DNA of 39,028 nucleotides, taken from assembly GCA_903930455.1 (NCBI GenBank), contig CAIYYT010000083.1, positions 1 through 39,028 on the forward strand. The letters are read 5' to 3'. This document shows positions 1-39,028 of the stretch, in pieces (position 1 is the first letter of the stretch; each line of letters opens with the position of its first letter). Source of the DNA: an uncultured bacterium. Lineage in GTDB: Bacteria; Zixibacteria; MSB-5A5; CAIYYT01. The notes under the pieces are model-generated. The model ran no database searches. It was not told where the DNA came from and saw only the letters and a program-made list of their open reading frames with translations. The position numbers and the translations under genes are program-made.

Positions 1-3000
1 ACCTGTCATTAGAGGTTGTGGCGCGCCACCACCCATGAAGATGTAATTGATCAGGAATACGACATCTGCCACAGTCACTGCCGCATCATTATCACAATCA
101 CCCAAGGTCACTGTCCGGAATGTAAACACCTGCGGCGACCAGATTTCATTGCCGTGCTTGTCAACCGACTTGACCTTCCACCAATAGTTTTTTCCCCAGA
201 GTAGTTCCGTGGTCAAAGTGTGACTGGTGTCGGTTAGGTCTGGGATTTGCTGCACAAAAGTGAAGTTGGAATCGAGTGCGATTGCCAGGAGATAGGTGAT
301 GGTATCATGGGGATCGTGACTTATCGATAGCCTCCAGACAAACTGCGGTCGTAGTGTCGCTGTTGGGACGATAGTTGTGTTGGGCGGTTCAACCAGCCTT
401 GGTGCTGTAGGAGCGGCGTTTGTGCAATAGAACGCACCCATGTCATTTCGAGTGCCGTCGGGATCGTTAAGAGCTGGATCGGGATTGCCAGCATCTATAC
501 AAGGAGAAGTCCTCCCTAAAGTGAAGTCTCCCGCAGATGTGTCGGAGAATTCTGGATCGCGAAAGATGTTCTGAAGGCTGTCACACGGGATTACTATAGT
601 GTTATGACCCCAAGTTGTATCACCGAGAAATGCGTAAGGGCTTACGATGCCAGATATGTCATTGAATCTGAATACCAGCGTGTCCAAGCTTGTTTTAGGC
701 TGAACAAGGTTCACACCACCGATGACTATATTGTTCTCAACTATGCCATGGCCCTCCTGAAGGAGGAAACTGCCTCCAAAGAGCGTATTGTTTGAAAGAT
801 AAACTCCATCAGAGGTATAGCCCGTACTTATGCCGTTGTCGATCAAAACACTCCGTCTAACTCGTACACCTTGTGCTCCAAAACAGCTGATACCTTCACC
901 GTTTCGCTTTAGCATGCAGGAATCCACTGTGAGTGTTCCGATGTCTACCGCGATTCCATACTGGCTATTGCCAATAAAGGAGGAGTTGATAACACTCGTT
1001 GTATCGAGTGACCCCGCTTTTATGCCGATCACATTGTTAGCAACGATAGATGAGAAGACCGAAACCTTGCCCCCCTGACCATTGATACCCCAATAGAACC
1101 CGCTGATTGAGTCAGATGCGAAACGCCCATGGACTCCCCATATGGCAGCCGATTCAGTAATTATCGACTCGTTGGCGAAAGTGCTGTTGTTGATGTTCAC
1201 AACAGATAGGAAGTCGCCCTCTACAACCCGCCCGCTGTTCAGGTTATTTTCAAATCTGCAGGAATCAATGGAGACCAAAGGGCTGTTCTGTACGAGAACT
1301 GCCAGACCATGGTAACCGCTGTTCCGTCGAAATGTGCAGCGAGCTATTCGCACGTTGCTGCAGGCACTGAGCGCTATTCCGGTTCCGTAATCTCCTTGAC
1401 AGTCAATAAAATCGCAATCCATGATTTCCAGTGGAGAATTGCTGGCTCCAATTCCGCCTCCACCTATATTCCCGTCACTGATTACACAGGTAAATCGATT
1501 GTCCTTTACCAGACTCCCGCTATTGACCGCCAACATTCCACCCCCGCTTTCCATTCGCTTGAGGCAGTAGAACCGGTTGTTGGTTATTGTGGGGGAGGAA
1601 TTTGCGATGTCAATACCACCGTGTTTGCCTTGAACAGTGAATCCGTTGATAATCGTGCTTGGGCCTTCGCCGGAAGCGCACCTGAGACGAGGGTACTGGC
1701 TGAAGTGCCAGTTCAGAGAGGAATCACCCAGCACTGTGTTCGCAATCGTGTTTGTGTCCTGATCAAAGATGTAGTTGCTCGTTAGCGTGATGGCCTTTCC
1801 TTTGAGGCTCACGTCCAATTCGTAGTATATGCCCGGCGCCACCAACACCGTATCTCCATTCACCGCAGCATTGATTCCTGCTTGAATCGTCGGTTGATCG
1901 GCGGGAACGTGAATTACAGGTGATGGGTGCATCATAAACTGGAATACCGTCCAGCGGCCCCATGTCGTGCCATTGTTCACTCTGATTCGCCCATAGTATC
2001 GGGAGTCAATCGAAAATGGCGTGCCCGAGTACATCGCCATCGTATCACTGCTTGTCACCTCCCCTGAATTCCACATTTCAGCAGCAACCCAGTCAGTATC
2101 ATTGCCAATCTCGATCAGGTATTTTGCCTGTGTGCTCGAACCGCCATCGCGATATGACCAGGAGAACATTGGTATGTGGACCGTCACGGAATCAAGAGGT
2201 TGTCCGATAATGCCAACGTTGAGAGCCCATGGATAGCTCCGATCATAGTACAAGACCCCCATGTCATTTCTTGTGCCGTCAGGATCATTATACTTCGGGT
2301 CAGGATTACCGGCATCAATGCAGGGCGATGTTGACTTAAGATGGTAGTCGAGCTGTGTTCCCCCGACAAACTGCGGATCAGCTGAAATTGAACCTGTCGA
2401 AGGGCCAATGCCGTAGTAGTTCGCCGGGGAATTTGAATAGGCGTCGCTGTATGCAGTGACATAGCCTGAACTACTCTGTTGCCATATGCCATATCCGCTG
2501 CAATGCAGAATAATGTTGTTGAAGAAAGAGTCCGCATTACACGACACGAGGGAGATTCCGCCCCCTTTGGAGGACGATGATATGCAGCTGTCTATGGTAT
2601 TGTTACTAATCAATACGTGATTAGAGCCGTCATGGACGGTAATGGCTCCCCCCCAATTTTGCGCCTTATTGGATACGAAAAGATTGTATCTCACTACTGT
2701 ACTTGAATTGTATAGGTCAATTCCAGCGCCATTAGCGGCCGCGTTATCTCGGAATTCGTTGAGCTCGATCCGCGAGCTTGTTAGATGATCCCCGCCGATT
2801 GCACCAGCCCAGCCATTTCCGTGATTGTTTAAGAACTTGTTATACCGAACAAGGCATGTACCACTCATCCACAATGCGCCGCCATTAACTAGATTATCTT
2901 TGAACTCATTCTCTTCCACGATCAGACTGCCGCTCCCTGATTCTATGCATCGGGGGCCTTGCGCGCCCGTGAGTGTGAATCCCTTAACCGTGTTTGTCTT

Positions 3001-3279
3001 TCCTAAATTGTTGCCGTAATAGATAATAACACCTGAGGTTACCGCAGGAGTCAGAGTGGTGGCGTCTGAGCCCGACTCAGAAATTAAGGCGATTCCTTTT
3101 CCGGTGATCGCAAGATTCACGCTGTAGTTGCCCGACGCAACAAGAATGGTATCGCCATCGGTTGCGGCATCTATCCCCGCCTGAATCGTCGGCTGGTCTG
3201 CTGGAACATGAATTGTAGCTGCCACCGCCATTGCTGGCAGCATCATCAGCCCCATGACCAAAATCATTAGCCTTTTCAT
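1..3279 (-). CDS. Secreted protein, 3' partial at window edge: signal peptide, two right-handed beta-helix (pectate-lyase-like) units, Fn3-like segment, C-terminal dockerin repeat
   Basis: Minus frame from ATG at 3277-3279 is open to position 1 (plus-strand triplets in frame 1 checked for TTA/CTA/TCA; none found). Starts MKRLMILVMGLMMLPAMAVAATIHVPADQPTIQAGIDAATDGDTILVASGNY; second copy PVIHVPADQPTIQAGINAAVNGDTVLVAPGIYY near 1917; two copies of CIDAGNPDP..NDPDGTRNDMG; ends GDCDNDAAVTVADVVFLINYIFMGGGAPQ (dockerin). Confidence 0.85.
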   Translation of the reverse strand, partial: MKRLMILVMGLMMLPAMAVAATIHVPADQPTIQAGIDAATDGDTILVASGNYSVNLAITGKGIALISESGSDATTLTPAVTSGVIIYYGNNLGKTNTVKGFTLTGAQGPRCIESGSGSLIVEENEFKDNLVNGGALWMSGTCLVRYNKFLNNHGNGWAGAIGGDHLTSSRIELNEFRDNAAANGAGIDLYNSSTVVRYNLFVSNKAQNWGGAITVHDGSNHVLISNNTIDSCISSSSKGGGISLVSCNADSFFNNIILHCSGYGIWQQSSSGYVTAYSDAYSNSPANYYGIGPSTGSISADPQFVGGTQLDYHLKSTSPCIDAGNPDPKYNDPDGTRNDMGVLYYDRSYPWALNVGIIGQPLDSVTVHIPMFSWSYRDGGSSTQAKYLIEIGNDTDWVAAEMWNSGEVTSSDTMAMYSGTPFSIDSRYYGRIRVNNGTTWGRWTVFQFMMHPSPVIHVPADQPTIQAGINAAVNGDTVLVAPGIYYELDVSLKGKAITLTSNYIFDQDTNTIANTVLGDSSLNWHFSQYPRLRCASGEGPSTIINGFTVQGKHGGIDIANSSPTITNNRFYCLKRMESGGGMLAVNSGSLVKDNRFTCVISDGNIGGGGIGASNSPLEIMDCDFIDCQGDYGTGIALSACSNVRIARCTFRRNSGYHGLAVLVQNSPLVSIDSCRFENNLNSGRVVEGDFLSVVNINNSTFANESIITESAAIWGVHGRFASDSISGFYWGINGQGGKVSVFSSIVANNVIGIKAGSLDTTSVINSSFIGNSQYGIAVDIGTLTVDSCMLKRNGEGISCFGAQGVRVRRSVLIDNGISTGYTSDGVYLSNNTLFGGSFLLQEGHGIVENNIVIGGVNLVQPKTSLDTLVFRFNDISGIVSPYAFLGDTTWGHNTIVIPCDSLQNIFRDPEFSDTSAGDFTLGRTSPCIDAGNPDPALNDPDGTRNDMGAFYCTNAAPTAPRLVEPPNTTIVPTATLRPQFVWRLSISHDPHDTITYLLAIALDSNFTFVQQIPDLTDTSHTLTTELLWGKNYWWKVKSVDKHGNEIWSPQVFTFRTVTLGDCDNDAAVTVADVVFLINYIFMGGGAPQPLMTG

Positions 3280-3392
3280 CGATATGCCTCCGCTATCAAG
3301 ATACAAAACACCCCTGACAGATCCTGTCAGGGAAAATTCATCCAAGTCGCAACAATGTGACTGTTTCGGCAATGTACACAAACATCTACGTT

Positions 3393-3398
3393 TGTCAA
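3393..3398 (-). promoter_or_regulatory. Candidate -35 element (TTGACA) upstream of the beta-helix/dockerin gene
   Basis: Reverse complement reads TTGACA followed 16 nt later by TACATT; weak -10, so tentative. Confidence 0.3.
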
Positions 3399-3562
3399 GC
3401 GGGAATTTGCCTTTTCTGCAGGGCGATCACAGGTACTCTACCCGCAAAGGGGCTGTTCAAGAGACCTTCATGCGTGGCAGTCGTCTCGCCTGCCAATGGT
3501 TAGCCAACGGCCTGGGCTCGCTTGTTCTTTGACAGTTTAATACTTCGTGAGCGGACGAGTCA

Positions 3563-6500
3563 CTATTTGATCTTGCTGGTGAGGTACTTGACCGCTTCTT
3601 CAAGCTGATTGTCTTCACCACGCTCGAGGCGGCTCAGATCGCGGGTAACGACAATGTCGGGTGCAACGCCATTGTTCTCCAACGCTTCCCCTTTGAGACT
3701 GTACCACCCCACCGTCGGGACTCCCAGTCTCCAACCATTGACAAGCAAATAGTACTTGGCGCCGACCACCGCACCGTAAGTTGTCGTGCCCATGATCGTG
3801 CCCAGCCCGAGTTCGCGAAATCCCAGCGCGAAAATCTCGGCATCAGATGTCGTGTTCTCGTCAGTCAGCAGCACGATCGGCATCGTTATTGCGCCACGCG
3901 CATCCTGTCCAATATCGCCATCGCGGGTTTTGTGCGTGACATAGGGTTTGCGGGAAAGACACTCCAGCAGTTTCTCGTGATTGTTGCCGCCGACATTGCC
4001 GCGAATGTCAAGAATCAGCCCTTGTTTCCCATCGAGTTGCTGCGCGAGTTCATTTTCGAAGCCGTTCATGCCATCATTGTCCATCTGTTTCAGATGAATG
4101 TAGGCGAGCTTCTTGCCCGAGAGGTTGTCCACAAAACTACGCGTCCTGGTGAGGTTGTCGCGATATTCGAAATCGTAGCAATCCTCCGCGCTCACCGGCG
4201 TGATCAATACGCTGCGTGAGATGCCATCGCGGCTGAAGATATCGAGTTTGATTTCCGTGCCGACCGTATTTTCAAAAGCTTCGTAATAGTCGACATTCGC
4301 ATTCAGCTTTTTGCCTTCGACGGCCGTAATCTTATCTTCCAGTCGCAATTCGGAACTCAATCGGGTGGCAGGCGAGCCGGAAAGGATGTATTTCACTTTT
4401 AGGCCAGCCGAGTTGTCATCATAGTCGGGTAAGATTCCCAGCACTCCGGTCTCACCAACTTGTGGCTTGTCCCTCCAGATCATGATGTGCGAGCAATCGA
4501 GTTCTCCGATCATTTCCGAGATGATGTCATAGAGATCGTTCGGTTCGGTGGCCGCTTGCACGCGAAGGAGGTAGGTCTCGCGAATGCCGTTCCAGTCAAC
4601 ACCGTGCATCGTCGGATCGTAGAAATGCACTTTCAATGTCGCCCAAACCTGATCAAAAACATGTGTCATTTCCTGTTTGCGGTCGATATCCATCTCACCA
4701 CTGATGAGTAGCGGCGTGGCTGTGCCGTCTTGAAGGTTGACACTCTGTATCCTCCCCTTACCGTCCTGCACATACGCGATTTCGCCGCGCGGTGAAAATT
4801 GCAGACCTGAAGGTGAGGGCAAGGTGCTGGTGACCACCCTTTGGTCGCTGCCGTCGAGATTCACCCTCTCAATTTGCCCGGCAGAGGTGATATACAACAG
4901 CGTCGAGGAATTCGGCGACATGACAGTCGATTCGATATTGCCCTGATGAGTCAGTTGTACATCACGATCGGCGATTCCGTCGAAATCAATCATTACCATA
5001 GGCAGTCCGAGCGCATTCTTGGTCGCGTTCTTCTCGGCGTACTCCTGCCGCTCGAAGAAAGCCATTTCCGCCAAGCGTCGCTCCAAGTAGAGATAATGGA
5101 GATCGTTATCATTGACGTAATAGACCAGTCTGCCATCGGCGGAAAAGCGTGGGTCATTGTAGCTGCCAGCCTCGTCACTGATCTTGTAGATGGCACCGCT
5201 TTCACTGTCGCCGATGTATACCTGACTGTGCCAGTCGGCATCGATCCGAGTGAACACGATGTAACGCCCGTCGGGAGACCAATCGAGCGAAGTGATGGCG
5301 CCTTTCTCGGTCAGTACGCGTTCGGTCAGCTTCTTGATGTCCTTGATGACCAACTCTGTTTCACCGCGGATAAAGGCAAGTTTGCTTTGATCGGGAGAGA
5401 TCAGCGGCACTCGCTTGGTAAGATCCGACTTGACGAAGGGTGCAATCTCGCAATCATGCGATCGAGCCAGCGAACTCTGACTAAGATCAGTCGAGCGGGC
5501 AAGATAGATGTCACAGACAAGATCGCGATCGGAGACAAAAGCCAGTTGTTTGGAGTCGGGAGACCATATGAGATCGCGTTCGTTAGCGGCATCCGATGTG
5601 AGTTGTTGCTGATAATTTCCCGACAGGTCACGACAAAAGATGTCACCGTGAACGACATAGGCAAGCAGTTTGCCGTCCGGTGAAATCGTAAAATTGCTGA
5701 CACCCGAATCGAATGTGACATGTTCAACCGCATTGGTCTTGGCTGCAGCCGACGCCTCCAGTTCCAGCTTACGTCCCTGCCCGGTTTTGAAATCATAGAG
5801 GAAGATTTCGCCGCCAAGTTCGTAGGCGGCCAACGAAGCGTCCTGAGCCACCGACAGATGCGAAATGCTGAGCCGATGATTTGTCAACTGCGTGACCTGA
5901 CCGCTGACCAGATTCTTTTTGAAAAGACTGTATACTCCGGTCGAGTCGGAAAGAAACAGGACTTCGCTGCCGCTGGGGGACCAGAATCCGTCTCGCTCGT
6001 TGCTGGGCGCTTGAGTGACACTCACGATTGTGCCTGAGGTTAGATCTTTCAGAAACAAATCGCATGCCGCGGTGCCACGATAGCCCTTGCGCCAGTACGG
6101 CACCGCACCGCGTGTAAACAACAGCCGGGTGCCGTCGGGTGATTTGCGACCATCAAACGATTCAATGGTTGTTAGGGGTTTAGCGCGTCCGCCGATGGCG
6201 GAGACTTCCCACACTTGCTGATAAGGATGATCTCGCTGTGAAGTGAAGAGGATTCGTCGACTGTCAGCGCTCCAGCCGGAGACCAGATCATCCGCCGAAT
6301 GGTAGGTGACGCGCGTTTCGATACCACCAGTGGCGGGAATTACGAAGACATCATAGTTGCCGTAACGTTGGGACGAAAAGGCGATGAAATTGCCGTCCGG
6401 AGACCATTTCGGGTAAGCGTCGTAGCCGACATGCACTGTCATCCGTTGGGCTTTGCCACCCTGCGCGGAGACGATCCAAAGATCGCCTTGATAAGAGAAA

Positions 6501-6634
6501 CAGACTTTCGACCCATCAGGCGAAGGCGCTGGATGATGTAGATTTAGCGGCCCTGACAGCACCGTGCTAGATGCTGTCAGAAGCGTTAAGATCAGAAACA
6601 CTTTTGCGTTCAATAGCTTACCGATCAAGGACAT
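3563..6634 (-). CDS. Tricorn protease-like S41 peptidase (WD40/TolB-like beta-propeller, PDZ, S41 domain), exported
   Basis: 1044 aa ORF (3563..6697); better start MSLIGKLLNAKVFLILTLLTASS at 6634 with GGAG just upstream. Repeated SPDGKxxxF propeller motifs, VLGILPDYDDN..., LILDIRGNVGGN, TSDAEIFALGFRELGLGTIMGTTTYGAVVG typical of tricorn/S41. Confidence 0.9.
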   Translation of the reverse strand: MSLIGKLLNAKVFLILTLLTASSTVLSGPLNLHHPAPSPDGSKVCFSYQGDLWIVSAQGGKAQRMTVHVGYDAYPKWSPDGNFIAFSSQRYGNYDVFVIPATGGIETRVTYHSADDLVSGWSADSRRILFTSQRDHPYQQVWEVSAIGGRAKPLTTIESFDGRKSPDGTRLLFTRGAVPYWRKGYRGTAACDLFLKDLTSGTIVSVTQAPSNERDGFWSPSGSEVLFLSDSTGVYSLFKKNLVSGQVTQLTNHRLSISHLSVAQDASLAAYELGGEIFLYDFKTGQGRKLELEASAAAKTNAVEHVTFDSGVSNFTISPDGKLLAYVVHGDIFCRDLSGNYQQQLTSDAANERDLIWSPDSKQLAFVSDRDLVCDIYLARSTDLSQSSLARSHDCEIAPFVKSDLTKRVPLISPDQSKLAFIRGETELVIKDIKKLTERVLTEKGAITSLDWSPDGRYIVFTRIDADWHSQVYIGDSESGAIYKISDEAGSYNDPRFSADGRLVYYVNDNDLHYLYLERRLAEMAFFERQEYAEKNATKNALGLPMVMIDFDGIADRDVQLTHQGNIESTVMSPNSSTLLYITSAGQIERVNLDGSDQRVVTSTLPSPSGLQFSPRGEIAYVQDGKGRIQSVNLQDGTATPLLISGEMDIDRKQEMTHVFDQVWATLKVHFYDPTMHGVDWNGIRETYLLRVQAATEPNDLYDIISEMIGELDCSHIMIWRDKPQVGETGVLGILPDYDDNSAGLKVKYILSGSPATRLSSELRLEDKITAVEGKKLNANVDYYEAFENTVGTEIKLDIFSRDGISRSVLITPVSAEDCYDFEYRDNLTRTRSFVDNLSGKKLAYIHLKQMDNDGMNGFENELAQQLDGKQGLILDIRGNVGGNNHEKLLECLSRKPYVTHKTRDGDIGQDARGAITMPIVLLTDENTTSDAEIFALGFRELGLGTIMGTTTYGAVVGAKYYLLVNGWRLGVPTVGWYSLKGEALENNGVAPDIVVTRDLSRLERGEDNQLEEAVKYLTSKIK

Positions 6635-6830
6635 ACTCCAACCGTAACCAAGCATTTGCAAACCTACTAATCTGACGCGCCAGCCGCCAAAACGCAAAAT
6701 CTTTTTTTGTGTAGTTCAGTAACGTTTCCTATCGTGGGCGACCCGAACCACCCTGATGCCCTTGACAAAGCCTTCGACCAGACTGCTCTTTTAGGTTGAC
6801 AATAGCTCCGAGTCCGACTAACTAAGTGCC

Positions 6831-8390
6831 ATGTTTCATCTTGCAGCATTGTCGTTACTGCTTTCTCTCTCTTCTGTTTCGGCCGACGGTTCACGTGAAA
6901 TTGCCGCTAGCTCTCAAGTTCCCCAGACTGCTGGCAACGCGATGCTACAGCGGATCGAATCTACCGACTACGTAGCCAATAGGTACTGGGAAGAATATCT
7001 GCTTCTGGACAATATGAGCAGACTGTATGCGAATGTCCGCCCCAGTATCACCCGTTACGACAAAGAAGCACAAGGCAACCAACCGAATCAACCCGTAGCG
7101 TCAATTATCAGGGACCGCTTCCCTCTGTACGATCAGGAGAGTTGGTTAATTCTGAATCATCTCCTAGATCGTGCTGACCCGTCGGGAGAATTTCCGGCAC
7201 TGCGTCTGCGTTTTATGCCGTACGTAGAGGAAATAGCTGTCGAGGACACACTACCGGTGCATCGCATCGGTATCACTGCCGAATCCTGGGTCAACCCGAC
7301 TCCCGATTTGCAGGTTCACATCCGTGCGCGGGTCGAGAATCACGGCGAACTCTACTCACAGTTTGACGGTCGCAAGTGGAAAAAGAAAATCACCGGCTGG
7401 CTGGACAATGCCGCTCTCTACTTCTTTCACAACGGCATTTTCGGCTCTGTCGGAAGGTCGTATCTCATCTGGGGACCAGAGCAACATGATGCACTGTTGA
7501 TTTCCGACAATTCACCCGCGTTCGACCGCATCTGGCTTGGCTATGAGCACAAAGCCTTTCGCTTTGACTATGTCATTGCTCGACTCGATGATTTCCATCA
7601 AGGCGATTCAACGCTGGTGCGCTATTTCTCGGCGCATCGTTTATCATTCCGCAAGAGCGGCGTCTTCGAATTGGGACTGTCGGAGGTGGCGTTGTATGGG
7701 GGCTACAATCGGCCGATGGAGTGGCGCTACCTGAATCCTTTCCTTCCCTACTATTGGGAGCAATATAATCGAGGCGGCGACGACAACATGCTCGTTGGTC
7801 TAGACGGCGCCATCTATTGGCCAAGGCGAACACGCATCTTTGGCGAGTTGATGATCGATGACTTCCAGATTGACTTCAAGTCGGAGCCCCATCAGGTCGG
7901 TTACAAACTCGGTATCGACGCTCTGGAGCCATTAGGTCTCACGCGCCTGTTCACAAAAGTCAGCTACACGCGCGTGAATACTACGGTCTATGGGCAGAAT
8001 AAACTGCAAAATCTCTATCTCAACTCCGGTGAGCCGATCGGCTATTTTGGCGGCAATGATCAGGACCGTATTTTGGCATTGCTGCGCTATCATGTCTCGA
8101 CAAGCTGTGATCTGGAACTTGAATTCCAATACAACCGCCTCGGAGAAGGCCGAATTGATCAGCATCAGTCCAGCGCCGTGCCGAAAGGGGTCAAATTTCC
8201 GTCGGGCATTGTGGAGAAATCACCATCACTGCAACTAGCCGCCGAGCTGTTTCATTCCCAGTTCCTGCAGGGACATGTGGCATTCAACTATGAGCATTTT
8301 TTTAACTATCAGCACGTCCAGTGCCGCAACCATGACAAGATCGGCCTTGACCTGAAGGTGTCTTATTATCTGCAGGGATCACTCGACTGA
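6831..8390 (+). CDS. Outer-membrane beta-barrel, Wzi/capsule-assembly-like protein
   Basis: 519 aa, signal peptide, alternating beta-strand pattern, WRYLNPFLPYYWEQYNRGGDDNMLVGLDGAIYWPRRTRIFGELMIDDFQID resembling the Wzi family. Confidence 0.55.
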   Translation: MFHLAALSLLLSLSSVSADGSREIAASSQVPQTAGNAMLQRIESTDYVANRYWEEYLLLDNMSRLYANVRPSITRYDKEAQGNQPNQPVASIIRDRFPLYDQESWLILNHLLDRADPSGEFPALRLRFMPYVEEIAVEDTLPVHRIGITAESWVNPTPDLQVHIRARVENHGELYSQFDGRKWKKKITGWLDNAALYFFHNGIFGSVGRSYLIWGPEQHDALLISDNSPAFDRIWLGYEHKAFRFDYVIARLDDFHQGDSTLVRYFSAHRLSFRKSGVFELGLSEVALYGGYNRPMEWRYLNPFLPYYWEQYNRGGDDNMLVGLDGAIYWPRRTRIFGELMIDDFQIDFKSEPHQVGYKLGIDALEPLGLTRLFTKVSYTRVNTTVYGQNKLQNLYLNSGEPIGYFGGNDQDRILALLRYHVSTSCDLELEFQYNRLGEGRIDQHQSSAVPKGVKFPSGIVEKSPSLQLAAELFHSQFLQGHVAFNYEHFFNYQHVQCRNHDKIGLDLKVSYYLQGSLD

Positions 8391-9253
8391 TGGCTGATCG
8401 CTCGGTAACGATTGATACACCGGCCAAGATTAATCTGTTTCTCAAGATCCTCGGTAAACGGCCTGACGGTTACCATGAAATCTACTCATTGGTGCAGACG
8501 GTGGATCTGTACGATACTCTGACGATTTCTGAAATCGGCAGAGGAACGGAACTGATCGGCACTACGGCCGTTGTACCCCTCGATTCTTCCAATATCATCT
8601 GGAAGGCGGCGGAGTTACTGCGCCGGCAAACGGGCTTCACACAAGGCATACAAATCAATCTGACCAAGCGTATTCCGGTCGGCGCCGGTCTGGGTGGAGG
8701 GAGTTCCGATGCGGCCGCGACACTCAAGGGCGTGACCCGACTTTTGCATCTCAATTTGTCACGGCAGCAATTGCAGCAACTTGGCGCCACGCTCGGCAGT
8801 GATGTCCCCTTCTTTTTCTCGACCGGTTCGGCGATCATCTCGGGGCGCGGAGAAATGGTTGAAGAGGTCAAGATGGCATCTGACTACATTGTCCTTTTGG
8901 TTGTTCCCGACTTTGCAATTTCCACAGCCGAGGCCTATGCCCAAATCAGAATTTGCTTGACAAACTTTTCCACGAAGCCTACATTTGACTGGGCGAAAAC
9001 AAACGCAGAACTTTTGGCATTGCTTGAGCCAGTCGGCAATGATTTTGAAGGCGTGGTGACCAGTGGTCATCCAGCGGTTGCATCGTGTATGCAATTTCTG
9101 CGGGAGGCAGGCGCGCATGTTGTGGCGCTTTCGGGGAGCGGTTCAGCGTTTTTTGGACTGTTCGATCGAGCACCCGATCCTTCCTTGGCGACAATGATAT
9201 CAGGGCGTTTTGGCTGGCAGGTTTTTAGTCTCTGCCCTGTCAAGCTGACGTGA
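8390..9253 (+). CDS. ispE: 4-diphosphocytidyl-2-C-methyl-D-erythritol kinase
   Basis: 287 aa GHMP kinase; AKINLFLKILGKRPDGYHEIYSLVQTVDLYD and PVGAGLGGGSSDAAATLKG motifs. Confidence 0.95.
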   Translation: MADRSVTIDTPAKINLFLKILGKRPDGYHEIYSLVQTVDLYDTLTISEIGRGTELIGTTAVVPLDSSNIIWKAAELLRRQTGFTQGIQINLTKRIPVGAGLGGGSSDAAATLKGVTRLLHLNLSRQQLQQLGATLGSDVPFFFSTGSAIISGRGEMVEEVKMASDYIVLLVVPDFAISTAEAYAQIRICLTNFSTKPTFDWAKTNAELLALLEPVGNDFEGVVTSGHPAVASCMQFLREAGAHVVALSGSGSAFFGLFDRAPDPSLATMISGRFGWQVFSLCPVKLT

Positions 9254-9296
9254 TAGTGGAGACATCGGGACCCTTACAGTGGGAGGTTAGGGAGCC

Positions 9297-9590
9297 ATGG
9301 AAATCACAGAGATTCGGGTGACGCTACGCAACGAGGACAAACTTAAGGCATTTGTCAACGTCACCTTCGACAACCAGTTCGTGGTACGAGGCCTTAAAAT
9401 CATCTGCGGAAAAGCGGGCTATTTCGTGAGCATGCCGTCGCGACGCATGGCTCACGGCAAGTATCAAGACATTGCCCATCCGATCAGTAGCGAGGCACGG
9501 CACTTCCTTGAAGTCAAGATATTGGAGGCCTACGAGGACGCGCTGAAGGAGTCGGCGGAAGTGATGCAGCAGGGAGGCTGGGATTCTTAG
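9297..9590 (+). CDS. spoVG: SpoVG family septation/regulatory protein
   Basis: 97 aa; MEITEIRVTLRNEDKLKAFVNVTFDNQFVVRGLKII...GYFVSMPSRR...DIAHPISSEAR. Confidence 0.95.
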   Translation: MEITEIRVTLRNEDKLKAFVNVTFDNQFVVRGLKIICGKAGYFVSMPSRRMAHGKYQDIAHPISSEARHFLEVKILEAYEDALKESAEVMQQGGWDS

Positions 9591-9606
9591 CCACCCGCTT
9601 TTTTTT
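9572..9606 (+). terminator. Rho-independent terminator overlapping the spoVG stop codon
   Basis: GGGAGGCT-GGGATTCTT-AGCCACCC stem followed by GC and 8 Ts; the 3' arm includes the AG of the TAG stop. Confidence 0.7.
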
Positions 9607-9653
9607 GCCGGGGCATTGACTCAGCCGAGGTAAAAGCGTATCATTGATCGTAT

Positions 9654-9725
9654 TGGGGTGTCGACAAGTGGTAAGTCAGCAGCCTTTGGAGCTGCCATTC
9701 CCAGGTTCGAATCCTGGCACCCCAG
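9654..9725 (+). tRNA. tRNA-Gln (anticodon TTG)
   Basis: TGGGGTG/CACCCCA acceptor, GCAGC-CTTTGGA-GCTGC anticodon arm (TTG), CCAGG-TTCGAAT-CCTGG T-arm, discriminator G; CCA not encoded. Confidence 0.95.
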
Positions 9726-9861
9726 TTTCTGACAAAATCCGCAGCCCATTTACCCACTTATCACCAGAACTACAGTCGCGTCTGGCGGTTTGGCCTGCCG
9801 CCGAGACAGCGCGAATGCCGATCACATTCCGGCAAGGCGAATTCTCTGACTCAGAATTCTG

Positions 9862-9890
9862 TTGACAATTCGGGCTTTCTTTGCTATTGT
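9862..9890 (+). promoter_or_regulatory. Sigma70-like promoter upstream of dockerin gene
   Basis: TTGACA - 17 nt - TATTGT. Confidence 0.5.
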
Positions 9891-10030
9891 GGTGCTACAG
9901 AATAGAGGCATGGGTCTCTCAAACCCGCAGTTGGTCATTGAACAGGTGGCGAGACCTATCTCCCGTTCTCAAATCATTGCGTGCGGAATAAACAGCATTG
10001 TTCGTTAGCAAAGTTCAGGAGGTTCGCATC

Positions 10031-10861
10031 ATGAAGATCATCTGTCGAATTGGATTTTTGGTCTTGGCCCTGGTCGTCAGTCTGTCTGCGATCGCTTCAG
10101 CCTATCAGCCCGTTGATGTCTCGATTCGTTTCAATGGTGGCGGCAGCCACAACAAAGTCTACGTCGGTCGAGACAACATCATGGAAATCCTGGTCAGGAA
10201 CGACGTAGCGGTCAGAGCCTTCATTATTGGGTTTCAGTGTACCAGTTCATCCGGATCATTTTCCTGGGTGACTCCTTACGGGACCAAGCCGGTCGGCACT
10301 CCGTGCGTCAAGGAGCATGGAGACGTAATTGGGGCATTCGACTATACCGATGGTATTGCTACCTACCTCCATTTGCCCGACACGATCCTCGTGGGTGGCG
10401 TGGCAAATACTCGACCTTACTACCTGCCGCCGCACGCCAACTCCACTGTTTTCGCCTCAATGAAGTTGCGCATTCCGGCGGGGCAAACAGCTTCACCGTC
10501 AGGATTCTGTGTCGACAACATCTTTGTTCCCCCGGCCGGAGCATGGAAGGTAGTGGACGGCGGCAACACCGGGTTCCCTCCCACCTTCAATGGACAAGAG
10601 AACACAAGTACAGGGATTCCCGACGCACCACCCATGTGTTTTGACATCGTTTCCCAGTCCTTCATCCGCGGAGATGCGGACGACAACATGAAGATCGATT
10701 TGGCCGACCTCACGCGCCTTCTCCAATACATGTTTTACGATGGACCGGCGCCAAAGTATCCCGAGTCTGCGGACGTCAACAGCGATGGGCGACTGAACAT
10801 CGCTGATGTGATCTTCCTGATAAGGTACCTCGCCTTGGGAGGCCCCGAACCGGCGTGGTAG
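10031..10861 (+). CDS. Secreted dockerin-type I domain protein
   Basis: RBS AGGAGG before ATG at 10031; signal peptide MKIICRIGFLVLALVVSLSAIASA; C-terminus GDADDNMKIDLADLTRLLQYMFYDGPAPKYPESADVNSDGRLNIADVIFLIRYLALGG (two dockerin repeats). Confidence 0.85.
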   Translation: MKIICRIGFLVLALVVSLSAIASAYQPVDVSIRFNGGGSHNKVYVGRDNIMEILVRNDVAVRAFIIGFQCTSSSGSFSWVTPYGTKPVGTPCVKEHGDVIGAFDYTDGIATYLHLPDTILVGGVANTRPYYLPPHANSTVFASMKLRIPAGQTASPSGFCVDNIFVPPAGAWKVVDGGNTGFPPTFNGQENTSTGIPDAPPMCFDIVSQSFIRGDADDNMKIDLADLTRLLQYMFYDGPAPKYPESADVNSDGRLNIADVIFLIRYLALGGPEPAW

Positions 10862-11089
10862 GAATCTGAAGGTGCGACCTAGATGGGTGCTGCGGAAGAC
10901 AACCACTCACTGTCGAAAGGAAGAACAAGACTACTGATTCGTTAGCGATCGAAGAAAGCGATTTTTTGGCAGAAGCGGTGTAGGACGAGCAAGCACCGGT
11001 TGCCATCAATCGAACTCAAAGCTGGCAGAAAAGGGTCGGCAACCTGCTCGTGGTCAGGTGACCTGCCGCCGACCCCGTTCTGTATGGGA

Positions 11090-11347
11090 TCACTCATCCT
11101 GGACCAGTAGTGATCTCCACTCAATTGCTTCAAGTAGTGTCTTTGCCCGACAACTAAAACTATGTGGTTCTGCCAGTCCATCGCTTTGATGACGGAATTG
11201 CTTTGCCTTTGCGAGAGCCTCAGTCGCAATCCTGTGCGCGGCAACGAGGTTGTGATTCAGATATTCTTTGTATGCCATTCGGTAGAGTCTGTCGTGCTGT
11301 TCCATTGCGTCTTCCAATTCGCCAACCATTTGTACCATCCGTGACAA
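11090..11347 (-). CDS. Small hypothetical protein, helical/TPR-like
   Basis: 85 aa, MSRMVQMVGELEDAMEQHDRLYRMAYKEYLNHNLVAAHRIATEALAKAKQ; plausible composition, no family recognised. Confidence 0.4.
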   Translation of the reverse strand: MSRMVQMVGELEDAMEQHDRLYRMAYKEYLNHNLVAAHRIATEALAKAKQFRHQSDGLAEPHSFSCRAKTLLEAIEWRSLLVQDE

Positions 11348-11415
11348 CTGTCGTCGGGACCGGCAAACGGTTCAGAGTATTTTGTGCGATCCGGATTGGA
11401 GAGTCGCGAATACTG

Positions 11416-13008
11416 TCAGCGATTGAGCCCGTAGATGACCATCAGCTTCTGCAGGGGACTGGCAACTGTGTAGTTGGCGCTCGAAAACGCAGCAACTTGC
11501 GAAAACAGCTGCGGAAAAGTGGGGTTGTTCACCAAAGACGGACGGAATTCCGGAAATATCATGCAATGGGTCGCTCCCACAGACCGCATATAGTCGGCCA
11601 ACGAATCGGGCTGCGTGTTGATGTTGCGCAATAGCTTTCGGTTGGCCAGGAGCTCGTGATTGTTCAGTCCAAGCATGTCGACGGTCTTCCGCTCTCCGAA
11701 GTACCTGATCGCCCCGGCATCTATCGTCAAGATGGAAGCATCTTTGGATACATTCCGCTTCACCCACCTTCCAATCTCAACCTGCACCTCGTTGATGTTC
11801 TGACAATTCCAGGCGAATTGGGACTTTCGGTACGCTAGCTGGGAAGGATAACCGACGAAGCAAACCAACAGGAGGAGTACAGCCGCTACCTTGAACACCG
11901 TCAGCATACTAGACCTGACTCTGAACAACGTAAAATACTGTTTTGGATTGGCGATGGCGGAAGCACCGATGGCTATGGGGATGAAGAGAAATGGTAGCGC
12001 TGGGACGGCATAGCGTAGCCAGTAGAAGTAAGGACCGCAACCGGAGGGCATCGAGCGGGTCAGGGCGATTCCAGACAGAAAGACCCAAGGAATCAACAAG
12101 ACAACAAGCGAAGACTTGGTAGTCCGATAAATCATCGCGACAACACCGACGAGGAACAGAACGACTCCGAAGCCGACAAACATCGCCGGCAATCCGAGTA
12201 CGATCTCGCCGATGATGGTTGCGAACCCGTTTAGGGCATCAGCGCTCGAATACTTGGCGTAGAACGTGTTCGGCAAAGGATGCCCGGTCACTGCCAGACA
12301 GTAACAAATCCACATTGCGGCCGCGATGATCGCAGGAAGAATCAGTGTCATGGATGTTCGCATTCGCAACCGCATTTTCGTCTGGCGAGTTGAGAACCAA
12401 TAGAGGGCTACCACCAATATCAACACTAGCACGCTTTCCGGCCGGGACAAAAGTGACAGACCAAGCAGTACTGCGCACAATCGCCAGCGCTCCAAAGTAA
12501 ATGCCAGAGCCGTCAAGGTCAACAACGTGCAAGTCAGAGCCACTTCCATTCCGGATACTTGAGCAAAGACGGATACCGGATTTGCCGCCGCCAACGCGCT
12601 GGCAAGCAGGGCGATTAGGAATGAGGATGAAAGCTTGCGACACAATTCGTAGACAGCCAGAGTTGATATCCATGCCAGCAGCGTGCCGAGAAACTTCACG
12701 GAAATGACGACAGGCAAGGAAAACACAGAGCGGGCTAGCTCCGCCAAGGCAAGAAAGACCATCCACAGAGGACTCGTAAATCCTGCTTCCAGAGCGCCAT
12801 CGTTGTAATAGGGCAGGCCTGTTTGGGCGACCGCGCGTCCGTAAACCAGATGAATCCAGGCGTCGTCGAGTGGAAAGCCGGTCGTTGCCGCATCGGTGCC
12901 GGGGGAACGATCAGCGAGAAACGCTAGAGTCAAGGCAACGTGAACGATTAGCAAGAGACAGTAGACGAGCAACCGCTCACGATGCAAGTGCGTTAATATC
13001 GAGATCAT
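11416..13008 (-). CDS. Multi-pass GT-C type (GT39/ArnT-like) glycosyltransferase family protein
   Basis: About 12 TM segments; DDAWIHLVYGRAVAQTGLPYYNDGALEAGFTSPLW motif; ORF extends to 13047, likely start MISILTHLHRE at 13008. Confidence 0.7.
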   Translation of the reverse strand: MISILTHLHRERLLVYCLLLIVHVALTLAFLADRSPGTDAATTGFPLDDAWIHLVYGRAVAQTGLPYYNDGALEAGFTSPLWMVFLALAELARSVFSLPVVISVKFLGTLLAWISTLAVYELCRKLSSSFLIALLASALAAANPVSVFAQVSGMEVALTCTLLTLTALAFTLERWRLCAVLLGLSLLSRPESVLVLILVVALYWFSTRQTKMRLRMRTSMTLILPAIIAAAMWICYCLAVTGHPLPNTFYAKYSSADALNGFATIIGEIVLGLPAMFVGFGVVLFLVGVVAMIYRTTKSSLVVLLIPWVFLSGIALTRSMPSGCGPYFYWLRYAVPALPFLFIPIAIGASAIANPKQYFTLFRVRSSMLTVFKVAAVLLLLVCFVGYPSQLAYRKSQFAWNCQNINEVQVEIGRWVKRNVSKDASILTIDAGAIRYFGERKTVDMLGLNNHELLANRKLLRNINTQPDSLADYMRSVGATHCMIFPEFRPSLVNNPTFPQLFSQVAAFSSANYTVASPLQKLMVIYGLNR

Positions 13009-13214
13009 CGCTGCTCGAGTGATAACATCGGCCAGTTGAAAAGTCAAGGAGAAGGCAGCGCAGCTTTTGGATTGGGTTTTGCGGGAGTGATCAAACCGCC
13101 GAAAACGTCTGATCTATCTATTGACATCCACTTCGGCGCGGTCTACTTTGCTCTGGAAGAGTACGACCTTATGAGGCGTGACGGGAACCGGTTCGTCTGG
13201 CAAGGAAAGGAAAA

Positions 13215-13967
13215 ATGGTCAAAGCAGTTCTTTGTGATATGGACGGCGTCATTGTGTGGGATAATAATCTGATAGAGGGCGCCAAGACATTCGTTGACAA
13301 TCTGCTGAAAAACAGCCATCCGTTCCTGTTTCTGACCAATTATTCGTCGATGACTCCCGCCGATCTTCAGCATCGCGTCTCGCTTGCCGGTCTTGTGGTG
13401 GCGCCGGAACACTTCTATACTTCGGCAATGGCCACAGCAGCATTTCTCAAAGACCAGGCGGCCGGGGACAAGGTCTTTGTCATCGGTGAAGGCGCACTCA
13501 CGCATGCTCTTTATCGGCAAGGTTTCACTGTCACCGAGCAGAATCCTGATTATGTCGTCCTTGGCGAAACCCGATCGTACAACTTCGAAATGATTGAGAA
13601 AGCCATCCGCCTGATTCGCCAGGGCGCCCGCTTTATTGCCACCAATCCTGATGTCTCCGGACCATCCGGGTTTCCATCCTGCGGTGCACTGGCCGCACCA
13701 ATCGAGCGCGTGACCGGTATCCACCCCTTCTATGTTGGCAAGCCGAATCCCTACATGATGCGCGCAGCATTGCGCCAGATCGGCGCTCATTCCGAGAATA
13801 CGGTGATGATTGGCGACAACATGGAAACCGACATTATTGCCGGCATTCAATCGGGCATGGAGACAATCCTGGTCTTGTCCGGCGTGACTACCGAGCAGGA
13901 AATCGCCCACTTCCCTTATCGTCCCACGCGCGTAGTCAAGAACGTCGGGGAGATAACTTCGCTGTAG
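13215..13967 (+). CDS. HAD-IIA family hydrolase (NagD/phosphoglycolate phosphatase-like)
   Basis: DMDGVIVWDNNLIEGA, FLTNYSS, GKPNPYMMRAA, MIGDNMETDIIAGIQSGMETILVLSG. Confidence 0.9.
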   Translation: MVKAVLCDMDGVIVWDNNLIEGAKTFVDNLLKNSHPFLFLTNYSSMTPADLQHRVSLAGLVVAPEHFYTSAMATAAFLKDQAAGDKVFVIGEGALTHALYRQGFTVTEQNPDYVVLGETRSYNFEMIEKAIRLIRQGARFIATNPDVSGPSGFPSCGALAAPIERVTGIHPFYVGKPNPYMMRAALRQIGAHSENTVMIGDNMETDIIAGIQSGMETILVLSGVTTEQEIAHFPYRPTRVVKNVGEITSL

Positions 13968-13995
13968 GTGTTGCAGAATCGTGGCAAGGCGAGCT

Positions 13996-14023
13996 GGTCG
14001 CGACTGAAGTCGCTCCTACAAAA
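13996..14023 (+). repeat. REP-like palindromic element (single)
   Basis: GGTCGCGACTGAAGTCGCTCCTACAAAA; reverse complement TGTAGGAGCGACTTCAGTCGCGACC resembles bacterial REP sequences. Confidence 0.6.
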
Positions 14024-14160
14024 TACTCTGCCAATGGGTTATGTAAACTGCAGGAAAGGCCTAAGCCGCGACAATCCAAGCAACAACGTTACGCCAACAA
14101 TCTCGGCTGTGAGAGTCCGGCGCAGTGGATTGTAGGTTATCGCCGCGGAACGTGAAGAAG

Positions 14161-14523
14161 CTACTTGATTAATCGGATTGTCAGGGGGTAGCGGAATGGT
14201 GTCCCTTCAGAGGTCTTGACAGAGGCCATGATAATCAGGATGAGGTCGCTAAGTGCGAGTATGATCAAGAGAGGAATTCCGATTAATACAAACACGAGAA
14301 AGGCGGCGATGATGACATAGATGGTCATACTGATCTGGAAATTGACCGCTTCCTTGCCGTTGACATCAACCAGCGGCATTTGATCTTTTCTGATAATCCA
14401 AAACATCAACGGCCCGATGATATTTCCGAAGGGGAAAACAAAACCAACAAGCGCGCTCAGGTGACAGAGCGTCGCCCAGAGTTTTTCGTCTTTGCTATAA
14501 ATTGTCGTGTCGCTTTCCACCAA
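14161..14523 (-). CDS. DUF4870/Tic20-like small membrane protein
   Basis: 120 aa; DEKLWATLCHLSALVGFVFPFGNIIGPLMFWIIRKDQMPLVDVNGKEAVNFQISMTIY. Confidence 0.85.
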   Translation of the reverse strand: MVESDTTIYSKDEKLWATLCHLSALVGFVFPFGNIIGPLMFWIIRKDQMPLVDVNGKEAVNFQISMTIYVIIAAFLVFVLIGIPLLIILALSDLILIIMASVKTSEGTPFRYPLTIRLIK

Positions 14524-14531
14524 AATCTCCC

Positions 14532-14855
14532 TTACGCCGTGGGTGCGACGACATACACATAAGCCAGTGGTTCACTACCGGTATTGATAACATTATGCTC
14601 GGTTTGGGGTGGATTGTACGCCACCATGCCGGAGCGGATCTTGGTTCTGCCGATTCCTGTCACTTCCAAATCCCCTTCGCCACTAAGCACGACTATCAAT
14701 TCTTCGTGACGTCCGGTTGTATGCTTGCCGCAGTCTTTTCCGGGCGGAAGCAGAACCCGACCTGAGTGCATAGCGACGCTTTTGCCTTCACCGAGGATTT
14801 GGATGTAGTCTTCTGCCGCCGGCAACGCGAGCACAAATGGCTGAGGATCGCTCAT
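14532..14855 (-). CDS. Cupin domain protein
   Basis: 107 aa; LLPPGKDCGKHTTGRHEELIVVLSGEGDLEVTG...PPQTEHNVINTGSEPLAYVYV. Confidence 0.85.
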   Translation of the reverse strand: MSDPQPFVLALPAAEDYIQILGEGKSVAMHSGRVLLPPGKDCGKHTTGRHEELIVVLSGEGDLEVTGIGRTKIRSGMVAYNPPQTEHNVINTGSEPLAYVYVVAPTA

Positions 14856-14892
14856 CTATCAGGCAGTTTCCATTCGTGAAATCGATTAGCTA

Positions 14893-16020
14893 CTAGTCTT
14901 CAATCATTTCCACGTTCGCGCGCGGGACGATCGCTCTCTCGCCAGATTCGAACTCGACTTCCAGCACGCGCGCTTTCGATTCCGATTCCAGCACCTGTAG
15001 CGGTGACGGCAACGCCGTGACCGCACCCAGCATACCGAAATACGGGGCACGAATCACGCGGATCGGCGAACCGATTTCCAGTCCCATGCCGTGCTTGACG
15101 GCATCGCCCTTGCCTGCCTTGATATCAGCGGCAATCGGGATAATCACTTCGGGACGAATCACACCGGCGCGAATCTGAGTGGCGCCGTTGATGCAGGCCA
15201 TCTGCCCAACTTTGGACTTGAGCAAATCGAATGTCTTCTTTGCCATCATGATCTCGCCAAAACCCTCCGTAAACACGAGCGTTACGCCGAGGTCTTCCGA
15301 GCCGGTGATCGCCACGCCGATATCATAACCGAGGAAATCGCGCAGGTCTTTATCAGAAAAACCTCCGGTGACAACGCCGCTAGCGCCGACTTTAATCGCT
15401 TTTCTAACCGCATCAGCCGTCACGATCGAACCGCCGAGCACAATCTTGCCCTTGCAGGACTCGTCAATCAGATTGTCGGTCAACGGCGTCCGGTTATCGG
15501 GCACAACGATCTTGATCTCGCCATGAGTTTCGCCGCCGATACCGAAAATACCCTGAACGAACGAACCCCAGCAGGAGACAGCCACACCCTCATTGGGAAA
15601 TATCTCGACAACTTCGCTCTCAAGATACGCCTTCACCTGTACCGGTACCGGCTGACCGCGTAGCAGCACCTGACCGGTAACGTGCGAGATCGTCTCGATG
15701 GTGCCTTCAATCTTCGCTCTGGCTTCCGACTTGAACAGCCCGAAGAAGGACTTGCTCATCGCGATCACTTCGTTCGCCTTGACCGGATCGCCCTCCTTCT
15801 TGAGCATGCAAGCTTCGATATCTTCTGGAGGAACACCCAGAATATTAGCGACGTTAGTGGTCTCGACCGGGCCGGGAAGGTGCGTGCGAGCGACGACGTC
15901 ATCCGGATGAACTTTGTCGCCGAGTTTGACAATGACGTCTCCCTTGAGCGGGAGGATTCTCTTCTTGGTAATCAGTTCCTTTTCAGAAACTTTCAAACCG
16001 GGGGTATAGGTATGTGCCAT
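14893..16020 (-). CDS. Conserved hypothetical protein with barrel-sandwich-hybrid-like N-terminus and KOW-like C-terminus; partner of the adjacent GlmL-like protein
   Basis: 375 aa; GDVIVKLGDKVHPDDVVARTHLPGPVETTNVANILGVPPEDIEACMLKKEGDPVKANEVIA...; C-terminus GSPIRVIRAPYFGMLGAVTALP...VLEVEFESGERAIVPRANVEMIED. Confidence 0.7.
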   Translation of the reverse strand: MAHTYTPGLKVSEKELITKKRILPLKGDVIVKLGDKVHPDDVVARTHLPGPVETTNVANILGVPPEDIEACMLKKEGDPVKANEVIAMSKSFFGLFKSEARAKIEGTIETISHVTGQVLLRGQPVPVQVKAYLESEVVEIFPNEGVAVSCWGSFVQGIFGIGGETHGEIKIVVPDNRTPLTDNLIDESCKGKIVLGGSIVTADAVRKAIKVGASGVVTGGFSDKDLRDFLGYDIGVAITGSEDLGVTLVFTEGFGEIMMAKKTFDLLKSKVGQMACINGATQIRAGVIRPEVIIPIAADIKAGKGDAVKHGMGLEIGSPIRVIRAPYFGMLGAVTALPSPLQVLESESKARVLEVEFESGERAIVPRANVEMIED

Positions 16021-16125
16021 ATTTTGCCTCTAAACCGAATCTTAAAGCTCTATTTCACTGACCTGCTCGTCTGTCCCTGCAGCCACGATCTTTGTAGCTG
16101 CAGAGGCATTCGTGTATGGTCTCCT

Positions 16126-17979
16126 CTATGCTCTCTCCAGCGCCTGCGGTGGATAGATATTCATCGCGTTCATCCACTCTTTGAGTTTGCGGACACGGAT
16201 GGCATCATCAGTTGGCAGGACAAAGGGTCTACCACGACCGTCGAGAATGATACCAACCACACCGCCAGAAACCTCGGTCTCTATGTTCGCGCCCGGTCCT
16301 GCGCCGATATCCAACCGGCCGCCCGGTTTCAAATTCGCCTTTGCCTTCAGAGGCAGCGCCGTCTTTTCATCGAAGCCAAGCGGGAAGCATTTTAATTCGC
16401 CAAACATCAGCTTACCGTCTTCGACGCGACCATCCGGGAATTCCAGATGATATTCCAGCATTTCTTTGCCTTCCTTGGAATCACCAGCCGGCGCCACACA
16501 GGTGCCGAGGTGAATAAGGCAGTCCTTATTAAATACCTCGGTCGCCGCTTGCGGATGCACGGTTGAGAGCACGCCGAGCTGCGGCATCATAAAGATCGAG
16601 TCGACCGATAGCCGCGTGATGCCTTCCGGCAGGAAGGCGTCGATCATCATCAGAGCTGACTGTTGGCGGCGCGGCGCGTGTGACAGCACACCTCCGGAGC
16701 CGATCAGCATATTGAGTGTCATCATATTGACCAGCGTGCCGCCCGATGCTTTCTGGTCGAAGGCGTCTGCGATGGTTCGCTGCTGTTGCACGCCTTTGAG
16801 CACCGTGGCGAAACTCTTGTGCTGTATAAACGCCAACCGCAAAGCTTCTTTGGCAATTGCCTGCTCGAAAATCAGCTCTTCCATCGACTGCGGAATCGTC
16901 GTCGGGCGAATCATCTTGTTCTTGACGCGGTTGCGCAGATCACGCTCTTCCATGTGAAAAGGGACCCAGCGCATGACGTTGGGGAGACCGGCTTCGGCAA
17001 ACACGTTTGACACCGAGTAACTCATGCCCAGGTTTGCGGACACGGTGCGGTTGAAGACGCCTTGAAACACGGAAAAGACGTCGGTCGTGGCGCCGCCGAT
17101 ATCGACACCGACCACTTCGATGCCTTCGATTTCAGAGATCGTCTTGATGATCAAGCCCACTGCGCCCGGTGTCGGCATGATAGGCGCATCGGTCCAACCC
17201 ATCAGCTTGCGATAACCCGGCGCCTGCGCCATCACGTGTTCAAGGAAGAGATCGTGGATCGCTTCGCGCGCCGGCAGCAGGTTTTCTCTTTCGAGCACGG
17301 GGCGCAGATTGTCGGTAATAATCAGATCGACTTTCTCTTTTAGCGAGTCGGAGACGGCTTTGCGGGCTTCTATGTTTCCGGCATAGATAACCGGCAGCTT
17401 GTAGCTTGATCCGAGTCGGGGTTTAGGATCGGCGGCGGCGATCAACTCGGCGAGTTCGACGACATGGGTCGTCGTGCCGCCATCAATACCGCCGGAGAGC
17501 AGAATCATGTCGGGACGCAAATGTCGAATTCTCTCGATCTGCTGGTAGGGTTTACGCTTGTCGTTGGAGGCAATCACGTCCATCACGATCGCTCCCGCAC
17601 CCAGCGCGGCGCGCTCGGCGGACTCGGCGGTCATGGAACGCACGACCCCGGCGACCATCATCTGCAGACCGCCACCGGCGGACGAAGTGGAGATGTAAAT
17701 GTCAGTCCCGATTTTCTGGCCGTCCTTGGAGCGCGGGGAGATTATTCTCTCGTTTTCGCCCAGAAGCTTCCTTCCAGAAAGCTCCTCGACCTCTCCAACC
17801 GCATTGAGCACACCCATAGTCACATCCTCGAACGGAGCTTCCACAGTCGTGGGAGCTTCACCGCGTACGATCAGTCGGTATTGCCCATCCCGTTTCTCTA
17901 TCAGAATCGCTTTGGTTGTGGTTGAACCGCAATCGGTTGCCAGAATTACTTCGATATCTTCCGGTTTTTTTTCAGCCAT
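16126..17979 (-). CDS. GlmL/MutL-family (glutamate mutase accessory-like) ASKHA ATPase
   Basis: 617 aa; ATDCGSTTTKAILIEKRDGQYRLIVRGEAPTTVEAPFEDVTMGVLNA, ISTSSAGGGLQMMVAG, LLSGGIDGGTTTHVVELAELI, VVGVDIGGATTDVFSVF. Confidence 0.85.
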   Translation of the reverse strand: MAEKKPEDIEVILATDCGSTTTKAILIEKRDGQYRLIVRGEAPTTVEAPFEDVTMGVLNAVGEVEELSGRKLLGENERIISPRSKDGQKIGTDIYISTSSAGGGLQMMVAGVVRSMTAESAERAALGAGAIVMDVIASNDKRKPYQQIERIRHLRPDMILLSGGIDGGTTTHVVELAELIAAADPKPRLGSSYKLPVIYAGNIEARKAVSDSLKEKVDLIITDNLRPVLERENLLPAREAIHDLFLEHVMAQAPGYRKLMGWTDAPIMPTPGAVGLIIKTISEIEGIEVVGVDIGGATTDVFSVFQGVFNRTVSANLGMSYSVSNVFAEAGLPNVMRWVPFHMEERDLRNRVKNKMIRPTTIPQSMEELIFEQAIAKEALRLAFIQHKSFATVLKGVQQQRTIADAFDQKASGGTLVNMMTLNMLIGSGGVLSHAPRRQQSALMMIDAFLPEGITRLSVDSIFMMPQLGVLSTVHPQAATEVFNKDCLIHLGTCVAPAGDSKEGKEMLEYHLEFPDGRVEDGKLMFGELKCFPLGFDEKTALPLKAKANLKPGGRLDIGAGPGANIETEVSGGVVGIILDGRGRPFVLPTDDAIRVRKLKEWMNAMNIYPPQALERA

Positions 17980-18291
17980 AGAACCCTATCCTCTATTCTC
18001 TACAGACAACAATTATCCTCTTTGAGCCGGCTTATAGGCCCGCTAAATATGAACCTTAATTATAGTGCCCGGATGGGAGAATGTCAACGGGAACCTCCGG
18101 TATGCTCTGGTCCCGACAAAAATAACCCCCAAAACAGGGCAGTGGTGGTCTGGTTTACTTGTGGCGGCGAAAATGTGGCTTTTGCTGCTATAGGTGCAGA
18201 TGCGCGAGTTGATCGTTGACAACTGCCTGATGAGAGAGGAAGCGAAAGCGAAGGTCTTTGAGTATACTGCGATGGAGAAAGGGATTCAATT

Positions 18292-18531
18292 ATGGACCGA
18301 CCGACTATTGCAGACAGGAAGTCGATCAAACTTGAACTGGAGCCGGAGACGTACTGGTGGTGCCGTTGCGGCAGGTCGAAAACACAGCCATTTTGCGACG
18401 GTTCGCACAAGGGGACATCATTCGCACCATTGGAGTTTACAGTAGAGGAACGGAAGCTACGCTCGTACTGTCAGTGCAAGCATACAGCGACGCCGCCGTT
18501 TTGCGACGGCACTCACAAGACGTTGCCGTAA
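18292..18531 (+). CDS. CDGSH iron-sulfur domain protein with two CDGSH motifs
   Basis: 79 aa; CRCGRSKTQPFCDGSHKG and CQCKHTATPPFCDGTHK. Confidence 0.92.
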   Translation: MDRPTIADRKSIKLELEPETYWWCRCGRSKTQPFCDGSHKGTSFAPLEFTVEERKLRSYCQCKHTATPPFCDGTHKTLP

Positions 18532-18559
18532 GAAACCGACCGTGCTTGACAGTCCGGAA

Positions 18560-18636
18560 TGTCGCGGCTAAAGCCACTCCTACAGCTATGGCAGACGTGT
18601 GGGCCAAGGCCATCTGTAAGAGCGGCTTCAAACGCA
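18560..18636. repeat. Inverted pair of REP-like elements (BIME/REPIN-like)
   Basis: GTCGCGGCTAAAGCCACTCCTACAG (18561-18585) and, inverted, CTGTAAGAGCGGCTTCAAACGC (18614-18635). Confidence 0.6.
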
Positions 18637-18721
18637 AATTCGACGCTCTGCTGGGCGGCGTCAGCAGGATTTTTCCAACAAGTTCCACGATTCCGGGGGC
18701 GGGCAACATCACACTCGAACG

Positions 18722-18761
18722 GGCAAAAAGAAAACCGGCAGCGTTGTTGACGCAGCCGGTT
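18722..18761 (-). terminator. Rho-independent terminator downstream of glycogen phosphorylase gene
   Basis: Minus strand AACCGGC-T-GCG-TCAACAA-CGC-T-GCCGGTT followed by TTCTTTTT. Confidence 0.75.
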
Positions 18762-18791
18762 GTTGCTTTTGGAGATGGTTATCTTGCGAGT

Positions 18792-21368
18792 TTATATATC
18801 GCCTTCCGCCCAAGTGATCAACCGCATTTCATGCGGATGCACCAGACTGCGATGTCCCGGCAAAACTCTGACCGAATAGCCAAGTCGACCACTGGAGGAA
18901 ATCGGCGTCGTACAGTAATAGTTGTAGATGCCGGCATGGGGATTGCCATCAGCGGTCATCTCCACCGAAGTCGGATCAACTATATCACCTGAAGGTGACA
19001 ACTTGCCCATATAGAGTTCCACCGCCACGTCGTTGGGAGTCAATTCGCCGATAAAGATCTTTGCCTCAATCTGCATCTGTTCGTTGACATTCATTTTTGA
19101 CGGCGACTTGGAGACCAATTCCAGCATGCGCACATCAGCCCACTTGTCAACGAGATGTTTGTACCAGTTCGCCAACGATCTGACCTCTGCGAAGTCCTTG
19201 TGCCGGAGAATCTGATTCTGCCGATAGGCGTTTACATAGAACTTCTCGGTATACTCCTGCACCATGCGATTGGAGTTAAACACTGGCGCCAATGCCTTGA
19301 TTGAGCTCTTCATCTTCGCCACCCAATCGCGCGGGATTCCATCGCGACCGCGGTCGTAAAACAACGGCACGATTTCCTTCTCCAGCGTATCATACAGCGC
19401 ATTGGCCTCGACTTCGTCCTGATAGTCAAGGTTATCATATTCTTCGCCCAGACCGATAGCCCAACCGGTGTTGACGTTGTAACCCTCGCACCACCAACCG
19501 TCAAGCACGCTGAAGTTCATTCCCCCGTTGAAAATTACCTTCATGCCACTGGTACCGGAGGCTTCCATCGGTCGGCGCGGCGTGTTGAGCCACACATCCA
19601 CGCCCTGCACCAGATTGCGCGCCACGGCCAGATCGTAATTCTCCAGAAAGACAATACGGTCTCTGAGTTGCGGATCCCGGGCGAGATGGACGATTGTCTT
19701 TATCAGTTCCTTGCCGAAATTGTCGCGCGGGTGGGCTTTGCCGGCGAAAATCAGTTGCACCGGGCGATCGGGATGGTTGAGAATCCGCTTAAGACGCTCC
19801 ACGTCGCGGAATATCAAGGTTCCGCGTTTGTAGGATGCGAACCTACGTGCAAAACCGATTGTCAGATAGCTCGAATTGAGCACTTCCCCAACGAGTTTGA
19901 TGTCACTGGGAGTAGCGCCGCGACGCTGATATTGCTCTTTCAGCCGTCGACGGGCGAAGGATATCATCTTATCGCGTCTGATTTCGTGAGTCCGCCAGAG
20001 TTCGCTATCAATAATGTCATCTACGTTCGACCAGAAAGAGTGATTGGCCGAATCTTCCAGCCATCCGATTCCCAGGTAGCGATCATAAAGCTCGCACATC
20101 TCGGCGGAAATCCAGGAGCGCGTATGCACGCCGTTGGTGATGGAAGCAAGCGGGATTTCCTCAAACGGTACCTTAGGCCAGGACGCCTGCCACATGCGAC
20201 GAGATACTTCCGCGTGCAATTTGGAGACGCCATTGATATAGGATGAAAAATTCATGGCCAAATGCGCCATATTGAATTCGGTTGTGTTTTCGCGTTCGTT
20301 TTGTTGACCGAGCGAAGAGAACTCACCGAAACTCAGACCTAGTTTGGGCAGATAGCTTCGGAAATATTTCTCCACCAGTTCGCGCGGGAAACGGTCAATA
20401 CCAGCCTGTACGGGTGTATGAGTCGTAAAAACGGTTGTCTGCCTTACCAAAAGCGACGCTTCGCGGAAAGTAAGACCGTCCTTCTCCATGTGGCGACGCA
20501 CGCGGTCAATTGCTAAAAACGCCGAGTGGCCTTCGTTCATGTGAAAGACTGAGGGTGCAATTCCCATCTCATCAAGGGCGGTCACGCCGCCGATACCGAG
20601 CACCATTTCCTGCCGGATTCTGGTATCGTTGTCACCGCCGTACAAATGGGCGGTGATGTCGCGATCTTCACCGGAGTTTTGAGGAACGTTGGTGTCGAGC
20701 AAATAGAGAGGCGTTCGCCCGACTTGCAGCTTCCAAACCTTGATCCAAACCTTGCGACCCGGAAAGTCGATACTGACCATGAGTGGTTGACCGTTCCGAT
20801 CGTTTGCCTCGGTTATGGGGAGGGATGAAAAATCAAATTCGGGATAGTATTCCTGTTGCCAGCCATCGGCGTTGAGATACTGCTGGAAATAGCCGCGCTG
20901 ATAGAGCAGTCCGATTCCGACCAAAGGCAATCCCAGATCGCTGGCCGATTTGAGATGGTCGCCCGCCAGCACGCCAAGACCGCCCGAATAAATCGGGAGA
21001 CACTCGGTGATTCCGAATTCCGCCGAGAAGTAGGCGATTTCCGGCTGCTCAGTTTGAAAGTGCTGTTCATTAAACCAGTTACTGTTGTGCTGGTAGACCA
21101 CCAGATCGCGATAGACGCTTTCCAGATGCGCCCGGAAACTGAGGTCCTTTTCGAGTTTCTCCAGTTTGTCCTGGGGAATCTGCGCCAGGACTTTGATCGG
21201 ATTGTGGCCGGTCTCTTCCCAGAGTTTGCTATCGATCCGTCGGAAGAGGCGAATCGCTTCCTGATTCCAGCACCACCAAAGATTAAGTGCAATTTCCTTG
21301 AGCGATTTCAGCCCGTCGGGCAGAATCGGCTCAACCTGTACATATCTTAATGCTTTAACCATAGTCAT
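18792..21368 (-). CDS. glgP: Alpha-glucan (glycogen) phosphorylase
   Basis: 858 aa; LNLWWCWNQEAIRLFRRID, AYFSAEFGITECLPIYSGGLGVLAGDHLKSASDLGLPLVGIGLLY, FHMNEGHSAFL, PRRPMEASGTSGMKVIFNGGMNFSVLDGWW. Confidence 0.95.
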   Translation of the reverse strand: MTMVKALRYVQVEPILPDGLKSLKEIALNLWWCWNQEAIRLFRRIDSKLWEETGHNPIKVLAQIPQDKLEKLEKDLSFRAHLESVYRDLVVYQHNSNWFNEQHFQTEQPEIAYFSAEFGITECLPIYSGGLGVLAGDHLKSASDLGLPLVGIGLLYQRGYFQQYLNADGWQQEYYPEFDFSSLPITEANDRNGQPLMVSIDFPGRKVWIKVWKLQVGRTPLYLLDTNVPQNSGEDRDITAHLYGGDNDTRIRQEMVLGIGGVTALDEMGIAPSVFHMNEGHSAFLAIDRVRRHMEKDGLTFREASLLVRQTTVFTTHTPVQAGIDRFPRELVEKYFRSYLPKLGLSFGEFSSLGQQNERENTTEFNMAHLAMNFSSYINGVSKLHAEVSRRMWQASWPKVPFEEIPLASITNGVHTRSWISAEMCELYDRYLGIGWLEDSANHSFWSNVDDIIDSELWRTHEIRRDKMISFARRRLKEQYQRRGATPSDIKLVGEVLNSSYLTIGFARRFASYKRGTLIFRDVERLKRILNHPDRPVQLIFAGKAHPRDNFGKELIKTIVHLARDPQLRDRIVFLENYDLAVARNLVQGVDVWLNTPRRPMEASGTSGMKVIFNGGMNFSVLDGWWCEGYNVNTGWAIGLGEEYDNLDYQDEVEANALYDTLEKEIVPLFYDRGRDGIPRDWVAKMKSSIKALAPVFNSNRMVQEYTEKFYVNAYRQNQILRHKDFAEVRSLANWYKHLVDKWADVRMLELVSKSPSKMNVNEQMQIEAKIFIGELTPNDVAVELYMGKLSPSGDIVDPTSVEMTADGNPHAGIYNYYCTTPISSSGRLGYSVRVLPGHRSLVHPHEMRLITWAEGDI

Positions 21369-21607
21369 TCCTTAATCTTATCGGCAGGCCACGACATTTC
21401 CTTACCGCATCCTAGCCAACCCAGAAATTGAGGGAATTTACGCACACAGTCTGTCAAATCCACCTATTTTTTCGTGTTCCCATTCACGATACGGCGAACG
21501 TTTGTCCCTAGATAAGTGAATATGGTCTGTGTGAATCTTTGTTCGCTACATTTGTTCAGGGTCGCGCGTACAACGTATAACACTTTGAAACGGATGGATG
21601 AGGCGAA

Positions 21608-22525
21608 ATGAAACGACCAAAGACACTGCGAGAATTGAAAGCATCCGGCTACCGGAGTCGCTCCACCAAAACAGAGCTACGTGAGAATCTTATAGAGCAG
21701 ATTGGAGCCGGCAAGAGCCGCTGGCCCGGCATCATCGGATATGAACGCACGGTGCTACCGCTGTTGGAGAACGCGATCCTTTCTCAGCACGACATCCTGC
21801 TTCTGGGTCTGCGCGGACAAGCCAAAACCCGCATCCTGCGACATCTCGTCAATTTCCTGGACGAGTTTCTGCCGGTGATCAAGGGGAGTCCGCTTAATGA
21901 AGACCCTCTGAGGCCGATTACTTCACGAAGCAAGCGACTGCTGGTTGAAGCGGGTGACGACTTGCCGATCGATTGGCTACCACGTGAGTTGCGCTATAGC
22001 GAGAAGCTGGCTACGCCGGATGTATCGGTGGCCGATCTGATAGGTGATCTTGACCCGATCAAAGCCGTGCGCGAGAAGCTTGATCTGTCAGACGAGGAAG
22101 TCATCCATTGGGGCATCGTGCCACGCACAAATCGCGGCATCTTTGCGATCAACGAACTTCCCGATTTGCAGCCCCGAATTCAGGTGGCGTTGCTAAATAT
22201 CCTCGAGGAGAACGATTTTCAGATCAGAGGGTTCCCAATTCGGGTGCCGCTGGATATGATGTTGGCCTTCACTGCCAATCCTGAGGACTATACCAATCGG
22301 GGTAACATCATTACGCCGCTGAAGGATCGCATCGCATCGCAAATCAACACGCATTATCCCAGCAGCGTCGAGATTGCCAAGGCGATCACCCGGCAGGAAG
22401 CCTGGACCGATCGATCGGCTCAGATTGAGATACCGGAGTTGATCCGGGATATTATCGAGCAGATAGCATTTGAAGCCCGTCCAGCGAGCATGTCGATCAA
22501 GGCTCCGGCGTGTCGGCGCGATTGA
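21608..22525 (+). CDS. MoxR/ChlI-like AAA+ ATPase, N-terminal part (continues in next ORF after a frameshift)
   Basis: 305 aa; IGYERTVLPLLENAILSQHDILLLGLRGQAKTRILRHLVNFLDEF, GIFAINELPDLQPRIQVALLNILEENDFQIRGFPIRVPLDMMLAFTANPEDYTNRGNIITPLKDRI. Confidence 0.85.
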   Translation: MKRPKTLRELKASGYRSRSTKTELRENLIEQIGAGKSRWPGIIGYERTVLPLLENAILSQHDILLLGLRGQAKTRILRHLVNFLDEFLPVIKGSPLNEDPLRPITSRSKRLLVEAGDDLPIDWLPRELRYSEKLATPDVSVADLIGDLDPIKAVREKLDLSDEEVIHWGIVPRTNRGIFAINELPDLQPRIQVALLNILEENDFQIRGFPIRVPLDMMLAFTANPEDYTNRGNIITPLKDRIASQINTHYPSSVEIAKAITRQEAWTDRSAQIEIPELIRDIIEQIAFEARPASMSIKAPACRRD

Positions 22526-23073
22526 CGATCTCGGCGTACGAAAACCTGCTTTCGAACATCGAGCGGCGCGCGGCAGTCAACAAGGACAACGACTATTACC
22601 CGCGCATTTGCGACCTGTATGCAGTGATATCGTCGATCGTCGGCAAGGTGGAACTGGTTTATGAGGGGGAACTGGAAGGCCCGTCGATCGTGGCGGTCAA
22701 TCTGATCGGTGAGGCAACAAAGAAGGCCTTTGCGCAGTATTTCCCGGCGCCGCGTAAGCCCAGAAACCACGCTGCCGAAAGCCAACGCCAGCAAGAAAAT
22801 GTCTATGAGCCGATCATCGATTTCTTTGCTTCCGGCAAGCGACTAGAGCTTTCGGACGAACTCCCATACCGTGAATACAAGGCCGCGCTTTCCCAGATCG
22901 TAGGGTTGCGCGAGATTGCACATCGATATTTCAAACCGAAAGACGAGCGCGAGACGGTTCTGGCAATGGAATTCGTGTTGGAAGGATTACACCGACACAA
23001 CATTATCGCCAAGGAATCGCCCGACAACAAGTTTGTCTACATCGACATGCTGGAGAACATCCTGAAGGACTAA
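22510..23073 (+). CDS. MoxR/ChlI-like AAA+ ATPase, C-terminal part (-1 frame relative to upstream ORF)
   Basis: 187 aa; reading back in this frame gives SEHVDQGSGVSARLTISAYENLLSNIERRAAVN, the expected continuation of the AAA+ lid. Confidence 0.8.
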   Translation: MSARLTISAYENLLSNIERRAAVNKDNDYYPRICDLYAVISSIVGKVELVYEGELEGPSIVAVNLIGEATKKAFAQYFPAPRKPRNHAAESQRQQENVYEPIIDFFASGKRLELSDELPYREYKAALSQIVGLREIAHRYFKPKDERETVLAMEFVLEGLHRHNIIAKESPDNKFVYIDMLENILKD

Positions 23074-23074
23074 G

Positions 23075-24166
23075 ATGAAACTGTTTTACTCGCGCTGGGA
23101 CGACTCGCTGTTTCAACAGCTCAGGCAAATGCATGACCTGATGCAGATCTTCAACCACATTCTGCTGCAGGTCAACGGCGACGTTAAAACCGCTCTCAAG
23201 ATCATGAATCAGCTCAAGAAAATGGGCTATTTGCCCAAGGAGACTGATCTGGATGAGTTCCGCAGGCAGCTCGAGGGCAACAAGATCATCGCGACCGACA
23301 AGAGCGGTGTCAACCTGACCCGCAAGGGTGAGCGCGGCTTGCGACACGACTCCTTCGAGAAAGTCTTCGAGCAACTCAAGTCCTCAAGCGCTGGCAATCA
23401 TGCTATTGACAAAGAAGGCGGAATCTCGGAGGAGGCTCTTCCCGAACGACGGCGGTACAACTTCGGCGATAACCTGCGAAACATCGATTTCACAGGCTCG
23501 CTATTTAACACGATCGCGCGCACCGGTTCGTTGTCGCTGGACATGGCGGAGGATGATCTCGAAGTCTACGAGACTGAGCAGGTAACAAGCTGCGCAACAG
23601 TGATGTTGATCGACATCTCGCATTCGATGATTCTGTATGGCGAGGATCGAATTACGCCCGCGAAGCAGGTGGCGTTGGCGTTCACGGAAATGATTCTCAC
23701 CCGATTCCCCAAGGATGAGCTGGATATTGTGCTGTTCGGTGATTTCGCAGAGCGAGTTCAGATCAAAGACCTGCCCTATATCGGTGTAGGACCGTATCAC
23801 ACTAACACCAAGGCCGGTCTGCAGATGGCGAGGCAAATACTCCTAAAGAAGCGTAGTGCGAACAAACAAATCTTCATGATCACCGACGGTAAGCCATCCA
23901 TGATCACCCGTAGCGACGGCACGCTGTACAAGAATCCATTTGGACTGGATCCGATTGTTGTCAACCGAACGTTAGATGAAGCGATTATCTGCCGCAAGAA
24001 GCGAATTCCGATCACGACATTTATGATCGCTGATGATCCATACCTGAGAAGATTCGTGCAAACGCTGACCGAACTCAACCGCGGACGCGCCTATTTTGCC
24101 TCACCAACGAATCTGGGTGAATATGTCTTTTGGGATTTCTTCAAGCATCGTCGCAAAGCGGCGTAA
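23075..24166 (+). CDS. VWA-domain protein partnered with the MoxR-like ATPase
   Basis: 363 aa; MIDAS-like [43 protein letters not shown]; starts 2 nt after the ATPase stop. Confidence 0.85.
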
Positions 24167-24213
24167 AGGCAAACTGCCGAGCATTGACCATTCCCCCTTC
24201 TGATCTCGAATTG

Positions 24214-24246
24214 AAACAAAAACCTCCGGGTCAGGCGACCCGGAGG
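24214..24246 (-). terminator. Rho-independent terminator for the cytochrome/porin operon
   Basis: Perfect 10-bp stem CCTCCGGGTC-GCCT-GACCCGGAGG followed on the minus strand by TTTTTGTTT. Confidence 0.85.
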
Positions 24247-24301
24247 CTGTGTGTGATTCCGGCCAGTAGTGTCGATAAGGCAGAACCACAGTTGCAGGTT
24301 G

Positions 24302-25399
24302 TTAGTCTTGTCGACCGGCAACAAGAGCGCTCGATCCCTCAGGATGAGCTCTGAGATACGCAATCGAGTTCTTGATTAGCGCAACCTCATACTTGAAATT
24401 GTGCACTCCCTCAGAACGATCATCCTCAAGCATTAGGAAGTTATAGACCGCTCCGGCTGCACCAGTGGCGACTCTCTTATTGGTAGGCAGGGATGACGCC
24501 GAGTCCAGATATCCATCTGCAATGAGAAGAGTCTTCAACGTGTCAAGGAGTCCAAGAAATTCGGTCTGTACTCCACTAATGGTGCCATCGCCGTCATAAT
24601 CGGCCTTCGCCTTGAAGTTATATGATTTGGCGGATGGATGGCAGTCACTTGCCCTGGCGCACCCTGCGGAAAGATCGCTCCCGGTCGCCTCATCGACCAT
24701 GTTGAAGCTGTGACCGCCGATCTTGTAGCCGTCATGAGTAAGAGGGTTGCCCTTGTGGCAATCGATACAGCCGTCGGTAAACAGGGTACGATGCGGCGAA
24801 CTCTCATAAGCGACGGTCGGGTTTGAATACTGATAGCCATTCGCGCCCTCGAACAGATCGCCTTGAGGACCGTGGTGCGGCCCCCAGCGAGAGGATATGC
24901 TATCCGTTGGCGTGGCAATACTCGCCGCTGACATTCTGGAGTGATGACAATTGGCGCAAAGGTTGCCTGCGCCGTGGTCAAACACGCTTCCATTTAGCAG
25001 AGCAAAGGGCGCTTCCGTGCGCAATTTCAAAGTCCCGGTTTCGTGCGGCGCATGACAAGTGAAGCAATGAATTGCACTGACTGTCGAGTAGGGAGCGCTC
25101 ACTGCGCCGGTGTTCAAGAATTCGATAAATCCTTGCTGACTGTGGCAGCGAGTGCAATCATTGCCGCCGCCACGATTGGTGTAGTCAATGTTGGTGCCTG
25201 AAGCGTGTACCGAATTCTGCCATTCGCCCTGCGCTTCAAGAATTGCACCTCCGAAGCTTTCTTCGCCGTGGCATGCAAAGCAACCTGTCAGTTGCTGGTT
25301 ATCATTGCTGACCTGATTGACGACCTTTCGTTCGCATCCGGCAACGATCGCGAGGACTGCGATCAGTGCGACGATGCTCAGGATACGTAGGACCCTCAT
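24302..25399 (-). CDS. Multiheme c-type cytochrome lipoprotein
   Basis: 365 aa; lipobox IVALIAVLAIVAGC; CXXCH at CFACH, CTRCH, CFTCH, CANCH, CIDCH, plus a non-canonical CARASDCH. Confidence 0.85.
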   Translation of the reverse strand: MRVLRILSIVALIAVLAIVAGCERKVVNQVSNDNQQLTGCFACHGEESFGGAILEAQGEWQNSVHASGTNIDYTNRGGGNDCTRCHSQQGFIEFLNTGAVSAPYSTVSAIHCFTCHAPHETGTLKLRTEAPFALLNGSVFDHGAGNLCANCHHSRMSAASIATPTDSISSRWGPHHGPQGDLFEGANGYQYSNPTVAYESSPHRTLFTDGCIDCHKGNPLTHDGYKIGGHSFNMVDEATGSDLSAGCARASDCHPSAKSYNFKAKADYDGDGTISGVQTEFLGLLDTLKTLLIADGYLDSASSLPTNKRVATGAAGAVYNFLMLEDDRSEGVHNFKYEVALIKNSIAYLRAHPEGSSALVAGRQD

Positions 25400-25408
25400 A
25401 AAACCTCC

Positions 25409-27004
25409 TTAAAAAGACAGACCTTTAATCAAATTGATTTCCACGATATTGGCGGTGTAGTACTCATCCCGCACCAAGAAGTCGTCAAAGTTGTGCACGT
25501 TGTAGATTGCTTCCAGCCGCATGTCGTCGTAGAATCGAAACGCTGCGGAGCACCTGATATTGAAGCTTTCAACATTCAGATCGCGCTTGCTGCGGTAGTA
25601 AGTCGCGCCTGCGCCCGCCGTCAGGCGGTAGTATTCCTGCGAAATGATGTCACCGTAGAGCAAATGATCAGTGAACTTGAAATTGCTCGCACTATTCTCA
25701 TAGTCGCCTTTGCCATAGGAATAGCCGGCTGTGACGGTCGCGTATTTTTTGAGCGTGACGCCACAGTCAATCGTAGCGCGATTCAGTGTGATCTTGCTGC
25801 CGATGTCGTCGTTCTTACGTACCTTGCTCTCATACTTGACCGCGATGTTGCCGATGTCGGTATAGCGATATTTGCCTGAGACGCGGAAGCGATTGAGATC
25901 TTCGTTGCCGACCAACCGGACGCCTTCCTTGACATCCTCAGCGCGGTTACCATACTCAGCGCGCAGTTCGGCCCGGGGCACGGGTCTGAACCAGCCGGAA
26001 CCATAAAACGAGTTTGCCTTTGTCTGTTCCAGGTACTGGTCGTTGATATCATGCTGATAGCCAATAGTCATGCCCCCATATCGCAGATTGGTGAAACCAG
26101 CATAGAGCGCGTGTACGAGGTTATCGGTTGCCGTATAGTCGCTATCTGACGACGTGCGGTCGAGCATAACATAGTACTTGAGTGAAAAGTTCTTAGGTAA
26201 GGCAAACGCCGCGGCGCCCCAGCCACGATTGGAGCTGATAGTGAAGTCTGATGCTCTGTATATCCTATCTTGGGTGTGAAATCCTTCCACTTTCTTGTAC
26301 TTTGTCTCGAAGTTGCGGAAGCCACCCTGCAGGATAATCCATTCGTAACGCGGAATCGGTATAGAGGCGGAGACTCGGCCTTCCCTGCGATTCTGATTGC
26401 GATTCACATCCAGGTTGTCGCGGAACTGGTTAGCCCGAAATTCGCCCGCGACCATCATGCCGCGATAAGTGACTCGAGCGCCACCGTTGTAGAAATACTG
26501 TTTGTAGTCGACATCGACTTTATCGCCAATCGGACTGGGACTGAACAAATCGGTTGTCGAGCCGGTGCGTCCCATGTTGGCGCCGCCGCCGAAGAGTTCA
26601 ATATATCCAACCGGATGAAACGACAATGAAGCGCCTTCATTGTGACGACGCGTAGTGCTGCCGCCGTGGAAGTCATAAATGCGACGGAATTGATTATGCG
26701 ACAACTTCAGGGAAAACAGCCCCGCTTTGCCAATGTCCGCGGTCAGGTTGCGGTTGTTCATAGTCATATTCCGCAGGTTAGCGCGGAGTAGCATGCCATT
26801 TTTGAAGTCGTAACGGAAATTTTCCAGCGAGAGCGAAGCACCCTCATAATCGTTGAAGGTGGTGCGGTTTCCCGACAAGTTACCGGTCTCATCCAAAACG
26901 ATGTAGCCGAGTTTGATATCGCCGTTGCCGGCAGCCATTGCCACGGTCATCATCGGCATCAAGATTATTGCGCCAATCAGTAGTGCTTTAGCGAACCTCA
27001 TCAT
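25409..27004 (-). CDS. MtrB/PioB-like outer-membrane beta-barrel (decaheme-associated porin family)
   Basis: ORF 25409..27049; likely start MMRFAKALLIGAIILMPMMTVAMAAGNGDIKLGYIVLDE at 27004; strand-rich repeats ending in an aromatic residue (INLIKGLSF); directly follows a MtrA/DmsE-like cytochrome. Confidence 0.75.
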   Translation of the reverse strand: MMRFAKALLIGAIILMPMMTVAMAAGNGDIKLGYIVLDETGNLSGNRTTFNDYEGASLSLENFRYDFKNGMLLRANLRNMTMNNRNLTADIGKAGLFSLKLSHNQFRRIYDFHGGSTTRRHNEGASLSFHPVGYIELFGGGANMGRTGSTTDLFSPSPIGDKVDVDYKQYFYNGGARVTYRGMMVAGEFRANQFRDNLDVNRNQNRREGRVSASIPIPRYEWIILQGGFRNFETKYKKVEGFHTQDRIYRASDFTISSNRGWGAAAFALPKNFSLKYYVMLDRTSSDSDYTATDNLVHALYAGFTNLRYGGMTIGYQHDINDQYLEQTKANSFYGSGWFRPVPRAELRAEYGNRAEDVKEGVRLVGNEDLNRFRVSGKYRYTDIGNIAVKYESKVRKNDDIGSKITLNRATIDCGVTLKKYATVTAGYSYGKGDYENSASNFKFTDHLLYGDIISQEYYRLTAGAGATYYRSKRDLNVESFNIRCSAAFRFYDDMRLEAIYNVHNFDDFLVRDEYYTANIVEINLIKGLSF

Positions 27005-27012
27005 GATCCTCC

Positions 27013-27972
27013 TCACCGTACCTTGTCGTGGCAGCCCGACTGATAGCAATCGGCAAAGAACTTGGTGTTCAACTGCGGGTCCAGAAACTTGCGGTTGTCA
27101 TCCGAGCCATGAATATCGCTGTGGCAATTGACACAAGCGACTTTGGCGCCCAGGCCGGAATGTGCCGTACGATGTGCGGGGGGAATACCATGGCATTGAA
27201 GACAGACGCCATTACCCGGTTGTGCCAGCAGACGATCGTTTGGGGAGCCGTGTGGGTTGTGGCATTCGGTACAACCACCGCCGTTGAACGAATAGGTCTC
27301 GGTCACCGGATGCTCAAACGCATGCGGGCCGGAATATTCGCTGTGGCAATTCTGACAGGTCCAGTCGATGCCGCGCGCCAGCATGGGGTCTTTGCGGTCG
27401 TCCGGAAAGTGACAACTGGAACAGCGAATGTTGTTGGTCACCAGCGGATGCGCCGACCTACTCTTGAATTGCACGACGACATCGGTGTGACAGGTGCCAC
27501 AAAAATCATCCTTGTCGTCTTTGACCAGCGATCTGGCTTTGTTGCCGTGCACTGTGTGACATGAAGTGCAGGCAAGCTGCGCGCGACCATGCGGGTCGGT
27601 GGTGAGCATCGTTGCTTGATGGTCATTCATGTGGCAGCCGCTGCAGATTTGAGCCTGTTTGGCAAGAGTAAGATTAGCGGGAACGACGATGTTGTCCTTG
27701 GTAGGATCCTCCAGATGCTTCTCCCAGCCCGGATGACAGGCAACGCAACCAACGATCACTTTCGCCATCTTGTCGTCGAGCATCGTTAGTTGGTGTGTTG
27801 ATCCTTTGAGATTATCTGCCGCCTCCGGATGACACTCCAGACACGCCGCTGACCGCGATATCAAGGAGTCTCGCGAGAGTGGGGGCGAAGCTGCCACCAA
27901 AGGGACAACCGCAAACAGGAGAAAAAAGAGCAACAGAGTCCTGGAGACTTGTGCACTTCCTTGTTTACTCAT
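27013..27972 (-). CDS. MtrA/DmsE-family multiheme c-type cytochrome
   Basis: 319 aa; 10 CXXCH motifs (CLECH, CVACH, CSGCH, CTSCH, CGTCH, CSSCH, CQNCH, CTECH, CLQCH, CVNCH) and one CX4CH (CYQSGCH); N-terminal signal peptide. Confidence 0.9.
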   Translation of the reverse strand: MSKQGSAQVSRTLLLFFLLFAVVPLVAASPPLSRDSLISRSAACLECHPEAADNLKGSTHQLTMLDDKMAKVIVGCVACHPGWEKHLEDPTKDNIVVPANLTLAKQAQICSGCHMNDHQATMLTTDPHGRAQLACTSCHTVHGNKARSLVKDDKDDFCGTCHTDVVVQFKSRSAHPLVTNNIRCSSCHFPDDRKDPMLARGIDWTCQNCHSEYSGPHAFEHPVTETYSFNGGGCTECHNPHGSPNDRLLAQPGNGVCLQCHGIPPAHRTAHSGLGAKVACVNCHSDIHGSDDNRKFLDPQLNTKFFADCYQSGCHDKVR

Positions 27973-28036
27973 ATTGACCTCGTCACAGAGTTAGACAAAC
28001 GATTATTCGATGTGATTTAAGCCCTATCTGCCATAG

Positions 28037-28050
28037 GTGAAATGATTCAC
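28037..28050. promoter_or_regulatory. CRP/FNR-superfamily-like palindrome upstream of the cytochrome operon
   Basis: GTGA-AATGAT-TCAC, 65-78 bp upstream of the ATG at 27972. Confidence 0.4.
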
Positions 28051-28314
28051 AAGAGTGAAACCATTTGCCCGAGTAAGTTAATACTCACTAATCACGGCGT
28101 CAAGCAAAAAGAAACAAAAAAGTACCGAGTATTACCAGATTCCGTGACAAAATTGCGTGGAATCGATAGGAATTAGAGTAATTAGACCGATCTTGGCTGA
28201 TTGCTCCCTTAATGAGTGCACACTCGCAAAAGTGGGTGACGGTAAACGACGGTCGGCCATATTGGCCGCCCTGGCGATGTTTGATGTCTGGGATCTGGCT
28301 GAAGAAACTCTCCG

Positions 28315-29052
28315 CTATTCCCAGCGAAAGGTCTTGGCGGATACGACCAATCCAACCACCATCATGACCACAAGGACTGCTACTTCCTTGAGATGATCGC
28401 TCCAAGGTTCGCCGAGCCAGAGTCCGGTGAGGAGATTGACGACGTGAGTGAGCGGGAGGATTTGGCCATAGGTGCGAACCGCTTCCGGCAATACCCATTT
28501 GGGAATGGCTGCGCCCGAAAGAAACAGCATCGGATAGTAGAGCGCCATCGCCATGACCTGCGCACTGCGAGCGGTTCTGGCGATGCTTGCCAGCACAAAG
28601 CCCAACGCAAAGAAGCTGCAACTTGATAGCAGAAAACCGAGAATCACGGAGAGCACATTGCCATTGAAGCGCAGTCCGTACGTGATCTTCGCGGCGATGA
28701 GCAGAAGCACCATGCCGAGGGTGGTCATGATGAACAGTACGAGCACCTGCGACGTGAGTATGGCTGTTGGGGTCAAAGGCGTGGTGTGAAATCGGCGCAA
28801 AACACCCAACTCGCGGGCCGCCGAGATCGAGATCGTCAGCGACACTAACCCGGTTGTGGCGATGATCATTGCCGTGTACGCCGGTACGGACAAGTCAACG
28901 ATGCCGAGGCCGGAGTATTGCGGCTTGTTGCCGAAGACGCCGCCGAAGATAAAGAGCATCATCAGGGGGAAGACGAGTGTAAAGAAAGCTGCCGACGGTT
29001 CGCGCAGGAAGAGTTTGAACTCGATAGAAGCCAGTTTCCAGAATCCGCGCAT
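28315..29052 (-). CDS. ABC-2 type transporter permease
   Basis: 245 aa; FKLFLREPSAAFFTLVFPLMMLFIFGGVFG, ELGVLRRFHTTPLTPTAILTSQVL, YPMLFLSGAAIPKWVLPE. Confidence 0.92.
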   Translation of the reverse strand: MRGFWKLASIEFKLFLREPSAAFFTLVFPLMMLFIFGGVFGNKPQYSGLGIVDLSVPAYTAMIIATTGLVSLTISISAARELGVLRRFHTTPLTPTAILTSQVLVLFIMTTLGMVLLLIAAKITYGLRFNGNVLSVILGFLLSSCSFFALGFVLASIARTARSAQVMAMALYYPMLFLSGAAIPKWVLPEAVRTYGQILPLTHVVNLLTGLWLGEPWSDHLKEVAVLVVMMVVGLVVSAKTFRWE

Positions 29053-29056
29053 TGTG

Positions 29057-29977
29057 TCAATCCTTCATTTCGTGGCCGGTCACAGCCAGAAAAACGTCTT
29101 CGAGATTCGGTTGTTCGGTGCGTAAGTCGGAAAAACGTATCCCCTCTTTTGCCAGAGCTGTGACGACTTCAACAACTAGCATCTCGCCCTTGCCCTGGAC
29201 CAAAACGCGGTCGCCGTTCTGCTCGACGAGAGTGACTCCCGACAAGCTGCGGCAACAGGCGATGTCGTGCGGCTCTTTCAGCGTAAACACGACCCGGCTT
29301 TCGACACCGAGCGATTGAATCAGATTCTCCGGCGTGTCGAGAGCGATGATTCTACCCTTGTCCATGATGGCTACGCGGTCGCAGAGACGTTCGGCTTCGT
29401 CCATAAAATGGGTTGTGAGGAAGATCGTCTTGCCATCGTCACGCACCGAGCGAATTAGGTCCCACATGGCACGGCGCGCCTGCGGGTCGAGGCCGGTGGT
29501 GAGTTCATCGAAGAAGACCAACTGTGGGTCGTTGATCAGAGCCAGTGCGATTTGCAGCCGCTGTTTCTGGCCGCCGGAAAGACGGGCGAAAGCAGCGTTG
29601 CGCTTTTCGGTCAGACCCAATTGCTCGAGCAGTTTTTCCCAGTCGAGTGGTGATTCGTAAAACGAGGCAAACAGATCGAGCGCTTCCCAGACCTTAAGAC
29701 GTGGCTGCAATTGTGATTCCTGCAATTGCACACCGACTTTGCGCCTGATGTCGTGGATCTCCTTCTGTGGATCAGCGCCAAACACACGGATCGAACCACG
29801 ATCCTGTTGTCGCAAACCCTCGATGCATTCGATGGACGTGGTCTTGCCGGCGCCATTGGTACCGACCATGCCGAAGATTTCCCCTTGGTAGACTTCAAAG
29901 GATACATCGTCCACCGCAACGGTAGGACCATAGACCTTACGCAGGTGCTCGACTTGGATGACGGGTTCACTCACCAT
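29057..29977 (-). CDS. ABC transporter ATP-binding protein
   Basis: 306 aa; Walker A GTNGAGKTT, signature LSGGQKQRLQIALAL, Walker B LVFFDELTTGLD. Confidence 0.95.
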   Translation of the reverse strand: MVSEPVIQVEHLRKVYGPTVAVDDVSFEVYQGEIFGMVGTNGAGKTTSIECIEGLRQQDRGSIRVFGADPQKEIHDIRRKVGVQLQESQLQPRLKVWEALDLFASFYESPLDWEKLLEQLGLTEKRNAAFARLSGGQKQRLQIALALINDPQLVFFDELTTGLDPQARRAMWDLIRSVRDDGKTIFLTTHFMDEAERLCDRVAIMDKGRIIALDTPENLIQSLGVESRVVFTLKEPHDIACCRSLSGVTLVEQNGDRVLVQGKGEMLVVEVVTALAKEGIRFSDLRTEQPNLEDVFLAVTGHEMKD

Positions 29978-30073
29978 TTTGAATATACGTATTGCTTTTG
30001 TAATAGTTACCGAAACCGCAATGCTCCCTGCCCCTAAGATTGACGTAGTTGATGGCTGGTTACAATTGAGGAG

Positions 30074-31717
30074 CTACAGTTCCCGTTGCAGCAGCATCAG
30101 AGTAATATCGTCGCTACGGGGGGCGTCGCCGACGAAGTTGGAGACGTCGTTGATCAGGGCAGTCGCGAAAACATCAGGGGGTTCGGCACGATGGTCGACG
30201 GTGAATTTTTCGAGGCGTTCGTCGGAGTAGAAATCTTCAGTGCCATTGATTGCTTCGGGAATGCCATCGGTAAAAGCCAACAAACGATCGCCAGCAGCAA
30301 GCGTGACAGTCCGAGATTCCCAACCTACACCATCAAACACGCCGATCGGCATGCCAGTGGCTTCGATATATTCGATTGTGCCGTCGCTGCGCACCAAGAG
30401 CGGCGAATTGTGGCCGGCATTGACATACGTGAGTGTGTGGTTATTAGCATCGAGCACCGCCAGAAAGAGAGTCGCAAAATCGCCGGAGCGGCTGGAGCCA
30501 TGCAGTTGTTCGTTGACCCTCGTTGTCGCTTCGGCAACATCGAAATCGAAATTGCCCCGCAACATGCGAAACGCCGACAAAATGTTGGACGCCAACAGCG
30601 CGGCGCCCATGCCTTTGCCGGAGACATCGGCCAGCAGGATCAGCACTCGGCCATCTCGCAGTAGAGCGGCGTCATAAAGATCCCCACCAACCATTTTGCA
30701 CTGCATCTGGAACGCATGGAAAGCGTACCCGGGAACCACTGGCAGCACCTTGGGCATCAGTTCCTCCTGAATCTGCGAGGCAATGCGCAGCTCGGATTCA
30801 AGAGCTTCTTTCTCCTGACGCTCTTTAAGCAGACCTTGGTTGATGATCTTAGCGGCAAGGATATTGCCAAAGGTGGCTGTGATTTTGAGAGACTCCTCGT
30901 CAAAACGTTGCCACGGGTCGGCCGTATCGGCATAGAGAATTCCCAGCACCTTTTGTTCATTGATCAATGGCACGGCCATGGCCGAACGAATTCCGGAGAC
31001 GACAATTGATTCCTGTTTGGCGAAGCGTTCATCAGAGATCAAATCGGAAAAGAGTACGGCCATTTTTTTATCGAGTACTTCTCGCACGATAGAACGTGGG
31101 ATCGCAAACGAATCGGAACCCTTCTGATCGGACAACCGGTAAGTCGCCAAAGTGAGGGTCTCGCTCCCTTCACGCGCCAAAAACACTGCGGCACGCTCGG
31201 CATGCACGATATCCTGCAGCAGAGCAAGGGATTCACTGAACATTTCATCAGCGCTCTGCGGCAAGATTAGCATTTTGGCCATGTCAGAAATCGCCTTGAA
31301 AATCCTCGGGTTGGTGTAGTCCTTCAGCGCCAACGGCTGCAGGGCTTCATCAATCGGCAGCGAGGACATTGACGTGTGGCTCTCGGCCTCATCAGTCACG
31401 GCAACTACCGGTTCAGGAATGGCTGTCTCGCTTGATGAGATCAAGAAACCAACGGTGCCAAAGGTGATCGCATCCCCGACCTTGACATCAACCGAGCCGG
31501 TGATCTTGCGATCATTGACCAGCGTGCCGTTAAGGCTGGCCAGATCAGTGAGCCGAATCTTGCCGTTTGCGGCAATATCAAGCTGCGCGTGCCGTCGCGA
31601 CACGGTGACATCATTGACCATCAAATCGGCAGGGGGAACCCGTCCGATGACATAGGTACCGGGTTGGAGTTGCCAATCGTGGCGATTGCCGTGCTGTGGA
31701 CTTGATAAGCGATACAT
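30074..31717 (-). CDS. FHA-GAF-PP2C (SpoIIE/RsbU-like) protein phosphatase
   Basis: 547 aa; FHA VIGRVPPADLMVNDVTVSRRHAQLDI...LNGTLVND; GAF FSESLALLQDIVHAERAAVFL; SpoIIE GGDLYDAALLRDGRVLILLADVSGKGMGAALLAS, DRLLAFTDGIPEA. Confidence 0.92.
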   Translation of the reverse strand: MYRLSSPQHGNRHDWQLQPGTYVIGRVPPADLMVNDVTVSRRHAQLDIAANGKIRLTDLASLNGTLVNDRKITGSVDVKVGDAITFGTVGFLISSSETAIPEPVVAVTDEAESHTSMSSLPIDEALQPLALKDYTNPRIFKAISDMAKMLILPQSADEMFSESLALLQDIVHAERAAVFLAREGSETLTLATYRLSDQKGSDSFAIPRSIVREVLDKKMAVLFSDLISDERFAKQESIVVSGIRSAMAVPLINEQKVLGILYADTADPWQRFDEESLKITATFGNILAAKIINQGLLKERQEKEALESELRIASQIQEELMPKVLPVVPGYAFHAFQMQCKMVGGDLYDAALLRDGRVLILLADVSGKGMGAALLASNILSAFRMLRGNFDFDVAEATTRVNEQLHGSSRSGDFATLFLAVLDANNHTLTYVNAGHNSPLLVRSDGTIEYIEATGMPIGVFDGVGWESRTVTLAAGDRLLAFTDGIPEAINGTEDFYSDERLEKFTVDHRAEPPDVFATALINDVSNFVGDAPRSDDITLMLLQREL

Positions 31718-31752
31718 CTTCAGGATTCTACGTTATTAACCATCGATTTCGT

Positions 31753-32235
31753 TTAACCAACTTGCTTTCGAGTTCTGCTCATATACTTCATCGGCAAAGC
31801 TCGGGACACTCCTTTGAGATGTCGCCACGTCACGCCGAGAATGGCCAACAAGTATCCGAACAGAGTGCCGTAACCGCCCATGTGGATTTTGAGATGAACA
31901 CTTTCGGGACCGAGGCGGAAAAAAAGTATTCTCTTGCCACCTGCGATCGCAACACAACCATAGATGATAACTCCCCAGGCAATGACTGTTGCGGCAATTG
32001 TGACCGGCTTGAGCAAAGCGAGGCGCTTCAGTTTGCGAAACAGGAAGAACGCTCCGAAGATCGCCAGGGACATTAGCAGAACAATCCAATAGATGCCGCC
32101 AAAATCCAACCCAGAGTAGCTTGACCTACCGAGGCACGAAATTTGAATCCAAGGCAGAAAGAAGCTGATAAATGCAATGGCGGCTCCAGCGGGAGTGAGG
32201 AATATCAGGCGATTGTCAGCATCCTTGTTGTCCAT
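31753..32235 (-). CDS. Hypothetical membrane protein, about 4 TM segments
   Basis: 160 aa with hydrophobic stretches IAFISFFLPWIQISCL, IYWIVLLMSLAIFGAFFLF, TIAATVIAWGVIIYGCVAIAG. Confidence 0.65.
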   Translation of the reverse strand: MDNKDADNRLIFLTPAGAAIAFISFFLPWIQISCLGRSSYSGLDFGGIYWIVLLMSLAIFGAFFLFRKLKRLALLKPVTIAATVIAWGVIIYGCVAIAGGKRILFFRLGPESVHLKIHMGGYGTLFGYLLAILGVTWRHLKGVSRALPMKYMSRTRKQVG

Positions 32236-32314
32236 ACAGGCGAGTAATAAGCGGATTTGTGGATGGATGTCAAGGGAAGCAATTTGTGCGCAGCCTGCAT
32301 GGACTGTCGGAGAA

Positions 32315-32686
32315 TCACGACTTCGGGCGGTTGACCTGCCTTATCAACTTCCCTACGCCTGACCATTTTACCCACCGTTTTTCCGAGAGCAACATTGAAA
32401 TTACGATGATCGGAATTACGACATAAGCTCCGCCGATGCAGATGCCGACGATCGCTTTGGTCTCGGGCGCCCAAGGCATAAAGAGCAGGAGCGCTATCGG
32501 GATTAGCAGGAAACCGCAACCAAGCACAACCACAAAGAAGAACAGCAGCATCACCGCGATGACAAAGCGCCGAGTGCCCTGAAGTACTTTCAAGTAAGCG
32601 ATGGCTGCTTCAATTTTAAGCAGGTCCACAATAGTCCGGACATAGGATTCGAACAAGTCTCTGACAAAATTCGGGATAGAAATCAT
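32315..32686 (-). CDS. Holin/YqjE-like inner membrane protein
   Basis: 123 aa; IVDLLKIEAAIAYLKVLQGTRRFVIAVMLLFFFVVVLGCGFLLIPIALLLF; next to a YqjD/DUF883-like gene. Confidence 0.6.
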   Translation of the reverse strand: MISIPNFVRDLFESYVRTIVDLLKIEAAIAYLKVLQGTRRFVIAVMLLFFFVVVLGCGFLLIPIALLLFMPWAPETKAIVGICIGGAYVVIPIIVISMLLSEKRWVKWSGVGKLIRQVNRPKS

Positions 32687-32753
32687 CTTATTCTCTCATT
32701 GGGATTCAAGAACGGCGGATGACTCCATCCGCCGTTCACAAATCGGTTGCGAC

Positions 32754-33068
32754 CTAGCACTTCTTTGATCTACCCAGGAAATAGCCGAGAATCAAAAATC
32801 CCAGCGCCGTGCCGCCGAGATACGGCCACGGATTTTTGTGAACGCTTTCATCAACCTCGGACGCCAATTCCTTGGCTTTCTCCGTGCCACGGTGATAGGT
32901 CTCGACAACATCATGTTGCAGTTTGCCGGCAACACCGCCGATGGCCGAACGCAATTCACCATACTTGTTCGAGACTATTCCTTGCAGTTCCACTTTCTTG
33001 TCGCGCGCCACTTCATTGAGCAATTCGAGCGCTTCATTGATCCGCTTGTCATCAAATCTGTCCGTCAT
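32754..33068 (-). CDS. YqjD/ElaB/DUF883-like membrane-anchored protein
   Basis: MTDRFDDKRINEALELLNEVARDKKVELQGIVSNKYGEL...SEVDESVHKNPWPYLGGTALGFLILGYFLGRSKKC; AGGAGG before ATG at 33068. Confidence 0.8.
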   Translation of the reverse strand: MTDRFDDKRINEALELLNEVARDKKVELQGIVSNKYGELRSAIGGVAGKLQHDVVETYHRGTEKAKELASEVDESVHKNPWPYLGGTALGFLILGYFLGRSKKC

Positions 33069-33420
33069 GGTTCCCTCCTGTATACTTCTATGTTCGTCAA
33101 TCATCCGTTTATTATTTACTTCCTATACTATATACACCCAGGGATACGCCGAAAAGCAAGAAAAGTTTTAAGGGGGATAGGTGGAGGAGTGCCACGACGG
33201 AGAAGAGATTGCCCTCGCGGGAGATTCAAAAACCTGTGGGAGGGATCTTGGTTACAAAATTACCGAGTTTTTCAATATGTGATTGCGTCAAGACAATAAG
33301 ATCGATACCTAATGCTTTGATGCTGTCCTAATCCCCTGAGTCAAACGGACAACTCGGCGCGGGCGCCAGATTTTACCTGCTGCCGGTAAGCATTGTGGAA
33401 ATGTCGGGGAGGCGATCACG

Positions 33421-34122
33421 ATGAACGGTGATGCGTATGAACATGCCCTGAAGCTATTGCGTTTGGCACTGGGCGACTCTCAAGCTTTGTTTCGTGAAGG
33501 ACAATGGGAAGCGATCTTCCAACTGGTTTATCGCAAGTCTCGACTGCTGGTGGTGGAGCGCACCGGCTGGGGGAAAAGCATCGTCTATTTTCTGGCAACG
33601 CGTTTGTTGCGGGACGATGGCAGTGGCGCCACGATACTCGTCTCTCCTCTGTTAGCGCTAATGCGTAACCAGATTCTGGCGGCGGAACGGATGGGTCTGC
33701 GAGCCGCTACAATCAATTCGAGCAATGTTGACGAATGGGGTCAAGTGCAGCAGGAACTGGCTGCCGGCAGAATTGATATCCTGCTGGTCTCCCCGGAGCG
33801 CCTTGCCAATGACAGCTTTTGCATACGGGTGCTGGCGCCACTGGCAAGCAAGGCGGGTCTTTTTGTTGTCGACGAGGCGCATTGTATATCGGATTGGGGG
33901 CATGACTTTCGACCCGATTATCGACGGATTCAGCAAGTGCTAAAAGCTATGCCGCTGAGTATTCCGATTTTGGCAACAACGGCAACGGCCAACAACCGGG
34001 TGGTAGAGGACATAATCACTCAGTTGGCATCCGGTCTGGTGATCCAACGCGGGCCCCTGGAACGTGAAAGCCTTCGTCTGCAAAACATTGTTCTTCCCAG
34101 TCAGGCGATGCGTTTGGCATAG
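33421..34122 (+). CDS. RecQ-family helicase, N-terminal helicase domain (ORF ended by an in-frame TAG)
   Basis: Walker A ERTGWGKSIVYFLATRLL; VVDEAHCISDWGHDFRPDYRRI; ILATTATANNRVVEDI; RBS GGGGAGG. The same frame continues past TAG as LAEHLPPLPGSGIIYTLTIEDARRVAKWLQ. Confidence 0.9.
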   Translation: MNGDAYEHALKLLRLALGDSQALFREGQWEAIFQLVYRKSRLLVVERTGWGKSIVYFLATRLLRDDGSGATILVSPLLALMRNQILAAERMGLRAATINSSNVDEWGQVQQELAAGRIDILLVSPERLANDSFCIRVLAPLASKAGLFVVDEAHCISDWGHDFRPDYRRIQQVLKAMPLSIPILATTATANNRVVEDIITQLASGLVIQRGPLERESLRLQNIVLPSQAMRLA

Positions 34123-34194
34123 CTCGCCGAGCACCTACCGCCGCTCCCCGGTAGCGGTATCATCTATACGCTTACGATCGAGGATGCTCGCCGG

Positions 34195-35514
34195 GTGGCA
34201 AAATGGCTGCAAATGCGGCACATCAACGCTCATGCTTACTGGAGCGCGCTGGAGACCGAACAGCGGAAGGAGTTGGAACAACAGTTGCTGGATAACGAAA
34301 TCAAAGCGCTGGTAGCGACATCGGCTTTGGGAATGGGTTTTGACAAGCCGGATATTGGTTTTGTAATTCACTTTCAACGTCCCGGCTCGGCCATACACTA
34401 CTACCAGCAAGTGGGACGCGCCGGGCGGGCCGTGCAATTGGCGTTTGGAATCTTGCTTTGTGGCGCCGAGGATGACGAGATCACCGACTACTTTATCCGC
34501 TCGGCGATGCCCTCCGTCGAGCATGTAGGACAGGTGCTGGACGCTCTAAAACGTGCTTCACTCGGACTGAACATTTCCGAAATTGAGACTCAGGTCAATA
34601 TCCGTCGCAGCGAAATTGATAAAGTCCTATCACTATTGGCGGTGGAGTCGCCGGCACCGATCGTGAAGATCGATACCCGTTGGCACCTTCAAGAAGTGAA
34701 GTACTGTTACGATACTTTGCGTGCGGCGCAACTGCTGCAGACTAAGCGAGCCGAACAGACACGGATGCGCGAGTATATGCATACACAAGAGTGCTTGATG
34801 GCGTTTCTGAAACGGGAACTGGACGATCCCGACACGCGTCCCTGCGGGCGGTGCGCAAACTGCATTGGGCAACCGCTCCTGTCCGAGAGTTGCTCTGAAA
34901 CACTCGTGACTGAGGCACTGCGATTTCTGCAACACTGCCATCGGCGGATCGAACCTCGCAAACGCTGGCCGATCGGCGCCTTCGTTGAACACGATTTCAG
35001 AGGTTCCATCTCCGCCACACTGAACATGGAAGAAGGACGGGCCCTGTGCCGCTGGGGAGATGCCGGTTGGGGTGAGAAAGTGCGGCGTGGCAAACAACAG
35101 GACTGTCACTTTGATGACGAATTGGTAAACGCCTCTTTTGACCTGATCCGCATAAGCTGGCAACCGAGGCCGTTTCCCAAATGGGTCACGTGCGTTCCGT
35201 CGCTTAACAACCGTACGTTGGTACCGGATTTCGCACAACGGTTAGCGCGCGAATTGCGGTTGCCATTTGTTCCATGTATTGTTAAGGCACATCCGACGGA
35301 AGCGCAGAAGATTCGCAGCAACAGCTTTCAGCAGGCTCGCAATCTTGACGGCGCTTTCGCAATCGATGACACACTTGTAAAACACGAACCCGTATTGTTA
35401 GTTGATGACATGGTTGACTCCCGCTGGACGATGACGGTGGTGGCGGCGCTTCTGCGACAAGCAGGCAGCGGTCCGGTCTTCCCGTTTGCGTTAGCGGTTA
35501 CCACGTCGGAGTAA
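34195..35514 (+). CDS. RecQ-family helicase C-terminal lobe, Zn-binding region and phosphoribosyltransferase-like C-terminal domain
   Basis: LVATSALGMGFDKPDIGFVIHFQRPGSAIHYYQQVGRAGR; PCGRCANC; C-terminal PRPP-loop-like VLLVDDMVDSRWTMTVVAALLRQAG. Same frame as 33421..34122. Confidence 0.88.
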   Translation: MAKWLQMRHINAHAYWSALETEQRKELEQQLLDNEIKALVATSALGMGFDKPDIGFVIHFQRPGSAIHYYQQVGRAGRAVQLAFGILLCGAEDDEITDYFIRSAMPSVEHVGQVLDALKRASLGLNISEIETQVNIRRSEIDKVLSLLAVESPAPIVKIDTRWHLQEVKYCYDTLRAAQLLQTKRAEQTRMREYMHTQECLMAFLKRELDDPDTRPCGRCANCIGQPLLSESCSETLVTEALRFLQHCHRRIEPRKRWPIGAFVEHDFRGSISATLNMEEGRALCRWGDAGWGEKVRRGKQQDCHFDDELVNASFDLIRISWQPRPFPKWVTCVPSLNNRTLVPDFAQRLARELRLPFVPCIVKAHPTEAQKIRSNSFQQARNLDGAFAIDDTLVKHEPVLLVDDMVDSRWTMTVVAALLRQAGSGPVFPFALAVTTSE

Positions 35515-35520
35515 ATATAT

Positions 35521-36546
35521 ATGTCTACTAATGCTTATTCCGTAAGCGAGGAGACGCAAATCGCGCTTCTGCTCTGCTGTGTGTTTGGTAAAGAATCCCG
35601 TGACAAAGCAAAACCGCTCAGCCCCGGCGAGTATAATCGCTTACTGCTCTGGTTGAACGGTCTGGGCTTTAGCCCTGCCCAAATACAGCAGCGAGAAGTT
35701 CGAGCCCAATTGCCGCCCTCGGTCCTGGCAGGGATTACGGATCTTCGCTTGGACACACTGTTATCACGACATTCCGAGTTGACGACAGGGTTGGAACAGT
35801 GGCAAGAATCGGAGATATGGGTCTTGGGGCAAACCGATGCGACTTATCCGCAGCGTTTGCTGGCGCGGCTTGGCAAGGCGACACCTTCCCTGCTGTTCGG
35901 TGTCGGCGAGCAGAGGTTGCTCGACGGCGGCGGACTGGCGGTGGTCGGCTCGCGCGACGCTGATGAGTCGGCACTTGAATTCACGCGCAAAATCGCCTCT
36001 GCCTGTGCGCAAGAGAACATTCAGATTGTTTCGGGGGGCGCTCGCGGCATAGACCGTGAGGCGATGTTGTCGGGTCTTGATGCGGGTAGTTGCGCTGTCG
36101 GCGTATTGGCTGATAGTTTGGGAAAAGAAGCATTCGCGGACAGATATCGGACGCCTCTTGAACAGGGGCGACTAACTCTGGTCACGCCGTTTCGCCCCGA
36201 TGTCGGTTTCAATATCGGCAATGCCATGGGGCGAAACAAATGCATCTATGCCCTTGCCGATTGGTCGCTGGTGGTCTCCGCCGCTGTCGCCGAAGGGGGT
36301 ACTTGGGCTGGTGCAGTAGAAGATCTGAGATATAATTGGACACCGCTCTTCGTGCGCGATGGCGCTGATATCGCCGCAGGTAATCAGCGGCTAATGGAGA
36401 TGGGAGCATTGTCACTTACGTTCGACAGTGGCGATGTGACAGGCACGTTGCGCGAGACACTGGAGTTGGCCAAATTCCGCAAACGCTCTCGTCGACCTGC
36501 TCAGACGAACTTGTTTGCGTCTCCGGATGATGCAGATGAGTGTTGA
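35521..36546 (+). CDS. DprA/Smf-like Rossmann-fold protein
   Basis: 341 aa; TDATYPQRLLARLGKATPSLLFGVGEQRLLDGGGLAVVGSRDADESALEFTRKIA..IVSGGARGIDREAMLSGLDAG...GNAMGRNKCIYALADWSLVVSAAVAEGGTWAG. Confidence 0.9.
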   Translation: MSTNAYSVSEETQIALLLCCVFGKESRDKAKPLSPGEYNRLLLWLNGLGFSPAQIQQREVRAQLPPSVLAGITDLRLDTLLSRHSELTTGLEQWQESEIWVLGQTDATYPQRLLARLGKATPSLLFGVGEQRLLDGGGLAVVGSRDADESALEFTRKIASACAQENIQIVSGGARGIDREAMLSGLDAGSCAVGVLADSLGKEAFADRYRTPLEQGRLTLVTPFRPDVGFNIGNAMGRNKCIYALADWSLVVSAAVAEGGTWAGAVEDLRYNWTPLFVRDGADIAAGNQRLMEMGALSLTFDSGDVTGTLRETLELAKFRKRSRRPAQTNLFASPDDADEC

Positions 36547-36556
36547 CGTGAAGTAG

Positions 36557-36793
36557 TCGCAGAAGCAGGATGCAGCGCATTGGAGAGCGCAGGAATCCGG
36601 GACGAGTCCAGAACAGCTTACGAAAGCTAGAGACTTCCTCCGTAAAGCCCAATGGCACATGGACTTTGTGGCCGCTGAAAACCCGATGGGTTTCCATGCG
36701 TCTCAGGAAACGGCACGAATCCTCGGGGACGCAATTGACTACGCCATGCAGGGATACGTGGCCATTAGCAGCCAAACGGTGGCTTCGCAGTAG
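36557..36793 (+). pseudogene. nrfA: C-terminal remnant of ammonia-forming cytochrome c nitrite reductase (NrfA)
   Basis: Frame reads SQKQDAAHWRAQESGTSPEQLTKARDFLRKAQWHMDFVAAENPMGFHASQETARILGDAIDYAMQGYVAISSQTVASQ*; AQWxxDFVAAENxxGFH is the conserved NrfA C-terminal signature. In-frame TAG at 36554 immediately upstream; no heme-binding part present. Confidence 0.75.
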
Positions 36794-37296
36794 GTTCGGC
36801 AACGTAAGATCGGCTGATTTGAGGTGTGTCTGGCAAGCGGTGAAATTGAACAATTGAGGTAGCAATATCTCCGCTAAATCACAGTATAAAGTGACAAATC
36901 AGACCTGTCCGCCGAAGCAATTATTTGGCAACGAGTTCCAATGCCAGAAAGTGCCGGGCATCAGTCTTTCATTTTTTTCGCAATTGTTACAATTTTTCGC
37001 TTGCATTTTGGAACAATGCATGGTAAACTGCGTTCAGGAATTGAAGGCTGAAGTAGGGTGTTGTCCCAAATTTGAGTTTCCTGCCCCCCTCTCAGATTTG
37101 GCATCCTGTGCTTCGGCCTCTTTTTTTGCCTGCTTGTGCCTGTGCAGATACTATACAGAGTTGATCTCGATACAGTCAAAAAGAGAATGCAAGCTATTCG
37201 TCGGTAGCGGCTTGCCGACCGTATGGGAGCGGGAGCTCGGTGCGTCTGGAACTGGGGAAACGAGCAAAAAAACTGCGGCCGAAACCAAGATTCTTG

Positions 37297-37325
37297 TTGA
37301 CAACGCCTGCCCGTGGGCTTATATT
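37297..37325 (+). promoter_or_regulatory. Strong sigma70-like promoter match
   Basis: TTGACA - 17 nt - TATATT. Confidence 0.45.
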
Positions 37326-37655
37326 CTTCATCGAAGTGAACACAAGGTCTTAGCGATCAAGTTTGTTACTAACCACAGAGACTGGCGAGAATTGACAACG
37401 CTGAGTTTTATTAGTTTAATTGAAGCATAAAGAAACTTGATCATACTTCGTACTTCGTAAACGAAAACTTCCGGATGCGTGTTGAGTCCCAAGTCAAGGC
37501 GCATCGCAGACTCGAACATTTAGACTTAGGTTCTTACCAGTATTAGGCGACGCAGACCTAGATTTGTACGGCGGAGACTGTATAAAGGCCAAACAGCTAC
37601 CGATTAAAGAAGTAACGGTAATGTAACTCTTTTCTCTGAGCAAGGAGGTTGCTTG

Positions 37656-38633
37656 ATGGCCCCCAAATGGCGTTTTATATCACTGGTGCTTATCTTCATC
37701 TTGCCGCTTGGTGTGACGTTTATCAGCAGGGATGTTGAGACTGCACCCAACGACGTGGAAGTGGTCTGCCAGGTTGGCACTATTACAACTGGGATCCAGG
37801 ATCACCACATAAATAGCCACATAGTGGTTCCGGTGTATTTGTATAACGTGAGTGATTCAATTTTCGGCTTCACTTTGTGGGTGAGGTCGACTTGGCCGGA
37901 GCTTTTGCGATTCGGAGTGGCCTCTGAAGTGGGCGATATTATCTACGCCAAGTTCGACACCGTGGGAACCAGGTGTAGGGGTTTCGAGTTTTTTGACGCG
38001 CGAATCCAGGACGCTTTACACGGCCAGGTGAAAATATCAGCCATGTGTGAAAAAGACAGAGTGGCGCCCATTAAGAAACCGATTCCACCCGGTAGCGGTA
38101 TCTTGCTGAATTTGATTATGGAAACGACTGACGCCGATTCCTTATGCGACAGTATGCCGGTTCTGACGGTGGGGCTGCAGCTTAACAGGTCCATAACCAG
38201 TTTCTCGAATCCAGCGTCTCAGACAATCGGGTGTAACTACGTCTTGGAAATAGACACGAGTTACGGGTGTTGCAAAACCTGGAATAGCACCTTAGATACT
38301 TGTCAAGCATATTGGCCGCCGGAGCATATGTGTATCACGGAACGCCAGCGGTGTGCATCTATCGATACCACCAGGCGGGTGCTGATAGATGGCTCCAACG
38401 AGTTCGTCTGTGTCCCTTGCGAATGCGGCGATGCCAATGGCGATCAATCTGTCGACATCTCGGATGTCGTGTACTTGATTGCTTTCATATTTTCCTCTGG
38501 CACGACCCCGGGTGTATGCGTCTACCCAAAGGGTCTGGGAGACGCTAACGGTGACGGTGCGGTCGATATCTCGGATGTCGTGTACTTGATTGCTCGCATA
38601 TTTTCCGGAGGTCAGGCGCCCCATTGTCAGTAG
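37656..38633 (+). CDS. Secreted cohesin-like/dockerin protein
   Basis: RBS AAGGAGG; signal peptide MAPKWRFISLVLIFILPLGVTF; cohesin-like INSHIVVPVYLYNVSDSIFGFTLWV...GSGILLNLIMETT; tandem GDANGDQSVDISDVVYLIAFIFSSG / GDANGDGAVDISDVVYLIARIFSGG. Confidence 0.85.
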   Translation: MAPKWRFISLVLIFILPLGVTFISRDVETAPNDVEVVCQVGTITTGIQDHHINSHIVVPVYLYNVSDSIFGFTLWVRSTWPELLRFGVASEVGDIIYAKFDTVGTRCRGFEFFDARIQDALHGQVKISAMCEKDRVAPIKKPIPPGSGILLNLIMETTDADSLCDSMPVLTVGLQLNRSITSFSNPASQTIGCNYVLEIDTSYGCCKTWNSTLDTCQAYWPPEHMCITERQRCASIDTTRRVLIDGSNEFVCVPCECGDANGDQSVDISDVVYLIAFIFSSGTTPGVCVYPKGLGDANGDGAVDISDVVYLIARIFSGGQAPHCQ

Positions 38634-38767
38634 GCGCCGGTTTCTGACAGAGAATTAACACGAGTCTTAGAAAAGCATATTGAAGGTAATGGAAATTGAA
38701 GAAGAAAAAGTGGAAGGAGGTGAGAAGGATTTAAGGAGAAGAAGAGGCTTAAACGTTCAACCACCAT

Positions 38768-38897
38768 GTGAGACGAGACAGAATCCGCCACAATGTGCGT
38801 CGTTCTGTTGATCTCACCGGTCTGAAGAGCTCGCTATAGGCGAGATTCTTCAAGACCTTTGGACTACAACAGAGTTCAGGGTGAGTGTTAACCCTGA
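38768..38897 (+). promoter_or_regulatory. Structured 5' leader: three consecutive hairpins upstream of the last gene
   Basis: GTGAGA..ACAGAA/TTCTGT..TCTCAC (38768-38817); GGTCTGAAGAGCTCGC/GCGAGATTCTTCAAGACC (38819-38857); TCAGGGT/ACCCTGA (38876-38897). Confidence 0.5.
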
Positions 38898-38927
38898 TTC
38901 GTTTCAACAACCTTTAAGGAGCTAAGA

Positions 38928-39028
38928 ATGAAACGCAATTGTTTAGTTCTGCTATTCTTGTTTATGCTTCTTCTCACAGCAAGTGCTTACGCCGTCCCTT
39001 CAGGTGATATCACCTTTAAGTTCAATCC
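38928..39028 (+). CDS. Secreted protein, 3' partial at window edge (signal peptide seen)
   Basis: RBS AAGGAGC then MKRNCLVLLFLFMLLLTASAYAVPSGDITFKFN. Confidence 0.75.
   Translation, partial: MKRNCLVLLFLFMLLLTASAYAVPSGDITFKFN

Follow-up and report, generated by a model that had tools for sequence, protein, structure and literature searches.

The window, that is, the whole 39,028-nucleotide stretch of DNA that was analyzed, belongs to a 3.77-Mb, 266-contig assembly that we searched for family matches, and its close relatives are Candidatus Zixiibacteriota MAGs (in one of them, locus L025 is 92% identical in part of the cytochrome described below). The earlier note had reported three tightly packed minus-strand genes closed by a strong terminator, and we confirmed all three ORFs at the same positions as well as the hairpin. 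The genes encode a 319-aa periplasmic undecaheme cytochrome c of the MtrA/DmsE type (27013-27972, minus strand), a 531-aa outer-membrane beta-barrel predicted to have 26 strands and the MtrB fold (25409-27004, minus strand), and a 365-aa predicted hexaheme outer-membrane lipoprotein, a surface cytochrome of the OcwA/NrfA/Pcc type (24302-25399, minus strand). They are separated by 8 and 9 nt, and a GGAGG sequence precedes the second and third genes, the barrel starting at an ATG at 27004 or 27001. An intrinsic terminator (24221-24248, minus strand) with a 12-pair stem, a 4-nt loop, and a T-rich tail closes the cluster; terminator-like sites are no more numerous in the region than in shuffled sequences, and this hairpin is the longest and most GC-rich among them. 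The cluster, judged from its sequence, is not due to chance: about 30 loci of related genomes have kept the gene order and the heme motifs.

We then analyzed the sequence of the cytochrome, which had been described as an 11-heme MtrA/DmsE-like protein. It begins with a hydrophobic signal-type stretch without a lipobox and contains 10 CXXCH motifs and a terminal CX4CH motif (CYQSGCH, residues 309 to 315, 27028-27048, minus strand) located in a C-terminal extension. The HMM check proposed in the earlier note matched the DmsE profile TIGR03508 with an E value of 4.7e-48 and 163.9 bits, below the curated cutoff of 192.2, and the protein also matched MtrA of PDB entry 6R2Q (6r2q_A, E value of 3.2e-30), both of which agree with membership in the MtrA/DmsE family. 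The PDB file labels 6r2q_A as a cystathionine beta-synthase, yet the entry 6R2Q is the Mtr complex (PMC12203936).

In a phylogenetic tree, the 25 conduit cytochromes formed one clade (support, 100/99), separate from both the MtrA-type proteins of other bacteria and two paralogs from Zixibacteria. All 25 have the C-terminal extension with an invariant final C-H, the first Cys of this last motif being variably spaced (CX4CH, CXXCH, or CXCH), and the alignment revealed no such heme extension in four nonconduit MtrA-type relatives. Ten His residues outside the motifs are kept in at least 90% of the conduit cytochromes, which leaves one of the eleven hemes without a conserved distal His. At the motifs other than CXXCH, heme attachment is presumed. 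The last motif reads CXCH (CYCH, CFCH, or CWCH) in loci L108, L115, L117, L119, and L121, a spacing that, to our knowledge, is not an established heme c motif. Two Zixibacteria genomes also contain a second MtrA-type cytochrome with 10 hemes (L116:1955-2902, plus strand, and L123:7668-8798, minus strand), which clusters with a Calditrichota protein outside the conduit clade.

The barrel had been called MtrB/PioB-like, a claim that stood by structure but not by profile. The proposed search with the MtrB_PioB profile (PF11854, 23-bit cutoff) did not match the barrel, nor did any other Pfam or NCBIfam family, and no PF11854 match was found anywhere in the protein or the genome, so that "PioB-like" found no support by profile; control MtrBs in loci L028, L029, and L090 matched PF11854 with E values of 1e-115 to 1e-194. 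A sequence search of the PDB with the barrel was likewise without a match. The AlphaFold2 model, built from an alignment of only seven sequences (pLDDT, 79; pTM, 0.64), has 26 strands, which is the number found in MtrB (PMC7198977). When this model was compared to the PDB with Foldseek, the top hit was MtrB of the solved MtrCAB complex (6r2q_B, E value of 6.6e-17, TMq of 0.79), the second-best hit had an E value of 1.7e-8, and every other hit had a TMq of about 0.5 or less. The 26-strand MtrB fold is thus predicted for the barrel, within the limits of a seven-sequence alignment. An HMM of the barrel family matched only three of 1,564 ORFs from other loci, all three being bona fide Pfam MtrBs. 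The earlier note had named a barrel resembling MtrB/PioB neither by profile nor by structure, or one too small to enclose the cytochrome, as grounds for giving up its reading; the Foldseek match argues against the former and the 26 strands of the model against the latter.

The lipoprotein has the clear lipobox (VAG-C22) and the five CXXCH motifs noted previously, and we raise the total of its heme motifs to six. The protein is most likely a hexaheme cytochrome, because all 20 aligned relatives have the Cys and His residues of the additional motif, C247-X5-C253-H254, which takes the form CXXCH, CX4CH, or a longer one in them. These 20 relatives share C22, the six heme motifs, and invariant nonmotif His residues at positions 65, 119, 175, 203, 230, and 333. 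Profiles of the family match OcwA, OmhA, NrfA, and octaheme nitrite reductases, the best solved relatives being OcwA (6i5b, E value of 5e-14) and OmhA (6qvm, E value of 4e-13). The relation, seen with the family profile, covers the heme motifs and a C-terminal helix region with a conserved His-Asn; the window lipoprotein alone as the query gave no PDB match. The AlphaFold2 model of the lipoprotein (pLDDT, 41) was unusable and was left out of the fold search. As the earlier note had proposed, the lipoprotein is unlike decaheme MtrC: among the decaheme MtrC/OmcA families (TIGR03507, PF22111, and PF22112), TIGR03507 gave no match, PF22113 gave only a weak, subcutoff one, and the family profile did not match three true MtrCs. 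We therefore rejected a truncated MtrC, and by its sequence signature the lipoprotein is an OcwA/NrfA/Pcc-type hexaheme module.

The third position of the cluster is modular. Besides the window type (about 340 to 390 aa, 5 or 6 hemes), we found a 385-aa protein with 8 hemes (L026) and proteins of about 700 aa with 12 to 16 hemes, of which those in L027, L111, L118, L122, and L124 match the window lipoprotein. Some of these ∼700-aa Zixibacteria proteins consist of a c554-like half joined to an NrfA-like half, the same two halves as those of OcwA, which combines a c554-like tetraheme with an NrfA-like pentaheme (PMC6703420). In L143, the lipoprotein position is occupied by two genes, the first for 8 hemes and the second for 5, and in L119 and L126 the barrel is not directly followed by a lipoprotein gene. 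In Desulfuromonadia, the window-type profile also matched both lipoproteins and multiheme proteins of very large size. The module recurs within multiheme proteins of 900 to 1,300 aa of this class (L179:5924-8713, L178, L183, and L184), twice in tandem in L179.

We then surveyed genomes with a 28-sequence barrel profile (E value of ≤1e-3). Matches were found in 73 of the 133 genomes of the phylum, or 72/133 without a marginal one (7.7e-4), and the barrel is single copy except in one genome that has an additional fragment. Of the 47 genomes in the phylum to which an Eisenbacteria MAG belongs, 5 matched, with an identical gene order where it was visible, and the order cytochrome-barrel-lipoprotein is kept in nearly all loci across Zixibacteria and Eisenbacteria. 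The 244 Desulfuromonadia genomes yielded only three marginal matches (5e-5 to 1e-3). For other lineages we sampled only single genomes, so these counts do not imply a restriction to the two phyla.

The cluster shares with MtrCAB of Shewanella (6R2Q) an MtrA-type wire cytochrome, a 26-strand barrel, and a surface lipoprotein cytochrome, but its barrel is about 120 aa shorter and outside PF11854, its wire has 11 heme motifs instead of 10, its genes are in the order wire-barrel-tip, and its tip is not an MtrC. With the porin-cytochrome clusters of Geobacter and other Desulfuromonadia (OmbB-OmaB-OmcB and ExtABCD), it shares the surface lipoprotein module, the tip profile matching 500- to 660-aa proteins in Desulfuromonadia Pcc-like clusters (E values of 1e-27 to 4e-38). 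The Zixibacteria barrel profile does not match the barrels of those clusters (412 to 519 aa). In the Desulfuromonadia locus L180, the periplasmic partner is a 230-aa, 8-heme protein that is not MtrA type; the barrel, 8-heme cytochrome, and lipoprotein of L180 resemble duplicated OmbB-OmaB-OmcB units, a name given by arrangement and not by direct comparison. OcwA of Thermincola potens (6I5B) and OmhA of Carboxydothermus ferrireducens (6QVM) have in common with the lipoprotein an NrfA-type heme module with C-terminal helices, but they come from Gram-positive hosts, have no barrel, and carry nine and eleven hemes, whereas the window lipoprotein corresponds to the NrfA-like half only, plus one extra heme. 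DmsEF, PioAB, and MtoAB share the MtrAB-type core, have a decaheme cytochrome as the wire, and are not known to carry such a lipoprotein tip (see also PMC12203936). ExtC is another lipoprotein with 5 hemes (PMC6148476), which we liken to the window lipoprotein by description only.

Outside the window, the same genome encodes a 500-aa heptaheme NapC/NirT protein and a 651-aa fusion of 11 hemes with a cytochrome b561; it also encodes a 183-aa c554-like tetraheme cytochrome. By size, heme number, and family, the NapC/NirT protein appears to be ImcH-like, and we take this name and that of CbcL-like, for the b561 fusion, from the presumed Geobacter counterparts. Relatives of the NapC/NirT and b561 types adjoin the conduit in several related genomes. 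Near the ImcH-like gene of the same genome, we noticed by eye genes resembling those of a sulfhydrogenase-type NiFe hydrogenase (L146:1678-6287, minus strand).

We propose, with a probability of roughly 0.85, that the three genes encode an extracellular electron-transfer conduit in which an Mtr-type core and an OcwA/Pcc-type tip form one outer-membrane complex. The porin-cytochrome system for extracellular electron transfer put forward in the earlier note is thus still the best reading, supported by the MtrA-type cytochrome and the MtrB-fold barrel; we infer complex formation, the direction of flow, and the acceptor. Electrons would pass from menaquinol via the inner-membrane ImcH-like and CbcL-like cytochromes and the periplasmic c554-like tetraheme cytochrome to the conduit. 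There, the 26-strand barrel would act as an insulating sheath, with the undecaheme cytochrome threaded through it as a wire, and the hexaheme lipoprotein docked outside would deliver electrons to an extracellular acceptor (a mineral, humic substances, an electrode, or a soluble oxidant). By analogy with the orientation of MtrA, the eleventh heme at the C terminus of the cytochrome may lie at the outer mouth and bridge to the lipoprotein.

An unlikely alternative is that the conduit feeds an extracellular enzyme, as DmsEF feeds an extracellular dimethyl sulfoxide reductase, the lipoprotein itself being NrfA-like and reducing a small oxidant such as nitrite or hydroxylamine. Its C-terminal half aligns with NrfA (2j7a/2vr0, E value of 4e-8), PF02335 was found in 10 of 24 relatives, and OcwA has a slow nitrite and hydroxylamine reductase activity (PMC6703420). 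However, the CXXCK catalytic motif of NrfA is absent, the motif corresponding to NrfA heme 1 being CTRCH; the best-scoring solved relative, OcwA, acts as a general reductase at the surface; and surface lipoproteins of Desulfuromonadia Pcc-like clusters have the module as well. The family also has a near-invariant HH pair, H175/H176, close to the position of the HH pair above the open heme of OcwA, so that heme 2 may be five-coordinate; the two pairs are off by one in the alignment, and their pairing is our reading. We assigned the heme ligands of the lipoprotein by what we take to be the analogy with NrfA. Six bis-His hemes had been considered as an argument against enzyme activity, which we dropped in view of this HH pair.

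The same complex might instead run inward and, in the style of PioAB or MtoAB, accept electrons from Fe(II) or from a partner cell. This seems improbable to us, since outward flow is suggested both by the ImcH-like and CbcL-like quinol oxidases and by the solved relatives of the lipoprotein, which are terminal reductases; neither precludes reversal. Porin-cytochrome pairs operate in either direction (PMC12203936), and mtrAB together with the rTCA cycle in Zixibacteria MAGs has been interpreted as lithoautotrophy (PMC9769843). The idea that the barrel is an unrelated outer-membrane protein merely adjoining cytochrome genes agrees with the fruitless Pfam, NCBIfam, and PDB sequence searches, but we reject it as highly improbable, as the Foldseek E value of MtrB is eight orders of magnitude better than that of any other barrel and, wherever the locus extends far enough, an MtrA-type gene lies directly ahead of the barrel.

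Earlier papers report porin-cytochrome or mtrAB genes that automated searches detected in Zixibacteria (PMC7005843, PMC9769843, and PMC10809760). Neither this gene set nor its barrel or tip is described in the open-licence papers that we searched. The uncultured Zixibacteria are common in sediments, and calls of their metal-reducing potential have so far come from automated hits; the cluster provides a precise, single-copy, and testable gene set for this potential, the barrel of which a Pfam search overlooks, and indicates that outer-membrane wires and surface cytochromes from different families get combined. More speculatively, and less likely than not, the extracellular electron-transfer conduit may represent a phylum-wide class with an Mtr-type core and a tip of OcwA/NrfA lineage that would be both wire and enzyme, its second heme being five-coordinate under the His-His pair, while the wire would have gained at the outer mouth an eleventh heme whose Cys spacing varies (CX4CH to CXCH). 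If so, tips consisting of only the c554-like or only the NrfA-like half, of a fusion, or of two genes would show steps in the assembly of OcwA-type proteins in living lineages.

Elsewhere in the window, adjacent ORFs ahead of a DprA-like gene contain DEAD and Helicase_C domains (33421-34122 and 34195-35514, plus strand), possibly a single helicase split by a frameshift or an assembly error, and 3563-6697 (minus strand) encodes a Tricorn-like protease with an S41 domain.
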